Positions 1 through 62,502 of a stretch of DNA of 62,502 bases are shown one piece after another (positions within the stretch are counted from its first letter, which is position 1; every line of letters begins with the position of its first letter). The notes under the pieces were generated by a model. The model did no database searches. It had not been told where the DNA came from and was given only the letters and a program-made list of their open reading frames with translations. Source of the stretch: Chloroflexota bacterium. GTDB lineage: Bacteria; Chloroflexota; Anaerolineae; DUEN01. A program made the position numbers and the translations under genes. The stretch spans positions 1 to 62,502 of the forward strand of contig JAADGJ010000141.1 in the NCBI GenBank assembly GCA_013152435.1, written 5' to 3'.

Positions 1-108
1 AGAACTCTATTTTCAGCCCCTCACCTGCCCCGTGGGGCCGGAGGCCACCGGCCAAAGCCCCAACCAGGCAGGGAAAAGGCGAGAGAAAGAGCTTTCCTGC
101 GGAGGGGC

Positions 109-129
109 TTCCCCTCCGCGCCTCCCCTT
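109..129. other. GC-rich stem-loop in the leading intergenic region
   Basis: A perfect 9-bp stem (109-117 with 121-129) closes a 3-nt CTT loop. There is no T-run after it, so it may be a weak terminator of a gene to the left or a dispersed palindrome. Apart from this, a short palindrome at 95-106 and the promoter at 243-271, I see nothing supportable in bases 1-288. Confidence 0.4.
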
Positions 130-242
130 TCCGGTGCGACCGCCCGTGGAAGGAAAAAGCGACAGGCGGAGGCCTCGCTCATGCTGTTCAGTTGATGCGA
201 ATAGGGCAGCCAACCGCCATCCCCAGCCTGCACGAAATCCGC

Positions 243-271
243 TTGACGAGGGCTTGAGGGCTCGCTATACT
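243..271 (+). promoter_or_regulatory. Sigma-70-type promoter upstream of the TVP38-like gene
   Basis: TTGACG (243-248) and TATACT (266-271) are separated by exactly 17 bases and lie just upstream of the ATG at 289. A GAGGAGG Shine-Dalgarno follows before the start codon. Spacing and hexamers match the housekeeping promoter pattern seen elsewhere in the window. Confidence 0.65.
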
Positions 272-288
272 CGGCCCGAGGAGGTACG

Positions 289-990
289 ATGCCGATTCGC
301 CGATCCGTGCGTATTCCGTGGCGTCCCCTGCTCATCATCGCACTGGGTCTCATCGCAGCCGTCGCCTTGTGGCGACCGCTTTCACATATGCTGGCGGACA
401 TGGAGAGCGCCAGGGAGTGGCTGGCCGCTCTGGGACCGTGGGGGCCGATCGCCCTGATCGCCGTGAACGCCGCGCAGATCGTGTTCGCCCCGATCCCCGG
501 CTACTTCGTGCAGATGGCCGGCGGTTACCTGTTCGGCGCGGTGCCGGGCGCGCTCTACGGCCTGGCGGGGATGCTGATCGGCGGCGCGCTGGCGATGGTG
601 CTGGCCCGGCGATTGGGACGCCCCTTCGTCGAGCGATGGCTGGGCGCGGAGCGCGTGGCCCGTTGGGAGCACGCCGTCCACGCGGACGCGCTGTGGGTGT
701 GGTTCCTCTTGATGGCAAGCCCGGTCGGCGATGCCCCCTACTACCTGGCTGGCCTGACCCGCATCCCGATCTGGAAGCTCCTGGGCGTGGTGCTCCTCAC
801 TCGCGGGCCCTCCGTCGGGATCGTGGCGGCGGTAGGGGCCGGGGCGATCGCCCTGTCCCCCCGACTGCTGTTGGGGGCGCTCCTGGCGATCCTGTTGGCC
901 GGCCTGCTGCTGTATCGAACGGGACGGCGGATCGCGGCGAGCGTCGAGGAACGGGTGCTGCGCCGGGCGAGGCGAACGAGCGAATCCTGA
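289..990 (+). CDS. TVP38/TMEM64-family (DedA-like, VTT domain) membrane protein
   Basis: This 233-aa polytopic membrane protein starts at an ATG 3-4 bases after a strong GAGGAGG site. The first hydrophobic segment is at about residues 10-27. The VTT-domain signature is visible at about 60-125: an Ile-Pro-Gly segment, a Gly-Gly-Tyr-Leu-Phe-Gly turn, then Gly-rich helices ending in ALARRLGR-like residues. Further hydrophobic segments fill about 130-215, and the tail is short and basic. Family members are integral membrane proteins implicated in lipid scrambling or membrane homeostasis; the substrate cannot be read from the sequence. It has its own promoter, and the gene after it is 42 bp downstream on the same strand. 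Confidence 0.85.
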   Translation: MPIRRSVRIPWRPLLIIALGLIAAVALWRPLSHMLADMESAREWLAALGPWGPIALIAVNAAQIVFAPIPGYFVQMAGGYLFGAVPGALYGLAGMLIGGALAMVLARRLGRPFVERWLGAERVARWEHAVHADALWVWFLLMASPVGDAPYYLAGLTRIPIWKLLGVVLLTRGPSVGIVAAVGAGAIALSPRLLLGALLAILLAGLLLYRTGRRIAASVEERVLRRARRTSES

Positions 991-1032
991 GAGAGACGAT
1001 ATATTATGTCAACCATCAGGGCGTGAGGTACC

Positions 1033-1533
1033 ATGGGTGACGACGAAGCGGCAGGAGAGACCTGTCACCTCTGTGCTGGGCAGGCCGTAACCCGATGTCG
1101 CACGTGCGGTCGGCCGGTCTGTTCCGAGCATCTGGTCCCATATCCCGACGAGTTGGTGGAGGCCTTCGGCCCGGACGGCTGCCAGCGCTGCGTCGATCGG
1201 GCGATCACGGAGATCGAGCGCGGCCGTCAGCGACGGGAGCGAAAACGGGAGCGGGATGTGGCCTATCGCACGTGCGCGGTGTGTCAGCAGGTGTTCGAAC
1301 AGACGCTCCCCGCCTGTTCCGTGTGCGGTCGGCGCGTGTGCCTGGACCACTCCATCCGCTATCGACGGCGATTCCGTTTCGGAAACCGCAGGGATTCCAT
1401 CGCCGGCACATGGTATTGGGAATACGACGTGCGCTGCCTGGAGCACCGCCGCCATCTCTGGCTGGATCGCCTGCGGGGATGGCGGATCGACCCGAGGACG
1501 GAGGAACAGATCGAGGTGACTTCCACGGAGTGA
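1033..1533 (+). CDS. Cys-rich zinc-binding protein with two B-box-like clusters
   Basis: A 166-aa, apparently cytosolic protein. It contains two copies of a CxxC...CxxCGR.VC..H pattern. The first spans roughly residues 10-35, where CHLC is followed by [12 protein letters not shown]. The second spans about 80-115, where CAVC is followed by [12 protein letters not shown]. The spacing and terminal His resemble B-box or TRASH-type zinc sites. A very basic Arg-rich helix separates the clusters. I do not recognise a family or function. It sits downstream of the TVP38-like gene and could be co-transcribed with it. Confidence 0.7.
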
Positions 1534-1590
1534 GACATCGGAGCCCCGCTTCACCGCTGCATTCGTATGATGCGCGAGTTGTGTCGGCGT

Positions 1591-1605
1591 CCCGGCTTCG
1601 CCGGG
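1591..1605. other. Short GC hairpin between the Cys-rich gene and pcm
   Basis: CCCGGC-TTC-GCCGGG forms a 6-bp stem with a 3-nt loop, 60 bases after the stop of the Cys-rich gene. It has no T-run, so any role as a terminator is weak. Confidence 0.3.
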
Positions 1606-1625
1606 GGCCGGCCGGGAGGCGAGAG

Positions 1626-2426
1626 ATGGTTCGTCGACAGTGGATTCTGGCTGTATTGATCTGCCTCTGGTGGGCCGCGTGCGCGGCTCCACCCCCTTCA
1701 TCCCCCACCGCCCACGTGCTTCCCACCGCGACGCCCTCATCGGAAGACCCATACGCACGCCTGCGACATGAGATGGTGGAGAAGACCATGCGCGCTCGAG
1801 ACATCACCGACGAGCGCGTTCTGGCGGCCATGGAGAAAGTGCCCCGCCACGAGTTCGTCCTGCCCGAATACCTGGATCAGGCGTACGCGGATCACCCCCT
1901 GCCCATCGGCTTCGGCCAGACGATCTCCCAACCCTACATCGTGGCGTTGATGACGCAGCTTTTGCAGCTACAGCCCACGGATAAGGTGCTGGAGATCGGC
2001 ACGGGGTCCGGATACCAGGCGGCCGTGCTGGCCGAGCTGGTGGACGAGGTGTACACGATCGAGATCATCCCGGAGCTGGCCCAATCGGCAAAGGAGCGGC
2101 TGAAGCGGCTGGGGTACAAGAACGTGCATGTGCGCCAGGGCGATGGTTATTACGGCTGGCCGGAGGAGGCGCCATTCGACGCCATCATCGTCACGGCGGC
2201 GCCGGACCACGTGCCCCCTCCCCTGGTGCAGCAACTGAAGGACGGCGGCCGGCTGGTCATCCCCATCGGGCCGCCGGGTGGATATCAGACGCTGTGGCAG
2301 ATCGTCAAACGCGGCGAGAACCTGGAGGCCAACAACATCGCCGGCGTGCTCTTCGTGCCGATGACGGGCGCCGCGCAGAAGGAAGGGCGTCCCGGCGGGG
2401 TAGATATCCTGGGATCAACCCCGTGA
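1626..2426 (+). CDS. pcm: Protein-L-isoaspartate O-methyltransferase with N-terminal export signal
   Basis: PCMT methylates isoaspartyl residues in damaged proteins using S-adenosylmethionine. The enzyme domain covers about residues 45-250: a substrate segment [17 protein letters not shown], the GQTISQP motif, and SAM motif [16 protein letters not shown]. An open frame extends upstream to about 1095, but it overlaps the Cys-rich gene. I chose the ATG at 1626 because it follows GGCGAGAG and opens a signal-peptide-like N-terminus: Arg-Arg, a hydrophobic core at 6-16, then AAC at 17-19 resembling an imperfect lipobox with Trp at -3. A Pro/Thr/Ser-rich linker joins it to the enzyme. The 266-aa product is therefore probably membrane-anchored outside the cytoplasm. 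Its last 12 bases overlap the convergent gene. Confidence 0.88.
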
Positions 2427-4799
2427 CCACCGCTCCATACGAACCATAGCCGCCAGGGCCAACACGTAGCTGGCCGCACCCACATACAGCACGGCACTGA
2501 ATCCCAGATCCAGGGCCAGCAACGCCGCCAACACGGCGCTGATGACGGAAAGACACCCGTTGACCGCCCAGGCCCACGGGGTAATGCCGGGCATCGCCGC
2601 CTCCGCCCGGGCCAATCCGGCGGGAAACGGGATGCCCAGCAGCAGCCCGAGAGGCGCCAGCAAACCAGCCGTCACGCCCAGCCGGGCCCACAGCGGCCAT
2701 CCCAGCGCGCCCTCAAAGGTCAGGCGTAACACGGTCGGCCACACCACGATGATCAGGATCAGCCCGGCGAGCGCCGGGATCAGGCGGACGCGAGGGGCCA
2801 GCATGCTCCCTATCCCCGAGAAGAGCAGCAGGCCCGACAACACCGCCGCCAACGCCAAAGTGGGATGCCCCAGGAAGAGGATGAACCGCTGCACCAACGG
2901 GATCTCCACCAGCAGGAACCCCAATCCCAGCCCGCCGAAGTAGAGCAACGCGTGGACTCGCAGGCCGGGAGCCATCTGGCGCTGCCGGACTCGCTTACGC
3001 AGGACGACGGGCAGCACGATCAGGACGACGGATGCCAGCGCGGCCAACGCCAGCAGCGCCACCAGGACGAAGTACCCTGACCCGCCGAACGGCTGCCAGC
3101 GCTGTCCCAGCGTGCGCAGGATGGCCGGCGTCTGCGCCCACTTGAAGAAATGGAAGAAGAAGGGCCGGTCGTCCGTCGGCGGCCACACGGCGAACGCGTA
3201 CTCCCGATAGAAGGCTTCTCGATCGCCCGTCAGGATCCGGGCGAAGGCGCGCTCGTAGTACGGCTCCGGCAAACGATTGATCCGGTTCATCTCCTCGAGG
3301 CGCACCCCCGGCCCCGCTACCAGATCGAAGCTGCGGTCGGCCGCGAAGGCGCGCACCGCCACCACCTCCTCCCCGGTGAGCGGCGACCGGGAGATGAGCA
3401 GCGTGCCCGTCTGCATGCCGCGGAAGGCGAGCAGATGCATGGCCGGATCCTCCACCCCCTCCCGATCCAACGCCTCGACGGCCAGCGCGGCCGCCCGTAC
3501 CCACTCGCTGGGAGGCGTCTGCAGCCAGCGGGTCACTACCAGGATCCCTCGTGGGGTCAGACGGCCCAGATACGCCTGGAAGGCCTCCACCGTCCAATCG
3601 TACGTCTCGGCCAGGCTGTACGCGCCCGACGTGACCGGCCGATATGGCTCGGACAGCGGGAGGACGATGAGATCGAAGCGGGCGGTGGTCCGGTGCAGAT
3701 AGGTGCGGGCCTCCTCGTGCACCACGGTGACGTTCGGCTCGACGTACGGGGAGCGACCGGCCGTGGCGTTCACGGCGCGGGTGATGAGCGGATTCGGCTC
3801 CACGACCACCGCCGACGATGCCCCAGACCGCAGCGCAGTCCACACCTCCAGGCCACCGCGCGGGTGGAGGATCAGCGTCCGGGCGCCCGGGCGCATCCGG
3901 TAGGCGATGGCCGTGGGCAGATCATCGATGAAGGACCAGTCGGTCACCCGGTCGGCGAGGAGGATGGGGGCCAGCCCATCGCCGTCGACCAGGAGCCCGC
4001 GCTGGGGCGGAATGGTGCCCATATAGGCATAGCTCAGCCCCGGCAGCGAGCGGATGGTGCTGCTCTCCACCACATCGACTCGCCCCTGGGCGTTCTCGGC
4101 GTGGAAAACGATGCGAGCGTCGGGATAGTTCAGGACCAGGCTCAGCCCCTTGTACGGCGAGAGGTGGAGCGCCAGCCATGGAGGTTGCCACCACGCCAGC
4201 ACGAGGAGGATCGCCCCAGCCCCCAGGCCCAGCCAGCGCAAGGGCCGCCGCCGCCAGCCGAAGCCCACAACGGAGAGGCTGCCGATCCCAGCGGCCGCGG
4301 CGATGGTACCCGGCCCTCCTAACATGCCCAACAGCAGCGGCGCGGCGATTCCCCCGGCCGCCGACCCCACCAGGTTGGCCGCATAGGCGCGATGGGCACG
4401 CGTCGGCTCGGAGGACAGGGCGAGCGCGATGCCCAGGCCCGCGCAGAAGAAGGGGGCGGCGAGGGCAAGGAAGTACAGCGCCAGATAGAGGGCCTGCCGA
4501 CGCTCCCAGGCGATGGTGTAGGAGTCAAAGGGAAGCCAGTTCGCGATGAGGTATCCGCCCAGGGCGGTGACACCGAAGCCGGCGGCGATCGCGGCCAGAC
4601 GTCGTGCAATGGGAGGATGTCGCCAGCCGGACGCCAGGCTCAGCGCCGTGCCGCTGGCGCCATATCCCAGCAGGGCCACGCTCACCGCCATGAAGGCGAA
4701 GTGATAGAACTGCGTGATCGCGAAGACCCGCGTCAGCACGATCTCCAACAACAGCGCGGCCGCCGCCAGGAGAAACAGCCCCAGATCCGTCGCGGACAA
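2415..4799 (-). CDS. Membrane-embedded spermidine-synthase-like protein
   Basis: A 794-aa protein with three parts. About seven hydrophobic helices fill residues 5-210. A soluble Rossmann/methyltransferase-like region lies at about 225-560. Another set of membrane helices covers 572-790. The soluble region resembles the polyamine aminopropyltransferase fold, including a VVVEPNPLI acidic-loop equivalent. The usual glycine-rich motif I is degenerate, reading [12 protein letters not shown]. Known relatives are annotated as spermidine-synthase-like membrane proteins without proven aminopropyltransferase activity, so the reaction is unknown. The gene converges on pcm with a 12-base overlap and is probably monocistronic. 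Confidence 0.75.
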
Positions 4800-4829
4800 G
4801 GTGGCCCTCCCTCAGGGCGATGCGGGTGA

Positions 4830-4924
4830 AGACGACAGACGACGAACGGCAAGTGCGAAGAGAGCCATGCTCCTACCCGGCCACCGTCTTCCGACCGTCG
4901 TCTTTCGTCTCTCGTCCGTCGTCT
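4830..4924. repeat. Imperfect inverted repeat of GACGA-type motifs
   Basis: The left arm (4830-4849) is built of AGACGAC/GACGAAC units. The right arm (4895-4924) carries the complementary CCGTCGTC/TTCGTCT units, with about 45 bases between them. The right arm runs to the argH stop codon, so it lies in the argH 3' end. It may be a low-complexity intergenic repeat or part of a terminator structure. Confidence 0.4.
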
Positions 4925-6299
4925 ATTCCTCCACCAACTCCCGCGCTTGAGCGATCTGCGCCTCAATGGCGGCGCGCGCGGTGCCCCCCGCGCTGCGGCG
5001 TCGCTCCACCGAGCGCTCGAAGTCCCAGACCTCGGCCACGTCCTCGGCGAACAGCGGGGAGATGGCCCGCAACTCGGCGAGGGGAAGCCGGCTGAGCGGG
5101 ACGCCAAGCTCCTCCGCACGCCGCACAGCCCGGCCAACCACGTGGTGGCTCTCCCGGAAGGGCATCCCCTTCCGTACCAGGTAGTCGGCCAGGTCGGTGG
5201 CCAGCAGATCATCCGACAGGGCGGCGGCCATCCGGTCGGGGTGCAACGTCATCTCCCGCAGCACGGCCGCGGTGAGCGGCAGTGCAACCGCCAGGGTGTC
5301 GGCCGCGTCGAACAGTCGTTCCTTGTCCTCTTGCAGGTCGGAGTTGTACGTCAGCGGCAGGCCCTTCACCACGGTGAGCAGAGCGGTCAGATCGCCAATG
5401 AGGCGTCCCGCCTTCCCTCGCAGCAGCTCCAGCGTGTCCGGGTTCTTCTTCTGCGGCATCAGGCTGGAGCCGGTGCTGTGTGCGTCGGACAGGGTGACGA
5501 AGCCGTACTCGGCCGTGCACCACAGCGTCAGATCGGCGGCCAGCCGGCTGAGGTGAACGCCCAGGATGGCCGCCCAGCCGAGGAACTCCAGAATGAAGTC
5601 GCGATCGGACACCGTGTCCATGGCGTTCGGCGTAATGCCGGGGAATCCCAGATCCTCGGCCAAAGCCTGGCGATCCACGTCGAAGGGATTGCCAGCGAGG
5701 GCGCCCGCGCCCAGCGGACACAGATCGGCCCGCCGCATGAGATCATCCAGCCGCTCCCGATCCCGCTGCCACATCCAGAAGTAGGCCATCATCCACAGGG
5801 CGAAGCGTACCGGTTGAGCGCGTTGGAGGTGCGTGTAGCCGGGCATGAGCACATCCAGCCCCGCCTCCGCCCGCTCGATGGCTGCCTTCTGCAGGTCGAG
5901 CAGCGCCGAGCGAAGCTGCCTGCTGGTGTCTCGCAGCCAGAGCCGCACATCGGTGACCACCTGATCGTTGCGCGAGCGTCCGGTGTGCAGCTTGCCCGCG
6001 ATCTCCTTGCCGATGATCTCGCCCAACCGTCGCTCGTTGGCCGTATGGATGTCCTCGTCTTCCGGCTGGATGGCAAAGGTCCCGGCCGCCCACTCCGCCC
6101 GCACGGCCTCCAGCCCCTCGATCAGCCGATCTCGCTCCTCCTCGGTGATAAGGCCGGCGCGACAGATCGCCCTGGCCCACGCGATCGACCCCGTGATGTC
6201 CGCGTCCCACAACCGCTGATCGAAGCCGATGGAGTGCGTGAACCGGGCGGCCAACGGGTCCGGCCCCTCGCTGAAACGTCCTCCCCAAAGAGCGGTCAT
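4923..6299 (-). CDS. argH: Argininosuccinate lyase
   Basis: It splits argininosuccinate into arginine and fumarate, the last step of arginine synthesis. The 458-aa length is normal. The N-terminus reads MTALWGGRFSEGPDPLAARFTHSI, typical of ArgH. Family signatures include HTGRSRNDQV (about residue 105) and the catalytic flexible loop GSSLMPQKKNPD (about 270). An upstream in-frame ATG at 6332 exists, but 6299 is better: it follows GGAGAGGAGAGGCG directly and matches the conserved family start. A TTGGTG-17-TATAAT promoter lies about 75 bases upstream. No other arg genes are adjacent. Confidence 0.95.
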   Translation of the reverse strand: MTALWGGRFSEGPDPLAARFTHSIGFDQRLWDADITGSIAWARAICRAGLITEEERDRLIEGLEAVRAEWAAGTFAIQPEDEDIHTANERRLGEIIGKEIAGKLHTGRSRNDQVVTDVRLWLRDTSRQLRSALLDLQKAAIERAEAGLDVLMPGYTHLQRAQPVRFALWMMAYFWMWQRDRERLDDLMRRADLCPLGAGALAGNPFDVDRQALAEDLGFPGITPNAMDTVSDRDFILEFLGWAAILGVHLSRLAADLTLWCTAEYGFVTLSDAHSTGSSLMPQKKNPDTLELLRGKAGRLIGDLTALLTVVKGLPLTYNSDLQEDKERLFDAADTLAVALPLTAAVLREMTLHPDRMAAALSDDLLATDLADYLVRKGMPFRESHHVVGRAVRRAEELGVPLSRLPLAELRAISPLFAEDVAEVWDFERSVERRRSAGGTARAAIEAQIAQARELVEE

Positions 6300-6374
6300 C
6301 GCCTCTCCTCTCCACACGACATTCGGAAGCATAATGACAGGACGACCTCAAAGGCGTCCCGCTCGCTCGGGCTG

Positions 6375-6403
6375 ATTATACGGGACGATCCCGATTTCAC
6401 CAA
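6375..6403 (-). promoter_or_regulatory. Promoter of argH
   Basis: Read on the minus strand, TTGGTG (6403-6398) and TATAAT (6380-6375) are 17 bases apart. The argH start at 6299 is about 75 bases downstream. Confidence 0.6.
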
Positions 6404-6417
6404 CCAGGCCCCTGACA

Positions 6418-6508
6418 CGGTAGTGTATCCAAAATGGTGGAAGTCCCTTCTGAGGGACTGCGCCCCTCAAAGCTCCCGCCGCATTTCCACCGAAAAAGAT
6501 ACACTACC
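6418..6508. mobile_element. 91-bp MITE-like palindromic element with 11-bp terminal inverted repeats
   Basis: GGTAGTGTATC (6419-6429) is the exact reverse complement of GATACACTACC (6498-6508). Directly outside are two copies of CTGACA (6412-6417 and 6509-6514), compatible with a 6-bp target-site duplication. Inside are nested complementary blocks, GGTGGAA (6436-6442) with TTCCACC (6485-6491), and a small perfect hairpin at 6442-6459. It encodes nothing. A degraded relative lies at about 48371-48453. It is probably non-autonomous; no transposase is in this window. Confidence 0.65.
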
Positions 6509-6545
6509 CTGACATTAACCAACCAGAAACCCTGGCCCTTGGCCG

Positions 6546-6650
6546 GTAGGGGCGACACATCCTATGACGCCAATCCTATGGCGCGGGTTTCCCACAGCAA
6601 AGACGCTGGCGTTTGTCGCAGCGAGATCTCCAGGGATGCGTCGCCCTTAC
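6546..6650. repeat. Inverted repeat with GTAGGGGCGA arms
   Basis: The left arm GTAGGGGCGACACAT (6546-6560) pairs with ATGCGTCGCCCTTAC (6636-6650) at 13 of 15 positions. The 75 bases between the arms have no convincing gene. It lies in the 443-bp gap between argH and mutM. Bases 6651-6742 of that gap show nothing I can name. Confidence 0.45.
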
Positions 6651-6742
6651 ACAACAGGTACCCTTAGGCCTCTCTTCTTGCCAGGGAAGGGACACAGCTA
6701 TGGTCCCACCTTCTCAAAAGGCCAAACTCCAGGATTCCTACA

Positions 6743-7555
6743 TCACCGCTGACAACGGGGACAGAAGAAGGTGGAACGCTGGGCCAGCCGAATGCGCTGG
6801 ACGGGGGTGCCACACACCGGGCAGGGCTCCTCTGCCCGCCGGAAGACCTGGAGACGCTCCTGGAATCGGCCGCTTTCCGCCGCCGGAGGGCGGTAGTTCT
6901 GGAGGGTACTGCCTCTGGCCCGGATCGCCTCGGCCAGGATCATCCGGATCGCCGCGTGAAGCCGACGGATCTCCCCGTCGGTCAGGCTATCAGCCGGGCG
7001 ACGGGGGTCGATGCGCGCCGCGAACAGAACCTCATCCGCGTAGATGTTCCCCAGGCCAGCGATGCAGTGCTGATCCAGAAGCGCCGCCTTGATAGGCGTA
7101 CGGCGTCCCCGCAGGCAGGCGGCCAGATCTCTGGCTGTAAACGATCGATCGAGCGGCTCCGGCCCCAGCCCGCCCAGCACCGTCTCCGGATCCTGCACCA
7201 GCCACAATCGCCCAAATTTTCGCTGATCTGTGAAATGGAGCGCCCGGCCGTCATCCAGCGATAGGATCACCCGGGTGTGGGGGTCCACAGGGCGGTCAAC
7301 CGGCTGGACGCGCAGATTGCCCGTCATGCGCAGATGGATCAGAAGCGTCCAGCCATCCGTCAAAGGGAGCACCAGGTACTTGCCACGCCGTGTGACGTTG
7401 AGGACCCGCCGGCCGCGCACGAGCGAGAGGAACTTCTCGGGGGATGGGCAGGCGATGGATCTCGGCCAGTAGACGGCCGCCTCGGTGATCTGGCGCCCGA
7501 TCAAATGGGGGCGCAGTTCGCGAGCGGTGGTCTCGACCTCCGGCAGCTCAGGCAT
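6743..7555 (-). CDS. mutM: Formamidopyrimidine-DNA glycosylase (Fpg)
   Basis: This bifunctional glycosylase/AP lyase removes 8-oxoguanine and formamidopyrimidines from DNA. The start MPELPEVE supplies the catalytic Pro2 and Glu3 after Met removal. The H2TH region is at about 150-190, containing LLDQHCIAGLGNIYADEVLF. The C-terminal zinc finger (about 243-268) has two CPxC pairs separated by about 16 residues. Its 270-aa length is standard. A GGAG lies nine bases upstream of the ATG. The gene follows the anti-sigma gene by 12 bases and may be read with that operon. Confidence 0.95.
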   Translation of the reverse strand: MPELPEVETTARELRPHLIGRQITEAAVYWPRSIACPSPEKFLSLVRGRRVLNVTRRGKYLVLPLTDGWTLLIHLRMTGNLRVQPVDRPVDPHTRVILSLDDGRALHFTDQRKFGRLWLVQDPETVLGGLGPEPLDRSFTARDLAACLRGRRTPIKAALLDQHCIAGLGNIYADEVLFAARIDPRRPADSLTDGEIRRLHAAIRMILAEAIRARGSTLQNYRPPAAESGRFQERLQVFRRAEEPCPVCGTPVQRIRLAQRSTFFCPRCQR

Positions 7556-7567
7556 GCCAGGTTACTC

Positions 7568-8710
7568 CTAGCGTGCGCGCGTCAGCCAGCTGGCCACACC
7601 TAGGATCACCACCGCGGCGACCAGGATCACCTCCAGCGCGCGTATCCAGGCGATGGGCACGCCGAAAAGGCGTTCCTCTCTGCCCTCCACCCAGCTGACC
7701 TCCCCTTCTGGGACGGGGCCTCGTCCCGGTGCACGCTCCGGCGCCTTTACGAGGGGAACAGGGGTGGGCGTCGCCGGCGCAGGGGCGGCCACCTGCGTGG
7801 CCACGATCGTCGGAGGTGCCGGGGTGGGGGTGGCCAAGGCTCCCGCCTGAGCGGTCGCCGTGGCGTCCTCAGGGGCTGCAGGTGCCACCGCGGGCGGCTG
7901 CCCGGCCGCGACGGCGGTCTCCGCCGTCGGCGATTCAGGTGCAGCCGGCTGTGGGGCACCCGGGGGAGCCTTCCTCGCGACGACAGCGGGCTCCTCCTCC
8001 TCGGCAGCCGCCGGCACTTCCAGGGGCGGAGCGACCAACGTGCGCACTTCCGGTGCCGCCTCTCCGCCGGCCCCCTTCGGCACTTGCCCCTCCGCTGGTG
8101 GGGCCTCTGGGGCTTCAACCTTCTCCATGACCAACGGGGCGGGGGGCGGGGCACCCGGCGCCGCCTCCTGCGTAGGCAGGCCCTTCTCCTCTTGAGCGGG
8201 GATGGACTCCGCCTTCAGGGCCGTCTCCATCGTCGCCGCCGGGATCTCAGCCTCTTCCACGGCCACCGCTTGCTTCCGCTCCAGTGGGGCCGGCGCGCGG
8301 CTCCCGACCGCAAGCTGGCCGGAAAGCCAGAAATCCCCCACCAACAGGACGACCAGCAAAGTGGCCGCCAGGGCGGTCGCGCCGCGCAGGTAGAGGGACA
8401 GCGTCAGTCCGCGCCACCGACGCCAGAACGGCTCCCGGCGATCCGGCGCCACATCGGCCTCGCTCAACGTGAAGGCCCGGGGCAAGGACGCTCGTGGCAG
8501 GTTCGACAGCAGGGAGACCGTATGCTGCAGCGTCTGCAAGCGGAAAGCCACGTCCGGGTCACGAGCGACGGCTTCCTCCACCGCCTCTCGCTCCTCAGGC
8601 GTCACCTCGCCATCGATGTAGGCGGACAGCAGCTCATCCGTTACGCGAACACGCGGCCGGCGTCTCCCGCCCGAGTTCCCTGTTCCGGCTTTCATTCCCC
8701 TGTTTGGCAC
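7568..8710 (-). CDS. Anti-sigma factor-like membrane protein
   Basis: A 380-aa protein downstream of an ECF sigma gene. Its N-terminus (about 20-65) has the anti-sigma pattern LLSAYIDGEVTPEEREAVE followed by a helix, as in RsiW/RseA-type sigma-binding domains, although the zinc-binding HxxxCxxC is not visible. A transmembrane helix lies at about 112-130. It is followed by a long Ala/Pro/Glu-rich region (about 135-340) with TPTPAPPT-type linkers, and a second hydrophobic helix at about 356-376. It probably holds the sigma factor at the membrane until signalled; the signal is unknown. The two-helix arrangement with a long Pro-rich stretch between is unusual. Confidence 0.75.
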   Translation of the reverse strand: MPNRGMKAGTGNSGGRRRPRVRVTDELLSAYIDGEVTPEEREAVEEAVARDPDVAFRLQTLQHTVSLLSNLPRASLPRAFTLSEADVAPDRREPFWRRWRGLTLSLYLRGATALAATLLVVLLVGDFWLSGQLAVGSRAPAPLERKQAVAVEEAEIPAATMETALKAESIPAQEEKGLPTQEAAPGAPPPAPLVMEKVEAPEAPPAEGQVPKGAGGEAAPEVRTLVAPPLEVPAAAEEEEPAVVARKAPPGAPQPAAPESPTAETAVAAGQPPAVAPAAPEDATATAQAGALATPTPAPPTIVATQVAAPAPATPTPVPLVKAPERAPGRGPVPEGEVSWVEGREERLFGVPIAWIRALEVILVAAVVILGVASWLTRAR

Positions 8711-8789
8711 CTTACGTCACCCATTCGCTTCGATCTCACGACAAACGCACATCCTGGCAAGCCGTCACACCAGACACCATCCCGCTTGC

Positions 8790-9407
8790 CTAATCATTTC
8801 TAAGACGATAGCGTCGCGGGAGAAGTTCCTGACGCTCCAGCAGGTAATCCCGCAGTCGCGCCCGCCCCCGGCTCAAGCGCGACTTCACCGTCCCCAATTG
8901 CACGCCCGTCACCTCCGCGATCTCCTGATAGGAGAGGCCCTCGATATCGGCCAGGACCAGCGTGATCCGTTGATCCTCCGGCAGACGCTGGATCCCTTCC
9001 TGGATGAGGGCGCTCAGCTCCTGGCGGAGGGCGTACTCCTCCGGGTCCTCGCCATCATACACGAGACGAGCGGCGTGTTCGGGATCAACGGCCATATCCT
9101 CCAGGGAGCTGGTCGGCCGACGCTTCTGGGCCCGCAGGCGATCATAGCAGGTATTGGTCACGATGCGCAGGAGCCAGGACTTGAAGGAGCCACCGCGAAA
9201 GTTCCGCAGCGCGCGGAACGCCTTGAGGAACCCGTCCTGCGTAGCGTCCGCTGCCGCATCGGGATCTCCCAAGACGCGATAAGCCACGTTATAAGCCAAC
9301 CCCTGGTATGTCAACACCAGCTGGTTGAAGGCGGACAGTTCGCCCCGTTGCGCGGCTTGAATGAGCTCCCCTTCGTCCATACTCGGTGACGCTCCGAGCG
9401 TTGTCAA
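8790..9407 (-). CDS. ECF-type RNA polymerase sigma factor
   Basis: A 205-aa sigma-70 family group 4 factor (RpoE/SigW type). Region 2 covers about residues 15-90, with DATQDGFLKAFRALRNFRGGSFKSWLLRIVTNTCYD forming the core-binding and -10 recognition helices. Region 4 covers about 130-195, with LPEDQRITLVLADIEGLSYQEIAEVTGVQLGTVKSRLSRGRARL as the -35 recognition HTH. A second possible start is the Met at residue 10 (9380). The anti-sigma gene follows 79 bases downstream, so the pair is likely one operon. Its targets cannot be told from the window. Confidence 0.9.
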   Translation of the reverse strand: MTTLGASPSMDEGELIQAAQRGELSAFNQLVLTYQGLAYNVAYRVLGDPDAAADATQDGFLKAFRALRNFRGGSFKSWLLRIVTNTCYDRLRAQKRRPTSSLEDMAVDPEHAARLVYDGEDPEEYALRQELSALIQEGIQRLPEDQRITLVLADIEGLSYQEIAEVTGVQLGTVKSRLSRGRARLRDYLLERQELLPRRYRLRND

Positions 9408-9456
9408 TCGGCCTCGTGGGCTTTCTGGCGGGAAAACGGCTCATCTTGCGGCTCAT

Positions 9457-9485
9457 TTGACGTTTCGCCCGGAATGGGCTATACT
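9457..9485 (+). promoter_or_regulatory. Promoter of tRNA-Leu
   Basis: TTGACG (9457-9462) and TATACT (9480-9485) with a 17-base spacer lie 15 bases before the first base of the tRNA. It is a strong match to the housekeeping consensus. Confidence 0.75.
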
Positions 9486-9500
9486 GAAAAACGTCAGCGT

Positions 9501-9583
<83 letters not shown>

Positions 9584-9751
9584 TCTGCCAGATGGGTTTT
9601 TAGCCTCCTTGTCGCATTATACCAGGGAACCAGAAAGGTGGCTAAAACCTTCTCAGAAGATGACGTTATGATAACTTGCGAACAGGCTGGGGGCATGGAG
9701 CACGATCCGTTCCTGCCCCCTGCTTATTGTCTTCACGTGGACGCATCCGGT

Positions 9752-10945
9752 ATGGCGAGTAAGTCGCTCCAGCTTAACCCTTGGCTCCTTCTCCTCTCCC
9801 TGTCCCTGGCCCTGCTCATCATGACCGGGTGTCAGCGCGTGGAGGACGGAAAGGATCTCTCACCCGCGGAGAAGGAGGCCCAGGCCGTACAGATCGCGGC
9901 GGACTTTGCTCAGGATGCGGATCTGGAGCAAGCACAGACCAGGCTTCACGCCCTCGACGTGCCCAACGCGGAGCAATGGCTGGCCATGTTGGCCGAGCGC
10001 TATATCCACGAGGGCAAGGACGACGCCGCGACCGATCATCTGGTGGCGTTGTCCATGGCACTGGGAGTGAAAACGGCCACGATGGCGCGCTACGCCACGG
10101 CCAGGTTCACGGCCACGCCGGTGGCGACGCACGCGTCCACCTCCGCGCCGGAGGTCTCCCCCACGTTTACCTTCACGCCCGTGCCGCCGACGGCAACGCC
10201 CACCCCTGTATTGCCCACCCCCACTCCCACGGTCACTCCCATCCCCCAAGCCGTGGTTCAGGCGGATGTGCTCAATGTGCGATCCGGCCCCAGCACGGAC
10301 TACCCGATTGTGGGGCGACTCGCCGCCGGGGATGCGGTGACGATCACCGGACAAAACGCCGCGGGCACATGGTGGCAAGTCTGCTGTGCAGGCGAGAAGT
10401 CGGGGTGGATCTACGGGGCCCTGGCGGAGTCACAAGGCGAGACCGGCGACGTGCCGGTTGTGCGTGATGTCCCCCCACCGCCTCCGACGCCGACCCCCCT
10501 GCCCCCTACGGCAACGCCCGTGCCACAGCCGCAGGTAGATTTCCGCGTGGCCAGCACCCGGCTGCTGAGCATCCAGGAGAATGGCGGGTGTGTGGGCATG
10601 CACAACATCTTCGTGACCGTGATAGACGCCGCTGGAGCCCCGCTTGACGGCATCCAGGTTGGGCGCGTTTGGGTGCCCGATGACATCAAGGTGACCGGCG
10701 CTGATGGGAAGGGACCCGGCCGCGTCGTCTTCGATCTGTTCAAACACGGCGACCAGGTCCGCGTGCTGAACTTCAGCAGCGAGACCACCCGCCCCCTGGA
10801 AGTGGAAGACGAGAAGATCCCCATTCCGGAGCTCATTGGGGCCGGATATTGCCCGGATGAGGCGGAATGCCGCCGCCTCATCAACGAAAATCGACTCTGC
10901 CGCTATCACTACTCGTGGGAGGTGATCTTCCAAAGGACGTGGTAG
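9752..10945 (+). CDS. Lipoprotein with SH3-like domain and a Chloroflexota-type C-terminal domain
   Basis: The start at 9752 gives a textbook lipoprotein signal: MASKSLQ, a hydrophobic core, then the lipobox MTGC at about residues 23-26. An earlier in-frame ATG at 9668 would put 28 extra residues before it. After a helical region (about 30-110) comes a Thr-Pro linker. A bacterial SH3 domain follows at about 170-235 (DVLNVRSGPSTDYPIVGRL...WWQV...GWIYG), a fold that often binds cell-wall peptides. A second Pro-rich linker leads to a C-terminal domain (about 265-397) that resembles the end of the next gene's product. Mature length is about 370 aa, probably anchored on the outer face of the membrane. 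Function unknown. Confidence 0.75.
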   Translation: MASKSLQLNPWLLLLSLSLALLIMTGCQRVEDGKDLSPAEKEAQAVQIAADFAQDADLEQAQTRLHALDVPNAEQWLAMLAERYIHEGKDDAATDHLVALSMALGVKTATMARYATARFTATPVATHASTSAPEVSPTFTFTPVPPTATPTPVLPTPTPTVTPIPQAVVQADVLNVRSGPSTDYPIVGRLAAGDAVTITGQNAAGTWWQVCCAGEKSGWIYGALAESQGETGDVPVVRDVPPPPPTPTPLPPTATPVPQPQVDFRVASTRLLSIQENGGCVGMHNIFVTVIDAAGAPLDGIQVGRVWVPDDIKVTGADGKGPGRVVFDLFKHGDQVRVLNFSSETTRPLEVEDEKIPIPELIGAGYCPDEAECRRLINENRLCRYHYSWEVIFQRTW

Positions 10946-11077
10946 CTGACACGCTCGCTTCAGGCAATGGTAGGACAATCGACAGGCGAGCGACTTGGAC
11001 GATCTGGCCATTATCGGTTATCTTTATCCATGGCAAAGCACGCAGCGCAATATCGAGATGCATAGGGGGATTTCATA

Positions 11078-13708
11078 GTGAATGCCCGTATCCTGAAAGA
11101 GACGCCACTTTTCTCCTTGCTATCCGAACCCGACCTGGAACGGATAGCGGAGCGGCTGCAGCCTCAAGAGCTGGCCCAAGGTGAGCATCTCTTCAACATC
11201 GGTGACGAGGCGAGGGCCTTGTACATCGTCCGCTCGGGCTGGGTACGCCTGGTCTCGAGCGGGGGGGATGTGCTGGCCAGCCTGGGTCCCGGCAGCGTGA
11301 TCGGAGAGGCGGACCTGTTCCGCGGCCATCCACGCTCTACCGGCGCCATCGCGGCGACCCCACTGGAGCTGTGGGAGTTGAGCGACGACGATCTCACCGA
11401 GCTGATCACGCAACATCCGCCATTGGGCGTCGCCCTCAGCCGGGCCTTCGGGGGACATGTGGTGCAGATGGAGGCCTACCTGACATCCAGGCTGCACCAT
11501 GTGGCGGGGCTGGAGGAGGTGAACGAGGACGACCTCGCCGCCCTAGCCCGCCTCCTGGAGCCCGTCGACGTCCCCAGCGGACAGGTGCTCTTCCAGGCCG
11601 GGGATCGCCCCGAGGCCCTGTTCATCATCGAGTCAGGGAAGATCACCCTGCTGCCGGGCGAGCAGGGCGGCGAGCCGAAGACCCTGTCCGAGGGACAGCT
11701 CTTCGGCGAGATGGCGTTGCTCACCAATAAGCCACATTTCTATGGCGCTCAGGCGGCCACGGACGCGCTGTTGTGGATGCTGGGCCGCGATGAGTTCCAA
11801 ATGCTGATTCACCGACATTCCGGGCTGGCCAGGGCCCTGAGCAAAGGGCTGCACGCCCCCCTCAGCTCGGAGGATCAGGCGGCCGCCGCCGAGGTCCTGG
11901 CCCGTATGCCGCTCTTCGAGGGGCTGCCGCACGAGGTGCTGAGCACCATCGCCAGCCGGCTGTTGCTGCTCCACATGCCGGCCGGCGAGATCATCTTCTC
12001 CGAGGGCTCCCGCTCCGACGCCATGTATCTGGTGGAATCGGGCGAGGTAGAGCTTCTGCAGACCTCCGGGCAACGGCAGGAGGCGTTGGCCCGCATCGGG
12101 CCCGGAGGCTTCTTCGGCGAGATGGCGTTGCTCACCGGGCGACCCCGCTCTGCGACGGCGATGGCGACGCAGCCGACCAACCTCTGGGTGCTCTATCGCA
12201 ACGAGTTCGAATCCCTGGTCGTCCGCCATCCGGCCATCGCCACAGCGGTCAGCCGCGGCCTCTCGGAACGACTGGCGGAGGCGGGAGAGGCTCACGTGGA
12301 GCGGCACCTCCGTCACATCCGCCTGCTGCAAGGGCTACCCCAGGAGGCCCTGCGGGAGATCGCGGAGTTCCTGCGTCCGATGCGCTATCGTCAGGACGAG
12401 ATCATCTACCGCCAGGGCGATCCCCCGGACTTCCTCTACCTGATCGAATCCGGGCGCGTCGTCCTCCTGATGGAGGAGAACGGCGCGGAGGTGCCGGTGG
12501 CGACGCTGGATGCCGGCGATTTCTTCGGAGAGCGCGCCGTGCTCGCCGAGGAGCGCCGGATCACCAGCGCGCAGGCGGCGACGGACGTGGATGTGTGGCT
12601 GCTCCGTCCCAGCGACTTCGAGATGCTCTCCGCTCGATATCCGAAGCTGGCGCTCAACCTGAGTCGCGGCCTGGCCTCCCGCCTGAGCGAGCGCGGGGCG
12701 CAACCAGCGGAGCCGCCCCCCGCCCGGGAAAGCGCCGCCATGGCGGCCACCCGGACATCCCCGGCCGTCACCGCTGCGGCCCCCACGCCACGCCCCGTCT
12801 CCCCAACGCGGCCTCGAGCCGACCGAGCGCGACCGCGCCGCCAGCCGAGGCCCCGCCTGGAGATCGACGGTGTGGCGAGCTGGTTCCGATCGCTGAGCCT
12901 GAGCGCGAAGATCCGGCTGGCGGTGGTCCTGATCCTGCTCGCCTGGCTCCTGGGGGTGGCCGCACCATCCGTGTTGATCAGCACGGTGGGCTACGCCAGC
13001 TCGGCGCTAAACAGCATCGGCAATGTGGCTAACCCGCCGGTGGATCCCGTCAACGAGGAGATCCAGGCCATCGCGATGGCCCCGACGACGGAGGAACTGG
13101 CGGAGCCGACGGCCACATACACGCCGCTGCCCACGGATACACCGGTGCCTACGGACACGCCGACGCCCACACCGACGCCCACGAACACGCCGACGGCCAC
13201 GCCGACGCCGATCCCGACGAACACGCCCACGCCGCGGCCCACTCGTCCGAAGCCGCGTCCGACCCCGACGCCCGAGCCGCGAGCGGCAGCCGCGGCCATC
13301 AGCTGGGACGGCCGGCTGGATCAGCTCGGCGTGGGACTGCGGCCGGCCAATGTGGCGCCCGGGCAGCCTTACTGGCGGCTCATCGAGGCGCGATGGGCGG
13401 ATGAGCGGGAATCCGAGGGGCGGCATCACATCTTCGTGAACGTCCTGGACGAGGCTGGCAACCGCATCGTCGGCCAGCCGATCCGAATCGCCTGGCGTGA
13501 TGGGTCCGTCATCGGGAAGACGGAAGACAAACCGCCAACGGAGTACTCATACAACTTCCAGATGTACGCCGCAGGCAACTCATATGACGTCTCCATCGAG
13601 GGGTTGCCCAGCGACACCGTCACCGGCATGGGGCTGGGAGATATCGCCCGCCGCACCTGGAAGATCCATACGAGCTTCTATCTGACGTTCCAACGGGCGG
13701 TTCGGTAA
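11078..13708 (+). CDS. Protein with four cyclic-nucleotide-binding-type domains, TM helix and extracytoplasmic domain
   Basis: An 876-aa protein starting at GTG after an AGGGGGA site. Four consecutive CRP/PKA-type beta-barrel domains occupy about residues 5-125, 140-260, 275-395 and 410-530. Their phosphate-binding-cassette equivalents start near 75 (IGEADLF), 209 (FGEMALL), 346 (FGEMALL followed by GRPRSATA) and 483 (FGERAVL). Only the third has the full cassette with Pro-Arg-Ser-Ala-Thr. A basic Pro-rich stretch follows, then one transmembrane helix at about 612-636, a long Thr-Pro repeat linker (about 675-735) and a C-terminal domain (about 745-876) resembling that of the preceding lipoprotein. 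The layout suggests cytosolic sensing coupled to an outside domain. It has no HTH, so it is not a CRP regulator. Confidence 0.8.
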   Translation: MNARILKETPLFSLLSEPDLERIAERLQPQELAQGEHLFNIGDEARALYIVRSGWVRLVSSGGDVLASLGPGSVIGEADLFRGHPRSTGAIAATPLELWELSDDDLTELITQHPPLGVALSRAFGGHVVQMEAYLTSRLHHVAGLEEVNEDDLAALARLLEPVDVPSGQVLFQAGDRPEALFIIESGKITLLPGEQGGEPKTLSEGQLFGEMALLTNKPHFYGAQAATDALLWMLGRDEFQMLIHRHSGLARALSKGLHAPLSSEDQAAAAEVLARMPLFEGLPHEVLSTIASRLLLLHMPAGEIIFSEGSRSDAMYLVESGEVELLQTSGQRQEALARIGPGGFFGEMALLTGRPRSATAMATQPTNLWVLYRNEFESLVVRHPAIATAVSRGLSERLAEAGEAHVERHLRHIRLLQGLPQEALREIAEFLRPMRYRQDEIIYRQGDPPDFLYLIESGRVVLLMEENGAEVPVATLDAGDFFGERAVLAEERRITSAQAATDVDVWLLRPSDFEMLSARYPKLALNLSRGLASRLSERGAQPAEPPPARESAAMAATRTSPAVTAAAPTPRPVSPTRPRADRARPRRQPRPRLEIDGVASWFRSLSLSAKIRLAVVLILLAWLLGVAAPSVLISTVGYASSALNSIGNVANPPVDPVNEEIQAIAMAPTTEELAEPTATYTPLPTDTPVPTDTPTPTPTPTNTPTATPTPIPTNTPTPRPTRPKPRPTPTPEPRAAAAAISWDGRLDQLGVGLRPANVAPGQPYWRLIEARWADERESEGRHHIFVNVLDEAGNRIVGQPIRIAWRDGSVIGKTEDKPPTEYSYNFQMYAAGNSYDVSIEGLPSDTVTGMGLGDIARRTWKIHTSFYLTFQRAVR

Positions 13709-13754
13709 AGCAACCCCTGAAGCCGTTCGATCTTCATCCGGATACAGAACCTAT

Positions 13755-13780
13755 GAGGCCGGGAGCGTGCTCCCGGCCTC
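13755..13780. terminator. GC-rich hairpin after the cNMP-domain gene
   Basis: A perfect 12-bp stem (13755-13766 with 13769-13780) has a two-base apex. It lies 46 bases after the stop codon. There is no clear T-run, so termination efficiency is uncertain. Confidence 0.5.
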
Positions 13781-13804
13781 GCCGCGTTCACAATCGGACG
13801 GTCA

Positions 13805-13833
13805 TTGACCATTCCCGTGTAAACTGGTATCAT
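13805..13833 (+). promoter_or_regulatory. Promoter of the P5C dehydrogenase gene
   Basis: TTGACC (13805-13810) and TATCAT (13828-13833) are 17 bases apart. The chosen start at 13880 lies about 40 bases downstream of the expected transcript start. Confidence 0.65.
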
Positions 13834-13879
13834 GCGGCCACCCATTTCTACACGCCATTCCAATTTTGAGGAGGACAGA

Positions 13880-15436
13880 ATGCTCACGCCATTCCGTAAC
13901 GAACCCCTGACCGACTTCTCGCAGCCGGAGAACGTTCAGGCCTTCCAGGCCGCGCTGGAGAAAGTGGGCTCAGAACTGGGACAAACCTACCCGATCATCA
14001 TCGGGGGAGAGCGGATAGAGACATCAGAGACCTTCGATTCCATCAATCCCGCCAACCCATCTCAGGTGATAGGCCGCTTCGCCAAGGCCGATGCGGATCT
14101 GGCCCGACGTGCTGTGGAAGTCGCCGCTGAGGCGTTTGAGACATGGAAGCGCATACCGCCCGAGGTGCGCGCCCGCTACCTGCTCAAGGCGGCTGCCATC
14201 ATGCGAGCGCGCAAGCACGAGTTCAGCGCCTGGATGGTGTACGAGGTGGGGAAATCCTGGGTGGAGGCCGACGCGGACACGGCGGAGGCCATCGACATGC
14301 TCGAATTCTACGCCCGGGAGATGATCCGCCTGGGCGGATCCCAGCCCGTAGTCCCATATCCCGGCCGAGAGGCGGACCTGCTCTACATCCCATTGGGGGT
14401 CGGCGCGGTGATCCCCCCGTGGAACTTCCCCAACGCGATCATGACGGGCATGACCTCCGCCTCATTGGTGACGGGCAACACCGTCGTCCTGAAGCCTGCC
14501 AGCACCGCCCCCACCATCGCCTACAAACTGGTGGAAATCTTCAACGAGGAGCTGTTATTGCCTCCGGGCGTTCTGAATTTCCTCCCCGGCCCCGGAAGCG
14601 TCATCGGCGATGTCCTGGTCACCCATCCCAAGACCCGGTTCATCTCCTTCACCGGTTCCAAAGAGGTCGGATTGCGCATCCACGAACTGGCGGCCAAACC
14701 GCAGCCGGGTCAGATATGGATCAAGCGGACGATCCTGGAGATGGGCGGAAAGGACGCGGTGGTAGTGGACGAGACCGCCGACCTGGATGCCGCCGCGGAG
14801 GGAATCGTCGTCTCCGCGTTCGGATATCAGGGGCAGAAGTGCTCGGCCGGCTCACGCGCCATCCTGGTGGACAGCATCTACGACTCACTGCTGGAGCGGG
14901 TTGTGGAACGAGCGCGCAAGATCACTGTCGGCCCGACGGTCGACCAGTCCAACTGGATGGGGCCGGTCATCGATCAGGCGGCCTTCAATAAGATCATGGA
15001 CTATATCGAGATCGGCCACGATGAGGGGAAACTGGTGTTGGGCGGTCACGCCATCAACACGCCCGAGGGCGGTTATTTCATCGAGCCCACCATCTTCGCC
15101 GATGTGGATCGAAACGCCCGCATCGCGCAGGAGGAGATCTTCGGCCCCGTGCTGTCCGTCATCCGGGCCCGCGATTTCGACGATGCGCTGGAGATCGCCA
15201 ACGGCACCGAGTACGGCCTGACTGGCGCCCTCTTCAGCCGGGATCGCCTGCGGCTGGAGCGTGCCCGTCACGAGTTCCACGTCGGGAACCTGTACTTCAA
15301 CCGCAAGTGCACCGGCGCCCTGGTCGGCGTGGAGCCATTCGGCGGATTCAATATGAGCGGAACGGACTCGAAGGCGGGCGGCAGCGATTACCTGCTGCTC
15401 TTCATGCAGGCGAAGTCCATCAGCGAGCTGCTCTAA
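13880..15436 (+). CDS. pruA: L-glutamate gamma-semialdehyde (1-pyrroline-5-carboxylate) dehydrogenase
   Basis: It oxidises glutamate semialdehyde to glutamate with NAD+, the second step of proline degradation. The product is 518 aa, the normal size for the stand-alone (RocA-type) enzyme. Visible ALDH features are the IPPWNFPNAI segment, the substrate/NAD region KPASTAP, the catalytic Glu in LEMGGKDAVVVDE (about 280) and the catalytic Cys in GQKCSAGSR (about 316). The start at 13880 follows GAGGAGGA; the reading frame opens 48 bases earlier, but that would begin at the promoter's -10 box. No proline dehydrogenase gene is adjacent. The gene converges on mutL, with a shared hairpin between. Confidence 0.92.
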   Translation: MLTPFRNEPLTDFSQPENVQAFQAALEKVGSELGQTYPIIIGGERIETSETFDSINPANPSQVIGRFAKADADLARRAVEVAAEAFETWKRIPPEVRARYLLKAAAIMRARKHEFSAWMVYEVGKSWVEADADTAEAIDMLEFYAREMIRLGGSQPVVPYPGREADLLYIPLGVGAVIPPWNFPNAIMTGMTSASLVTGNTVVLKPASTAPTIAYKLVEIFNEELLLPPGVLNFLPGPGSVIGDVLVTHPKTRFISFTGSKEVGLRIHELAAKPQPGQIWIKRTILEMGGKDAVVVDETADLDAAAEGIVVSAFGYQGQKCSAGSRAILVDSIYDSLLERVVERARKITVGPTVDQSNWMGPVIDQAAFNKIMDYIEIGHDEGKLVLGGHAINTPEGGYFIEPTIFADVDRNARIAQEEIFGPVLSVIRARDFDDALEIANGTEYGLTGALFSRDRLRLERARHEFHVGNLYFNRKCTGALVGVEPFGGFNMSGTDSKAGGSDYLLLFMQAKSISELL

Positions 15437-15467
15437 CCCACGGCCGCTATCCCACTCGCAAAAAGAC

Positions 15468-15498
15468 ATATGCCGAGCGGACGATCCGCTCGGCATAT
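15468..15498. terminator. Bidirectional terminator between pruA and mutL
   Basis: A perfect 14-bp inverted repeat (15468-15481 with 15485-15498) with a CGA loop lies midway between convergent genes. A/T-rich bases flank both sides, so it can serve both transcripts. Confidence 0.8.
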
Positions 15499-15523
15499 AT
15501 ATTTCTCCGCCGTCCCTCAGGTC

Positions 15524-17182
15524 TCACCGGCGCAGGAAACGCCGCTCCAGCTCCTCCAGGCTCAGGGTGATGAAGGCCGGACGTCCATGTGGACAGACGG
15601 CCGGGGACCAGTGTGCAGCCATCTCGTCGACCAGCTTCTGCATCTGGTCGAAGGAGAGGATATCGCCAGCCTTGATGGCGGCCGTGCAGGCCGCTCGCGC
15701 CGCCAGCGTCTCCCGCAACGCGGTTGCGTCGGACCACCTCCGGGAGGCGATCTCTTCGATCAGGGCGGTGATCAGGTCGGCCAACGGCACCCGTGCCAGG
15801 GAGACCGGAAGGGATCGCAGGATCAACACGTCCTTGCCGAACGGCTCGATCTCAATGCCCAGATCGGCCAACACGTCCAGATGCTCGGAGAGCACGGCCG
15901 CCTCACGCGAGGTGATGGGTAGGCGGAAGGGCGGGCTCACCTCCTGGCGATGTTCCCCGCGCAGCAACCGCTCGAAGAGGATGGCCTCATGCGCCGCGTG
16001 GGGATCGACGACCACCAGCCCCTCCGGCGATTGGGCCAGGATGTAGCTGTTGTGCAACTGCCCCACCGCCCGCAGCGGGGAATCGGCGTGATAGCCCGGG
16101 CCGACCTCGCGAAGCTGCTCATACGCGGTATCCTGGGTGTACTCCCCGAAAGGCCACTCCATCGCGCTGGGCGTGCCATCCCGAGGGAACGGGTTCAACG
16201 CCTCCTCCACCGCCTGCGAGAGCGCCCAATAGATGGACCGTTCATGCATGAATCGCACCTCTGCCTTGGTGGGATGCACGTTCACATCCACATAGACCGG
16301 ATCCATGTCGATGAACACGACGGCCATGGGATGGCGGCCGAAGGGCAGCCGCCCCTCGTAGGGGCGCTCCAGAGCGATGGCCAACAGCCCCGAACGGACG
16401 GGACGTCCGTTGACGTAGAAATGCTGGGCCTGACGGCGCGCCCGGCCCAGGGAGGGGCGGGAGATGATCCCGTGCACCCGGAGATCGGCGGCCGTCCACT
16501 GCAAGGAGACGCTCTCCTCCGCGAACTCTCGGCCCAGGCAGACGGCGACCCGCTCCTGTAGCGTCCCGGCCGGAGCGACCAGCGTCTCCCGGCCATCCGC
16601 GGAGAAACGGAAGGCGACGCGCGGGTAAGCCAACGCGTAGCGCACCACGGTATTCCGACACAGCTCCGCCTCGCGCAGCGGGGACTTCAGAAACTTGCGT
16701 CGAGCCGGGGCGTTGTAGTACAGGTTGGTGACGGTGACACTACACCCGGCCGGGGAGGCAGCCGGCTCAACGGTGGTACGGCCATCCTGCACGGTGGCGT
16801 GAGTGCCCTCGAGCTCCTCTCGGGCGCGCGTGCGTAGGTCCACACGGCTGACGGCCGCGATGGCGGCCAGGGCCTCGCCGCGAAAGCCCAAAGTGCGCAC
16901 GCGGTGGAGATCGGACACGGAGGCGATCTTGGATGTCGCGAAGCGCTGGAAGGCCAGCGGCACATCCTCCCGCCGGATCCCCGTCCCATCGTCGGATACC
17001 CGGATCATCTCCAGCCCGCCTTGGCGGATCTCCACCGAGATGGCGGTGGCCCCGGCATCCAGGGAGTTCTCGATCAGCTCCTTCACGACGGAGGCCGGTC
17101 GTTCGATGACCTCTCCGGCCGCGATGCGCTCAGAGACGCTGGGATCCAGAACTCGGATACGAGCAGCTTCTGATTCCGTCAT
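15524..17182 (-). CDS. mutL: DNA mismatch repair protein MutL (endonuclease-type)
   Basis: A 552-aa MutL. The GHKL ATPase part covers about residues 1-340, with KELIENSLDAGA, DDGTGI and GFRGEALAAI. The C-terminal dimerisation domain carries an endonuclease-like motif near residue 387, DPHAAHEAILFE, which is the DQHAxxExxxxE motif with Gln replaced by Pro. It also has the companion ACTAAIK and CPHGRP motifs. This suggests a nicking MutL rather than one relying on MutH. No mutS is next to it. The ParB-like gene lies upstream on the same strand, 89 bases away. Confidence 0.95.
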   Translation of the reverse strand: MTESEAARIRVLDPSVSERIAAGEVIERPASVVKELIENSLDAGATAISVEIRQGGLEMIRVSDDGTGIRREDVPLAFQRFATSKIASVSDLHRVRTLGFRGEALAAIAAVSRVDLRTRAREELEGTHATVQDGRTTVEPAASPAGCSVTVTNLYYNAPARRKFLKSPLREAELCRNTVVRYALAYPRVAFRFSADGRETLVAPAGTLQERVAVCLGREFAEESVSLQWTAADLRVHGIISRPSLGRARRQAQHFYVNGRPVRSGLLAIALERPYEGRLPFGRHPMAVVFIDMDPVYVDVNVHPTKAEVRFMHERSIYWALSQAVEEALNPFPRDGTPSAMEWPFGEYTQDTAYEQLREVGPGYHADSPLRAVGQLHNSYILAQSPEGLVVVDPHAAHEAILFERLLRGEHRQEVSPPFRLPITSREAAVLSEHLDVLADLGIEIEPFGKDVLILRSLPVSLARVPLADLITALIEEIASRRWSDATALRETLAARAACTAAIKAGDILSFDQMQKLVDEMAAHWSPAVCPHGRPAFITLSLEELERRFLRR

Positions 17183-17271
17183 GACCTACGCACTCTCCTC
17201 AAACGGGATTATGGAGCACACGAGATCGAGGGGCGGTCGCGCGCGCCCGCTCGATGACGCCCAGGATGCGC

Positions 17272-18366
17272 TCATTCCACGACGTCCATCCATCCCCACT
17301 CGGTGGGAAGCTGCACCGGGGAGACGTCCGTCTCCTCCTCCGGGATGGCGCCGCGATCCGCGCTATCTATGGCACTCCTCGCCCCCTCCTCCGTCGGCAA
17401 GGCGATCACCTCCTCCCGACGCAATCCGTCGGGGCCGGCGCCCAGGGCCATAGAGATGGTGCGGCGCAGCGTCTTCACCATCCGCTGCATCGGGAGATCG
17501 CTGTGCATCTTGGCGAACGCGGCCACGGCCACATCGGGTTGAGGTGGCTCCTCCAGCCCATAGTGCGAACGCAGTTCCTCCCGATGATGGGTGATCCAGA
17601 GGTACAGATCCGCCTCCGTACGCTCGGGGAACTCCCGCATCACCCCCAGCTCCCGGATCTTGCGAACGATGGGCATGTACACGTTATCGTACCAGGAGGC
17701 GACCGCCTCCTCGTAGGGCACCTCCCCCTTCCGCTCCAGGCCGAGGTAGTAACGATGGACGTCGATGTGCTCCTTCAGTGACGAGTATCGGCCGGACTCG
17801 GTCAGCCGTACGTCCGCCCCCGGACGGATCTCGTCCAGCTTCGTCTGTTGCAGAAACTCGCGATACTCCACCTGTCGGATCAAGTCCTCCAGGTCGGTGC
17901 TCGTGGTGACCGTGATCCCCTCAGGGAGCGGGATCTCCGTCACATACGCCTCGATCTCCTTCAGGCCGCTGGCGCGCGCGACGGATACCCGATGGTTTCC
18001 ATCCTTAACGAAGTACACCTCGCCAACCTGGTATACTTCGATAGGGGGCAGCACCTCCAGGCGGTCCATGGCAGCGTGGATATTGACCCAACGCTGACGG
18101 CTGCTGCCCGCGCGGGGCAGGAAGGCCCGAGTGAAATCCCGATACCGCCCCACGCTGCCGACGATCCGATCCAGGGGGATCATTTGTGTGCCGCGATCCA
18201 CCTGCTGGTGCGCGCGCAGAATCCGCTGCACTTCATCGAAGGGTAGCAAGGCCGCCGAACGCCCTCTGATCGGAGCGAGCAACTCCTCCACAACGGCGCG
18301 TCGGGAGGCCTTCTCGAACTCCTGCTGTGACGCGAACCGGGAGAACGTGTTATCGCCTGGCATCAT
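17272..18366 (-). CDS. ParB/Srx-like N-terminal-domain protein
   Basis: A 364-aa protein. The central region (about 60-160) holds the ParB/sulfiredoxin-fold signature: IPLDRIVGSVGRYRDF, then PPIEVYQVGEVYFVKDGNHRVSVARASG. The DGNHR box is the nucleotide-binding motif of this superfamily, which binds CTP in true ParB. There is no recognisable ParB HTH, and the C-terminal 200 residues are largely helical and charged. It is therefore a stand-alone ParB-like protein, not a clear chromosome-partition ParB. Similar proteins are common in Chloroflexota with no assigned function. The ATG at 18366 is used. Confidence 0.7.
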   Translation of the reverse strand: MMPGDNTFSRFASQQEFEKASRRAVVEELLAPIRGRSAALLPFDEVQRILRAHQQVDRGTQMIPLDRIVGSVGRYRDFTRAFLPRAGSSRQRWVNIHAAMDRLEVLPPIEVYQVGEVYFVKDGNHRVSVARASGLKEIEAYVTEIPLPEGITVTTSTDLEDLIRQVEYREFLQQTKLDEIRPGADVRLTESGRYSSLKEHIDVHRYYLGLERKGEVPYEEAVASWYDNVYMPIVRKIRELGVMREFPERTEADLYLWITHHREELRSHYGLEEPPQPDVAVAAFAKMHSDLPMQRMVKTLRRTISMALGAGPDGLRREEVIALPTEEGARSAIDSADRGAIPEEETDVSPVQLPTEWGWMDVVE

Positions 18367-18678
18367 GCCCCCTGGGGTTAAGCACCCCCCTACGGAGGAT
18401 CCTCCTCACCTATCAGGATATGCGCCTGCGCTCGCGAGCATCACACGCCGAGCCCTCGCCGCACACTCTTGAGAGATGAACATCCTCTATATAAGGAAGC
18501 TCCCTCTTCTTTATGTTAGCATACTCAGTGCGCCATGTCCAACGGGAGCCACCACGAAGAGAATCCCCTTCAGAATGTGAGGCCCTTCCTCGCTGTGGCT
18601 ACGCGCAGGGCCGCCGGCCGGAGGAAAGGGAAATGAACTTCACATCCGGCTCAACGCCCGGGAGGTGCTTGTTTCCCC
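18367..18678. other. Intergenic region without a recognisable gene
   Basis: This is the divergent gap between the ParB-like gene (minus) and the glycosyltransferase (plus). It includes an A/T-richer patch at about 18480-18530 but no coding frame with a ribosome site and no strong palindrome. It probably holds the promoter of the ParB-like gene, which I could not place with confidence. Confidence 0.4.
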
Positions 18679-18708
18679 TTGGGAAAAATCCGATCCGTGT
18701 GCTAGAAT
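18679..18708 (+). promoter_or_regulatory. Candidate promoter of the glycosyltransferase gene
   Basis: TTGGGA (18679-18684) and TAGAAT (18703-18708) are 18 bases apart, 40 bases upstream of the ATG at 18749. The match is moderate. Confidence 0.45.
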
Positions 18709-18748
18709 AGCATCCAGCAGGTGCACTGTATCGGCAGAGGAGCGAAAC

Positions 18749-19513
18749 ATGCCAGGGCCTACCATCGCAGTGATCGTGCCTACCTACAACGAACGGGAAA
18801 ACCTGCCAGATCTGGTGGAGAGGATCCTGGCGGTCCCCCTGGATATCCAAGTGATCGTGATCGATGACAATTCCCCGGACGGCACGGGGCAGATAGCGGA
18901 TCAGCTGGCGGTGGAAACCCAACGCGTCAGCGTGATCCATCGGCCGAGGAAGCAGGGATTGGGCACAGCTTACGCCGCGGGATTCCAACGAGCCCTGGGC
19001 CTGGGGGCGGAACGCATCCTCACCATGGATGCGGATTTCTCACATGATCCCCGATATATCCCGGCACTCGTGGAGTGCACAGAGACGTGTGATCTGGCCA
19101 TCGGCTCGCGGTACGTGCCCGGAGGCGCGGTGCGGCTGTGGGGATGGGAGCGGCGGCTGCTGAGCTGGGGGGCGAACGTCATCGCCCGGCTGGCTTTGGG
19201 TTTGCACGTGCGCGATTGCACCTCCGGCTTCCGCTGCTACCGGAGCGAGGCCTTGCAGGCGATCCCGCTGGAGACCATCAAGGCCGACGGGTACTCCTAC
19301 CTGATTGAGATGCTCTTCCAATGCCAACTCATGGGCCTCAAGATCGGGGAGATCCCCATCATCTTCGCGGATCGTCGCCGCGGCGCCTCCAAGATCTCCC
19401 GGCAGGAGATCATCAAGGCCGGATTCACGGTGCTACGCCTGGCATGGCGAAGGCTCCGGCCCCTGATGCCCACGCCGTCAATAGCCCATTTGGGCCAAAA
19501 ACAAGGAGGCTGA
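18749..19513 (+). CDS. Polyprenol-phosphate mannosyltransferase-like GT2 enzyme
   Basis: A 254-aa family 2 glycosyltransferase resembling dolichol-phosphate mannosyltransferase (DPM1). It would transfer a sugar, usually mannose from GDP-mannose, to a polyprenyl phosphate on the cytoplasmic face. The nucleotide-sugar site starts IAVIVPTYNERENL. The VIVIDDNSPDGT motif follows, then MDADFSHDPRY as the metal-binding DxD. The family's acceptor region, CTSGFRCYRSEAL, is at about 155. There are no C-terminal membrane helices, as in soluble DPM1. The start at 18749 follows GCAGAGGAG; upstream extension would enter the promoter. Confidence 0.88.
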   Translation: MPGPTIAVIVPTYNERENLPDLVERILAVPLDIQVIVIDDNSPDGTGQIADQLAVETQRVSVIHRPRKQGLGTAYAAGFQRALGLGAERILTMDADFSHDPRYIPALVECTETCDLAIGSRYVPGGAVRLWGWERRLLSWGANVIARLALGLHVRDCTSGFRCYRSEALQAIPLETIKADGYSYLIEMLFQCQLMGLKIGEIPIIFADRRRGASKISRQEIIKAGFTVLRLAWRRLRPLMPTPSIAHLGQKQGG

Positions 19514-19621
19514 GCATACCGATTTCGTGGCTTACCTGTGAGGAATTTGTGGTATACTTGATATGGAACCTATAAGCGCCGGCATCATTCTCTTCCCTGT
19601 TCAGGCCTAAAGGAGAGGTGA

Positions 19622-20467
19622 ATGCTGTCATCCCAGAATGGTGCCTCTCAGCGCAGTTTCGCGTTGATCGCCGAGGTTCGGGATCACCTGGCGAGGCTAC
19701 AAAGCGAGAGCCCAGCAGACGCAAAGGATTTTCGACATCGTCTTATGGAATTACTATACGAGCAAGATGTGACATCGGCCGCTCAGGGTCGATATAGCCA
19801 GGAGTTACGGAAGACGCGGCTCCACGCATTGCGATGCCGGGAGGAGGAGCGGGCTCACCTCGCAGAGCGGCTGCGCGCCGGGCCAGGACAGTTGCTGGCG
19901 AACGCGGTAGCGGAGCTGGCGGCCTGTTTGCCCCTTCTGGAGACGGACCCGGAATTCGTCCGTCGAGGTCTGCAATCGCTGGCGGAGGAGCTGCGCGACG
20001 GACTCGATGAGCTGAGATGGATCCTGTCCGAGCTGGAGCCTCCTCAGCTGATGAGGGAACTGGGGCTGATGGATAGCCTCCAGTTATACGCGGAGCGCCT
20101 CGGCCGGCAGAACGGCATCGCCGTGGAAACCCGATTTCCTGAACAGATGCCCCGCTTCCCCCCTACTATGGAGGTGGGCATCTATCGGATCGTCCAGGAG
20201 GCGCTGCGCAACGCCGTGAGGCATGGGCAGGCGAGCTCGCTTCTCGTGGCAATTGAGCGACAGGACGACACCTGGCGCTTCATCGTGCAGGATGATGGAG
20301 AGGGATTCGACCCGGAGCAGCTATCCTATGCTCGTGGGCTGGTGAACATGTATGAGTGGGCCAGAGCCTTTGGAAGCGCTCTGGAGGTTCAAAGCAAGCC
20401 GGGGGAGGGCACCAGGGTGATCCTGAGCATTGACCCATCTGCGCTTCAGACCGACCGGGTAGTCTGA
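19622..20467 (+). CDS. DegS/LiaS-type sensor kinase lacking the phospho-acceptor histidine
   Basis: A 281-aa cytosolic protein with no membrane helix. The HisKA_3-like dimerisation helix begins near residue 70. Where the family has R-E-L-H-D-G, this one reads ERLRAGPGQ, with Arg85 in the His position and Ala86 in the Asp position. The HATPase domain at about 160-275 keeps the N-box EALRNAVRHG (near 193-202), a DDGEGFD G1 box and a GEGTRV G2 box. Classic His phosphorylation therefore seems impossible, though ATP binding may remain. It is followed 27 bases later by a NarL-type response regulator, its presumed partner. It starts at ATG after AAGGAGAGGTGA. Confidence 0.8.
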   Translation: MLSSQNGASQRSFALIAEVRDHLARLQSESPADAKDFRHRLMELLYEQDVTSAAQGRYSQELRKTRLHALRCREEERAHLAERLRAGPGQLLANAVAELAACLPLLETDPEFVRRGLQSLAEELRDGLDELRWILSELEPPQLMRELGLMDSLQLYAERLGRQNGIAVETRFPEQMPRFPPTMEVGIYRIVQEALRNAVRHGQASSLLVAIERQDDTWRFIVQDDGEGFDPEQLSYARGLVNMYEWARAFGSALEVQSKPGEGTRVILSIDPSALQTDRVV

Positions 20468-20494
20468 TCTAGAGGCGGATCCAAGGAGGGGAAA

Positions 20495-21196
20495 GTGGCG
20501 GAGGCAGGTGATAAGATCGCGGTCATGATCGTGGAAGATCATCCCCTGTTCGGGCAGGGGTTGCGTCGCGTGTTGGAAGGAGAGGACGACCTGGAAGTCG
20601 TCGCCGAAGTGAGCAACGGCGAGCTCGCGGTGGAGCGCGCGGCCGAGCTGGAGCCAGACGTGATCCTCATGGACGTGAACCTGCCCGGGATGAACGGGTT
20701 ACAGGCGACCCGCCAGATCCGGGCCAGCACGGATCGGACGGCTATTATCATCTTAACGGCATATCATGACGAGGAGCAGCTTTTCCACGCGCTGCGCGCC
20801 GGCGCGGCCGCCTACTATCCCAAGGACGTGCTGCCGAGCGAGCTGATCATGGCCATCCGCGAGGTGGCCAACGGGAACTACGTGATCGGGGACCACGTGA
20901 TGTCCGCGCCCCAGGTGGCCAACTGGCTGCTGAAGGAGTTCGAAGAGCTGGCCCAATACGGGAACGATCCCGATGATCTGTTCATGCCCCTGTCGCCTCG
21001 AGAGATGGAGATCCTCCGCTATATCACGCGAGGGGCAAGCAACAAGGAAATCGCCCGGGCGCTGGGCATCAGCCGGCAGACCGTGAAGAACCACATGAGC
21101 TCTATCCTGCGCAAACTGGCCGTCAACGATCGCACGCAAGCCGCGGTGCTCGCCCTACGGCGCGGCTGGGTGCGCTTCGAGGACACCATTGACTGA
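20495..21196 (+). CDS. NarL/LuxR-family response regulator
   Basis: A 233-aa DNA-binding response regulator. The receiver domain (about 8-125) has the acidic pair in IVEDHP, the phospho-acceptor Asp60 in [13 protein letters not shown], and the conserved Lys in YYPKDV. An approximately 35-residue linker leads to the LuxR-type HTH (about 165-225), [40 protein letters not shown]. The GTG at 20495 follows AAGGAGGGG at good spacing. The upstream kinase-like gene is its natural partner, but that protein lacks its His, so the receiver may be phosphorylated by another kinase. It overlaps no gene if the pilin starts at 21231. Confidence 0.92.
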
Positions 21197-21230
21197 TCCC
21201 TTTCGAGAAGGAGGAGAGAGCAGACGCCGC

Positions 21231-21392
21231 ATGTGGCGAGAGAATGAACGCGATCTGGGCGAAAGCTTCGTGGAGTTCGCCGTTATCTTGATCCTCATCG
21301 TGATCGTCCTGTTGGCGATCCTGCTGGTGTTCGGTGATGACTTAAGACTGTTCTTGAACGATCTGCTGCAGACCTGGTTCCCTCCCCGATAA
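21231..21392 (+). CDS. Flp/TadE-like small pilin-type membrane protein
   Basis: A 53-aa protein. A hydrophilic N-terminus ends in Gly10, followed by ESFVEF and a 22-residue hydrophobic helix. This matches the Flp prepilin rule of Gly, four residues, then Glu and an aromatic (G/xxxxE[FY]). A short amphipathic tail follows. The ATG at 21231 is chosen because a GAAGGAGGAGAG stretch precedes it; a longer frame starts at 21189, inside the regulator gene. No pilus assembly genes (tadA, cpaF, tadB/C) are in the window. It may be an orphan pilin-like peptide or simply a small membrane protein. Confidence 0.6.
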   Translation: MWRENERDLGESFVEFAVILILIVIVLLAILLVFGDDLRLFLNDLLQTWFPPR

Positions 21393-21467
21393 TCGATTGT
21401 GGCCCCGCACATGAGAAGCTGTCAGGCAGCGCGGACCGCCTGATCGCTCATCTGCGCAGGATTCTAC

Positions 21468-22226
21468 ATGCCATCGCTCAACCCCGTGGTTCGGGCTATC
21501 CAGCCGGCCTGGCAAGGCCTGCTCGATTTGCTGTTCCCTCCTCGCTGCGTCGGATGTGGCCAGTGGGGCTCCCTGTTCTGCGCTCGCTGCCAGGAGGCGA
21601 CGCCACCTATCCCTTCACCCGTTTGCGACCGATGCGGACGCCCGACGGTTCATTCCGGCACATGCTCGCTCTGTCATCGTGCCCCTCCCCCACTGTCAGG
21701 CATACGTTCCGCCGCGGTCTTCGACGGTCCCCTGCGGCGAGCGATCCATCACCTGAAGTACAGGGGGCGGAGCGCCCTGGCTCAACCGCTGGGGATGATC
21801 ATGGCGCGAGCATGGCCGGGCGATGCGATCCATGGCGATTGCCTGATCCCCGTTCCGCTGCATCCCTCGCGCGAGCGACAGCGAGGATACAACCAGGCAC
21901 GGCTCCTGGCGGAGGTCCTGGGGAGACAGATCGGCCTGCCGGTGGTGAAGGGCGCCGTGCGCAGAGTGCGAGCGACCCGGCCCCAGGTGCACCTGGACGC
22001 CCGGGCCCGACAGGAGAACGTCATCGGCGCCTTCTCCGAAGGGGATGTGCCCATGCGCGGCCGACGTCCCGTGTTGATCGACGACGTCTGCACCACATCG
22101 GCGACCCTCTCCGCCTGCGCCCACGTGCTATGGCAGGCCGGGGCCACGGAGGTCTGGGCATATACGCTGGCCCGGGCGGCCTGGGACCCAGAGCGTCCGG
22201 ACGTGCTTCCCGACCGCGCGCCCTGA
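21468..22226 (+). CDS. comF: ComF-family phosphoribosyltransferase-like protein
   Basis: A 252-aa ComF/GntX protein. The N-terminus has the double zinc site: LFPPRCVGCGQWGSLFCARC, then CDRCGRP...CSLC. The C-terminal half is the PRTase fold, with VPLHPSRERQRGYNQARLLA and the PRPP loop VLIDDVCTTSATL at about 203-215. In naturally competent bacteria ComF is needed for DNA uptake, but its reaction is unsettled and many non-competent species have it. The gene follows the pilin-like gene by 75 bases. Confidence 0.92.
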   Translation: MPSLNPVVRAIQPAWQGLLDLLFPPRCVGCGQWGSLFCARCQEATPPIPSPVCDRCGRPTVHSGTCSLCHRAPPPLSGIRSAAVFDGPLRRAIHHLKYRGRSALAQPLGMIMARAWPGDAIHGDCLIPVPLHPSRERQRGYNQARLLAEVLGRQIGLPVVKGAVRRVRATRPQVHLDARARQENVIGAFSEGDVPMRGRRPVLIDDVCTTSATLSACAHVLWQAGATEVWAYTLARAAWDPERPDVLPDRAP

Positions 22227-22304
22227 GCCGGCAAGAAGCTCAGCCCGCGATCGCCCTCATCCGACCGTTTCTGTAACTCGGAACGGCCACCGCGGCAGGT
22301 TCCT

Positions 22305-22333
22305 TTGACAAGGGCAGGTAAAGCCCATACAAT
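22305..22333 (+). promoter_or_regulatory. Promoter of hpf
   Basis: TTGACA (22305-22310) and TACAAT (22328-22333) are spaced by 17 bases. The hpf start lies about 80 bases downstream, preceded by AAAAGGAG. Confidence 0.7.
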
Positions 22334-22414
22334 ACCCATCGGAATGCCGCTGAGATCGTCCATCCACCAGAGGTCGGGCTCGGCGGCGTTCTGAACAAGG
22401 AAAAGGAGCGAAAC

Positions 22415-22969
22415 ATGCAATTGATCATCCAGGGGAAGAATATCGAGCTTACGGATTGGCTGCGGCAATATGTGGAAAGGAAGACGAGCCGGCTCGATCG
22501 TTACCTTCCGGATATCCAGGAGATCCGGGTAGAGCTCTCCACCCAGAAGACGAAAAGCGCCCAGGATCGTCAGGTCGCGCAGATCACCATACGGGCGAAT
22601 CGTGCCATACTCCGCGCGGAGGAGAAATCGCACGACATCTTCGCCGCCATCGACGCCGTCGTCGATAAGATGTACCGTCAGATCGACCGCTATAAGGGAA
22701 AGCGGTGGCGCAAGCGGGGGCCGAGCGGGCTAGAGACCGCGTCCCCCATGGAGGCCATCGAGGAAGAGGTCGAAGAGGAGGAATCCCCGCGCATCGTGCG
22801 CGTCAAGCGCTTCGCCGTGACGCCCATGCTGCCGGAAGAGGCGATCGAACAGATGGAGCTACTGGGACACGACTTCTTCATCTTCTACAACCCGGATGAC
22901 GAGGGGATCAATGTGATCTACAGACGTGCCGACGGTGATTACGGCCTGCTCCAGCCCGAGCTGGTGTAG
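22415..22969 (+). CDS. hpf: Long-form ribosome hibernation-promoting factor
   Basis: A 184-aa HPF of the long type, which binds the 30S subunit at the decoding site and pairs 70S ribosomes into inactive 100S dimers. The N-terminal S30AE domain (about 1-100) begins MQLIIQGKNIELTDWLRQYVERK. A charged linker leads to the C-terminal dimerisation domain (about 125-184), RIVRVKRFAVTPMLPEEAIEQMELLGHDFFIFYN. It has its own promoter and a strong terminator after it, so it is monocistronic. Confidence 0.95.
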   Translation: MQLIIQGKNIELTDWLRQYVERKTSRLDRYLPDIQEIRVELSTQKTKSAQDRQVAQITIRANRAILRAEEKSHDIFAAIDAVVDKMYRQIDRYKGKRWRKRGPSGLETASPMEAIEEEVEEEESPRIVRVKRFAVTPMLPEEAIEQMELLGHDFFIFYNPDDEGINVIYRRADGDYGLLQPELV

Positions 22970-23009
22970 CCCCCGTCACGCACGTTATCCCTCTTTGATT
23001 CGGCAGGCC

Positions 23010-23037
23010 AAGGAGAGGCGAGGATTCGCCTCTCCTT
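23010..23037 (+). terminator. Intrinsic terminator of hpf
   Basis: A 12-bp perfect stem (23010-23021 with 23026-23037) has a GGAT loop and is followed by TCGTTT. It lies 40 bases after the hpf stop. Confidence 0.8.
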
Positions 23038-23214
23038 TCGTTTGCACGTGGGCCCTTACAGCCGAAGGCATCCCGCGCCCGCATGGTCACCCGCGCACCC
23101 CCCTACTTCTCGCGCTTTGCGCGATAATGGGGAAGGTGAGCGCTCCATCTCGGAGAAGGTCGGCCAGTATCCGAGCGAGGCAGATCGATCCACATGGCGA
23201 GAGGGGTATCCAAG

Positions 23215-23937
23215 ATGGGATCCTGGCGAGTCGGCACATCGGGTTGGGTCTACCCCCACTGGCGTGGCGTCTTCTACCCGGACGAGCTGCCCCAGGCTCG
23301 CTGGTTTCAATATTATGTCCAGTACTTTGACACGGTGGAGATCAACAACACCTTCTACCGGCTCCCGGCCGAAAGCACGTTCGACCAATGGCGGGAGCAG
23401 GCCCCGCCCGGGTTCATCTACGCCGTAAAGGCCAGCCGGTACATCACGCACGTTCGCCGTTTGAGGGAGTGCGAGGAGCCGTTGCAGAAGTTCCTGGGCC
23501 GAGCGCGCCGCCTAGCCGCCTCGCTGGGGCCGGTCCTGTACCAGCTGCCACCCCGGTGGCGTCCCAACGTCGATCGCCTGGCCGCGTTCGTGGCGCTGCT
23601 GCCGCCCGATTTGACCCACGTGTTCGAGTTCCGGGATGCCCGCTGGTTCCACCAGGAAATCTTACAGATACTGAGAGATCACGGACTGAGCTTCTGCATC
23701 TACCATATGCCCGGCCTCGATTGCCCATTGGAGGTCACCGCCCCCACGATCTACGTCCGGATGCACGGCGCAGGCGAGGTCTATGGGGGCTGCTATGATG
23801 ACGCCGCCCTGCGCACCTGGGCCGATCGCATCCGCTCCTGGTGCCGGGACGGGTACAACGTTTATGTCTACTTCAACAACGACGCCTTCGGCAATGCGGT
23901 GCGGAACGCCCTGACGCTGAAGGAGATGTTGGGCTGA
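23215..23937 (+). CDS. DUF72 (YecE-like) protein, first of a tandem pair
   Basis: A 240-aa TIM-barrel-like DUF72 protein. The family hallmark is at the N-terminus, VGTSGWVYPHWRGVFYP, followed by FDTVEINNTFYRLP and FIYAVKASRYITH. The start at 23215 has GAGAGGGG eight bases upstream; an in-frame ATG at 23194 is a weaker alternative. The biochemical role of DUF72 is not established. The second gene after it is a diverged paralogue, and a radical SAM gene follows. The three form a tight plus-strand cluster. Confidence 0.85.
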   Translation: MGSWRVGTSGWVYPHWRGVFYPDELPQARWFQYYVQYFDTVEINNTFYRLPAESTFDQWREQAPPGFIYAVKASRYITHVRRLRECEEPLQKFLGRARRLAASLGPVLYQLPPRWRPNVDRLAAFVALLPPDLTHVFEFRDARWFHQEILQILRDHGLSFCIYHMPGLDCPLEVTAPTIYVRMHGAGEVYGGCYDDAALRTWADRIRSWCRDGYNVYVYFNNDAFGNAVRNALTLKEMLG

Positions 23938-23980
23938 TGGCCTGGGAACACAAGCCATGCATCGCCCTGAGGGTGCACCG

Positions 23981-24697
23981 ATGCGCTTAAAGATCGGATG
24001 TTGCGGGTTCGCACGGGGGAGGGCCGCGTACTTCCAGCGCTTCCCCGTGGTGGAGATTCAGCAGACCTTCTACAAGCCTCCCCAGCCGACCACGGCTCAG
24101 CGCTGGCGGGAGGAGGCCCCGGCCGGGTTCGAGTTCACGCTCAAAGCCTGGCAGCTCATCACCCATGAGCCCTCCTCACCGACGTACCGCAAGGCTCGGT
24201 TGCAGCTGAGCGCCCCGCCCGAGCACTATGGGGCTTTCCGTCCCACGCCCGAGGTGCTCGCCGCCTGGGATCGGACCTGTGAGATCGCGCAGATCCTTCG
24301 CGCTCGGATCGTCCTCCTCCAATGTCCGGCCAGCTTCACGCCAACGGAGGAGCACATCCACAATCTGGACACCTTCCTCTCTACGATCGATCGACGGGGG
24401 GTGACGCTGGCCTGGGAGCCGCGCGGGGATTGGCCCCCGGATCTAATCCGGGAGCTCTGCCAAGCCCACCAGCTGATTCACGCCGTCGACCCCTTCCAAG
24501 GGCTCCCCGTCACCACGGGCGTGGCATACTTTCGCCTCCACGGGCGGACCGGCTATCGCTATCGATACACGGAGGAGGACCTGACACAGCTCCTTGATTG
24601 GTGCCAAACCTTCGAGGAAGCCTACTGCCTGTTCAACAACGTTTCCATGTGGGAGGACGCAACGCGTCTGTTGGAGATGAACCGTCCAGGGAGCTGA
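23981..24697 (+). CDS. DUF72 protein, diverged second copy
   Basis: A 238-aa DUF72 protein that keeps the family skeleton but differs at the hallmark. The start reads LKIGCCGFARGRAAYFQRFPVVEIQQTFYKPP, so the usual TSGW becomes CCGF and the segment before the barrel is shorter. FEFTLKAWQLITH and YCLFNNVSMWEDA correspond to the conserved barrel strands. This resembles the archaeal-type branch. The start at 23981 has GAGGGTG upstream; 23957 is also in frame. It lies 43 bases after the first DUF72 gene. Function unknown. Confidence 0.82.
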   Translation: MRLKIGCCGFARGRAAYFQRFPVVEIQQTFYKPPQPTTAQRWREEAPAGFEFTLKAWQLITHEPSSPTYRKARLQLSAPPEHYGAFRPTPEVLAAWDRTCEIAQILRARIVLLQCPASFTPTEEHIHNLDTFLSTIDRRGVTLAWEPRGDWPPDLIRELCQAHQLIHAVDPFQGLPVTTGVAYFRLHGRTGYRYRYTEEDLTQLLDWCQTFEEAYCLFNNVSMWEDATRLLEMNRPGS

Positions 24698-24706
24698 GGT
24701 CAAAGG

Positions 24707-25789
24707 ATGAGAATGGAGATGCCGGAGCAGCGATGCGCGATCTGCGGACGAAAGGGGCGCACCATCGCCGGCGCCCTAGAGTTATGTCAAGCATGCATCC
24801 GGTACAGGCCGGAGGACGCCCGGCCTATCGCAGAGCGAGCGCATCGGGAGAGTCGCCGCCTGTTCGATCTGCCGGAAGCGCCGCCGCGCGTCCCCGATGG
24901 CGTCCAGTGTGAACTGTGTGTGCATCGGTGTCGCATTGGGGAGGGAGAGCGAGGCTTCTGCGGCCTGCGCACCGTCCGTGGCGGCCGGCTGGTTCACCTG
25001 GCCGGCACCCCACAGCGCGGCCTGCTGCACTGGTACCGGGACCCGCTCCCCACGAACTGCGTGGCCGATTGGGTATGCGCGGGGCATGAACGGCGCGGCT
25101 ATCACAACCTGGCCGTGTTCTACGCCAGCTGTACATTCGATTGTCTTTACTGCCAGAACTGGCACTACCGAGAGGTGGACCCAAAAGCCAGCACGCCGAT
25201 CTCAGCCCGGGAGCTGACGGCCGTGGCCAATTCGCGCACCTTCTGCGTGTGCTACTTCGGCGGGGACCCCGCGTCGCAGATGCCCCACGCGCTGGCCTCC
25301 GCCCGTCTCCTGGCCGAGCGCGGCGTAGCCGTGTGCTGGGAGACCTCAGGCAGCGCCCATCCACGCCTCATGGATCGAGCCGTCGAGCTCTCTCTGAGGA
25401 CGGGCGGCACCGTCAAGTTCGACCTGAAAGCATACGACGAGGGCCTCCACTACGCGCTGACGGGCGCATCGAACAGCCAGACACTGGAGAACTTCGCCCG
25501 AGCGGCCTCCCGCTTCTCGGAACGTCCCTCCCCTCCATTGGTCGTGGCGAGCACACTCCTGGTGCCCGGCTACATCGATGCCGAAGAGGTGAGCCGGATC
25601 GCCCGCTTCATCGCGGGGCTCCATCCGGATATCCCCTACGCGCTGTTAGCCTTCGCGCCGAACTACCTGATGCCCGATCTGCCGACCACATCGGTCGCCC
25701 TGGCGGAGGCCGCCCTGGAAGCCGCCCATCGGGCGGGATTGCGTAACGTGCGCGTCGGCAACCGGCACCTCCTCTCTCGAGAGGAATAA
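24707..25789 (+). CDS. Radical SAM protein related to pyruvate-formate-lyase-activating enzymes
   Basis: A 360-aa radical SAM enzyme. The cluster motif CxxxCxxC is at Cys142-146-149 (CTFDCLYCQNW) and would bind the [4Fe-4S] cluster that cleaves SAM. The N-terminal extension has two Cys pairs, CAIC and later CELCVHRCRIGEGERGFCG, as in COG1180 proteins of the PflA/AmmeMemoRadiSam type. Conserved strand residues include YFGGDP, WETSGS and FDLKAYDEGLH. No glycyl-radical partner and no MEMO or AMMECR1 gene is nearby, so the substrate is unknown. It follows the second DUF72 gene by nine bases. Confidence 0.85.
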   Translation: MRMEMPEQRCAICGRKGRTIAGALELCQACIRYRPEDARPIAERAHRESRRLFDLPEAPPRVPDGVQCELCVHRCRIGEGERGFCGLRTVRGGRLVHLAGTPQRGLLHWYRDPLPTNCVADWVCAGHERRGYHNLAVFYASCTFDCLYCQNWHYREVDPKASTPISARELTAVANSRTFCVCYFGGDPASQMPHALASARLLAERGVAVCWETSGSAHPRLMDRAVELSLRTGGTVKFDLKAYDEGLHYALTGASNSQTLENFARAASRFSERPSPPLVVASTLLVPGYIDAEEVSRIARFIAGLHPDIPYALLAFAPNYLMPDLPTTSVALAEAALEAAHRAGLRNVRVGNRHLLSREE

Positions 25790-25799
25790 TCCCTGGCGC

Positions 25800-26570
25800 T
25801 CACCTTCCTCGATTCATCTCGTAGACGATACGCAGACCGTCCAGCGTCAGCCAGGGATCGACGTGTTGGATCACATCCGTCTCCCGGGCCACCGTCTGGG
25901 CCAATCCGCCGGTGGCGATAACTTTCATATCCTCTCCCAGCTCACGCCGGAAACGGGCGACCAGCCCCTCTACCAGGGAGACGTATCCATAGAAGATGCC
26001 GGACTGCAGCGCCTGCACGGTGTTGGTGCCAATGGCCTTGGGCGGAGGGGCGATCTCCACGCGATACAGCTTGGCCGCGTGAGCGAAGAGGGCCTCCGCC
26101 GCGATACTGATGCCCGGGGCGATGGCGCCCCCCAGATAGTCCCCCTCCCGAGAGATGGCGTCGAAGGTGGTCGCCGTCCCGAAGTCGACGACACAGGCCG
26201 GGCCGCCGTACTTGTGCCGCACCGCCGCGCAGTCCACCACGCGATCGGCGCCGACCTCCCGTGGGTTCTCATAGCGGATGCGCACGCCCGTCCTCACCCC
26301 CGCATCCACGACCAGCGGATCGTGACCGAGGTAGCGGTGGCTGACCTCCCGAAAGACCCGAGTCAGCGCGGGGACCACACTGGCAATGGCCACGCCGGTC
26401 ACATCACCGAGATCCAGGTCGTAGTGCGCGAAGAGCTGGGCGAGCAGAATGCCATACTCGTCCGGCATGCGATCGTGCACGGTCGCGATGCGCCAGTGCG
26501 CGTGGAGCCGTTCGCCCTGATATACGCCGGCGGTGATGTTCGTGTTCCCGATGTCAATGGTGAGCAGCAT
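25800..26570 (-). CDS. coaX: Type III pantothenate kinase
   Basis: It phosphorylates pantothenate, the first committed step to coenzyme A. The 256-aa protein has the type III signatures MLLTIDIGNTNITAGVY (ATP loop), the GADRVVDCAAV segment (about 100) and VDFGTATTFDAISREGDYLGGAIAPG (about 120-150). The start at 26570 is supported by GGGAGG seven bases upstream and by the conserved N-terminus; an earlier ATG at 26594 adds eight non-conserved residues. It is the last gene of panB-panE-panC-panD-coaX. Confidence 0.95.
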   Translation of the reverse strand: MLLTIDIGNTNITAGVYQGERLHAHWRIATVHDRMPDEYGILLAQLFAHYDLDLGDVTGVAIASVVPALTRVFREVSHRYLGHDPLVVDAGVRTGVRIRYENPREVGADRVVDCAAVRHKYGGPACVVDFGTATTFDAISREGDYLGGAIAPGISIAAEALFAHAAKLYRVEIAPPPKAIGTNTVQALQSGIFYGYVSLVEGLVARFRRELGEDMKVIATGGLAQTVARETDVIQHVDPWLTLDGLRIVYEMNRGR

Positions 26571-26608
26571 GTCAATCCTCCCGAGTGCGCGCAAGGGGAA
26601 CTATCCCG

Positions 26609-26992
26609 CTATACGGGCTCCCCTACTGACCTCGCTCGACGAATCTCCGCAACGCGATTCCGTTCATCCACCAGCACGATCGTCGGATCCCAATCCTCGG
26701 GTAGCGGCTCCGGCACCTGGGCGTACGCCATGATGATCACCTTGTCGCCCACCTGTATCTGGCGCGCCGCGGCCCCGTTCAACTCGATAGCCCCGCTGCC
26801 CGCCGGCCCAGCGATCACATAGGTCTCCAGGCGGGCGCCGTTGTCGACGTCGACCACCTGCACCCGCTCATAAGGGCGAATGCCCGACGCGTGCAGCAGA
26901 TCGCTGTCGATGGTGATCGATCCCTCGTAATGGATGTTGGCGGCCGTGACCGTCGCCCGATGGATCTTAGCGAACAACAGCGTTCGGTGCAT
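26609..26992 (-). CDS. panD: Aspartate 1-decarboxylase proenzyme
   Basis: It decarboxylates L-aspartate to beta-alanine. The 127-aa proenzyme is cleaved between Gly and Ser in HYEGSITID (near residue 24) to create the pyruvoyl group. Other family features are the N-terminal KIHRATVT, and NGAAAR near 73. It sits between panC and coaX in the pantothenate operon. Confidence 0.95.
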   Translation of the reverse strand: MHRTLLFAKIHRATVTAANIHYEGSITIDSDLLHASGIRPYERVQVVDVDNGARLETYVIAGPAGSGAIELNGAAARQIQVGDKVIIMAYAQVPEPLPEDWDPTIVLVDERNRVAEIRRARSVGEPV

Positions 26993-27008
26993 TCAGACCT
27001 CCTGATGG

Positions 27009-27851
27009 TTATGATTCGGGTCTCAGCAGGATGTTATCGATCAAACGTGCCCTCCCGATGCGCACCGCCAAAGAGAGCAAAACACCCTGTCCGGCATCAC
27101 CCAGCTCGGCCAGGGTCTCCGGATCGGCCGCGCTGACGTACTCCACCTGGGCCAGAGGCTCCGAGTCCAGCACAGCCCTCATGATCTGGCGTAAGCGCTC
27201 ACCATCGCGCTCGCCGGCCATCCAGGCGTCGCGAGCGGCGCAGAGGGCCCGATAGAGGACAGGAGCGGCCGCCCGCTGCTCGGGAGTCAGATACACGTTA
27301 CGGGAGGACAGGGCCAGCCCATCCGGGTCCCGGACGATCGGACACACCACGATCTCCACGGGGAAGTTCAGATCCTCCACCATTCGCCGGATCACCACCA
27401 CCTGCTGTGCGTCCTTCTGCCCGAAGTACGCGCGATCCGGCTGGAACACGTTGAACAGCTTGGCGACCACCGTCGCTACGCCGCGAAAATGCCCGGGACG
27501 GGCGGCCCCCTCCAGCGGCTTCGATACCTCCTCAACGATCACATAAGTCTGAAACCCAGGCGGATACATCTCCTCGACGGTCGGCACCCATACCAGGTCC
27601 ACATCCAGCGCACGCAAAAGCTCCAGGTCCCGCTCCAGATCGCGAGGATAGGCATCCAGATCCTCCCCCGGCCCAAATTGGGTCGGGTTCACGAAGATCG
27701 AAACGCCGACGTGATCGTTCTCCTCCCGAGCACGCCGGACCAATGAGAGGTGTCCCTCGTGGAGATATCCCATAGTCGGCACCAGTCCCCAACTTCCCGC
27801 CCGCTCGCGGCGGATCCGGCGGACCTCCGACACCCTTTCAACGACCTCCAT
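27009..27851 (-). CDS. panC: Pantothenate synthetase
   Basis: It joins pantoate and beta-alanine with ATP to form pantothenate. The 280-aa protein has the PTMGYLHEGHLSLVRRA motif (HxGH nucleotide site, about 28-44), FVNPTQFGPGEDL, FGQKDAQQ and ALSSRNVYL. The start at 27851 follows GGAGGGAAGGAG; an in-frame ATG at 27872 would extend over that site and into the panE stop region. It is translationally close to panE. Confidence 0.95.
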   Translation of the reverse strand: MEVVERVSEVRRIRRERAGSWGLVPTMGYLHEGHLSLVRRAREENDHVGVSIFVNPTQFGPGEDLDAYPRDLERDLELLRALDVDLVWVPTVEEMYPPGFQTYVIVEEVSKPLEGAARPGHFRGVATVVAKLFNVFQPDRAYFGQKDAQQVVVIRRMVEDLNFPVEIVVCPIVRDPDGLALSSRNVYLTPEQRAAAPVLYRALCAARDAWMAGERDGERLRQIMRAVLDSEPLAQVEYVSAADPETLAELGDAGQGVLLSLAVRIGRARLIDNILLRPES

Positions 27852-27868
27852 CGGACTCCTTCCCTCCT

Positions 27869-28834
27869 TCAATTTTCACGGTGAGCGGTAAGCCCCCTCA
27901 CCAATCGCCACACGGTTTCGTTCACGGGCGTGGGCACGCCCAGCCGTCGCCCCTCAGCCACGATGACGCCATTGATGCTGTCGATCTCTGTGAGACGGCC
28001 GCGCTCCACATCCTGTAACATGGAGGATCGATTGGCGGCCGTAGCCCGACATACCTCCTCCACGTGCGCAATCGGATCTTCGAACATGAGTTGCACGCCC
28101 CGAGCCGTTGCCACAGCGGCCGCCTCCCGGCTGAGCGAGGCCAGAAGCGCCCGTCGATCCTCGTGGACCAGCAGATCGCCATTGGGCACACGCCACAGCG
28201 CGGTGAGCGGGTTGATGGCGGCGTTGACCACGGCCTTGCCCCACACGATCTGCTCGACATCAGAGGCCAGACGAGCGTCAAAACCCGCCCGCCGCAGCAA
28301 GGACACGAGCCCTCTCACGCGAGCCTCAGGCCCCGCGCCGATGTAGGTCGGCCCGCGGCCGGCATGGCGCACCCGGCCGGGCCTTAGCAACGTCGCCCCC
28401 TCAAAGGTCACACCGACGGCCATGCGGTCCCCCCCAACGGCCGCCGCGAGCCAGGGCCCGTTATCCAGCCCGTTTTGCAGGGTTACCGCCAGGCCGTTCG
28501 GGGCCAGGCACCGCGCGGCCCATGCCGCCGCGCGATCGGTCTGATAGCTCTTAACCAACAACAGAACGACGTCCGCCGTAGGCACGGCCGTTGGGTCGTC
28601 GGCCGTCCGGACGGCGGCCTGCCAGGTCTCCCCCTGTTCGGAGATGCACACGCCTTCCCGCCGCACCGCCGCCAGCCCGGCGGCCCATGTGCCCAGCATC
28701 CATACCTCGACGTGGAGGGCCAGGCGCGCCGCGAACAGACACCCCATCGCGCCCGTCCCCAGGATCACCACCCGCCCGATATCCCCCCGGGCGGAGGCAG
28801 ACGCATGACCGCCGAAGGGAGAACCCTCGCTCAC
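27869..28834 (-). CDS. panE: 2-dehydropantoate 2-reductase
   Basis: It reduces ketopantoate to pantoate using NADPH. The Rossmann motif VVILGTGAMGCLFAARL lies near residues 20-36. The catalytic Lys lies in GKAVVNAAINPLTAL, and the C-terminal helix holds TEIDSINGVIV. I chose the GTG at 28834: its GTGA overlaps the panB stop, a classic coupled arrangement, and gives 321 aa. An earlier ATG at 28864 lies inside panB. Confidence 0.92.
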   Translation of the reverse strand: MSEGSPFGGHASASARGDIGRVVILGTGAMGCLFAARLALHVEVWMLGTWAAGLAAVRREGVCISEQGETWQAAVRTADDPTAVPTADVVLLLVKSYQTDRAAAWAARCLAPNGLAVTLQNGLDNGPWLAAAVGGDRMAVGVTFEGATLLRPGRVRHAGRGPTYIGAGPEARVRGLVSLLRRAGFDARLASDVEQIVWGKAVVNAAINPLTALWRVPNGDLLVHEDRRALLASLSREAAAVATARGVQLMFEDPIAHVEEVCRATAANRSSMLQDVERGRLTEIDSINGVIVAEGRRLGVPTPVNETVWRLVRGLTAHREN

Positions 28835-29682
28835 GGCTCGAGCTCCTGCGCCCACTCTCGCCACGCCGCCTCATCCATCGCGAAGGTGTGCTCCGCGGCC
28901 GGGAACCGGCGATGGAGCACGTCCTCGCGATACGCGGCCAACGCCCGCTCCATCTCCCCGAAGAGATCGGCATAGCGCTTGACGAAGCGAGGGGTGAACC
29001 GATCGAACATCCCCAGCAGATCGTGCAGGACCAGCACCTGGCCATCGCAGTGCGGGCCCGCCCCGATGCCGATGGTGGGGATATCCAATCGGCGCGAGAT
29101 CTGCTCCGCTACGCGGTCCGGCACCATCTCCAGGACGATCATGATCGCCCCCGATTCCTGCAGGATCCTCGCGTCCTCCAACAGCCGGCGAGCCGCCGCG
29201 GCCGTGCGCCCCTGTACCCGATAGCCTCCCAGCTTGCCAGCGGATTGCGGCGTCAACCCGATGTGCCCCACGACGGGGATTCCGGCGTCGCTGATCGCGC
29301 GTACCGTTTCGGCGATCTCGCGCCCCCCTTCCAGCTTCACGGCATCCATCCCCGCCTCTTTCAGAAAACGACCAGCATTTCGCACGGCCTCCGTCCGGTC
29401 CGCCTGGTACGAGAGGAAAGGCATGTCCCCGATGAGGAACGCCCGCTGCGCCCCGCGCCGCACGGCCCGACAATGATGTAGCATCTCCTCCATCGTCACA
29501 GGCACCGTCGACTCAAGCCCCAACACAACCATGGCCAAGGAGTCCCCTACCAGGATGCAATCGATCCCAGACCGGTCCACGGCCAGCGCGCTGGGGTAAT
29601 CGTATGCGGTGACCATGGTGATCGGCTCTCCCCTGCGCTTCTTTTCCTGGAGCGTCAGGACGGTAACCTTCTTCCCTTCCAC
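28831..29682 (-). CDS. panB: 3-methyl-2-oxobutanoate hydroxymethyltransferase
   Basis: It adds a hydroxymethyl group from methylene-tetrahydrofolate to ketoisovalerate, giving ketopantoate. Typical PanB features are ITMVTAYDYPSA, the metal-site DSLAMVVLG and the GHIGLTPQS loop. The frame continues upstream to 29808, but that part would cover the rpoD terminator. The GTG at 29682 has GGGAGGA upstream at four-base spacing and starts at VEGKKVTVLTLQ, giving a 283-aa protein of normal length. First gene of the pantothenate operon. Confidence 0.93.
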   Translation of the reverse strand: MEGKKVTVLTLQEKKRRGEPITMVTAYDYPSALAVDRSGIDCILVGDSLAMVVLGLESTVPVTMEEMLHHCRAVRRGAQRAFLIGDMPFLSYQADRTEAVRNAGRFLKEAGMDAVKLEGGREIAETVRAISDAGIPVVGHIGLTPQSAGKLGGYRVQGRTAAAARRLLEDARILQESGAIMIVLEMVPDRVAEQISRRLDIPTIGIGAGPHCDGQVLVLHDLLGMFDRFTPRFVKRYADLFGEMERALAAYREDVLHRRFPAAEHTFAMDEAAWREWAQELEP

Positions 29683-29698
29683 AGGATCCTCCCATATG

Positions 29699-29728
29699 AA
29701 AAACGCCCCTCGACAGGCCGAGGGGCGT
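29699..29728 (-). terminator. Intrinsic terminator of the primary sigma gene
   Basis: On the minus strand, a perfect 10-bp stem (29728-29719 with 29712-29703) with a 6-nt loop is followed by five T residues (29703-29699). It separates the sigma gene from the pan operon, so panB probably has its own promoter in 29729-29865. I could not place that promoter. Confidence 0.85.
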
Positions 29729-29865
29729 GATAGAAAACACGCGCGCGAACGCAGTCTCCTATATCGCCGTCTCGGTCGTCGAAACGATCCAAGCGACGCC
29801 TTGTACATCTATTTGTGTGCGCTCACCGCCTGATGCAGGTCGGTGGCCGTGTAAGAGAAATTATC

Positions 29866-31128
29866 TCACAGATAGTCGCGCAGGCGACGGCTGCGGCTGG
29901 GGTGACGCAGCCGGCTCAACGCGTGCGCCTCGATCTGCCGAATGCGCTCCCGCGTCACGCCGAACTTGCGTCCCACCTCCTCCAATGTGTGCGTGCAGCC
30001 GTCCACCAATCCAAACCGCATCTGCAGGATCCGGACCTCGCGCGGGCTCAGGGACTCCAGGATCTCGTCAATCGCCTCCCGGAGCACGCGTCGGCTGGCC
30101 TCATCGCTGGGCGAAACGGCCTCCTCGTCCTCGATGAAATCCCCCAGATAGGAGTCCTCCTCCTCGCCCACGGGGGTCTCCAGGCTCAGCGGATGCTGGG
30201 AGACTTTGAGGACCTGTTCCACCCTCTCAGGGGTCACCTCCAGCTCGGCCGCGATCTCTTCCACCGTGGGATCGCGCCCCAGCTTCTGGGCCAGATCGCG
30301 GCTCACCCGATGCACGCGATTGATCTGCTCATGCATATGCACCGGCACGCGGATGGTCCGCCCCTGATCCGCGATGGCACGCGTCACCGCCTGTCGAATC
30401 CACCAGGTGGCGTATGTACTGAACTTATACCCCCGGTGGTAATCGAACTTCTTGACCGCGCGAATGAGGCCGATGTTCCCCTCCTGAATCAGGTCCAGAA
30501 AGGGGACCCCCCGCCCCATGTACTTCTTCGCCACGCTGACCACCAGCCGCGAGTTGGCCTCGATCATGTGCCGCTGGGCCGCCTCGCCGTCTCGCACCTG
30601 AGCCAACAAGCGCTCACGCTCGACAGGGTCGCTAACCCCTTGAGCTAGACGGCAGCGCGCCTCGCGCCCGCGCTCCATTCGTTTGGCCAATTGTACCTCC
30701 TCCTCCGCTGTGAGAAGAGGCACTCGGCCGATCTCCCGCAGGTACAAACTGACGGAATCGTCCGTTTCTAGCTCCCCTAAATCAGGCTCCGCCTGCGTAT
30801 CCCCCTGGGGTTCAATAGATGGAGGGGGCACGTGGTCCCTCTGGTCGGTGGCGGCGACTCGAATTCCCTTCTCGTACAGTGCAGCGAAAACCTCCTCTGC
30901 CTCGTCAAGATCCGATTCGATCTCGGGGAATGCGTCCATAACGTCGTCATAGGTCACATATCCCCGCTGCTGGCCGATGTGGAGAAGATGCTGTATGATC
31001 GCCAGGGTATCCGGCGAGGGTGAGAAATCCCTCCTCCGCTGTGTAGCCCGAACATTGGTCCTCAGCAACTCTCCCCTTCTCCTTCCTGTGGCTTTGGGCA
31101 TTTGGATGCAGGCTTCTCTCTCGACCAT
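29866..31128 (-). CDS. rpoD: Primary RNA polymerase sigma factor (SigA/RpoD)
   Basis: A 420-aa group 1 sigma-70. A short N-terminal 1.1-like region (about 40-95) precedes region 1.2 ([22 protein letters not shown]). Region 2 reads [43 protein letters not shown] and [17 protein letters not shown]. Region 3 starts near RVPVHMHE. Region 4, at the C-terminus, has [26 protein letters not shown]. An alternative start is the Met at residue 10 (31101); neither start has a strong ribosome site. It is followed by a terminator and the pan operon. Confidence 0.95.
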
Positions 31129-31182
31129 GAGCGGTGGTCGACGGGTACCCCCCTACCCCGCGCGAGCGTGCCACGAAAAAGA

Positions 31183-31800
31183 TCACTCCTGCCCAGCCGC
31201 CGGCGTCGGCGTCGCCTCGCCTCCTGCCGGGGTTGCCGTCGCCGTCGGAGTGGGCGTGGGTGCATAAGCCGGCTCGCGTACCAACCGCTCCATGTCCTCT
31301 ATGGTGAACGCATCCACAACATAGACCTTACCCTCCTCACCTTTCTTAACATAATACGCAGACCGCTGAGGGGTCTGGTCTCCCCACCAGAGCGTCTCCT
31401 GCTCCCCACCTCGCAGCCTGACTTCAGCCCGCCACGCGGGATCATCCAATCCGTACTCTGATAACTCTATAGTACCCGTAAAAACGCGCCGGGCCTGCAA
31501 GCGAGCTAACAAATTGACCACCCGATTGACCCGAACATCGTCCGCCGGCTCCTCAGTTCCCGTCTCCGGATCCGTCAGGGACCAGGAAGCTCCCTCCCCG
31601 CGCACCAAACGCGTGCGCCCATCGGGTCCTATGACATCCAATTGTACCACATCCGTCGGATCAAGCTCCCACACGAACGTGGCCGTTGGCTCGGGGGTAA
31701 CATCTCCTGCCCCATTTTCTCGTTTCATTTCGAAAAAATAGGTATATCCTCCTAAAGCGATGAAGATCACCACGACCAGTAGCGTATTGCGGAATCGCAT
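31183..31800 (-). CDS. DUF4340-domain membrane-anchored protein
   Basis: A 205-aa protein with one N-terminal membrane helix (about 4-22), then an extracytoplasmic DUF4340-type domain. That domain has short beta-repeats such as VVQLDVIGPDGRTRLVRG and WSLTDPETG, and ends in a Thr-Pro-rich tail. DUF4340 proteins are regularly encoded with GldG-type proteins and ABC-2 exporters, as here, and are thought to be accessory parts. The ATG at 31800 is used; a TTG at 31818 is also in frame. Last gene of the 35123-31183 ABC operon. Confidence 0.78.
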   Translation of the reverse strand: MRFRNTLLVVVIFIALGGYTYFFEMKRENGAGDVTPEPTATFVWELDPTDVVQLDVIGPDGRTRLVRGEGASWSLTDPETGTEEPADDVRVNRVVNLLARLQARRVFTGTIELSEYGLDDPAWRAEVRLRGGEQETLWWGDQTPQRSAYYVKKGEEGKVYVVDAFTIEDMERLVREPAYAPTPTPTATATPAGGEATPTPAAGQE

Positions 31801-31868
31801 GATGACCACCCATGACAATCCGTGCGATCAAGCGAGGGATCCGATAGCCTCCCAGGAAGCCCCCGGAC

Positions 31869-33434
31869 TCATCGACGCTCCCACCAGACTGCACCGCCCA
31901 ACGCCAGCACGATCAGCGGCAGGAAAATCACGGTCCCGTAGAAGATCAGTTTCTGCTGAGCCGGCGTTAGCGGCTGCATCGTCCGGATATCAGGCGGCTT
32001 GGGGCCGATGGCGATCAACGCCTCCTCCTCCGCCAGCCAATTCACGCTGTTCCGGAACAGATCCGCGTTGCCGAAAGCTCCTCGTACGCTGTTCAGGATG
32101 GCGTTAGAAGCGAAATCGGAATCGCCAAACACGATCAGCCGGCTCCCCCGCTCCCGATACTCCACCGTAATGGCCAGGATCAAGGGCCCACGGGTATCCT
32201 CGCCTTCATCGTAGCGTGCCTGCTGCTCCGTCAGGTTCGTCTCCCCCCAGCTATCCCTGCTGGTCTCGATCAGCGGCGTAAAGACGAGATCCTCCTCCGG
32301 CAGCTCTGGGGTGACCTGCTCAATGGAACGGGCCAGGGGGAAGAAAGAGGTCAGCCCCCCCAGATCCTTGGTGATCGTTGAGAACCGATAGCGGGTCACC
32401 AGAGGAGACGCGGCATCGCCGAAGAAGGCGCTGGCCGGATCCAACACCAGATCGTCACGCAGGCGAATCCCCCACTTCTTCAGCATCTCCGAAAACGCAG
32501 CCATGGGGTCTTCTTCGCCCCGCCGCGCCGGGGGGTCGGCCAGGATCATCAACCGACCACCCGCCTCCAGCCACTTATCCAATAAGGAGATCTCGTCCGG
32601 AGAGAAAGAGACCTGCGGCGATGCCACAACGATCGCCGCGGCATCAGCGGGGATGGTGTCCGTGATAGTGGCCAGGTTCAAGAGCTCGACGTTATAGTTG
32701 TCCATCCCCAGAATCCGCCCGACATTCCCGTAGTCGGCCGATTGAAAGCCCTCCGGATTGCGTTCTTTATGTCCAGTTGTGAAGTAGACCACCTTCTGCT
32801 CATCACGAGACACCTTCAGCAGCGCGCTGGTCAGATCCTCCTCATCCAACCCGAACGTCTGTTGTCGCTTATCCCCTGATTGAAACACCAGAACGCCATA
32901 GCTGGTTACGCCTAATCGACGTGCCTCACCGGGACGCTGCTCTGGGTCAACGAACTCATAGGTAAACTGGTCGCTGTGGTACGCGTACTCCTTCAGCAGA
33001 TCTTCTACATCGGTCTGGCGGGGATCACCAGGGGTGAAGAACCCCGTCACCTTGACCGGTCTCTCCAGCGATTGCAAGATCTGGATCGTCTCCTGGGACA
33101 GGGTATACTGCTTGCTCTCCGTCAGATCGAACCGCTTATGGTGGCGATCGGAGAGAATGTTGACCGTGGTCAGAATTCCCAGGAAGGCGACGCTGAGCAA
33201 CAGAGCGTTCCCGCCGTAGCGCGCCCGGCGACCGGTGAGCGCAGCCACCACCTCGCGCGGTCGCAGGAGCGCGTAGCTGATGACCAGCACAACCCCAAGA
33301 CTCAAGAGAGCCTCGGGCAGCCATGGAGGCTCACTGCCCAGGACCCGTGCCGCAATAGATAGCAGGACGGCTACGATTCCGACACCAGCCAGATAAGGGG
33401 CGCCTCGTCGCAATGAATCCATCATCAGCGCCAC
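31869..33434 (-). CDS. GldG-type auxiliary component of an ABC transport system
   Basis: A 521-aa protein. Two membrane helices near the N-terminus (about 13-35 and 42-60) and one at about 78-95 precede a large extracytoplasmic region. That region begins with HHKRFDLTESKQYTLSQETIQIL, the hallmark of GldG/ABC-associated DUF4350-like domains. A C-terminal helix (about 495-515) ends in WWERR. It overlaps the upstream permease by 10 bases. In Bacteroidetes GldA/F/G are linked to gliding, but most bacteria with this set do not glide. Cargo unknown. Confidence 0.82.
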   Translation of the reverse strand: MALMMDSLRRGAPYLAGVGIVAVLLSIAARVLGSEPPWLPEALLSLGVVLVISYALLRPREVVAALTGRRARYGGNALLLSVAFLGILTTVNILSDRHHKRFDLTESKQYTLSQETIQILQSLERPVKVTGFFTPGDPRQTDVEDLLKEYAYHSDQFTYEFVDPEQRPGEARRLGVTSYGVLVFQSGDKRQQTFGLDEEDLTSALLKVSRDEQKVVYFTTGHKERNPEGFQSADYGNVGRILGMDNYNVELLNLATITDTIPADAAAIVVASPQVSFSPDEISLLDKWLEAGGRLMILADPPARRGEEDPMAAFSEMLKKWGIRLRDDLVLDPASAFFGDAASPLVTRYRFSTITKDLGGLTSFFPLARSIEQVTPELPEEDLVFTPLIETSRDSWGETNLTEQQARYDEGEDTRGPLILAITVEYRERGSRLIVFGDSDFASNAILNSVRGAFGNADLFRNSVNWLAEEEALIAIGPKPPDIRTMQPLTPAQQKLIFYGTVIFLPLIVLALGGAVWWERR

Positions 33435-34147
33435 CTCCTAGTCCCCAAGATCTGCGTCGTCAGGAAGAGCGCTCCTACGGTCACGCTGAGGTAGTAGACC
33501 ACATCACGCGTGTCGATGATACCCCGCAGGAAATCGAAGAAATGGCTGAACAATCCCAAATACGTCAGTATACCGGCCAGCGGCCCGCTGACCACCGTGG
33601 CCAGGAACTGCGTGAAGGTCAGGACCAGGATCAGTCCCAAACCCAAGAAAGCCGCCACGATCTGATTTTGGGTGACAGCCGACGTCAGCAGCCCCAGGGC
33701 AAGGATGGCCATCCCCAGCAGGATCACGCCCACGTAGGTAGTGACGAACATGCCATGGTCGGGGTTCCCAAAGCGCTCGATGAGCAGCGGGTAAACGAGC
33801 GTGGGGACCAGCATGGCGAGGAAGACCACGCAACCGGCCAGATACTTCCCTAGCACCACCTCCCAATCCCGTATCGGCGAGGTAAGGAGCAACTCGATGG
33901 TGCCCGATCGCTGCTCCTCAGCCAGCAGCCGCATGGTCAGCAGTGGACCGACGATGATCAGGATGATCGCGCTGAACATGTTGCCGAACACGAACCGGAG
34001 AGAGGCCTCGGCCCCCGGCCGCCCCGCCACGATCAGGGAGAACAGAATCCCCATGACAACGAGGTAGGCTGCGATGACGACGTAGGCGATCGGCGAAGCG
34101 AAATAGGCCCCGAGCTCCCGTCGGGCGATGATGAGTGCGTTCCGCAT
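33425..34147 (-). CDS. ABC-2 type permease (GldF-like)
   Basis: A 240-aa integral membrane protein with about six helices. It begins IARRELGAYFASPIAYVVIAAY and contains the family element LLTMRLLAEEQRSGTIELLLTSPIRDWEVVLGKYLAG at about 70-105. That element is typical of ABC-2 permeases of the GldF/NosY type. It lies between the ATPase and the GldG-like gene. Confidence 0.88.
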   Translation of the reverse strand: MRNALIIARRELGAYFASPIAYVVIAAYLVVMGILFSLIVAGRPGAEASLRFVFGNMFSAIILIIVGPLLTMRLLAEEQRSGTIELLLTSPIRDWEVVLGKYLAGCVVFLAMLVPTLVYPLLIERFGNPDHGMFVTTYVGVILLGMAILALGLLTSAVTQNQIVAAFLGLGLILVLTFTQFLATVVSGPLAGILTYLGLFSHFFDFLRGIIDTRDVVYYLSVTVGALFLTTQILGTRRWR

Positions 34148-34211
34148 AGGGCCCTCGTCACCTCCGTTTGTAAGGTTGAGTGCGCGGGCATGGGGGTTCT
34201 ACGCTTATCGT

Positions 34212-35123
34212 CTATTCGGTCGTGAGCTTCAGGAAGACCTCCTCCAGACTCATGCCGATGGGACGCAGCTCGAGCAGATCCCAGCCGCGTTCCACCAGCG
34301 TACGCGCCAAGATGGGACGCACATCCCGCCCCAGGGCGCAGGTGACCTCGTACTTTCCATCTCCCACGCGGGCCACCTCCTGCACTCCATCGATGGAGCC
34401 CAGCGCCTCCTCTACACCGGCCGCGCCATCCGCCAGGTGAACGAAGATCCGCTCCCCGCCTTTCAGGCGAGCCGTCAGTCGCTCGGGCGTATCCTCGGCC
34501 ACGATCTCCCCCTCGTTGATGATCAGGACGCGGCTGCACACCTGGCTGACCTCGGGCAGGATGTGGGTGCTTAAGATCACGGTGTGATCCCCTCCCAGGC
34601 TGCGGATCAGCTCGCGGACCTCGATGATCTGCTTGGGGTCGAGCCCGATGGTCGGCTCGTCCAAGACGATCACATCGGGATCGTGGATCAGCGCCTGGGC
34701 CAAGCCGACCCGCTGGCGATACCCCTTGGACAGCTTTCCGATGATCACATCCGCATGATCATCCAGCCCCAGCTTCTCCATGACCCGCTCAACCGCCTCC
34801 TGGCGATCAGGAACCCGGCGCACGGATGCGATGAAGTTCAGATAACTGACCACGGTCATTTCCGGGTAGAGAGGCACGCTCTCCGGCAGGTAGCCGATGT
34901 GTCGCCGGGCCTCCAGGGAGTTCTCGAAGACGTCATAGCCAGCGACTCGAACGCGGCCAGCGGTGGGCGGCATGAAGCCCGTCAGGATCCGCATGGTTGT
35001 CGTCTTCCCGGCGCCATTGGGCCCCAGGAAACCCAGCACCTCGCCGCGCTCCACCCGAAAGGTGACCCCCTGGATAGCAGCGAAGTCACCATAGACCTTG
35101 GTGAGGTCCTCCACCTCGATCAT
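34212..35123 (-). CDS. ABC transporter ATP-binding protein (GldA-like)
   Basis: A 303-aa ATPase. The Walker A is GPNGAGKTTTMR (about 34-45), the ABC signature LSKGYRQRVGLAQ (about 133) and the Walker B VIVLDEPTIGLDP. The C-terminal 80 residues form the extension seen in ABC-2 exporter ATPases. It powers the GldF-like permease that follows 64 bases later. First gene of the four-gene minus-strand operon. Confidence 0.92.
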   Translation of the reverse strand: MIEVEDLTKVYGDFAAIQGVTFRVERGEVLGFLGPNGAGKTTTMRILTGFMPPTAGRVRVAGYDVFENSLEARRHIGYLPESVPLYPEMTVVSYLNFIASVRRVPDRQEAVERVMEKLGLDDHADVIIGKLSKGYRQRVGLAQALIHDPDVIVLDEPTIGLDPKQIIEVRELIRSLGGDHTVILSTHILPEVSQVCSRVLIINEGEIVAEDTPERLTARLKGGERIFVHLADGAAGVEEALGSIDGVQEVARVGDGKYEVTCALGRDVRPILARTLVERGWDLLELRPIGMSLEEVFLKLTTE

Positions 35124-35193
35124 GCCCGCTTACCTCCATGAGCCCACGATGCTTAACAATAGCACACACTAGCATGGGCACATTAAACCCAGA

Positions 35194-36123
35194 TTAATCA
35201 CCGCCATTCCCCGGATCATTTTCTCCGGGCGTCTTGAAATCGTAAATTCCATCCCGCAGGGGCCAGACACGGCCGCAGGAAGGACAGGGAACGCCCTCCG
35301 GGTTAGGGGACAAAGGTTCCGCACCACAGACGGGACAACGGAAGAAGGCATCCGGCAATCCGTCAGGCGGTTGTCCCAGACGTCTGGCTTGCACGAAGAC
35401 GCTGGGGGCGAGCTTCAGCACCGCTCCCGGGCGCTGCAGCCAGCCATCGACCCTCGCCAGCGCGGTCCCCGGCACCAGGCGCTTTAGCCACCCGACGCGC
35501 AGATGGGATACCGCCCGCTGACGCTCGATCCGAAAGCCGGCCGCGCGCAGTCGCTCCTCCATCCAGGCGGGATGGAAATCGAAATTGAGCTCGACGAACT
35601 CGTACGGCTCGCGGGCGAAGGGGCTCCAACGCTGGCGGCCCATCAGATAGCGAAAGATGGCCTTCAGGTGCCGCTTGTTCGCGTACTCCATCACCAGGGT
35701 CCCTCCAGCGCACAGGACACGGCCGATCTCCTGCATCGCCAGGGGGATATCCACCAGGTGATGGGCCACGCGGACCATCACGGCAGTATCCACAGCGCCA
35801 GCACACAGGGGCATCTGATAGACGTTGGCGGCGACGAAGGTGACGCGAGGATCGCCGCCCAGGTGCTCGCGAGCCTCTAGCAAAAGGGATCGGGAGTAAT
35901 CCAGCAGGATCACCTGCTCAAACGAGGGGAGATAGAGGTCAGCCAGACGACCGAAGCCAGCGCCGATCTCCACCAGACGTCGGCCGGTAGAGGGCAAAAG
36001 GCTCCGCAGGGCGATCCGCTCCGCCCGGTCCTCGAATTCGCGCCCCTTTCCTTCCCAGAACTCGGCGCGATATCGGCTGCCCTCATAGTCGCAGATGGCT
36101 ACTTGCGAGGTGTCGCCCGTCAT
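35194..36123 (-). CDS. SAM-dependent methyltransferase with Trm112-like zinc domain
   Basis: A 309-aa protein. The class I methyltransferase domain (about 40-190) has motif I LVEIGAGFGRLADLY. The C-terminal 45 residues carry CPVC and CPSC pairs spaced as in Trm112/zinc-ribbon proteins, followed by WPLRDGIYDF. Fusion of a methyltransferase with its own Trm112-like domain suggests a macromolecular or lipid substrate, but the sequence does not tell which. A promoter with an extended -10 lies upstream in the divergent gap. Confidence 0.78.
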   Translation of the reverse strand: MTGDTSQVAICDYEGSRYRAEFWEGKGREFEDRAERIALRSLLPSTGRRLVEIGAGFGRLADLYLPSFEQVILLDYSRSLLLEAREHLGGDPRVTFVAANVYQMPLCAGAVDTAVMVRVAHHLVDIPLAMQEIGRVLCAGGTLVMEYANKRHLKAIFRYLMGRQRWSPFAREPYEFVELNFDFHPAWMEERLRAAGFRIERQRAVSHLRVGWLKRLVPGTALARVDGWLQRPGAVLKLAPSVFVQARRLGQPPDGLPDAFFRCPVCGAEPLSPNPEGVPCPSCGRVWPLRDGIYDFKTPGENDPGNGGD

Positions 36124-36134
36124 GCCACCCCAAA

Positions 36135-36150
36135 TGTTTTACGTGAAACA
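36135..36150. promoter_or_regulatory. Candidate parS (ParB-binding) site
   Basis: TGTTTTACGTGAAACA differs by one base from the canonical bacterial parS TGTTTCACGTGAAACA. It lies between the methyltransferase start and its promoter, in noncoding DNA. It is the only such match I found in the window. Confidence 0.5.
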
Positions 36151-36221
36151 TCGCGTGGTGTGTTTCGCAGCCCATACAAGAAGGCGGCGATTAGCGCCGC
36201 CCACCCTCTCATGACATGCCT

Positions 36222-36250
36222 ATTATAGCATACTTCTCGCGTGATTACAA
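36222..36250 (-). promoter_or_regulatory. Promoter of the methyltransferase gene
   Basis: On the minus strand TTGTAA (36250-36245) and TATAAT (36227-36222) are 17 bases apart, with TGC before the -10 (extended -10). A GGCGGC hairpin at about 36183-36201 lies in the 5' leader. Confidence 0.65.
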
Positions 36251-36280
36251 TACGTATCGGCAACAAAAATCGTGCCCTCC

Positions 36281-36309
36281 TTGTCAAACCATATCATCGG
36301 CGGTACAAT
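36281..36309 (+). promoter_or_regulatory. Promoter of the MoxR-DUF58-DUF4129 operon
   Basis: TTGTCA (36281-36286) and TACAAT (36304-36309) have a 17-base spacer. The -10 box overlaps the in-frame ATG at 36308, which argues that translation starts further downstream. Confidence 0.5.
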
Positions 36310-36340
36310 GCCCTCACAAGACGAGCGTTGGGGGCAGAGG

Positions 36341-37288
36341 GTGCAAGAGGTCCAAGATTTCGCGGCGCGGGTGATCGAGAACGTCGAACGGGTGATCGTC
36401 GGCAAACGGCGCACGATCGAGTACATCGTCGTGGCCTTGCTGTGCGAGGGCCACGTGCTGCTGGAGGACGTCCCGGGCGTCGGCAAAACCATGCTGGCGC
36501 GGGCTATCGCCGCCTCCCTGGGGGTGACGGCCAGGCGGCTCCAATGCACCCCGGATCTGCTGCCCAGCGACGTGATCGGCGTCTCCGTCTTCAACGAGAA
36601 AACTCGCGAATTCGAATTCCGCCCCGGGCCAGTGTTCTCCAATGTCCTCCTGGCCGACGAGATCAATCGCGCGACCCCCCGCACGCAGGCAGCCCTCCTG
36701 GAGTGCATGGGCGAGCGCCAGGTCACCGTGGACGGGATCACTTATCCTCTGAAGCGCCCTTTCCTCGTCCTGGCCACCCAGAATCCCATCGAATACGAGG
36801 GCACCTTCCCCTTGCCCGAGGCACAGCTCGACCGCTTTCTGCTGAAGCTCAGCCTGGGCTATCTGGACGCAGAGGAGGAGTCCCTCATGCTCCTCAACCT
36901 GCAGCGCCAGCATCCCATCGAGCAATTGGAGTCAGTGGTGGATGGGGATCGCGTCCCGGACCTGGCTCAGCGGATCTGGGACGTTCACGTGGACGACACC
37001 GTGCGCGACTACATCGTACGGCTGGTACAGGCCACGCGCCATCACCCCGACCTGGCCCTGGGGGCCAGCCCGCGCGGGAGCCTGGGGCTGTTCCGCGGCA
37101 GCCAGGCCCTGGCGGCCATACGCGGCCGCGATTTTGTGCTGCCCGATGACGTGAAAGAGCTGGCCCCCCTGACCCTGGCACATCGCTGCATCGTCCACCC
37201 CGAGAGCGCGCTGCGAGGCCGGACGGCCGTACAGATCATCGAAGACGTCCTGGAACAGGTGGAGCTGGATATCGGGGAGCTGCGCTGA
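36341..37288 (+). CDS. MoxR-family AAA+ ATPase
   Basis: An AAA+ chaperone-like ATPase of about 315 aa. The Walker A is [16 protein letters not shown] and the Walker B is [21 protein letters not shown]. Sensor 1 is at [25 protein letters not shown]. MoxR proteins work with von Willebrand/DUF58 partners to remodel or activate other proteins. I prefer the GTG at 36341: the in-frame ATG at 36308 is inside the -10 box, and 36341 leaves about 15 residues before NVERVIVGK, as is usual. It is the first gene of MoxR-DUF58-DUF4129. Confidence 0.9.
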
Positions 37289-37346
37289 TCACCGCCCGCC
37301 GAGGAGACGCGCCGAAACGCGCACCTTGGGGCCAGGGAGCCCGTGA

Positions 37347-38405
37347 ATGGATATCCCGTTTCTCATCATCCTGCTCTTCGCCCTCTTCATCCTGCTACGC
37401 ATTGAGTTCATCTTTTACATTATATATGTCCTCTTCGGGACCTGGATCGCCGCCCGGTGGTGGGTGAGGCGAGTGGCAAGCCGGCTGGAGATCCGACGCG
37501 CATACGCGGACCACGCATTCCTGGGAGATCAGGTGCGGGTCGAGCTTCGCATCGAGAACCGCAGCTGGCTGCCCGTCCCATGGCTGCGCGTCAGCGAATC
37601 GGTCCCCCTGATGTTGCATTCACCGAACTTCGTGCGTCGAGTGGTCACGCTGCCCGCGCACGGCCACGCCACCATCACATACACGTTGGATTGCCGGCAG
37701 CGAGGCTACTACGCGCTGGGGCCGGCCAGCTTTCGCACCGGCGATCTCTTCGGGTTCGCTGAGACGCAGGTCCAGGAGCCGGAAGAGGATCACATCACCG
37801 TCTATCCGCGCATCGTCCCCCTGACACAGCTGGGCATCTCCTCCCAATTGCCGTTCGGGGCGATACGAACCCGACAGCGTCTGTTCGAGGACCCCGTGCG
37901 CGTGAGCGGGTTGCGCGACTATGAGACGGGAGATCCGCTGCACCGTATCCACTGGAAGGCAAGCGCCCATGCGGGGGAGCTTCTGGTGACCAAGCTGGAC
38001 CCCGCCATCTCGCTGGAAACGGCTATCCTGCTGAACCTGAACGCGGCGGAGTATGAGCAGCGACAGGCCATCCACGCCAGCGAGTGGGCCATCATCGTGG
38101 CTGCCTCCATCGCCCACCACCTGGCGGAGCAACGACAGCCGGTGGGGCTGTTCACCAACGGGCACGACCCCGTCAGCGGACGGGGATGGGCGGCGGGGCT
38201 CCCACCTCGCTCCGGGCGAGGGAACCTGATCAAGTTACTGGAGGTGCTGGCTCGCATCGAGCTGGCCCGCGAGGCGCGGCCGTCCTTCGCCGCCTGGATG
38301 CGCGAGGCCACCTTGGATCTCGGATGGGGCACGACGGTGATCGCCATCACGCCCAAGGGGGATGAGGCGACCTGCCAGGCCCTTCGCTGCAACGGGCTGG
38401 CCTGA
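37347..38405 (+). CDS. DUF58 protein, apparently frameshifted near its 3' end
   Basis: A 352-aa frame. Two membrane helices at about 3-40 precede a beta-rich region and the DUF58 core, FEDPVRVSGLRDYETGDPLHRIHWKASAH (about 180-210), which is part of a vWA-like domain. It normally partners MoxR. The frame stops at 38403-38405, but the -1 frame continues without a break to 38557 with sequence that fits a DUF58 C-terminus. A one-base indel in the genome or the assembly, or a programmed shift, could explain this. Confidence 0.82.
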   Translation: MDIPFLIILLFALFILLRIEFIFYIIYVLFGTWIAARWWVRRVASRLEIRRAYADHAFLGDQVRVELRIENRSWLPVPWLRVSESVPLMLHSPNFVRRVVTLPAHGHATITYTLDCRQRGYYALGPASFRTGDLFGFAETQVQEPEEDHITVYPRIVPLTQLGISSQLPFGAIRTRQRLFEDPVRVSGLRDYETGDPLHRIHWKASAHAGELLVTKLDPAISLETAILLNLNAAEYEQRQAIHASEWAIIVAASIAHHLAEQRQPVGLFTNGHDPVSGRGWAAGLPPRSGRGNLIKLLEVLARIELAREARPSFAAWMREATLDLGWGTTVIAITPKGDEATCQALRCNGLA

Positions 38406-38557
38406 ACACCATCCTCATCGTGGTGGAGCCCAGCCTCCAATTCAAAAAGATACGGCAGCGGGCCCACCATCTTGGATTCCCGGCATATCTGGTCGCCTAC
38501 GAGCGAGATCTCGATCTTTGGCGCTCGCCGGCCGGGGCGGGTGAGCGCATCCGATAG
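38366..38557 (+). other. Displaced C-terminal coding segment of the DUF58 gene
   Basis: In the frame one base back, the codons from 38366 to the TAG at 38555-38557 encode a plausible continuation: SLQRAGLNTILIVVEP, then GFPAYLVAYERDLDLWR. The first half reads as a vWA strand-helix (ILIVV). The segment has no start codon of its own and ends 12 bases before the next gene, the spacing expected of an intact operon. Confidence 0.65.
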
Positions 38558-38568
38558 GGGAGGGGGAT

Positions 38569-40212
38569 ATGGCCGAGGCCCCTGTGGAACAAAGCCTTAT
38601 GCCCCAGGATAGCCTGTGGCTGCGAGGGATCCTCCGGCCACTCATGGTGGCCCTGCTGGCCACATGCCTGGCCATCGGGTTCATCGCCGTGGCGCAGGCG
38701 GCGATCCCCGGGTGGGGACGCGGAGCCGTGCTCCCGTTCCTCTCGCTGGTCGCTCTGGAGGCGGTATACACCACGCTGTGGCTGGCCGCATCGGAGCGGC
38801 GCGATCGACGCACCTTCCGGTTTCGATTCGGCGAGATCTGCCTTCTACTCATCGCGGCCCGGCTCCTCACCTTCTACGTCAAGGGACAATGGCCAACCGC
38901 CACGCTGCTCTCGCAATGGCTGCGCTCCCCCCTGAGCTTCTTCGATGGCACGTCGTTCTTCCTCGGGATCTTGACGCTGATCGTCTGGGGACAGAGCACC
39001 GCGATGATGGGCGCACTCGAGCGCATGTCCCTGAAGCCGGACGAACTGGTGGTCAGGCCGCTGTCCGCGCGCGACCTGGATTGGAACGAGATACGCGCGC
39101 GACATCCGTCGCGCTCCATGCTGTTGAGGGAGTTCAGCACGTACTGGCTGTGGGGAGGCGTGCTCCTGGCCTTGTGCGCGGGGCTGTCACGGGTAGAGCT
39201 GAAGCCAGCCGTCGGACAACTGATCGGCATCCGACACCTAGGGATCACACCGATGCTCCAGGGCGCCCTGGTCATCTACTTCCTGGGCGGCCTCCTGCTG
39301 ATCAGCCAGGGACGCTTGGCCGTGCTGCGAGCCCGCTGGCGGTACGAGGGAACGGACACGGACCCCGAGCTCGTGCGGCGCTGGGGAAGGTTGGGCATCG
39401 GCATGCTGGCCCTTGTCGGGTTGCTGGCCGCGCTGCTGCCGTTTGGGTCCTCCTTCACGATGGCACGCATCCTGGCGGCGGTGATCAACTTCATGATGCA
39501 GATCTCGTACGCCGCTCTCCTGCTCTTCTTCGCCCTGTTCGCGTGGCTTCTGGGATTGCTGGGGCTCGGAAGCGAACAGGCCCCGGCGGCCGAGGCCCTG
39601 CGGCCCCCTCCGGAGCCCCCGGATATCGCCACCAGCAGCCTGCATCTGCCCGACTGGCTCGGCGGCGCCCTGGTCTGGCTGCTCATGGCCGTCATCATCG
39701 GCTATTCGGTGGTCGCCTATCTGGGCGGGAGAGGCATTCGCCTGGACAGCCGTTGGCTGCGTCGCCTGTGGCACTGGTGGCGCGCCTGGTGGCAAACCTG
39801 GCGAGGGCGAACGCGGCGACTCGGCCAGCGCGTTCGCTCCATGATCGCCCTCACGTTGGCATCGGTGGGCGGTGGGGGGGTGCCCCGTTGGCGTTTCCTA
39901 AGCCTGCGCAAGCTGGGGCCGCGAGAGCGGGTGCGCTATTTCTATCTCTCCACCGTGCGGCGGGCTTCCGAGCGGGGGGTTCCCCGACAACCCTCTGAGA
40001 CCCCTCATGAGTATGAGGTCGATCTGACGGCTCACTGGCCCGAGATCGAACAGGATCTGACATCGCTGACGGAGGCCTTCGTCGATGCCCGTTACAGCGC
40101 GCATCCGCTTCAGCCGGAAGATGCCAGGCGGGTACAGGAGATATGGCGACGCGTGAAGGCTGCGCTGCGGCAGCGCGATCGGGAAGAGGGCCAAGACAGC
40201 AAGTTGACATAA
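38569..40212 (+). CDS. DUF4129-domain membrane protein
   Basis: A 547-aa protein with about nine or ten hydrophobic helices spread over residues 20-390. A basic Trp/Arg-rich loop follows, then a C-terminal cytosolic DUF4129 domain (about 450-530), RVRYFYLSTVRRASERGVPRQPSETPHEYE, ending in helices. DUF4129 is commonly found with MoxR and DUF58 and often fused to transglutaminase domains, but no transglutaminase Cys-His-Asp set is seen here. Start follows GGGGAGGGGG. Confidence 0.78.
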   Translation: MAEAPVEQSLMPQDSLWLRGILRPLMVALLATCLAIGFIAVAQAAIPGWGRGAVLPFLSLVALEAVYTTLWLAASERRDRRTFRFRFGEICLLLIAARLLTFYVKGQWPTATLLSQWLRSPLSFFDGTSFFLGILTLIVWGQSTAMMGALERMSLKPDELVVRPLSARDLDWNEIRARHPSRSMLLREFSTYWLWGGVLLALCAGLSRVELKPAVGQLIGIRHLGITPMLQGALVIYFLGGLLLISQGRLAVLRARWRYEGTDTDPELVRRWGRLGIGMLALVGLLAALLPFGSSFTMARILAAVINFMMQISYAALLLFFALFAWLLGLLGLGSEQAPAAEALRPPPEPPDIATSSLHLPDWLGGALVWLLMAVIIGYSVVAYLGGRGIRLDSRWLRRLWHWWRAWWQTWRGRTRRLGQRVRSMIALTLASVGGGGVPRWRFLSLRKLGPRERVRYFYLSTVRRASERGVPRQPSETPHEYEVDLTAHWPEIEQDLTSLTEAFVDARYSAHPLQPEDARRVQEIWRRVKAALRQRDREEGQDSKLT

Positions 40213-40270
40213 TACATAAGATAACAAAAAACGCACGGCTATACATAACATAAAAAGTTATCGCTTCTGC

Positions 40271-40299
40271 TTGACACCGCAACGGTCGTTTGGTATAAT
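40271..40299 (+). promoter_or_regulatory. Consensus promoter of the structured RNA
   Basis: TTGACA (40271-40276) and TATAAT (40294-40299) are both perfect and 17 bases apart. It is the strongest promoter in the window. Transcription should start near 40306. Confidence 0.85.
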
Positions 40300-40305
40300 A
40301 AGCGT

Positions 40306-40492
40306 TGATGGCTGGTGAGGGATCACCGGCCAAGCCAATGTAGGAGGCTGCGGCGTGGGGGGCGCCCATGTGACAGAGACGGAGGTATGAGCTTTCCGGG
40401 AACTGGAGCATGCGGCACGCGAATGGGTCTGAACCGGAGCCCATGAGACGCCCATAAGCCTCGGTGAAAGCGGATAGCGCACCGAGGTTTTT
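40306..40492 (+). ncRNA. Unidentified structured RNA (about 187 nt) upstream of rpsU
   Basis: The RNA lies between a perfect promoter and an intrinsic terminator. Helices visible by eye: a 9-bp stem (40310-40318 with 40323-40331) capped by the tetraloop GGGA; AGCC/GGCT (40333-40336 with 40346-40349); CGTGGG/CCCATG (40354-40359 with 40365-40370); and a possible closing pairing of TTGATGG with CCATAA (40305-40311 with 40452-40457). No reading frame with a ribosome site is present. It could be a free small RNA such as a 6S-like RNA, or a leader with an attenuator controlling rpsU-infA. I do not recognise the family. Confidence 0.6.
40459..40492 (+). terminator. Intrinsic terminator of the structured RNA
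   Basis: CCTCGGTG (40459-40466) pairs with CACCGAGG (40480-40487) and is followed by TTTTT (40488-40492). It lies 65 bases before rpsU, so rpsU expression needs read-through or another promoter. Confidence 0.8.
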
Positions 40493-40557
40493 GTTGCCAT
40501 AGGAGGGCGTCATCCCCTTACGCGAAACGATCTCAATATAGAGGGAGGTGAGTAGCC

Positions 40558-40767
40558 ATTACCGTCGAACTGCGACCAGGGGAATCTCCCGAGAGTCTCC
40601 TGAAAAGGTTCCGCAAAGCGGTGACTGAGGAGCGGATCCTCAGCACCGTGCGCAAGAAGCGCTGGTTCACACCGAAGAGCGAGCTTCGGCGTCTGAAACG
40701 CAAGAAAGCCATCCGCAAGGCTCGTCGGGCAGCTCGCAAGCGTGCAGAGCGAGAAGCAAGAAGATGA
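40558..40767 (+). CDS. rpsU: Small ribosomal subunit protein bS21 with apparent ATT start
   Basis: A 69-aa, very basic protein typical of bS21, with a conserved PGESPESLLKRFRKAVTEERI start and an Arg/Lys-rich end (RRLKRKKAIRKARRAARKR). No ATG, GTG or TTG is available: the frame is closed by TGA three codons upstream of ATT (40558-40560). GGGAGGTG sits seven bases before that ATT, so ATT is the likely initiation codon, as in the classic infC case. An unusual start or a local sequence error are both possible. infA follows 82 bases later. Confidence 0.85.
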   Translation: MTVELRPGESPESLLKRFRKAVTEERILSTVRKKRWFTPKSELRRLKRKKAIRKARRAARKRAEREARR

Positions 40768-40849
40768 TGATTCGGGGGCGTCGCCGCCCTGATTCCCAGG
40801 GCAGCGGCGTGCCCCACACCATGTTTCATGAATAGAGGAAAGAAGCGCG

Positions 40850-41089
40850 ATGGCGAAAACGGAAGAAAAGATTTCAGTCGAAGGGACAGTCGTCGAAGCA
40901 CTGCCTAACGCCACCTTCCGCGTCGAGCTCGACAATGGCCATGAGGTATTGGCCTACCTGTCGGGCAAGATGCGAAGGCATTACATCCGGGTTCTGTTAG
41001 GCGACCGGGTGCGGGTCGAGCTATCCCCGTATGACCTCACCCGGGGACGGATCACCTTCCGCTTTAAGACTCCCAACCGAACCGGCTGA
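40850..41089 (+). CDS. infA: Translation initiation factor IF-1
   Basis: A 79-aa OB-fold protein that binds the 30S A site during initiation. The sequence [52 protein letters not shown] is a clear IF-1. GAGGAAAG precedes the ATG. A GC hairpin at about 40774-40805 lies between rpsU and infA. Being next to rpsU rather than in a ribosomal-protein operon is noteworthy. Confidence 0.95.
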
Positions 41090-41247
41090 TATCTGGTTCG
41101 TACCCCAATTCGGAAAGAGCGGACCAGGCCGGTTGCGTATTGGCGCGCATAATTTCCTCTTCGACTTTGAGGAATGGCGGTGGGCCCCGGTGTTTGTCGT
41201 TCCCTTTCCACGCGGCGGCCCGGTGGTATGAGCCAAAGGAGGGTAGG

Positions 41248-41577
41248 GTGACCACAACAACGCAGGCTGAAGTCGCCCGTCTGGAGCAAGAGTTGGCCGA
41301 GGCCAGGGAGAAGCTGGCAGCCGTCGAGGAACAGCTGGCAGAGCGCCCTGACTTCGGCTTGGGCCAGGGTAACGCGATGATCTACGAGTGGGAGATGAAC
41401 CTGGCCGAGCGTGAGCGCCTTCAGGAGAAGATCGCTTCCCTGGAAGAGGCGCTGGAAAAGGCGCGGGCAGGACGTTACGGGATCTGCGAGGTGTGTGGTC
41501 AGCCCATCGACCCGGAGCGGTTGAAGATCCTGCCCGACACCAAGCTGTGCGTTAACTGCGCGGCTTCCAAACGATGA
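41248..41577 (+). CDS. DksA/TraR-type zinc-finger protein
   Basis: A 109-aa protein. The first 75 residues form a long coiled-coil-prone helix pair rich in Glu/Ala/Arg. The C-terminus has the four-Cys DksA finger, CEVCGQPIDPERLKILPDTKLCVNC. DksA-type proteins bind RNA polymerase's secondary channel; the tip residues needed for ppGpp response are not certain here. The GTG at 41248 follows AAGGAGGG; the frame opens earlier (41140), but those codons lack family similarity. Confidence 0.85.
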   Translation: MTTTTQAEVARLEQELAEAREKLAAVEEQLAERPDFGLGQGNAMIYEWEMNLAERERLQEKIASLEEALEKARAGRYGICEVCGQPIDPERLKILPDTKLCVNCAASKR

Positions 41578-41599
41578 TCCCAACCAATCAGGCACTCCT

Positions 41600-41631
41600 A
41601 AGGGGCCGCGATCTCCAAGCGGCCCCTTTTT
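41600..41631 (+). terminator. Intrinsic terminator after the DksA-like gene
   Basis: A 10-bp GC-rich stem (41600-41609 with 41619-41628) has a 9-nt loop and ends in TTTTT (41627-41631). It closes the rpsU-infA-DksA-like stretch. Confidence 0.9.
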
Positions 41632-41692
41632 ACTTGGCCCATCGCGAGGATTTCCCTGAACTCGTCGGCGGGCTTTCCCCGCATATGCTAGG

Positions 41693-44600
41693 ATGGCGAT
41701 GACCGAAGGATTGGAGCGAAGCTGGGAAGATCTAGCTTCTGCCCTGAACCCACGTCAACGGGAGGCGGTAACAGCGCCGGCAGGGCCTTTGCTCGTCATC
41801 GCCGGCCCCGGTAGCGGCAAGACGCGCGTCATCACCTACCGAGCGATCTACCTCATCACCCAGCGAGGCGTCCCGCCCGACCGCATCCTGGCCGTCACCT
41901 TCACGAACCGGGCTGCCGAGGAGATGCGTGCACGCCTTGAACAGGTGGCAGGCGTATCCGGCGAGGACATCTGGCTTCACACCTTCCACGCCGTCGGCCT
42001 TCGTCTCCTGCGCGAGCACGGCGAGGCCATCGATCTGCCTGCCGATTTCATCGTCGCCGACGAGGAGATGCAGCATCAGGCGTTGCGGGATGCACTGCGA
42101 GAGCTGGACCTCAGCCCAGAGCTATACCCGATCCACGCCTTGCAGGATTACATCAGCCGCAGAAAGGGCGCCATGCAGGATCCAGCGCGCTCCCTGGCCC
42201 GGGAGGAGATGGAGATCATCTACGCGGACGTCGCGCGCGCCTATCAGGATTGGCTTCAAAAACACCAGGCCCTCGACTTCGATGATCTGATCTATTACGC
42301 CGTGCAATTGCTGGCGCGCCGGGCAGATATCCGTCGCCAGGTACAGGCGCAATTGCCCCATGTGCTAGTGGACGAGTACCAGGATATCAACCTGGCCCAA
42401 TACCATCTGCTGACCCTGCTGGCCTCCCCGGGAAGCGATATCACCGTCGTCGCCGACGGCGACCAGTCCATCTACGGCTGGCGGGGGGCTCAGCCATCGC
42501 TGATCGATCGGTTCCAGCGCCGCTACCGCCCGCGCGTGATCGTGCTCGAGCAGAGCTACCGTTCCACTCAGACAATCCTCTACGCCGCCCAGTGGCTGAT
42601 CGCCCGCGGCCAGGCACCTCCCTGGCGCGACCCCAAGCGGCGGACCTACCTTCGCACCGTTCACTCACGCGGCGATCCCATCTACCACTACATTTTCGCC
42701 ACAGCTCAGCAGGAACAGGCCTGGCTGGCCGCCCTGATCCGCCGCCTGCACGAGGAGCGGGGCTATCGGTATGGCGACATCGCGATCCTGTACCGCACCC
42801 ACCGGCTGGCCGACCCGCTGGAGGGCTACCTGGTCCAGCACGGCATCCCGGTGCATCGCGTGCAAAAAGATCACTTCTTCCGGCGCCCCCTGGTGCGCGA
42901 GGTAACCCGATATCTGCATCTGTTGCGCTCACTGGCCTCCGCGCCGGACCAGGAGGTGATCGCCGCCCTCAACTTCCCGCGAACGTTGGTGGACGAGCTG
43001 ACCATCATGCAGCTAGAGCGGCTCGCGCACCGTCATCAGATCAGCCTAGCAGAGCTGGTCCGTTCCAGCGATCGTTTCCCCGAGCTCAGCCCGCTGACCC
43101 GGGCGGCCTTACGCTCCTTCCTCCAACTCTTCGAGGAGGAACTGCGTCCGGTCGCCCATCAGCCGGTCACCGTGATCGTGGAACGGTTGCTGGATACCCT
43201 GGCGGTCCGCCGTAGGCCTTTTGACCCCGAAGAGTGGCGGCGCCTGCTCGACTGGGCCGAGTTCTCCGCCCGCCCCGACGCTGTAGCCCGGATTCGCGAT
43301 TGGCTGGATCGCCGTGTACCTTTCACCGTCTACGCTCCCCCCACGATCGATGGCGCGTGCGCGGCAGCCATCCTGTGCCGCGCCCTGCGGGACTATCTGG
43401 CCTACCCCGTCGCCGCCCAATTGGACGCGTCGCTGGACAGCCCGCAACTGAACCTCGTCGCCGAGGGGGAGCCGGCGCTGACCGTGCACGTCCCGCCCCA
43501 GCGCGCAGTGGGCCAATCCCTCGCCGCCATCGCCTGGAGACTGGCACAGGATATCCTGGCAACCTATGAGACCCTCGCCGACGGCCGGTTCGTGGTGTAT
43601 GATCTGGAGACTACGGGCACGAATGTCCGTCGGGATGAGATCGTGGAGATCGGGGCCCAAGTCATGGAACATCGACGAGATGCGGCCCCACCTTTCTATT
43701 CGCTGGTACGCCCCGCCCGGGGCTCCATCCCGGCGGCGGCGACGAAAGTGCACGGCATCTCCTGGGCCGATGTGAAGGACGCGGATCCCATCGAGGTCGT
43801 GTTGCCGCGATTCCTGGCGTATGTGGGAGAGTCCACGGTGGCCGGGCACAACATCATCGCGTTTGACAACCGGTTCGTCGATCGGGAGGCCGCCCGGCTG
43901 TTGGGACGCTCCTTTCGCAACCCGGCGCTGGACACCCTGTCGCTGGCCCAGCGCCTGCTGCCCGATGAACACAGCTACAGCCTGGAACACCTCCTACGCA
44001 GGCTGAAGCTGGGCGAGGCGGTTGAGCATCGCGCGGCCCAGGATGTCCAGCAGACACAGATGCTCCTGCTCGCCCTGCTTGAGGAGAACCGGCGACAGCT
44101 GGCGCTGAATGCCCTGCCGGAGATGCTCCCGTGGGTGGGGTTGGGCCTGCTGGGCGCTGAGGCCGATTTGGAGGACGAGAACCGGGCGCTATGGCACGGC
44201 GCATTGCGCACGCGAGAGCTCGCGCCCCCGCTGGAGGAACACATCGTGGCGCAACTGCCGGTGGAGGAGCGCGCTCGACTGGATGAGCTCGCGCGGCGCC
44301 TGATGGCCGTACCGCCCCCACCCATGGCCGAAGATGAGGCCTGGAGCGCCATGCGCGAGAACTTCATGGCCTACCTCGCGAGCTTCGCACGCTTCAGCCG
44401 GGATCTCTCGCTGGGCGCCTTCCTGGACCACCAGGCCCTGGTCACCAGCCTGGACATCGAGGGCACGGGGACGGAAGGGGACCGGGTGACGATGATGACC
44501 CTTCACAACGCCAAGGGAACGGAGTTCCCGGTGGTCATCATCATCGGTGTGGAGGAGGAGAATCTGCCTCTGTGGACGACCATGGAGGAGGAGGAGGCGC

Positions 44601-44812
44601 TGGCTGAGGAGCGTCGCGTGTTCTACGTGGGTATGACCCGAGCGCGAGAGCGGCTGTTCCTCTGCTCTGTACGCGATCGAGGCGATGGCTTCGTTCGCCT
44701 GCCCTCCCGATTCGCGTTCGAGCTGCCCGCCGAATACGTGCGCCGCTTTCGCATCGATCCCCAGGGGCAGGTGCAGGAGCTTGACCCATCCGGCAAAACG
44801 GCGGAAAGATGA
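41693..44812 (+). CDS. UvrD/PcrA-type helicase with an internal DEDDh exonuclease domain
   Basis: A 1039-aa protein. Helicase motif I GPGSGKT is at 38-44. DEYQD (motif II) and GDQSIYGWRGA (motif III) are in the expected order, and motif V/VI (MTLHNAKGTEFPVVII near 934 and VFYVGMTRARERL near 976) close the fold at the C-terminus. Between them lies a DnaQ-type 3'-5' exonuclease at about 630-790: DLETTG (Asp637), HGIS, the AGHNIIAFDNRF motif (Asp725), and HRAAQD (His779, Asp784), so all DEDDh residues are present. The stretch at 505-630 is not part of a normal UvrD. Single-stranded DNA unwinding coupled to degradation is the likely role. It has its own gene context after a terminator. Confidence 0.9.
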   Translation: MAMTEGLERSWEDLASALNPRQREAVTAPAGPLLVIAGPGSGKTRVITYRAIYLITQRGVPPDRILAVTFTNRAAEEMRARLEQVAGVSGEDIWLHTFHAVGLRLLREHGEAIDLPADFIVADEEMQHQALRDALRELDLSPELYPIHALQDYISRRKGAMQDPARSLAREEMEIIYADVARAYQDWLQKHQALDFDDLIYYAVQLLARRADIRRQVQAQLPHVLVDEYQDINLAQYHLLTLLASPGSDITVVADGDQSIYGWRGAQPSLIDRFQRRYRPRVIVLEQSYRSTQTILYAAQWLIARGQAPPWRDPKRRTYLRTVHSRGDPIYHYIFATAQQEQAWLAALIRRLHEERGYRYGDIAILYRTHRLADPLEGYLVQHGIPVHRVQKDHFFRRPLVREVTRYLHLLRSLASAPDQEVIAALNFPRTLVDELTIMQLERLAHRHQISLAELVRSSDRFPELSPLTRAALRSFLQLFEEELRPVAHQPVTVIVERLLDTLAVRRRPFDPEEWRRLLDWAEFSARPDAVARIRDWLDRRVPFTVYAPPTIDGACAAAILCRALRDYLAYPVAAQLDASLDSPQLNLVAEGEPALTVHVPPQRAVGQSLAAIAWRLAQDILATYETLADGRFVVYDLETTGTNVRRDEIVEIGAQVMEHRRDAAPPFYSLVRPARGSIPAAATKVHGISWADVKDADPIEVVLPRFLAYVGESTVAGHNIIAFDNRFVDREAARLLGRSFRNPALDTLSLAQRLLPDEHSYSLEHLLRRLKLGEAVEHRAAQDVQQTQMLLLALLEENRRQLALNALPEMLPWVGLGLLGAEADLEDENRALWHGALRTRELAPPLEEHIVAQLPVEERARLDELARRLMAVPPPPMAEDEAWSAMRENFMAYLASFARFSRDLSLGAFLDHQALVTSLDIEGTGTEGDRVTMMTLHNAKGTEFPVVIIIGVEEENLPLWTTMEEEEALAEERRVFYVGMTRARERLFLCSVRDRGDGFVRLPSRFAFELPAEYVRRFRIDPQGQVQELDPSGKTAER

Positions 44813-44882
44813 CCCTGGTCACCTCTCCGCCGCTCATTTTCCCCAATCGCACGATCCCCCGACACCACGCCGGCGGAGCGCT

Positions 44883-46760
44883 CTACGGCAACACCTGCAT
44901 CCACACCGTCATGGCGCACGCGCCACGATGATTCCAGGCGTAATACGGGATGGCGGTCAGCGTCGCGGGGCGGAGGGATGTGCGCCGCGGGGCCCACGGA
45001 CGGTATAACTTCTGATCTTCTTCCTCGGGGAGGGCACCCTGAGCGATCAGCCGGGTTACGCCCCCCAGAAGCTCCGGCCGGTGCTCGACGACGATCTCGC
45101 CTCGAGCGTCCAACAGGGCATCCAGCACAGAGACGCCGGGATTGTCATGCGCCTCCCAGCAGTACACGATAGGCCCTCGCTGCAGCGCCGCGCTGCAGCG
45201 ATTCTCGACCAGGCGCGGGTGGCTGGCCATCACCTTCGGCGGCATCTCCAGGGAGAGGTGCACGCGATCCCCAGGCTGCCAGCGACGGCGCAGCGCGGCG
45301 TAGCTACCCGGCGTACCCCGCACGTCTCCTTCGCCGTTCACCGAGATCGTCGCACCGTCGGCCCAGCCGGGCACGCGCAGGTACAGGGTGAACTCGATCG
45401 GTCGCGCCGGGAAGATCGACAGCCGCACATCGCCTTCCCACGGATAATGGGTGTCCTGCACGACCCGCAGCCCGGTCCCATCGGATAGCTGCCAGCGCAG
45501 CTCGCCGCGATCGTACAGATGAACCCAGAGGCCCTCCCGGCTGGTGCTGTAGAAATAGCCCGGCAGCGAGGCCAGCATACGCCCTACATTCGGCGGACAG
45601 CACGTGCAATCGTACCACGGCTGCCGCTCATAGGGCCCTCGACGCGCCCAGGGATACCAGGGATCGCCCTCGCCCTCGCCATCATAGCGCAGCGGGTTGA
45701 CATAAAAATAGCGGGTGCCATCCAGGGAGACGCCGGACAGGAACCCATTGTACAACGCACGCTCCATAAGGTCCGCAAAACGGGTTTCGCCGTCCAACAC
45801 GAGCATACGCCAGTTCCAAAAGATGTTGCCGATGGCCGCGCAGGTCTCCGCGTACGCGCGTGCGTTGGGGAGTTCGTAATCCCTCCCCAGGGATTCCCCC
45901 AGGTGACGCCCTCCGGCACCGCCCGTGATGTACACCTTAGCCCGGGTGAAATTCTCCCACTGTCGTTCCAACGAGGCGAGAAAGGCGCGATCTCCCGTCT
46001 CCGCGTAGTAGTCGGCACCGCCACAGCAGAAATAGAGAGCCCGCACCGCGTGACCTTCGATCTTCTGCAGCTCGGTGAAACGCGAGGCGTCCAGCAGATG
46101 TCGGGCCAGATCAAGATAGCGCTCCCGCCCCGTCTCCCGATATAGCTCCACCAGGGCCATCTCGATCTCCGGATGACCGGAGAAGGCGCCCTCGATGGAG
46201 GGGATCACCTGGCACAGATGGTCGGCAAACCGCAACGCACAGTCCAACAGCTCGCTCTCACCGGTCGCCCGATGGTGTGCGATCGCCGCCTGAAACAGAT
46301 GCCCCGCGCAATACAGCTCGTGGTCCGTATCGAAGCGGGTATATCGCTGTTCATATCGCTCGTCGACGTAGTAGGTGTTGAGGTAACCGTCCGGCCGCTG
46401 CGCGGGGAGGACGGCCTCGATCGCCTGGTCCAGCAGGTGTCGGATCTCGGGGGCCTCCTCCGACTGGAGGACGAAGGCAGCCGCCTCCATCCACTTATAC
46501 AGGTCGCTGTCGGTGAAGAGGAAGCCGCGCCGGGGCACATCCTTCGCCCCGTACACGCGTCGGAAGTTATCCACAACCCCATGCTCCTCCAGCAGGCGAT
46601 AGAGCTGGGGAAGGCCAGCCCGAACGTTCGCCTCCAAACGCGGACTCCAGAACCCATCCCGCAGACGGACGGCGCCCGGGGGGACGGGGTTCAGCCGGGC
46701 ATACGGAGAGGCGGTCGTGTCCACCACGCCGCGCGTATGGATAGGGGGAATCACAGACAT
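44883..46760 (-). CDS. GH127-family (DUF1680) glycoside hydrolase
   Basis: A 625-aa protein of the beta-L-arabinofuranosidase/DUF1680 family. The N-terminal part (about 30-430) is an (alpha/alpha) barrel: DGFWSPRLEANVRAGL, GKDVPRRGF-like YGAKDVPRRGF, GYLNTYY. The signature WYDCTCCPPNVGRM, near residue 385, supplies the Cys residues that, with a Glu, hold zinc in the characterised enzyme. Beta-sandwich domains fill the rest. Substrate is likely an arabinose-containing glycan, but DUF1680 proteins vary. There is no signal peptide, so it is cytosolic. An extended -10 promoter lies upstream. Confidence 0.85.
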   Translation of the reverse strand: MSVIPPIHTRGVVDTTASPYARLNPVPPGAVRLRDGFWSPRLEANVRAGLPQLYRLLEEHGVVDNFRRVYGAKDVPRRGFLFTDSDLYKWMEAAAFVLQSEEAPEIRHLLDQAIEAVLPAQRPDGYLNTYYVDERYEQRYTRFDTDHELYCAGHLFQAAIAHHRATGESELLDCALRFADHLCQVIPSIEGAFSGHPEIEMALVELYRETGRERYLDLARHLLDASRFTELQKIEGHAVRALYFCCGGADYYAETGDRAFLASLERQWENFTRAKVYITGGAGGRHLGESLGRDYELPNARAYAETCAAIGNIFWNWRMLVLDGETRFADLMERALYNGFLSGVSLDGTRYFYVNPLRYDGEGEGDPWYPWARRGPYERQPWYDCTCCPPNVGRMLASLPGYFYSTSREGLWVHLYDRGELRWQLSDGTGLRVVQDTHYPWEGDVRLSIFPARPIEFTLYLRVPGWADGATISVNGEGDVRGTPGSYAALRRRWQPGDRVHLSLEMPPKVMASHPRLVENRCSAALQRGPIVYCWEAHDNPGVSVLDALLDARGEIVVEHRPELLGGVTRLIAQGALPEEEDQKLYRPWAPRRTSLRPATLTAIPYYAWNHRGACAMTVWMQVLP

Positions 46761-46815
46761 TCACATACCCTCCATGAAAGCGCTGGAACGCCGGTGCCAA
46801 TGGCTCATCGCCGTC

Positions 46816-46821
46816 ATTATA
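46816..46821 (-). promoter_or_regulatory. Extended -10 box upstream of the GH127 gene
   Basis: On the minus strand TGC is followed by TATAAT (46821-46816), 55 bases before the GH127 start. No convincing -35 is seen. Confidence 0.4.
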
Positions 46822-46872
46822 GCACACGCGCTTGCCATGAGATGCCCGGAGCGAGCGAGGCCGCAGGCAACG

Positions 46873-46900
46873 AAAAAGGCGGCAGGGGTTCCTGCCGCCT
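46873..46900 (-). terminator. Intrinsic terminator of the RiPP-like gene
   Basis: On the minus strand, a perfect 10-bp stem (46900-46891 with 46886-46877) with a 4-nt loop is followed by five T residues (46877-46873). It ends the transcript that includes the gene at 47231-46956. Confidence 0.85.
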
Positions 46901-46955
46901 GAGGAGAGGCGAAGGCTTGCTCCACCTCCATACATAAGGGGATACGGTAGGGCGG

Positions 46956-47231
46956 TCAGCAGGTGGAGAGGATCCGGCAACGACGTGCCCACCGTGGGGG
47001 TCGAAGAAGGGAACACAGCTCCGTCTCACGCTCCTGTTCGGGCAATAGCCGGTCAAGCTGGCCGGCGAATTGCTCCAGGGAGGAGGCCTGAATGGCGGAA
47101 ACCGTCGCGTACTCCTCGTCCGTCAGATCGAAACGAAGCAAGGCCTCCGGCGTCTGGCTCAGAAGCTGCTGGGCGAAGTCGCGGTCCACCAAAGCCCGCC
47201 CGACGATAGCTTGCAGCGTCTCCCAGGTCAT
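46956..47231 (-). CDS. NHLP-leader (Os1348-family-like) RiPP precursor candidate
   Basis: A 91-aa protein. The first 60 residues resemble the nitrile-hydratase-like leader peptide clan of ribosomal peptide precursors: MTWETLQAIVGRALVDRDF, QLLSQTPEALLRFDLTDEEY, and SLEQFAGQLDRLL. The last 30 residues are different in nature: basic, with three Cys (ELCSLL, RRC, terminal STC) and PPRW, which would be the core if it is a RiPP. The Met at 47231 is chosen over 47252, with AGGA five bases upstream and the family-typical MTWE start. No modification enzyme or transporter is next to it. A strong terminator follows. Confidence 0.6.
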   Translation of the reverse strand: MTWETLQAIVGRALVDRDFAQQLLSQTPEALLRFDLTDEEYATVSAIQASSLEQFAGQLDRLLPEQERETELCSLLRPPRWARRCRILSTC

Positions 47232-47419
47232 GTTGGTCCTCCACAAAGACATTCCTCTTCCAAACGATCATCAAGTTCTCCCTCCATCTTGTCTGTCAAC
47301 CCTGGTCGATTTCCAAAGCCCCACCCGCCCAGCGTGAACGCTTCGTTAACCGCGAAGGCTATACCATAAAGATCACGACGGACGCTGGCTTTCACGACCG
47401 TCCGTCGTCTCGCGATCAC
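47228..47419 (-). CDS. Doubtful short open frame upstream of the RiPP-like gene
   Basis: A 63-aa frame whose TGA overlaps the ATG of the RiPP-like gene (ATGA). That overlap would suit coupling, but the sequence resembles nothing I know, its start lacks a ribosome site, and composition is not clearly coding. It could be leader DNA. Confidence 0.2.
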   Translation of the reverse strand: MIARRRTVVKASVRRDLYGIAFAVNEAFTLGGWGFGNRPGLTDKMEGELDDRLEEECLCGGPT

Positions 47420-47434
47420 AAAGTATCAGCCTGA

Positions 47435-48025
47435 CTATGCAGGCTCTTTTCGCCACAAGGCGTCAGTTGACGCATGCATATGTTTGTACAGAAACCAGAA
47501 CGCCCCGGCCGCGATCACCACATCCCCCACGCTGAAAACTCCGCTGATGGGCGCCGGTGGGGGGATCACGAAGACGTCGGAGAGCCACCACAGCCTGGTC
47601 GCATCTCGCGGCAACAGGATGTCCTTGGTGTTGAGCACTCGCGCCCCGGGCTGCTCACCCAGGATCAGGTGTGCGAGCCCGCTTTGAGTTAGGGCCTCCC
47701 GGGTGATGGGCATATACCCGCCGTTCGCGATCATGACGGTGAAGTTCAAGGCCAGGCCCAAAGCGATAAGCTTCATACCGGGAAGACGCCGGTTCACCCA
47801 CATGAGTGGGATCAGCAGTCCGTAGGAGATCACCATCACCAGCGCGCGGATGCTCAGCAGGCCCTCCGCATGCGGCGCTGGATGGTAGATCAGATAAGCC
47901 TGTGCGGCGAAGACGAGCGGCGCCAGCCACGCCCAACGGATCGAGACGTGAGCCAGCCGCTCGGGACGTCCGCCTGTCACCAGGCTCACCACGAAAGCGA
48001 CGACGACCGCAAAGAGTAGGATCAT
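47435..48025 (-). CDS. DUF5317-family membrane protein
   Basis: A 196-aa protein with about five hydrophobic helices. Recognisable DUF5317 features are the N-terminal hydrophobic stretch ending in TGGRPERLAHV, MWVNRRLPGMKLIALGLALNF, the NGGYMPIT motif (about 100), and a late LSDVFVIPPPAP segment. Function is unknown. Upstream on the same strand lies a gene for a 37-aa exported peptide, separated by a hairpin. Confidence 0.75.
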   Translation of the reverse strand: MILLFAVVVAFVVSLVTGGRPERLAHVSIRWAWLAPLVFAAQAYLIYHPAPHAEGLLSIRALVMVISYGLLIPLMWVNRRLPGMKLIALGLALNFTVMIANGGYMPITREALTQSGLAHLILGEQPGARVLNTKDILLPRDATRLWWLSDVFVIPPPAPISGVFSVGDVVIAAGAFWFLYKHMHASTDALWRKEPA

Positions 48026-48060
48026 GCGCTACCCAGGCCAGATGCGAAATAGACAAGATG

Positions 48061-48089
48061 CAAGGGGCCGGCCATAGGCCAGCCCCTCG
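48061..48089. other. Imperfect hairpin between the small peptide gene and DUF5317
   Basis: GGGGCcGGCC and GGCCaGCCCC pair around an ATA loop (about 48063-48087) with one mismatch. It could attenuate read-through from the peptide gene into DUF5317. It has no T-run. Confidence 0.4.
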
Positions 48090-48132
48090 CTCTGCGAAAC
48101 AGCCCCCATGTTGGCAACAACGAATCAGCGAC

Positions 48133-48246
48133 TCAACACGGATTGCAAGAGCTGCTACCGCCGAAGGCAGACGGCGCTCCGCTGGCGGCGACCAACGACA
48201 GGATCGTGATCAACACCCAAACCACCTTCCAGTACAAGCCTTTCAT
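48133..48246 (-). CDS. 37-aa secreted Cys-containing peptide
   Basis: An ATG at 48246 with GGGAGG seven bases upstream opens a 37-aa frame. The N-terminus MKGLYWK and a 16-residue hydrophobic core resemble a signal peptide, with APSA or SAF-G around residues 24-28 as a possible cleavage region. The remainder would be a short GGSSSCNPC tail with two Cys separated by Asn-Pro. The ribosome site is excellent, so this is likely a real gene. It is not a family I recognise; a signalling or modified peptide is one possibility, and a short membrane protein another. Confidence 0.6.
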   Translation of the reverse strand: MKGLYWKVVWVLITILSLVAASGAPSAFGGSSSCNPC

Positions 48247-48370
48247 CGGACTGCCTCCCATCAGGATTGTGTGAGCCGTCGGGTCACGTAGTTCAGCCTC
48301 ATTGTTTCCCGGTGGACTCACCAATCGCTGACGGGTTCCCAATATACCGGCAAGAGGTATCTCGTCCGGC

Positions 48371-48453
48371 GGCATACCCAAAGAGGAAGTTTCCCTTGAA
48401 AAACTGCGCCCCCAAAGCTCTCCGCCGAATTTCCACCGAGAAAGACACCCTAT
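48371..48453. repeat. Degraded second copy of the MITE-like element
   Basis: This segment aligns with 6424-6506 in the same orientation: GCATACCCAAA for GTGTATCCAAA, then CTGCGCCCC, AAAGCT, CCGCCG and TTTCCACCGA(G/A)AAAGA in order. The terminal repeats are eroded and no target duplication is seen. It lies upstream of the formamidase gene. The surrounding gap 48247-48469 holds no gene I can support. Confidence 0.55.
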
Positions 48454-48469
48454 CGTCGCCCCGGCAGGG

Positions 48470-48497
48470 TTGCAGGATCCATGGGGACAGGTATACT
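48470..48497 (+). promoter_or_regulatory. Promoter of the formamidase gene
   Basis: TTGCAG (48470-48475) and TATACT (48492-48497) have a 16-base spacer. The ATG at 48544 is about 40 bases past the expected start. Confidence 0.5.
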
Positions 48498-48543
48498 GAG
48501 GGCGCGCGATCGGAGTGAGATCCCTTTTCACCAGGAGCGTCCC

Positions 48544-49443
48544 ATGAAAAGAGCGACACGAGATATCCTGTACTTTGAGATCGGGGCCGACAACGCGCCC
48601 ACGCTGCGCGTGCAGCCGGGCGAGGTATTTGAGGTGGAGACGCAACTCAACCGGGGGCCCTGGCTGGACACACATCCAGATGGGGAACGACTGCGAGAGC
48701 AGCTATACGGCGGCAATCCCTCCAGTGGCTGTATCTATGTGGAGGGCGCCCAACCGGGGCAGATGCTCACGGTCCACATCGGTGAGATCGATCTGGACCC
48801 GATGGGGTTCACCAGCTTCAGCGGGAGCACCGGGGCCATGCCCGCCTGGCTGGGCGGCTCCGGCGTCGGCGCTCATCACCGCATTGTGGAGATTCGGGAC
48901 GGGTTCGTCCATTGGGACGAGCGGATTCGATTCCCCGTCGCCCCCATGATCGGGTTCGTCGGCGTGGCTCCGGCCCGCGAGCGCTATCACAACGGCTGGG
49001 GCGGGTATTGGGGGGGCAACTTCGACGTACAGGAGATCACTACCGGCGCGGCCGTGCAGCTTGCGGTACACGTCCCGGGAGCACTGCTGCACATCGGCGA
49101 CATGCACGCCCTCCAGGGCGATGGGGAGATCTGCGGCGCGGGCGGGATCGAGGCCAGCGGCCGCGTGCGGATCCGCTGCGAGCTCTCGGAGAAGCCGCCG
49201 TCCATGTTCTGGCCGCGCATCATCGACGAAACCCACATCATGACGGCGGCGATGGCCCGGCCAGCTGAGGACGCGTTCCGCCACGCCCTGGAGGCCATGG
49301 TGCTCTGGCTGGAGGAATCATACGGCTTCACGCGCGGGGACGCCTATCTCTTCCTGGGCCAGGTGCTGGAGGCGCGCTGTACCCAGTTCGTCAATCCCAC
49401 ATTCACCTACATCGCCAAAGTGCCGCGACGCTACCTGGAGTAA
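48544..49443 (+). CDS. Acetamidase/formamidase family amidohydrolase
   Basis: A 299-aa FmdA/AmdA-type protein that would hydrolyse formamide or acetamide to ammonia and the acid. Family features include GPWLDTHPDG near the N-terminus, SGCIYVEGAQPGQMLTVHI, PMIGFVGVAPA, and the long GGYWGGNFDVQEITTGAAVQLAVHVPGALLHIGDMHALQGDGE. That last segment is the conserved catalytic/metal region (about 155-200). The start at 48544 follows CAGGAGCG; the frame is open to 48481. A nitrilase gene follows 105 bases later. Confidence 0.9.
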   Translation: MKRATRDILYFEIGADNAPTLRVQPGEVFEVETQLNRGPWLDTHPDGERLREQLYGGNPSSGCIYVEGAQPGQMLTVHIGEIDLDPMGFTSFSGSTGAMPAWLGGSGVGAHHRIVEIRDGFVHWDERIRFPVAPMIGFVGVAPARERYHNGWGGYWGGNFDVQEITTGAAVQLAVHVPGALLHIGDMHALQGDGEICGAGGIEASGRVRIRCELSEKPPSMFWPRIIDETHIMTAAMARPAEDAFRHALEAMVLWLEESYGFTRGDAYLFLGQVLEARCTQFVNPTFTYIAKVPRRYLE

Positions 49444-49547
49444 GGGACGCCGCGGCGACGCGAGCGAAGCGGAGATCGGGAAGCGAGGTAAGGGGCGCTC
49501 TCCTCAATCGACCCTACTCCAGATCCTCCCGGTAGGAGCACATATTT

Positions 49548-50483
49548 ATGGAGGTGATGATGTCTCGGGTGTGCATCGCGGCCGCGCAGGTGGCGCCGGC
49601 CTATCTGGATCTGGAAGCCTCCCTGGCCACCGCCGATCGGTGGATCGCCGAGGCCGGCAAACAGGGCGTGCAGCTGCTAGTCTTCCCCGAGACCTGGCTG
49701 CCGGGCTATCCCTTCTGGCTGGATGTCAGCCCGGAGATGGGGCTATGGGATTACGCGCCCACCAAAGCCGTGTTCCGCCGCCTGTTTGAAAACAGCGTAG
49801 ACGTCCCCGGCCCGGTCACCGAGCGGCTGGGGAAGGCGGCTCGCCGCGCCGGGCTGAACCTGGTGATGGGGATCAACGAGCGCGACGGTGGTACGCTTTA
49901 TAACACGATCCTCTACTTCTCGGAGGATGGCGAGCTGCTGGGCAAGCATCGCAAGTTGATCCCCACCTACACCGAGCGGCTGGTGTGGGGACGGGGTGAC
50001 GGCAGCACGTTAACCGTCGTGGACACGCCGGTGGGGCGCGTCGGTGGGCTGGTGTGCTGGGAACATTGGATGCCACTGGCGCGTCAGGCCATGCATGACC
50101 AGAGGGAGACCTTCCATGCCGCGCTGTGGCCAACGGTCAGGGAGATCCTGTTGGTGGCCTCCCGCGCCTACGCCTTCGAGGGGCGTTGTTTCGTGGTGGC
50201 CGCGGGCTCGGTGCTGCGCCGCGAGCACCTGCCCACCGGGCTGGCGTTGCTGGACAGCCTGGAGGGCGACGGCCCATGGATGCGAGGCGGCTCGGCCATT
50301 ATCGGGCCGGATGGGGCCGTCATCGCCGGCCCGGCCGGGGAGGAGGAGACCTTGCTGACCGCAGAGATCGATCCCGGCCGCATCCTGGAGGAACTGATGA
50401 CGCTAGACGTCAGCGGCCACTACGCCCGACCGGACGTGTTCACCCTGTACGTCCACAGCGACCCACAGACGCCGGCCGGGTAG
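49548..50483 (+). CDS. Nitrilase-superfamily hydrolase (nitrilase branch)
   Basis: A 311-aa carbon-nitrogen hydrolase. The catalytic triad is visible: Glu48 (FPETWLPG), Lys136 (GKHRKLIPT) and Cys170 (VCWEHWMPLARQAM). The CWEH context is that of true nitrilases, which turn nitriles into acids and ammonia. Two starts are plausible: ATG 49548 (AGGAG nine bases upstream) and 49560. Next to the formamidase it suggests assimilation of nitriles and amides as nitrogen sources. Confidence 0.9.
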   Translation: MEVMMSRVCIAAAQVAPAYLDLEASLATADRWIAEAGKQGVQLLVFPETWLPGYPFWLDVSPEMGLWDYAPTKAVFRRLFENSVDVPGPVTERLGKAARRAGLNLVMGINERDGGTLYNTILYFSEDGELLGKHRKLIPTYTERLVWGRGDGSTLTVVDTPVGRVGGLVCWEHWMPLARQAMHDQRETFHAALWPTVREILLVASRAYAFEGRCFVVAAGSVLRREHLPTGLALLDSLEGDGPWMRGGSAIIGPDGAVIAGPAGEEETLLTAEIDPGRILEELMTLDVSGHYARPDVFTLYVHSDPQTPAG

Positions 50484-50523
50484 CGTCCTCACGACCTTTC
50501 GCCCTCATCCTCTTCGATCAGGC

Positions 50524-51582
50524 CTACGTCCACCCGTACTCGTAGCATGTCTCATACATGGCGACGATGTTCTCCGGCGGGCTCACGGCCTGGATGTTGT
50601 GACACGGCGCCAGGATATATCCGCCGCCCTCGCCCAGGATCCGCAGGTTATCCAGCACCTCCTGCCGCACCTCCTCCACCGTGCCAAAGGGCAGCGTATA
50701 CTGATTGTCCATGGCGCCGTGGAACACGAGCTTGTCCCCAAAGTCCCGCTTCAGCCCCTCCCGATCCATCCCCTTGGCCCGCCACTGGATCGGATTGAGG
50801 ATGTCGATCCCCGCCTCGATCATGTCCGGGATGATGCGCCGGCAGTTGCCGTCATTGTGATGGAAGACGAACGCCCCCGCCTCATGTACCAGGTCGATCA
50901 TGCGCTTCATGCGCGGGATCAGGAACTCATGGATCTGGGCCGGGGAGAACATCAGGTCATCCTGTCCCCCCATGTCCTCGGCCACATAGCTCAGCATCAC
51001 CTGACCGGGGATCTGCTCGAAAATGCGACGGGTGTTCTCGTAGGCCAGGTCGAAGAGCTTGTCCAGGCAGTAGTGGACCATCTCCGGGTTGAGCACCAGA
51101 TCCATAAACGCCAGCTCCTGGCCGCGCAGGTCTTTGTAAATGAGGAACGGCTCCGAGCCACCCCCGCGGATGGGATACATCTCGTTCCCTTTCACCTGCT
51201 CCGGGATATCGGAGTAGTCCCACCAGTCCGGATCAGGCCAGGTGTAATTGCGCTCGATCTCCTCCACTGAACGATATTGGGCGAGGGGGTGATAGACGCA
51301 CTCCCGATACACCCCGGTGCCGTAGTCCACATCCTGGTAGCCGCAGCCGAAGACATCGTACCCTTCGGGGATCGGCGGGCCGACATAGCGCGGGGACACG
51401 GAAACGACGAAGTCCACGTGTAGCTTCTGCAACATCTCCCGCTCGCTGCTGCAGCCGAGATGCTTCATCAGCTTGGCCGTGGCCTCCGGAGTGGCCCAGT
51501 AATCCATGGGCACCCGATCCGGCTGCTGGCGGGTGAGCACGGCCAGCCACCGCTCGCGAGGGGTCATCGTCTCTTTGGGCAT
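50524..51582 (-). CDS. URO-D-like (uroporphyrinogen decarboxylase family) protein
   Basis: A 352-aa member of the URO-D/methylcobalamin:CoM-methyltransferase superfamily, a TIM barrel. It starts MTPRERWLAVLTRQQPDRVPMDYWATPEA, the common N-terminal pattern. HHNDGNCRRIIPDMIEAGIDILNPIQWRAKGM is the family-typical C-terminal half. The heme-pathway Arg/Asp active-site set is not evident and no heme genes are close, so it is probably not HemE. Such proteins may act as corrinoid-type methyltransferases. A paralogue (51627-52730) lies upstream. Confidence 0.8.
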   Translation of the reverse strand: MPKETMTPRERWLAVLTRQQPDRVPMDYWATPEATAKLMKHLGCSSEREMLQKLHVDFVVSVSPRYVGPPIPEGYDVFGCGYQDVDYGTGVYRECVYHPLAQYRSVEEIERNYTWPDPDWWDYSDIPEQVKGNEMYPIRGGGSEPFLIYKDLRGQELAFMDLVLNPEMVHYCLDKLFDLAYENTRRIFEQIPGQVMLSYVAEDMGGQDDLMFSPAQIHEFLIPRMKRMIDLVHEAGAFVFHHNDGNCRRIIPDMIEAGIDILNPIQWRAKGMDREGLKRDFGDKLVFHGAMDNQYTLPFGTVEEVRQEVLDNLRILGEGGGYILAPCHNIQAVSPPENIVAMYETCYEYGWT

Positions 51583-51626
51583 GTCTCGTCTCTCCTTCTG
51601 ATCCCAACCCGCATGACACTTGGCCT

Positions 51627-52730
51627 TCAGATCAGGTCGCGCACCAGCTCGCCCACCCGTTTCACCCGGCGGATATCCCCATCCGGAGGGATCTCATCGG
51701 AGATCCCCAGCACCAGCCGGGGATAGAACAGGTCGACCAGCTGTTGGACGCAGCGTATCAGCACATCCTCGGGGTACGAGGGCAGGAAATACACGGCCGG
51801 GATGCCATCCAGCAACACCAGCGGCCCCAACGCCTCCTTGATCTCCTCGATGGTCACGTCGCCCTGAGGCTTTGGCGTGGCCGCCTCGATGCCATCCCAT
51901 GGACAGGCCCGCAGGTAGGGCAGCAACGGCTTCATAGCCCCGTCGACGTGGATATGGACGAACTTGCCCGCCTCGTGGAGCTGCTCCACCCTACGTCGGT
52001 AATACGGGATAAGATGCTCGTTCCAGATGGGCGGTGGGTCCATATGGGCGTCGATGTTCTCGCCCAAGTTGAGGATAGGGGCCGGGCACGTGCAAAGGAG
52101 CTGATAGAGAGCGTCATCCGCCTTGCTTGCCACCTCCATGTAATGCGCGATCTTCTCCGGGCAGTCGTGCATGGCGTAGATGGTGTTCTCAAATCCCATA
52201 TGCTCGATGAACAGGCCCTGCAGGGGCGAGCGACGAAAATAGAATTGGGGAGCGCCGCGCGTCCCGATCCGCTCCAGGTCGGCCTGATAGGTCTCCTCGT
52301 CCCACCACCATTCCTCATCCTGCACGATGTACTCCAATACGCGCAGGTCGTCGACACCCTTTACCTTGTACTCATCATGGTAGGCGGAGATCCCCCACGC
52401 GTCGTAACGGAGGACCTCCCGCAGCGTCCCCACGGGGGTCTCCCAATATCGCGCGATTCGCTTCTCATCCAATTGCTCCTCGCGCACGCACACCTTGTGG
52501 TAGCGCACCCGCAATGGAGAGGTGAAATAGCGCACCGAGGCCAGGCAGTCATCGTAAACGTCCAGCAGGCTGGCGTCCCTGTACTCGGGCGGAAGCGTCC
52601 CCCGCTTGCGATTCACGCGATACCAGAACTCGATCCGGGGCTGCCACAACACACCCCCCGGATCCTCTCCACGAAAGACGGCCAGGTTCATCCCACACCA
52701 GTTGGGGATCCCCTCACGCGAATACGGCAT
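51627..52730 (-). CDS. Second URO-D-like protein
   Basis: A 367-aa paralogue with the same barrel pattern: HIHVDGAMKPLLPYLRACPWDGIEAATPKPQGDVTIEEIKEALG in the C-terminal half. It is diverged at the N-terminus (MPYSREGIPNWCGMNLAVFRGEDPGGVLWQPRIEFWYR). It ends 45 bases before the first gene of the pair (reading minus), so the two are one operon. Both lack a recognisable metal or corrinoid partner in the window. The reaction is unknown. Confidence 0.78.
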   Translation of the reverse strand: MPYSREGIPNWCGMNLAVFRGEDPGGVLWQPRIEFWYRVNRKRGTLPPEYRDASLLDVYDDCLASVRYFTSPLRVRYHKVCVREEQLDEKRIARYWETPVGTLREVLRYDAWGISAYHDEYKVKGVDDLRVLEYIVQDEEWWWDEETYQADLERIGTRGAPQFYFRRSPLQGLFIEHMGFENTIYAMHDCPEKIAHYMEVASKADDALYQLLCTCPAPILNLGENIDAHMDPPPIWNEHLIPYYRRRVEQLHEAGKFVHIHVDGAMKPLLPYLRACPWDGIEAATPKPQGDVTIEEIKEALGPLVLLDGIPAVYFLPSYPEDVLIRCVQQLVDLFYPRLVLGISDEIPPDGDIRRVKRVGELVRDLI

Positions 52731-52830
52731 CCTTCTCCTCCTCTTTGCCCTGACGGCCGAGCCTCACATCGCTATGATACTCGCTGGCAACGGGAATGTC
52801 CAGCATAGACGAGAGAGGCCGCCTCCTAAT

Positions 52831-52859
52831 TTGACGTCAGCACGCCCTCCGTCTATAAT
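52831..52859 (+). promoter_or_regulatory. Promoter of the TetR-controlled efflux operon
   Basis: TTGACG (52831-52836) and TATAAT (52854-52859) have a 17-base spacer. The start of transcription should be near 52866, immediately before the palindromic operator. Confidence 0.75.
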
Positions 52860-52869
52860 CCAGGACTAG

Positions 52870-52883
52870 ACTGACCAGTCAGT
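52870..52883. promoter_or_regulatory. Candidate TetR-type operator
   Basis: ACTGAC-CA-GTCAGT is a 6-bp inverted repeat with a 2-bp centre, sitting just after the predicted transcription start. This is the usual form and place of a TetR-family operator. The TetR gene is the second gene of the operon. Confidence 0.65.
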
Positions 52884-52912
52884 TTAGAAGGGCCGCGAAA
52901 AGGAGCAAGGTG

Positions 52913-53197
52913 ATGAACACGACGCAACTGGTCGCTCTCCTGATCATCTCCGTCATCCTGGGCGCGATCTACGGCTACCTGGCGGGCGTAATCGGCAAGA
53001 AAAGACGCCCGTACGGCCTGGCCGGGGATCTCCTCATAGGGATCGCCTGCCAGGCTATCGTCAGCATCACCCTCTTCTGGCTCGTGCCGAAGATGGGGTT
53101 CACCGCCCCGATCTGGCGATGGCTTTCGGCCCTTGGCGACACCAGCGTCGTGACGATCTTCGTCCTATGGCTGGCCCGCCGCATACAGGAAGGATAA
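52913..53197 (+). CDS. Small membrane protein at the head of the efflux operon
   Basis: A 94-aa protein with three hydrophobic segments (about 5-27, 38-60, 72-88) separated by short charged loops (GKKRRPYG). AAGGAG is seven bases before the ATG at 52913; a GTG lies just before it. I do not recognise a family. Its place between the operator and tetR suggests it is co-regulated with the ABC genes. Confidence 0.65.
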   Translation: MNTTQLVALLIISVILGAIYGYLAGVIGKKRRPYGLAGDLLIGIACQAIVSITLFWLVPKMGFTAPIWRWLSALGDTSVVTIFVLWLARRIQEG

Positions 53198-53256
53198 CCC
53201 AGGAGCCTCGGAGAGCCCGTTTCACCATACCACACGACCAAGGAGCAGAGAAGCGG

Positions 53257-53862
53257 ATGGCGCTGTCCCGGATGAACAGGACGGAGGATCGGCGGGCACA
53301 GATCTTGCAGGCCGCCATGGTATGCTTTGCCCGCCACGGCTATCACCGCACGACGATGGACGAGATCGTGCGGGAGAGCGGACTGAGCAAGGGGAGCTTA
53401 TACTGGTACTTCAAGAGCAAAAAGGAGCTGTTCCTCTCCATCATCGACGCGTGGATCTCGGGGATCAACCAGACGCTCCAGGAGCTCTCCCAGATGGAGG
53501 AGATGACGTGGGCCGATCGGCTGCGGCGCGCGGCCGAGCTGATCGCCGAGGATATCGCCAAACAGCGCGACTTCGCCTCGCTCACGCTGGAGTTCTGGGC
53601 GCAGATGCAGCAGGACGAGCAGGTGAGAGAGCGCATGGTTCGCATCTATCAGGAGACCGTGGACGTGCTACAGCGCTTCATCGCCGCGGGCATTCAGGCG
53701 GGGGAGTTCCACCCGACCGACCCGCGGGCGGCGGCCGCGGTGCTCATCGCCGCGTTCGACGGGATGATGCTCCAATGGTCCATGATGCCGGATCAGCTCC
53801 ACTGGCCCGATCTCAGCCATATGATCATGGACATCTTCCTCCACGGACTGGAAGCGCGTTGA
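53257..53862 (+). CDS. TetR/AcrR-family transcriptional regulator
   Basis: A 201-aa repressor-like protein. The HTH occupies about 10-56: RAQILQAAMVCFARHGYHRTTMDEIVRESGLSKGSLYWYFKSKKELF. The remainder is the all-helical ligand-binding/dimer region. The ATG at 53257 follows AAGGAG; the frame is open upstream to 53119 in other sequence. It probably binds the palindrome at 52870 and so controls itself and the efflux genes. The ligand is unknown. Confidence 0.9.
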   Translation: MALSRMNRTEDRRAQILQAAMVCFARHGYHRTTMDEIVRESGLSKGSLYWYFKSKKELFLSIIDAWISGINQTLQELSQMEEMTWADRLRRAAELIAEDIAKQRDFASLTLEFWAQMQQDEQVRERMVRIYQETVDVLQRFIAAGIQAGEFHPTDPRAAAAVLIAAFDGMMLQWSMMPDQLHWPDLSHMIMDIFLHGLEAR

Positions 53863-53866
53863 AGCC

Positions 53867-54847
53867 ATGACACCCTTCGACACGGATCTGGCGATCCAGG
53901 CGGTGGAGCTGACGAAGACGTTCGGCGACGTGACGGCGGTGGACGGTCTGAACCTGGCCATCCGCCCCGGGGAGATCTTCGGGCTCATCGGCCCGGACGG
54001 CGCCGGCAAGACCACGACGATCCGCCTGCTGGCGGCTGTGATGGTGCCCAGCAGCGGCCAGGCCCTCGTGGGCGGCTTCGACACCGTGCGGCAGGCGGAG
54101 GACATACGCAAGATCATCGGCTATATGCCCCAACACTTCAGCCTCTACGGCGATCTGACGGTGCTGGAGAACCTGAACTTCTTCGCCGACGTGTTCGGCG
54201 TCCGCGGCTCAGAGCGCCGTGCGCAGATCGACCGGCTCCTGGCCTTCGCCCGCCTGGAGGAGTTCACCGACCGCCGCGCCGCGCACCTCTCCGGCGGGAT
54301 GCAGAAGAAGCTGGCCCTGGCCTGCGCGTTGATCCATCGCCCGCGCATCCTGTTCCTGGACGAGCCCACCACCGGCGTCGACCCCATCTCCCGCCGCGAG
54401 TTTTGGGACATCCTGTCCGATCTACACGTGCAGGGCGTGACCCTCTTCGTCAGCACGCCGTACATGGACGAGGCGGAGCATTGCTCGCGCGTGGGGTTGA
54501 TGTTCCGGGGGCAGATCATCGAACGGGGCACGCCGGACGAGATCAAGGCGCTGGTGCCGGGGCAGTTGTTGGCGGTATGGACCCGGGACCTGCTCCGGGC
54601 CCGGCGGGTGGTCGCCGCCCTGGAGGGCGTCTACGAGGTGCAAACCTACGGCGATCTGCTGCACGTCTTCGTGGACGACGCCGAAAAACGGCAGCCGGAG
54701 GTGGAGGCTGCCTTGAGGGGCGCCGACGTGCCCTTCGAGCAGATCCGGCGCAGCATCCCGCGCATGGAAGAGGCGTTCATCTCCCTGATCCGCAGGCAGT
54801 TAGAGGGCGAACGTGGACCTACACAAAGTTCGGGCAGTCGTCCGTAA
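53867..54847 (+). CDS. ABC exporter ATP-binding protein (first of two)
   Basis: A 326-aa ATPase of the NatA/YbhF type. The Walker A is GPDGAGKTTTIR, with Asp in place of the usual Asn. The signature LSGGMQKKLALACAL and Walker B ILFLDEPTTGVDP are intact. It starts five bases after tetR and overlaps the next permease start (54813). In the E. coli Ybh system two such domains are fused in one protein; here they are separate genes (also 57186). Confidence 0.93.
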   Translation: MTPFDTDLAIQAVELTKTFGDVTAVDGLNLAIRPGEIFGLIGPDGAGKTTTIRLLAAVMVPSSGQALVGGFDTVRQAEDIRKIIGYMPQHFSLYGDLTVLENLNFFADVFGVRGSERRAQIDRLLAFARLEEFTDRRAAHLSGGMQKKLALACALIHRPRILFLDEPTTGVDPISRREFWDILSDLHVQGVTLFVSTPYMDEAEHCSRVGLMFRGQIIERGTPDEIKALVPGQLLAVWTRDLLRARRVVAALEGVYEVQTYGDLLHVFVDDAEKRQPEVEAALRGADVPFEQIRRSIPRMEEAFISLIRRQLEGERGPTQSSGSRP

Positions 54848-55940
54848 AGAGTGGATCCATATCACGCGCGATCCCCGCACCTTCTTTCTGGTGACCATAT
54901 CGCCGGTGTTCCTGCTGATCGTGCTGGGGTACGCCTTCTCCGTCGACGTGAAGAACGTGGCCGTGGCCGTGATGGACTACGACCGGACGGCCCTCTCCCG
55001 GGCGTACGCCCTGGGAATCGATAACAGCGCAGAGCTGGATGTCTGCTGCTACTTGGATCGCTGGGAGGAGATTCAGCCGCTGCTGGAGCGATCGAGGGCG
55101 CGTGCCGTGGTCATCATCCCGCCGGGGTTCGCGAAGGAACTCATGGCGGGGAGGCCGCCCGCCTTGCAGATCATCGTGGACGGCACGGATCCGAATACGG
55201 GACAGCACGCGATCACCTATCTTGGGGGATACACCGGCGCCTTCGTGGCCGACCAAATCGCAAACGCCCTGGCCCCGGGCGGCCCCGACATCCCGTTGCC
55301 ACGGATCGAGTTGCAGGTGCGCACCTGGTACAATCCGGCGTTCAAATCGGTGATCGGGATGGTGCCGGGCCTGATCGCCATCGTGCTGACCATGCCCGCC
55401 ATGTCGATCACCCTGTCCCTGGCCCGGGAGCGGGAATGGGGAACGTTGGAGCAGCTCATCTCCACGCCGCTACGGCGGTCGGAATTGCTGATCGGCAAGC
55501 TGCTTCCCTACGTGCTCAGCGGCCTGATCGGGGTGGTTCTGTGCACTCTGGTGGGGATGCAGCTCTTCGGCGTGCCGTTCCGGGGGAGCTTTCCCCTGTT
55601 CATGCTCCTCTCGGCGGACTTCTTCCTCGCCAGCCTGGGCCTGGGGCTGCTGATGGCGATCTTCATCGGCAATCAGCAATTGGCGATGATCGTGTCCCTG
55701 CTGGTATTCCTCTTTCCCGGATTCTTCCTGTCCGGTTTGATCTTTCCCATCTCCGCCATGCCGCCGGAGATGCGCCTGGAGGCCTATTCCGTTCCCACGA
55801 CCCACTACGTGACCATCAGCCGCAGCATCTTCCTGAAGGGCGCCGGGTTGGATATCCTATGGCCCTATGCCCTGGCGTTGCTTATCATGGGGTCTGGGCT
55901 CTCATTCCTGACCGTCCTGCTGTTCCGCAAGAGGCTGTGA
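54813..55940 (+). CDS. ABC-2 exporter permease (YbhS/YbhR type), first
   Basis: A 375-aa membrane protein. One N-terminal helix (about 23-42) is followed by a large extracytoplasmic loop (about 45-190) and five C-terminal helices. The element EREWGTLEQLISTPLRRSELLIGKLLPYVL (about 205-235) is the ABC-2 signature. It starts at GTG, overlapping the ATPase by 35 bases. It pairs with the second permease gene. Confidence 0.9.
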   Translation: MDLHKVRAVVRKEWIHITRDPRTFFLVTISPVFLLIVLGYAFSVDVKNVAVAVMDYDRTALSRAYALGIDNSAELDVCCYLDRWEEIQPLLERSRARAVVIIPPGFAKELMAGRPPALQIIVDGTDPNTGQHAITYLGGYTGAFVADQIANALAPGGPDIPLPRIELQVRTWYNPAFKSVIGMVPGLIAIVLTMPAMSITLSLAREREWGTLEQLISTPLRRSELLIGKLLPYVLSGLIGVVLCTLVGMQLFGVPFRGSFPLFMLLSADFFLASLGLGLLMAIFIGNQQLAMIVSLLVFLFPGFFLSGLIFPISAMPPEMRLEAYSVPTTHYVTISRSIFLKGAGLDILWPYALALLIMGSGLSFLTVLLFRKRL

Positions 55941-55944
55941 TCCG

Positions 55945-57075
55945 ATGCTCACCCGCATTCTGACGCTGACCGGTAAAGAGCTGATCCAGCTACGACGGAA
56001 CTGGCTGCTGGCGCTCTTCATCCTGTTCGGCCCCATGTCCGAGCTGATCGCCGTCGCCTACTCCACCTCGCAGGATATCGACCATCTGCCGACGGCGGTG
56101 ATCGACTATGATCGCTCGCAAGCCAGCCGGGCCCTTCTCCAGGCGCTGGTGAACACGGAGACCTTCGATCTGAACTACTGGCCGGAGGATGAGACCGCCA
56201 TCTCCCGGCTGCTCGACGCGGGAAAGGTGGTGGCGGCAGTGATCATCCCGCCAGGCTTCGAAGATGCGCTCATGCCGGGCCACGCCGGCCGGTCGGAGGT
56301 GCAGGTCATCCTGGACGGCTCGGATCCGACATCGGCGCGAACGGCCATGCGATCGGCGGAAGGGGTGGTCGCCCGGATGAACCAGGATCTGGCAGCGCGG
56401 CAACTGGGCATCGCGGCCACCTCCTTCGGCAGCTTCGAGCCCAGCGTGCGGGTCTGGTTCAACGAGGAACTGCGAGAGGCCAACTACACCGTGCCATCCG
56501 AGCTGGGATTCATCCTGTACGTGGTGGCGTTGATGATCGCCTCCCTGGGGATCGCCCGGGAGCGAGAGCTGGGGACGCTGGAGCAGCTGCTGATCACCCC
56601 CCTGCGCCCCATCGAGCTTATCATCGGCAAGGCGATCCCGGCCGTCATCCTGGCCTATGCCGAATTCCTGCTGCTGCTGGCGGTCACCCTCGTCATCTTC
56701 AAGGTGCCGATGCGCGGCTCATGGCCCTTGCTGTTGAGCGTGGCGCTCTTCTATCTCTTCGTCGAGCTGGGATGGGGGATCTTGGTATCCTCCGTCTCCA
56801 GGACCCAGCAGCAGGCGTTGTTGTTCGTGTTCATGCTGGCCATGGGGGAGATGGTGTTCTCCGGATATATGATCCCCGTCGAGACGCTCCCCCGGCCACT
56901 TCAGATCCTGTCGAACTTCGTCCCGATCCGACACTTCCTCATCATCCTGCGGGGCATTTTATTGAAGGGGGCGGGGATCCAGGCCTTCTGGTACGAGCTG
57001 GGAATGCTGGCATTGCTGGGGATGATCATCACGACGGTGACCTTTGTCGTCTTGAGGCATTTGCAGCTGGATTGA
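55945..57075 (+). CDS. ABC-2 exporter permease, second
   Basis: A 376-aa protein with the same layout as the first permease: an N-terminal helix, a large loop with YDRSQASRALLQALVNTETFDL, then helices with EREL-GTLEQLLITPLRPIELIIGKAIPAVI. Identity between the two is moderate by eye. Together they would form the membrane channel. It begins four bases after the first permease ends. Confidence 0.9.
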   Translation: MLTRILTLTGKELIQLRRNWLLALFILFGPMSELIAVAYSTSQDIDHLPTAVIDYDRSQASRALLQALVNTETFDLNYWPEDETAISRLLDAGKVVAAVIIPPGFEDALMPGHAGRSEVQVILDGSDPTSARTAMRSAEGVVARMNQDLAARQLGIAATSFGSFEPSVRVWFNEELREANYTVPSELGFILYVVALMIASLGIARERELGTLEQLLITPLRPIELIIGKAIPAVILAYAEFLLLLAVTLVIFKVPMRGSWPLLLSVALFYLFVELGWGILVSSVSRTQQQALLFVFMLAMGEMVFSGYMIPVETLPRPLQILSNFVPIRHFLIILRGILLKGAGIQAFWYELGMLALLGMIITTVTFVVLRHLQLD

Positions 57076-57185
57076 GTCACGGGATAGGGTGGGGCGATCC
57101 ATGAGTTGCCTACTCGGGAGGCGAATCGACGGGATCGCAACTTACGTATCCACGTGAGGCTATCGATCACGGGTAAGGTAGGGGA

Positions 57186-58115
57186 ATGAGCACATCGGAC
57201 AAGCTCGCGATCGTCACTCAGGAGCTGACGAAACGATTTGGGTCTTTCACAGCCGTAGATCGGATCAACTTCTCCGTACGGGAGGGGGAGATCTTTGGGT
57301 TCCTGGGCCCCAACGGATCCGGCAAGACCACAACGATCCGGATGCTGTTGGGCCTGCTGCGGCCCACGTCGGGAAGCGCGCAGATCCTGGGATACGATGT
57401 CGCCCGGCAGACCGGCCAGGTGCGACAGATCGCCGGGTACATGTCACAGCGATTCAGCCTGTACGATGACCTGACGGTGACGGAAAACCTGAACTTCTAC
57501 GGCCGCACCTATGGCGTGCGCGGCCGGGAGCTGGAGGAACGCAAGCGGTTCGTGCTGGAGATGGCGGGGCTGGTCGGCCGGGAGCGGGAGCTCACTCGCA
57601 ACCTCTCGGGCGGATGGAAGCAGCGGCTGGCGCTGGGGGCCGCCATCCTGCACCGCCCCCGCATCCTGTTCCTGGACGAGCCCACCGCCGGCGTCGATCC
57701 GGTCTCCCGCCGCCAGTTCTGGGATCTGCTCTATCAACTGGCGGACGAGGGCACCACGATCTTCGTCACGACGCACTACATGGACGAGGCGGAGCATTGT
57801 CACCGGCTGGCGTTCATCCACCGAGGGCGCATCGTCGCGCAGGGTACCCCGGTCGAGATCAAGACGCATCAGATGCGCGGGCAGGTGATCGAGATCGTTT
57901 GCGAGCCCACGGAGGCGGCCCTGATCGCGCTGCGCGCCATGGACCGGTTCGACGAGGTGGCCCTCTACGGCGCGCGGATCCACGTCGCCGCCCCGAACAT
58001 CGCCCAGCAAGAGGATGCGATCCGAGCCACCCTGCTGAAGGCGGGGGTACGGATCATCGACATGAGCATCATCCCCCCCTCTCTGGAGGACGTGTTCATC
58101 TCCCGCCTCCGTTAG
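57186..58115 (+). CDS. ABC exporter ATP-binding protein (second)
   Basis: A 309-aa ATPase. The Walker A is GPNGSGKTTTIR, the signature LSGGWKQRLALGAAI, and the Walker B ILFLDEPTAGVDPVSRR. It corresponds to the other half of a YbhF-like double ATPase. The 110-base gap before it contains no clear promoter. Confidence 0.93.
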   Translation: MSTSDKLAIVTQELTKRFGSFTAVDRINFSVREGEIFGFLGPNGSGKTTTIRMLLGLLRPTSGSAQILGYDVARQTGQVRQIAGYMSQRFSLYDDLTVTENLNFYGRTYGVRGRELEERKRFVLEMAGLVGRERELTRNLSGGWKQRLALGAAILHRPRILFLDEPTAGVDPVSRRQFWDLLYQLADEGTTIFVTTHYMDEAEHCHRLAFIHRGRIVAQGTPVEIKTHQMRGQVIEIVCEPTEAALIALRAMDRFDEVALYGARIHVAAPNIAQQEDAIRATLLKAGVRIIDMSIIPPSLEDVFISRLR

Positions 58116-58143
58116 CGAGTGGGGATTTCACGAGAGGTGAGGC

Positions 58144-59529
58144 ATGGTCAAGCGGATTCTCTTCGTTGTGATCCTGATCGCCGTGCTAGGTATAGGGGCA
58201 TGGCAGGGATATCGCTTCGTGCAACGTCGGCCCGAAGCGGTGCAGCAGGTCCTGACCGACCTGGAGTTTACCACCGGAGCGGACACGGGTCACCTGAAAG
58301 CGTCGGGCATCATCGAGGCACATCAGATCGAGGTGGCGCCCGAGATGGGCGGGGTGATCGTAGAGCTGCCCGTGCATGAGGGGGACCTGGTGGAGGAGGG
58401 CCAGCTGCTGGTTCAGATGGACACGGACGTGATCGACGCGCAGCTGGAGCAGGCGGCCGCCGCGGTGGCGGTGGCCCAGGCCCAGTTGGAGCTGGTGAAG
58501 GCCGGCCCCCGTGAGGAGCAGCTGCGGCAGGCCGAGGCAGCGGTACGCCTGGCCGAGGCCTCCCGCGACGCGGCGCGCCAGGCGTGGGAGGACGCCAAGG
58601 AGCTGCGCGACCACCCCCAGGAGCTGGATCTGCAACTGATCACCGCCCGGGTGGAGGTCGCGATCGCCGAAAAGCAGGTGCTGGCGGCACAGGCCAACGC
58701 CCGTGCCATGGATCTGGAGCATGAGATGTGGGGTCGCATGGTGCGATCCCTGGCGGAGGGCTTTGACGTGGTCCTGCCGGGCGGGTACGGCTTCCACTAC
58801 ACGCCGGGGACGGACAAGATCCAGGCCGCCAACCTGCAATGGAACCTCGCCGGCCAGAAGGCATGGGAGGCGTGGCAGGCGGTAGAGGAGGCCAAGGCCC
58901 AGCTCCGGGCGGCCCAGGCACGCCTGCGAAACCTGGAGGCCAAACGCAACAACCCGATCGAGCTGGAGATCCAGGTGGACCAGGCGGAGGCGGCCTTCCA
59001 CGGCGCCGAGGCGCAGGTGGCGCAGGCCAGGGCGGCGCTGGAACGCCTGCGAGAGGGGGCCACGCAGGAGCAGATCGAGGTCGCCCAGGCGCGGCTGAAA
59101 CAGGCCGAATCCGCCCTCGATCGCTTGATGACGCAGCGCGAGAAGCTCACGCTGCGCGCCCCGCGCTCGGGAGTGATCGTAGCCAGGCCCGCGAACCGGG
59201 GGGAGGCGGTGATGCCGGGCACCCCGCTCCTCAAGATCGCCGATCTCGATCAGGTCACGCTCACCGTGTACGTGCCCGAGGATAAGATCGGCCTGGTGCG
59301 CCTGGGGAACGAGGTGAAGGTCACCGTGGATTCCTTCCCCGACCGAACGTTCACCGGCCGGGTGACGTATATCGCCGATCAGGCGGAGTTCACGCCCAAG
59401 AACGTGCAGACCGCGGAGGAGCGCGTCAGCATGGTCTTCGCGGTCAAGATCACCCTGCCGAATCCGGATCACGCCCTGAAGCCGGGCATGCCGGCCGACG
59501 CCGATTTCGGCCCCATTCGCGATCTGTGA
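58144..59529 (+). CDS. HlyD-family membrane fusion (adaptor) protein, first
   Basis: A 461-aa adaptor. An N-terminal membrane helix (about 4-22) precedes a lipoyl/barrel segment, SGIIEAHQIEVAPEMGGVIVELPVHEGDLVEEGQLLVQMDTDV. A long coiled-coil (about 100-330) rich in Ala/Gln/Glu follows, and then the second half of the lipoyl domain, LRAPRSGVIVARPANRGEAVMPGTPLLKIADLDQVTLTVYVPEDKIG. It is similar to the next gene's product. Confidence 0.92.
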   Translation: MVKRILFVVILIAVLGIGAWQGYRFVQRRPEAVQQVLTDLEFTTGADTGHLKASGIIEAHQIEVAPEMGGVIVELPVHEGDLVEEGQLLVQMDTDVIDAQLEQAAAAVAVAQAQLELVKAGPREEQLRQAEAAVRLAEASRDAARQAWEDAKELRDHPQELDLQLITARVEVAIAEKQVLAAQANARAMDLEHEMWGRMVRSLAEGFDVVLPGGYGFHYTPGTDKIQAANLQWNLAGQKAWEAWQAVEEAKAQLRAAQARLRNLEAKRNNPIELEIQVDQAEAAFHGAEAQVAQARAALERLREGATQEQIEVAQARLKQAESALDRLMTQREKLTLRAPRSGVIVARPANRGEAVMPGTPLLKIADLDQVTLTVYVPEDKIGLVRLGNEVKVTVDSFPDRTFTGRVTYIADQAEFTPKNVQTAEERVSMVFAVKITLPNPDHALKPGMPADADFGPIRDL

Positions 59530-59542
59530 GGGGGGTTATATA

Positions 59543-60793
59543 ATGAAGGGAAATATCTCTCGGTACGGGATCATCCTAGCCGCCGTGATCGTGGGGCTCC
59601 TCTTGGTGCCCCTGCACTCGCTGGCGCGGCCCCAACAGCGGGTCGTTGTAACCGCCTCGGGCACGATCGAGGCGGAGGAGGTGAAGATCAGCTCGGAGAC
59701 CGGCGGGCGCGTCGTCTCCGTGTTCGCCAACGAGGGCGACCCGGTGGAGGAGGGACAGCTGCTGGTGCAACTGGACGACTCGTTGCTGGTCGCCCAGGTG
59801 GGAGAGGCGGAGGCGGCGGTCGCCTCGGCCCGAGCCATGCTCGCCGAGACGAAGTCCGGGCCACGGCCCTCGGAGATCGCGGCCGCACGAGCGGAGGTCC
59901 AGCGCGCTCAAGCCGAGCTGGCCGGGGCGCGAGCGGCCTACCAGCACGCCCAGGAGCTGCTGGAAACCCCGCACGACCTCATCGCGCAGATCGATGATGC
60001 CAAAGCGCGCATCGAGCTGGCCGAGGCGCAGCTGGGTCAGGCACAGGCGCGGTACAACGCAGCGAAGGCGCTGCGGGACGGCGCCACCGGCGGCTCGGAC
60101 GAAGACAAGACGAAGCGGGCGGTCTACGAGCAGCAAATGGTGGCGGCCCAAGCCTCTATAGAGGCGGCGGAGGAGGCCAAGAAGGGCGCCCAGGCGTTAC
60201 TGGCCGCCCTGGAGGATATCCGTCGCAATCCGCTCTCCCTCATCGCCGAGGTGCACAGGACGGAAGGACAGGTGAAGATCGCCGAAGCCGGCCTGGCCCT
60301 GGCTCAGGCGAAGCTGGACGCGCTCCTGGCCGGCCCGCGGATGGAAGAGATCGTGGCCGCCGAGGCCCAGGTACAACAGGCGGAGGCCGCGCTGCATCTC
60401 GTTCAGGTGCAGCGGGAGAAGCTGTCCCTGCGCAGCCCCATCTCCGGGCTGGTCACCAGCCGCCTGGTGGATCCGGGCGAGCTGGCAGCCCCGGGCGCCG
60501 TCCTGATGACCGTGGCGGACCTGGACCAGGTGACCCTGCAGATCTTCGTGCCGACCGGCCGCATTGGGCACGTGAAGCTGGGCCAGAAGGCGATCGTGAA
60601 GGTGGATTCCTTCCCTGATCGGGAGTTCCACGGCCGCGTCGTCTACATCGCCGACCGGGCCGAGTTCACGCCCAAGAACGTGCAGACGCAGGAGGATCGC
60701 GTCCAGACGGTGTTCGCCGTAAAGTTGCAGCTGGAGAATCCGGAACACCTGCTGAAGCCGGGCATGCCGGCCGACGCCACGCTGATCGAGTGA
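59543..60793 (+). CDS. HlyD-family membrane fusion (adaptor) protein, second
   Basis: A 416-aa adaptor paralogous to the previous one: one N-terminal helix, SGTIEAEEVKISSETGGRVVSVFANEGDPVEEGQLLVQLDDSLL, coiled-coil, and LRSPISGLVTSRLVDPGELAAPGAVLMTVADLDQVTLQIFVPTGRIG. Both share a C-terminal AEFTPKNVQTxE segment. Two adaptors in one operon suggests a heteromeric assembly or different cargo. A strong terminator follows. Confidence 0.92.
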   Translation: MKGNISRYGIILAAVIVGLLLVPLHSLARPQQRVVVTASGTIEAEEVKISSETGGRVVSVFANEGDPVEEGQLLVQLDDSLLVAQVGEAEAAVASARAMLAETKSGPRPSEIAAARAEVQRAQAELAGARAAYQHAQELLETPHDLIAQIDDAKARIELAEAQLGQAQARYNAAKALRDGATGGSDEDKTKRAVYEQQMVAAQASIEAAEEAKKGAQALLAALEDIRRNPLSLIAEVHRTEGQVKIAEAGLALAQAKLDALLAGPRMEEIVAAEAQVQQAEAALHLVQVQREKLSLRSPISGLVTSRLVDPGELAAPGAVLMTVADLDQVTLQIFVPTGRIGHVKLGQKAIVKVDSFPDREFHGRVVYIADRAEFTPKNVQTQEDRVQTVFAVKLQLENPEHLLKPGMPADATLIE

Positions 60794-60824
60794 GAGACCG
60801 GCCTCTCAACAGGTCTAGACATCC

Positions 60825-60856
60825 AGGCGGGACGGGTTCCGGAACCCGTCCCGCCT
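60825..60856 (+). terminator. Terminator of the efflux operon
   Basis: A 16-bp perfect inverted repeat (60825-60840 with 60841-60856) with no separate loop bases is followed by TTA. It starts 31 bases after the stop of the second adaptor gene. Confidence 0.75.
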
Positions 60857-60874
60857 TTACCCCGCCGAACGTGT

Positions 60875-60903
60875 TTGACGCCCCCACCGATTCCAGTTAA
60901 GAT
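60875..60903 (+). promoter_or_regulatory. Promoter of the small gene at 60994
   Basis: TTGACG (60875-60880) and TAAGAT (60898-60903) are 17 bases apart, about 90 bases before the ATG. Confidence 0.55.
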
Positions 60904-60993
60904 AGCTGCGCCGTTCGCAGATCGCTGGCGGCCCCAGAGCGTTCCCTCAACGCATGAGTCTGGAATCCGCGATGTACGGAAAGGTGAGATCCC

Positions 60994-61224
60994 ATGGCGA
61001 TGAACCAGCAGGAGTCGTTGGAGGCCATCCGCAAGCTCTTGACGGCGCGTGATGAAGAGGAGTTGAGCCGGCTGATCGGGCTGTACCTGCCCGCGATCGA
61101 TGGTACGTTCTTCTCGGTTCTGAACGAGGTCGTGGCGCAGTTGAGACGGGAGAACAAGTCTCAGATCGCCCATGCGTTGGAGGCATTGGGCGCTCAGATG
61201 CTTACGATGAAGACCCTGATCTGA
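60994..61224 (+). CDS. Small helical protein of unknown function
   Basis: A 76-aa, charged and helical protein without membrane segments (MAMNQQESLEAIRKLLTARDEEELSRL...). GGAAAGGTGAG is upstream of the ATG. It has its own promoter. The next gene starts three bases after it and is a small membrane protein, so the two form an operon. I do not recognise it. Confidence 0.6.
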   Translation: MAMNQQESLEAIRKLLTARDEEELSRLIGLYLPAIDGTFFSVLNEVVAQLRRENKSQIAHALEALGAQMLTMKTLI

Positions 61225-61227
61225 TCG

Positions 61228-61578
61228 ATGGTGGCATCCCACAAACTGATCCAGGTCCTGCTCTCGACGATGGTCATCGCCGTCGTCACCTGGATCGGAG
61301 AGCGACATAGGGGAGTGGCGGGCATCCTGGCCACGATGCCGCTGACCATCCTGGTCACGCTGGTGATCGTGTTCCAGAACACCAACGGGGATCACGTCAA
61401 GGTCTCCGAATTCCTTCTGGCCAGCCTGGGCGGCATCGTGGGGACGATCTGCTTCCTCCTCGCCGCCTGGTGGGCCGCGTCCCGCCGTTACAACCTGTGG
61501 CTGGTGATCCTGATCGGCTACGGCGCTTGGGGGGCGGCCCTCATCGCCGGCCGGGCGATCTCACGGCTCCTATCGTGA
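61228..61578 (+). CDS. GlpM/DUF3147-like small membrane protein
   Basis: A 116-aa protein with four hydrophobic helices. ATMPLTILVTLVIVFQ (about 37-52) and the Gly-rich helices resemble DUF3147/GlpM-type proteins of the multidrug-transporter-like fold. No substrate is known. It is translationally close to the preceding small gene. Confidence 0.55.
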   Translation: MVASHKLIQVLLSTMVIAVVTWIGERHRGVAGILATMPLTILVTLVIVFQNTNGDHVKVSEFLLASLGGIVGTICFLLAAWWAASRRYNLWLVILIGYGAWGAALIAGRAISRLLS

Positions 61579-61600
61579 GGCGGGCGACGGACACCGCCGC

Positions 61601-62269
61601 CTATGGGACCCGATAGAGCAGGAACCAGGCGTCGGACAGCGGCCACAATTTGGGCCGGCGGGCCACCAACCGCCATCCCATCCCCTCACATTCCGCGAAC
61701 AGCTCGTCCCGATCAAAGGTACGCCAACGCCACTGGCCGGGAAGGTACGGGCGCCGGCCCGTCAATCGCCGGCGAAGGCGGCGCGTTGCCCTGGGGATCG
61801 GCGCGTTCAGGCAGGCCTCGATCAGGACGTAGGCACGGCTCACCCGGGCCATCTCGGCGAAGGCGCGCCGCCGCACGTCGTCCGGCAGATGCCCCAGAAA
61901 CCGGATAGACATCACGCAGTCGAAGGCGTCGGTGGCGAAGGGCAGCCGGGTGGCATCCGCCTGCGCGAAGGTGGCGCCATCGATCTGGGCGTTCCTGCGC
62001 CGGGCCTGTCCCAACATCTCCAGCGACACGTCGGCGCCGGTGATCGTGTAGCGCGGCGCCAACAGATCCAGGAAGCGCCCCGTCCCGGCGGGCAGATCGA
62101 GCACGCGCGCTCCCGGGGGCAGGTGAGCGGAGAGCAACGCGTGGACCGCTCGCCGATCCAGCCAGTTCCCCAGCTTCCCGGTCAGGCCGGAGAAACGGGA
62201 CGTCTCATACCGCTGGGCCACCGTGGTGTCCTGATACGCCTCTCGTGCGCCGTACGTTGAATCGTTCAT
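61601..62269 (-). CDS. Class I SAM-dependent methyltransferase
   Basis: A 222-aa methyltransferase. Motif I is ARVLDLPAGTGRFLDLLAP (about 55-73), followed by YTITGADVSLEMLGQARRR and MSIRFLGHLPDDVRRRAFAEMARV (motif post-I and IV equivalents). The substrate is not evident. It is next to a glycosyltransferase, so a cell-surface glycolipid or polysaccharide is one possibility. Confidence 0.85.
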   Translation of the reverse strand: MNDSTYGAREAYQDTTVAQRYETSRFSGLTGKLGNWLDRRAVHALLSAHLPPGARVLDLPAGTGRFLDLLAPRYTITGADVSLEMLGQARRRNAQIDGATFAQADATRLPFATDAFDCVMSIRFLGHLPDDVRRRAFAEMARVSRAYVLIEACLNAPIPRATRRLRRRLTGRRPYLPGQWRWRTFDRDELFAECEGMGWRLVARRPKLWPLSDAWFLLYRVP

Positions 62270-62360
62270 CTCTCGCCTCGACCCTGCAACCCGATCCCTC
62301 CATTCTTCCGGTCATTCCCTCGCCAGGCGGGCTCCCTTTCCTGAAGATGAGCGCCGGACG

Positions 62361-62502
62361 CTAACGCGTGAGTTCCTGCCACAGCGCCAGATATTCCCTG
62401 GCGGCGCGCTCAACCGTGTACTTCTGGGCGATCCGCTCGCGCGCCGCCTGTCCCACCGCGGAGAGATCCGCATCCAACGCCCGGCTCAACACCCGTTCCA
62501 GA
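62361..62502 (-). CDS. Glycosyltransferase, C-terminal end only (partial)
   Basis: The minus-strand frame runs off the right edge and ends at a TAG at 62361-62363. The last 45 or so residues (LDADLSAVGQAARERIAQKYTVERAAREYLALWQEL) have the helical tail typical of GT4 glycosyltransferases. The active site is outside the window. Confidence 0.6.
   Translation of the reverse strand, partial: LERVLSRALDADLSAVGQAARERIAQKYTVERAAREYLALWQELTR

Follow-up and report, generated by a model that had tools for sequence, protein, structure and literature searches.

A candidate transcription attenuator in the leader of the rpsU-infA genes of an Anaerolineae bacterium

In a 62,502-nucleotide stretch of a Chloroflexota genome (contig JAADGJ010000141.1, hereafter the window), a consensus promoter is followed by a structured RNA, a terminator and the gene rpsU. 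This arrangement raises the question of whether the RNA is a small RNA in its own right, possibly 6S-like, or a leader attenuating the expression of the ribosomal-protein gene behind it, the two readings proposed in an earlier note made from the sequence alone.

The locus and known RNA families

The promoter consists of TTGACA (40271-40276) and TATAAT (40294-40299) separated by a 17-nt spacer, with 12 of 12 matches and a TG extension ahead of the -10 element, and is thus as perfect as the earlier note had described it. A scan of 3 kb for sites with at least 9/12 matches returned one, versus a mean of 0.6 for shuffled sequences. The RNA spanning 40300-40492 (193 nt) has a minimum free energy (MFE) of -87.1 kcal/mol, compared with a mean of -69.0 (sd 4.4) after shuffling (z -4.15), and none of 200 shuffles was equally stable. 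The fold begins with the GGGA-loop hairpin, continues through a compact central domain and ends in the 11-bp terminator and its T run, which confirms both the helical RNA of about 187 bases and the Rho-independent terminator proposed earlier. The terminator is missed by a simple scan because its loop is longer than 8 nt; it is present in the MFE structure and in our own scan, with 40456-40466 pairing with 40479-40487 plus the first U, and TTTTT (40488-40492) next. A 7-bp pairing flanking the terminator (GACGCCC, 40447-40453, with GGGCGTC, 40505-40511) is not clearly retained in the relatives G002 and G003. The coordinates of all features are collected in Table 1.

The genes 3' of the terminator had been named rpsU and infA, and domain searches agree, with PF01165 (4e-13) for the first and PF01176 (8e-28) for the IF-1 gene that follows. 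Among named relatives, the S21 protein is closest (99% identical) to that of the Anaerolineae MAG AUK314, and the window thus probably belongs to an uncultured member of this class. The AUU at 40558 was taken as the rpsU start since the first in-frame ATG, GTG or TTG comes no earlier than codon 22, and three codons upstream lies a TGA in the same frame. An AUU start is also found in G002, G003, G056 and G021, where no in-frame ATG, GTG or TTG follows the last stop, and an ATT start was assigned by scoring at 10/163 rpsU loci. In E. coli infC, an AUU start codon makes translation IF3-dependent; in the bolder reading given below, the AUU of rpsU might likewise place a further level of control under initiation factors. 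The rpsU Shine-Dalgarno sequence of the window is near-complete (GGGAGGUGA), like that reported for Bacteroidota rpsU, and its duplex with the anti-Shine-Dalgarno reaches -15.9, -15.9 and -16.2 kcal/mol in three members of the window's family. Elsewhere in the window are a tRNA-Leu (CAA) gene (9500-9585) and a UvrD-type helicase with an embedded RNase_T exonuclease domain (41693-44812).

Table 1 Features of the rpsU-infA leader region in the window
Feature	Position	Strand	Evidence and relatives
Sigma-70 promoter TTGACA-17-TATAAT with TG extension	40271..40299	+	12/12; same promoter in G001, G002, G003
Leader 5' hairpin, GGGA tetraloop 40319-40322 (loop hairpin 40309-40332)	40302..40341	+	Fold; sequence not conserved among relatives
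Candidate antiterminator strand GAGGCU, complementary to terminator 5' arm AGCCUC	40344..40349	+	Pairs with the arm in the MFE of truncated RNA; homologous segments in G002, G003
GGGGGG ahead of the start-stop, weakly Shine-Dalgarno-like; can alternatively pair with CCC before the terminator	40357..40362	+	-9.3 kcal/mol, wobble-dependent; alignment columns 2-4 with 114-116
5' strand of conserved helix holding the AUG	40364..40371	+	Fold and alignment
Candidate start-stop frame AUG UGA	40368..40373	+	AUG-UGA also in G001, G002; AUG-UGC-UGA in G003
3' strand of the AUG-holding helix (GCATGCGGC)	40408..40416	+	Fold and alignment
Hairpin retained in relatives despite largely changed sequence	40422..40443	+	Fold and alignment
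Intrinsic terminator, 11-bp stem and U-tract	40456..40492	+	MFE, dedicated scan; near-identical in G002, G003
Extended Shine-Dalgarno GGGAGGTGA of rpsU	40543..40551	+	-15.9 kcal/mol
rpsU (bS21), 69 aa, AUU start codon	40558..40767	+	Domain match; 99% identical protein in G002
infA-like gene (IF-1)	40850..41089	+	PF01176; IF-1 gene at 57/80 named rpsU loci

The Rfam search suggested in the earlier note gave no match at gathering score for the region, ribosomal-protein leaders included. Amongst the leaders of 20 related loci, Rfam likewise found no leader family, only tRNAs. Matches below the gathering score, to P26 (22.8 bits versus 36), COG2908, CRISPR-DR24 and an L2 leader, were taken as chance. 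The leader is of the same length class as 6S RNA, and both its length and its terminator would fit a diverged 6S or other housekeeping RNA. However, the genome carries a separate 6S gene (RF00013; G000:C70:22006-22182, 82 bits, above the gathering score), as do most of the genomes searched (RF00013 above cut-off in 34/41), and its SRP RNA gene also lies elsewhere. Because of this 6S gene and the lack of an Rfam match at the region, the leader is not considered to be 6S RNA; the 6S-like idea is not borne out, nor are SRP RNA or known Rfam leaders retained as identities, and a housekeeping RNA of any such kind, already contradicted by these results, is given practically no weight.

The leader in relatives and across the Anaerolineae

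The leader is single-copy in its own genome, with one further 16-nt match at E 0.83. DNA similarity searches in 60 relatives returned many short matches, four of which were examined besides the window's own locus: L002 and L003 are true homologues, and L004 and L005 were dropped as they have no rpsU context. The window's family has four members (G000, the genome of the window, and G001-G003). Promoter, RNA, terminator and AUU-started rpsU occur in identical order in G002 and G003, and G001 has the promoter and most of the RNA, its contig ending inside the leader. The block CCAUGUG paired with GCAUNNGGC is common to all four aligned members, and the terminator is near-identical, with a similar loop, wherever it is present. 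The alignment proposed in the earlier note thus revealed a conserved locus, gene order and helix; as for covariation, RNAalifold gave 36 pairs, 5 of which show a change in both strands in one or more sequences, and with a covariation term of +0.25 from four sequences the support for the fold is only modest. A covariance model built from the four members and run on 150 genomes of the class matched strongly only those four (E 3e-16 or better), with rpsU directly downstream in all except the truncated G001. Four further matches are weak (E 0.007-0.06), L276 among them lying in a coding-looking region. No clear leader homologue was seen by eye at 15 loci outside the class (best S21 matches), which were viewed together with 5 Anaerolineae loci. 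L241, among the loci viewed for other classes, has a terminator-like stem.

The arrangement of the locus is more widespread than its sequence. The gene rpsU was found in 142/150 class genomes, from which 30 loci and 80 further regions were examined; with 80 loci on named contigs these make 190 entries, reduced to 161, 159 or 163 by analysis once entries sharing the same last 120 nt, taken as duplicates, and those with short flanks had been removed. An intrinsic terminator lies 30-110 nt before rpsU in 67/161 non-redundant upstream regions (Anaerolineae and named contigs), some of which may be accounted for by terminators of upstream genes, compared with a mean of 8.7 and a maximum of 15 over 20 shuffled sets, and with 9/153 in a control interval placed 300 nt further upstream. 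A promoter with at least 10/12 matches is present 45-300 nt before that terminator at 35/159 loci, and in none of 20 shuffled sets was there any. None of 66 terminator-bearing regions has a comparable promoter between terminator and rpsU, so expression of rpsU at these loci appears to require either read-through or transcripts started further upstream. Judged from sequence, the leader layout is recurrent in the Anaerolineae and its sequence lineage-specific.

Some further characteristics of these regions were observed. The rpsU leaders of f27-type genomes (L216, L228, L122 and L246) share another conserved motif, AGGAGUNUGAAGCG, with a GAUC-type hairpin behind it and a CUCGGCUGA-type terminator further on, and no mini-frame was found in them. 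The 3' end of a 5S rRNA lies, by eye, directly upstream of the rpsU leader region in L216, L242 and L246. The terminator loops of L041, L044, L056, L081, L098 and L140 are unusually large (about 15-30 nt), and several of them share a CUCGGUU start.

Predicted pairings and start-stop frames

In another family, f31, comprising nine distinct leaders, the 24 nt before a 5'-proximal Shine-Dalgarno sequence pair with a stretch lying 6-46 nt beyond the terminator. The two strands co-evolve: the pairing is stronger within species (-19.4 kcal/mol) than between species (-15.3 kcal/mol), and 0/20,000 permutations were as good, a statistic which treats the nine leaders without regard to their kinship. When the 3' segment was slid along the sequence, the effect was found at offsets 0 and +10 (0/5,000), compared with p values of 0.04-0.69 at the other eleven offsets. 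Taken singly against shuffled 3' parts, the duplex energies are mostly unremarkable (fractions 0.005-0.515), and it is the own-versus-cross comparison alone that is strong. The helix is compatible with the terminator and can form only in RNA extending past it, so the leader would act as part of the rpsU messenger; this points to an action in cis rather than as a free small RNA. A long-range helix of this kind was sought in the window's family and not found.

Pairings that would exclude the terminator are predicted in both families. When the RNA is cut after the terminator 5' arm, the unconstrained MFE structure pairs the arm with a segment just upstream of the start-stop in each of the window family's three complete leaders (GAGGCU in G000, ACCGAGGU in G002 and GCUGAGGC in G003). 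In the full RNA with the complete terminator this pairing is lost, and imposing it makes the fold less stable by 3.0, 4.4 and 8.6 kcal/mol. In f31, the 5'-terminal GGCCC pairs with GGGCC of the terminator 5' arm in 9/9 leaders, without covariation since the strands do not vary, and the finished RNAs likewise favour the terminator. The pairs are short (5-8 bp), and shuffled sequences often match their run length (42% for G000, 5% and 6% for the others, 33-63% in f31), hence their constant place alone is notable; the complementarity scores to the terminator arms are mostly not significant leader by leader. A mutually exclusive antiterminator is in this respect a candidate, predicted at a constant place in 3/3 and 9/9 leaders but short, and in most of them no longer than shuffles provide.

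The earlier note had seen no coding frame in the RNA, which holds in that there are only short or antisense open reading frames, except that a start codon is directly followed by a stop (AUG-UGA) at 40368-40373. A start followed by a stop at once or within two codons is found in 4/4 leaders of the window's family and in 8/9 of f31. In the eight f31 leaders, a good Shine-Dalgarno sequence forms part of the motif AGGAG-N5-AUG(or GUG)-GNC-UGA, whose place is constant, and the ninth has the AUG with the stop shifted to codon 10. Searching ten genomes of that order for the motif returned it in eight, at rpsU as judged from the motif sequences of known loci, plus two extra matches (L234 and L237) regarded on inspection as chance, the reversed control also giving 2. 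Over a wider set, 10/49 leaders have a Shine-Dalgarno sequence, an AUG or GUG, at most two codons and a stop, versus 0.6 expected; the count was made after the pattern had been noticed, its matches come from two families only, and the leader of the window is not among the ten. Mini-frames were also sought in f21, f19, f30 and f27 leaders and not found. The duplexes of the mini-frames with the anti-Shine-Dalgarno range from -6.1 to -9.3 kcal/mol in the four members of the window's family and from -6.5 to -7.9 kcal/mol in f31, compared with a baseline of 24% of all leader positions reaching -6 kcal/mol. In the window's family, the start-stop AUG lies inside the conserved helix, and the window's own Shine-Dalgarno sequence is weak. 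The 5' end of the antiterminator strand lies 19-24 nt before this AUG.

Probable attenuation and the alternatives

At the window locus an intrinsic terminator lies between the promoter and the gene that would be regulated, one of the features expected of a transcription attenuator. The best explanation, which we consider probable, is that the 5' leader of rpsU-infA is a transcription attenuator, its most likely signal being the capacity for translation initiation, i.e. the supply of bS21 or IF-1. The attenuating leader suggested earlier is in this respect supported by the synteny, the recurrent promoter-terminator-rpsU layout, the f31 helix and the predicted switching pairs; the attenuation itself, meaning termination and regulated read-through in vivo, is what we infer from them. 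Transcription would begin at the promoter, which is very strong, and in many cases stop at the terminator, giving an RNA of about 187 nt. GAGGCU would pair first with the terminator 5' arm; if this pairing persists, transcription would read through into rpsU and infA, and if it is lost the terminator would form. With a ribosome or 30S subunit held at the AUG-stop, the antiterminator strand would be covered, as the general extent of a ribosome footprint suggests, and termination would be favoured. Were bS21 or IF-1 short, initiation at the start-stop would fail and read-through would raise both, closing a feedback loop. Since a start-stop requires initiation and essentially no elongation, it would gauge how many initiation-competent 30S subunits are available. 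Both the translation of the start-stop and its role as a sensor are speculative, and we regard a one-codon or start-stop frame measuring bS21 and IF-1 supply in this way, and feeding back on both genes, as rather unlikely.

The AUG-stop could also be incidental to an ordinary autogenous leader, whose terminator is stabilised when bS21 (or IF-1) binds the folded RNA itself. Direct protein binding is the usual mode of ribosomal-protein leaders, and the terminator loop and the helix formed by CCAUGUG and its partner are conserved in sequence, as a protein site would be. However, the sequence differs between families, the model being strong only for four members, which is unusual for one protein site, and 8/9 f31 leaders retain the Shine-Dalgarno sequence, the start codon and the early stop; autogenous binding is accordingly a real possibility that we place somewhat below even chances. 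Restricted to read-through RNA and compatible with the terminator, the f31 helix would also suit a maturation leader, i.e. a constitutive transcript whose long-range helix serves processing or stability and whose terminator sets a fixed ratio. Such a leader would not account for why complementarity to the terminator 5' arm is conserved, and we consider it improbable.

We judge just as improbable an independent, trans-acting small RNA merely located before rpsU, with rpsU expressed by leaky read-through. A strong promoter, a terminator and a discrete folded RNA are all in keeping with such a molecule, and terminating leaders can also act in trans, as is thought for UpsM (PMC5089854). On the other hand, the leader is single-copy in its own genome and linked to rpsU in every genome where it was found with intact flanks, the terminator-bearing loci (0/66) have no comparable promoter for rpsU after the terminator, and the conserved helix of f31 requires sequence beyond it.

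Considered as an attenuator, the leader resembles several known systems in part. The rpsL and rimP leaders (PMC2965389) likewise place a premature terminator before a translation operon, and the rpsL leader is described as "multiform", with several lineage-specific sequence variants as here; they belong to a different operon, however, and the account given of them describes no start-stop frame. UpsM of Rhodobacter (PMC5089854) is likewise a small RNA produced by a Rho-independent terminator inside a long 5' leader, but in the dcw operon, and a trans action is implied there for UpsM, not for the rpsU leader. A start codon directly before a stop is found in the 5' leader of plant NIP5;1 (PMC11915504), where it is described as serving eukaryotic mRNA decay and boron sensing, without transcription attenuation. 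Closest in subject is the autoregulation of bS21 in Flavobacterium johnsoniae (PMC9976891), where the rpsU Shine-Dalgarno sequence is exceptionally strong. The values here (-15.9 to -16.2 kcal/mol) fall below the -13 kcal/mol applied there, though with an energy estimate that differs from the paper's. Feedback through ribosomes lacking bS21 is reported as demonstrated in Flavobacteria (PMC9976891), and in E. coli bS21 is described as taking part in the pairing between the 16S 3' end and Shine-Dalgarno sequences (PMC10931766). The control in F. johnsoniae is translational and acts at rpsU itself, with ribosomes that ignore the Shine-Dalgarno sequence, whereas a transcription terminator and Shine-Dalgarno-bearing mini-frames are found here.

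No report of an Anaerolineae rpsU attenuator or of a start-stop sensor was found in searches of open-licence PMC papers. The main texts of two works on bacterial leaders, by Naville and Gautheret in 2010 (PMC2965389) and the survey of Eckert and Weinberg (PMC7247131), mention neither rpsU, S21 nor Chloroflexi, and in the literature searched, as far as its accounts go, experimental control of bS21 synthesis is confined to Flavobacteria (PMC9976891, PMC10931766). If true, the Anaerolineae rpsU attenuator would be a second, transcription-level route of bS21 control, in a phylum little explored for its RNA biology, and the start-stop sensor would be a new bacterial way of measuring initiation itself.

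Follow-up and report, generated by a model that had tools for sequence, protein, structure and literature searches.

In the window, the 62,502-nucleotide stretch of DNA analysed here, the gene at 41693-44812 encodes an SF1A UvrD-family helicase in which motifs I-VI and the UvrD_N and UvrD_C domains are all present, and whose two halves are separated by an insert of ~380 amino acids. Remote homology indicates that this insert is itself nested, being apparently a degenerate RecJ DHH domain into which a DEDDh exonuclease has been spliced. The inner exonuclease is predicted to be live, and the RecJ-derived part around it to be dead.

A literature search, with thin coverage of subscription papers, found no description of a nested UvrD/RecJ/DEDDh architecture, and genome annotators may already have given such proteins a name without remarking on them. 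The component enzymes are of known kinds; their nesting, together with the RecJ relic, appears to be new, at least to us. Bacterial helicase-exonuclease fusions have been little studied (PMC12345164). In the other fusions that we found, the domains are arranged end to end, whereas here the nuclease lies two levels deep in the regulatory 2B subdomain. The protein therefore offers a test case for the re-use of 2B and for the coupling of unwinding with strand removal in one chain, and it bears on why helicases may have recruited dead RecJ modules more than once.

A UvrD-family motor with an insert in 2B

The features of the helicase are as follows, with the basis of each in brackets.

41693-44812, + strand: whole gene, 1039-aa UvrD-family helicase with nested insert (open reading frame, Pfam, PcrA alignment)
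41732-42862, + strand: N-terminal part of the helicase motor (aa 14-390), comprising 1A/1B and the first part of 2A, motifs I-IV (domains, alignment, model, motifs)
41804-41824, + strand: Walker A, GPGSGKT (aa 38-44) (homologue alignment, motif reading)
42371-42385, + strand: Walker B / motif II, DEYQD (aa 227-231) (homologue alignment, motif reading)
42863-43207, + strand: first part of the 2B subdomain (aa 391-505) (alignment to PcrA up to PcrA 494; 41.4% median identity)
42974-43006, + strand: FPRTLVDELTI (aa 428-438), family motif opposite PcrA PKRGIGASTI (PcrA alignment, homologues)
43211-44356, + strand: insert relative to PcrA (aa ~507-888) (PcrA alignment)
44357-44473, + strand: last 2B helices (aa 889-927), where the PcrA alignment resumes (PcrA alignment)
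44495-44644, + strand: second part of 2A with motifs V and VI (Pfam, PcrA alignment, Foldseek, motifs)

The N-terminal part of the motor has a median identity of 51.5% to 20 homologues. It contains the Pfam UvrD-helicase match (aa 18-278, E 3.9e-77), motif III as GDQSIYGWR (aa 256-264) and an LEQSYRST stretch at aa 285-292. The Pfam UvrD_C match is split into two stretches, the best of which covers aa 894-992 (2.2e-47 for the family), and motifs V and VI read MTLHNAKGTE (aa 935-944) and RRVFYVGMTRA (aa 974-984). The original prediction, a UvrD-type helicase that encloses a complete DEDDh exonuclease, is thus borne out by the reading frame, the Pfam domains and the positions of the motifs.

Alignment with PcrA pairs aa 12-506 with PcrA 6-494 and then aa 889-1016 with PcrA 513-646, and ~380 residues of the fusion stand where PcrA has ~18. 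Read against the known domain limits of PcrA, this alignment would place the insert close to where the 2B subdomain ends. The earlier proposal of a 2B insertion agrees with this comparison, although the predicted 2B itself is of low confidence.

In the full-length structural model, the helicase core and the exonuclease are of high confidence. When the model was searched with Foldseek, UvrD/PcrA structures aligned over both halves (~1014 columns for 650-residue targets), which brings motifs V and VI within the helicase fold, as had been foreseen; AdnAB and AddAB were also matched, ranked below UvrD/PcrA. The 2B/RecJ-like part of the model, with pLDDT about 35-60 and alignment fragments misplaced by MAFFT, was left out of interpretation.

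The fusion is not a PcrA, UvrD or Rep orthologue, as its curated scores, its separate clade and its loss of the GIG motif attest. It does not reach the curated equivalog scores for pcrA (471.9 of 911.2 bits), rep (407.9 of 951) or uvrD (376 of 1144). The GIG motif of 2B contacts duplex DNA in UvrD-family monomers (PMC13238157); it has been lost from the fusion, and a conserved FPxxLxDELT is found instead in 21/21 members. Within FPRTLVDELTI, P and T are each conserved in 21/21 members, and D and E each in 20/21. Because the alignment ends at residue 646 of the 724 of PcrA, the fusion lacks the C-terminal extension found in PcrA, and it terminates shortly past motif VI. A PcrA-type protein (L001) is also encoded in the same genome.

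The inner exonuclease

43586-44092, + strand: DEDDh (DnaQ/PolC-type) 3'-5' exonuclease (aa 632-800) (Pfam, profile alignment, structure matches)
43601-43609, + strand: Exo I, D637 and E639 (YDLETTG) (invariant in homologues)
43865-43867, + strand: Exo II, D725 (invariant in homologues)
44027-44044, + strand: Exo III, H779 and D784 (HRAAQD) (invariant in homologues)

Pfam identifies RNase_T at aa 634-788 (E 2.4e-29, 103.5 bits against a cut-off of 24), between the two UvrD halves; the nuclease is internal, as originally described, unlike the C-terminal nucleases of AddA and RecB. Asp637, Asp725, His779 and Asp784 had been named in motif order at exactly these positions, and E639 is present in addition. 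All five residues are invariant across all homologues examined, in keeping with the conservation expected of a catalytic site. The exonuclease is as well conserved as the motor (median identity 53.8% against 51.5%). Its predicted fold, with pLDDT mostly >90, matches the PolC exonuclease 2p1j, DnaQ and ExoI, and its nearest relatives are the proof-reading domains of PolC and DnaQ.

Several other proteins carry a domain of this kind. A viral match (L075, to query residues 84-374) proved to be a DnaQ with an apparent BRCT tail and no helicase, and was rejected. Also set aside were the next-best exonuclease matches, Chloroflexota proteins of ~700 aa that read as UvrC-like or as sensors, with an unrelated DEDDh domain. 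Separately, genome G033 encodes a 676-aa apparent membrane sensor (L030 / L047), PAS-like by eye, with a C-terminal DEDDh exonuclease.

A degenerate RecJ domain around the exonuclease

43238-43585, + strand: putative degenerate RecJ DHH domain, first part (aa 516-631), with the motif I block YAPPTIDGACAAAIL and the AWRLAQDIL helix (profile searches)
43349-43351, + strand: D553, sole retained RecJ metal ligand (equivalent to D. radiodurans RecJ Asp83) (alignment; ligand list from PMC4846377)
44099-44242, + strand: putative degenerate RecJ DHH domain, second part (aa 803-850), LPEMLPWVGLGLLGAEADLEDENRAL resembling the RecJ motif IV region LLDLVALGTVADIVPLLGENRDL (profile searches)

The original prediction named an exonuclease in the insert. 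The exonuclease stands, but the RecJ-derived domain around it, like the loss of GIG, had been overlooked. Upstream of the exonuclease the sequence reads AVARIRDWLDRRVPFTVYAPPTIDGACAAAILCRALRDYL...AWRLAQDIL, and downstream it reads LPEMLPWVGLGLLGAEADLEDENRALWHGAL. For comparison with RecJ, the exonuclease was cut out of the family profile and both flanks were joined. Against 29 RecJ loci of Anaerolineae-type Chloroflexota, the joined profile gave one collinear run of 154 columns (score 63.8, probability 95%, E 3e-8) that took in the motif I region, the AGVGVAYHLARGLL helix and the LLDLVALGTVADIVPLLGENRDLV region. The best of 150 column shuffles scored 21.4, the reversed profile 14.1 and other pieces of the same proteins 13.8-18.1.

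Independent collections point the same way. Among the 18,950 models of NCBIfam, recJ is the sole match of the window member (E 7e-5) and matches 10/16 members, and every other model matches at most one. Among 177,635 PDB sequences, the profile had just two matches, RecJ 8y30 (E 0.011) followed by archaeal 5yh1 (E 0.12), which we take to be a DHH-family nuclease. Pfam has no match in the RecJ-derived part, and a PDB search with the first RecJ-like part alone gave noise only; the link becomes clear through the joining of both exonuclease flanks. Single-sequence scores are weak, as might be expected of a remote relic, and the case for a RecJ origin is made by the agreement of the searches.

The two-metal site of D. 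radiodurans RecJ is formed by Asp79, Asp81, Asp83, Asp135, His159 and Asp223 (PMC4846377). RecJ GDFDADG aligns to APPTIDG in the fusion, where only the equivalent of Asp83 is left (D553, Asp in 19/21 members). The middle of the domain is shortened and contains nothing equivalent to RecJ motif II or the DHH motif, and members of the fusion family do not conserve the aspartate of motif IV. With 5/6 metal ligands thereby missing from the aligned blocks, the RecJ part is predicted to have lost its activity. By Pfam, DHHA1 and RecJ_OB domains are absent from the fusion and present in the ordinary RecJ (L035) that is encoded elsewhere in the same genome. The linker parts are fast-evolving, with 28-32% median identity. 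In the fusion of genome G164 (L102), two extra low-complexity stretches occur in the RecJ-like parts, flanking the exonuclease.

Distribution, descent and genomic context

By a tally of long-coverage matches, the fusion is present in 23/199 genomes of the class, the window genome included; the class is Anaerolineae-type Chloroflexota, as the Caldilineae record L004 indicates. The frames are mostly ~980-1170 aa and run without stops in independent genomes, with three cut by contig ends. Outside the class, a 400-genome sample of the phylum yielded two fusion genomes, G208 and G432, the former with 8% contamination, such that its fusion could be a binning error. A scan of genome contigs with one query sequence returned one record, in Caldilineae (L004), apparently identical to a contig of a same-genus genome. 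The same architecture therefore does recur elsewhere and is lineage-restricted, as had been supposed, within a broad sampling that covered Chloroflexota only.

Carriers are patchily distributed: genome G023, of the same family as the window genome, is without the fusion, and in family f15 it occurs in 10/10 sampled genomes. In a tree of the helicase parts, the 21 fusions included group in a single clade with 100/100 support, separate from 26 plain PcrA-type proteins, and no unfused close helicase relative of the motor was found in 301 genomes of the phylum. Most likely, the nested array arose a single time, before the sampled members diverged, and was then inherited with losses.

The fusion gene is chromosomal and solitary. 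The phage and plasmid records searched do not contain it, nor do the viral-contig matches, and around 21 copies there are no conserved neighbours and no partner subunit gene alongside. The only notable synteny concerns three genes upstream of the helicase (36272-40212, + strand) that read as a MoxR-type ATPase, a DUF58-type protein and a membrane protein, homologues of all three being found next to the fusion in G164 (L102) and G188 (L105) as well. Directly upstream of the helicase (41140-41577, + strand) is a gene for a small protein with a terminal CEVC...CVNC zinc-finger, DksA/TraR-like by eye, which is not conserved as a helicase neighbour.

A proposed mechanism of strand excision

We propose, at about an even chance of being right, that the protein is a one-polypeptide machine for strand excision, rather than for resection of the RecBCD type, in which a 3'-5' motor is combined with an exonuclease acting on the trailing 3' end and with a dead RecJ domain as mount or guide. 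DEDDh exonucleases take nucleotides off 3' ends. As a motor advances 3'-5', the 3' end of the strand it tracks falls behind it, and it is on this end that a DEDDh exonuclease can act. The motor would travel 3'-5' along one strand, as in the UvrD family, and the exonuclease on its 2B arm would digest that strand 3'-5' from the trailing end, such that a single polypeptide would both unwind the duplex and remove one strand. The RecJ part, predicted to be unable to form a two-metal site, might provide a rigid mount or scaffold, or might guide single-stranded DNA, much as Cdc45 has been proposed to bind DNA (PMC4846377, PMC4873980). The likely job of such a machine would be strand excision from a nick, or the clearing of 3' flaps and stalled 3' ends. 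Were the exonuclease to face the fork, like the tip of 2B, and not the rear, its encounter with 3' ends would be of another kind; the 2B and RecJ parts are of low confidence in the model.

The polarity of UvrD is 3'-5', and in E. coli mismatch repair it unwinds from a nick, after which ExoI, ExoVII or ExoX digests 3'-5', and RecJ or ExoVII 5'-3' (PMC8235422). The proposed role would be closer to that of WRN, or to excision by UvrD with ExoX, than to RecBCD resection. MutL contacts the 2B subdomain of E. coli UvrD (PMC13238157); it was found in 43/44 genomes tested, with or without the fusion, which lends no support to a link with mismatch repair. The window also carries a second MutL gene (15746-17158, - strand, a frame of ~553 aa), the main MutL being on contig C54, and two MutL genes occur in several, though not all, relatives regardless of the fusion.

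A more specific arrangement, which we advance tentatively as possible rather than probable, is that of a UvrD holding a RecJ holding a DnaQ: a helicase-RecJ fusion in which the dead, Cdc45-like RecJ guides single-stranded DNA and passes the strand, once unwound, to the exonuclease within. If true, these three nested enzymes would make up a strand-excision machine complete in itself, and would parallel in bacteria the way in which the eukaryotic replicative helicase recruited a dead RecJ.

Alternative explanations

The original prediction raised a RecBCD-like role, in which the enzyme, like RecBCD or AddAB, would load at double-strand breaks for processive degradation feeding recombination. A UvrD-family motor and a nuclease do share one chain, AdnAB and AddAB are among the Foldseek matches (below UvrD/PcrA), and the window genome has no AddA/RecB-type UvrD_C protein, its PDDEXK_1 proteins being only short. 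Such a role is nonetheless unlikely, since Pfam detects no PDDEXK nuclease in the fusion, no gene for a partner subunit lies beside it, and a DEDDh exonuclease destroys the very 3' strand that RecA needs. Further, an AddB-like nuclease (frames of at least 770 aa) is found in 9/23 carriers against 8/21 non-carriers, a frequency equal with and without the fusion, which suggests that the fusion neither replaces nor accompanies AddAB. A defence function against phages or mobile elements is more improbable still. UvrD-like helicases with nucleases are known in defence systems such as Gabija, and there are weak matches to the helicase motifs of GajB; against this, conserved defence partners are lacking around the 21 copies, the phage, plasmid and viral-contig searches were empty, and inheritance within families, as in all ten sampled f15 genomes, argues otherwise.

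Somewhat doubtful, though of more weight than either of these, is a looser coupling of motor and nuclease, in which the exonuclease would be a proof-reader or trimmer of 3' ends at stalled replication or flaps, while the helicase would work mainly as a Rep-like translocase that strips proteins from DNA. The 2B subdomain of Rep ties translocation to protein displacement (PMC6158625), and in the UvrD family 2B regulates unwinding rather than catalysing it (PMC13238157). The kinship of the exonuclease with proof-reading domains also favours this reading. However, the nested geometry has been kept fixed over deep divergence, which suggests coupling of motor and nuclease over a loose tether. That the insert is inert, with a decaying exonuclease, or that the fusion is an artefact of assembly or annotation, is scarcely credible: fast evolution of the linker parts might be cited in its favour, but long stop-free frames in independent genomes and invariant catalytic residues speak against it.

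Comparison with known systems

Strand excision by a single polypeptide, as we propose it, can be set beside several known enzymes. With PcrA, UvrD and Rep the fusion shares all motor motifs and a fold spanning both of its halves; it differs in its ~380-aa 2B insert, in having FPxxLxDELT for GIG, and in forming a separate clade. WRN joins a 3'-5' helicase to a 3'-5' DnaQ-like exonuclease, and trims 3' flaps. The likeness is one of work only, as WRN is an animal protein with a RecQ (SF2) motor and an N-terminal exonuclease. AddA, RecB and AdnAB likewise place a UvrD-family motor and a nuclease in one chain, but theirs is a C-terminal PDDEXK nuclease with an obligate partner, whereas that of the fusion is DEDDh and internal, with no partner seen.

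The ExoDinG proteins of S. aureus and B. subtilis consist of DinG with an N-terminal DEDDh domain, and SaDinG is a coordinated nuclease-helicase in crosslink repair (PMC12345164). These, too, are bacterial helicases with a DEDDh 3'-5' exonuclease in one chain; their motor, however, is SF2, XPD-like and 5'-3', and their exonuclease is N-terminal, while the fusion is SF1A with its exonuclease nested internally. In the window genome, a separate frame of 968 aa contains a DEDDh domain and is taken as DinG-like by its length. Finally, Cdc45 is a RecJ without metal ligands that is tied to a helicase, and its DHH domain also holds an insertion (PMC4873980, PMC4846377). Cdc45 is a separate subunit of CMG and retains DHHA1, whereas the fusion appears to keep a shortened DHH remnant inside the motor itself, together with a nuclease predicted to be live.
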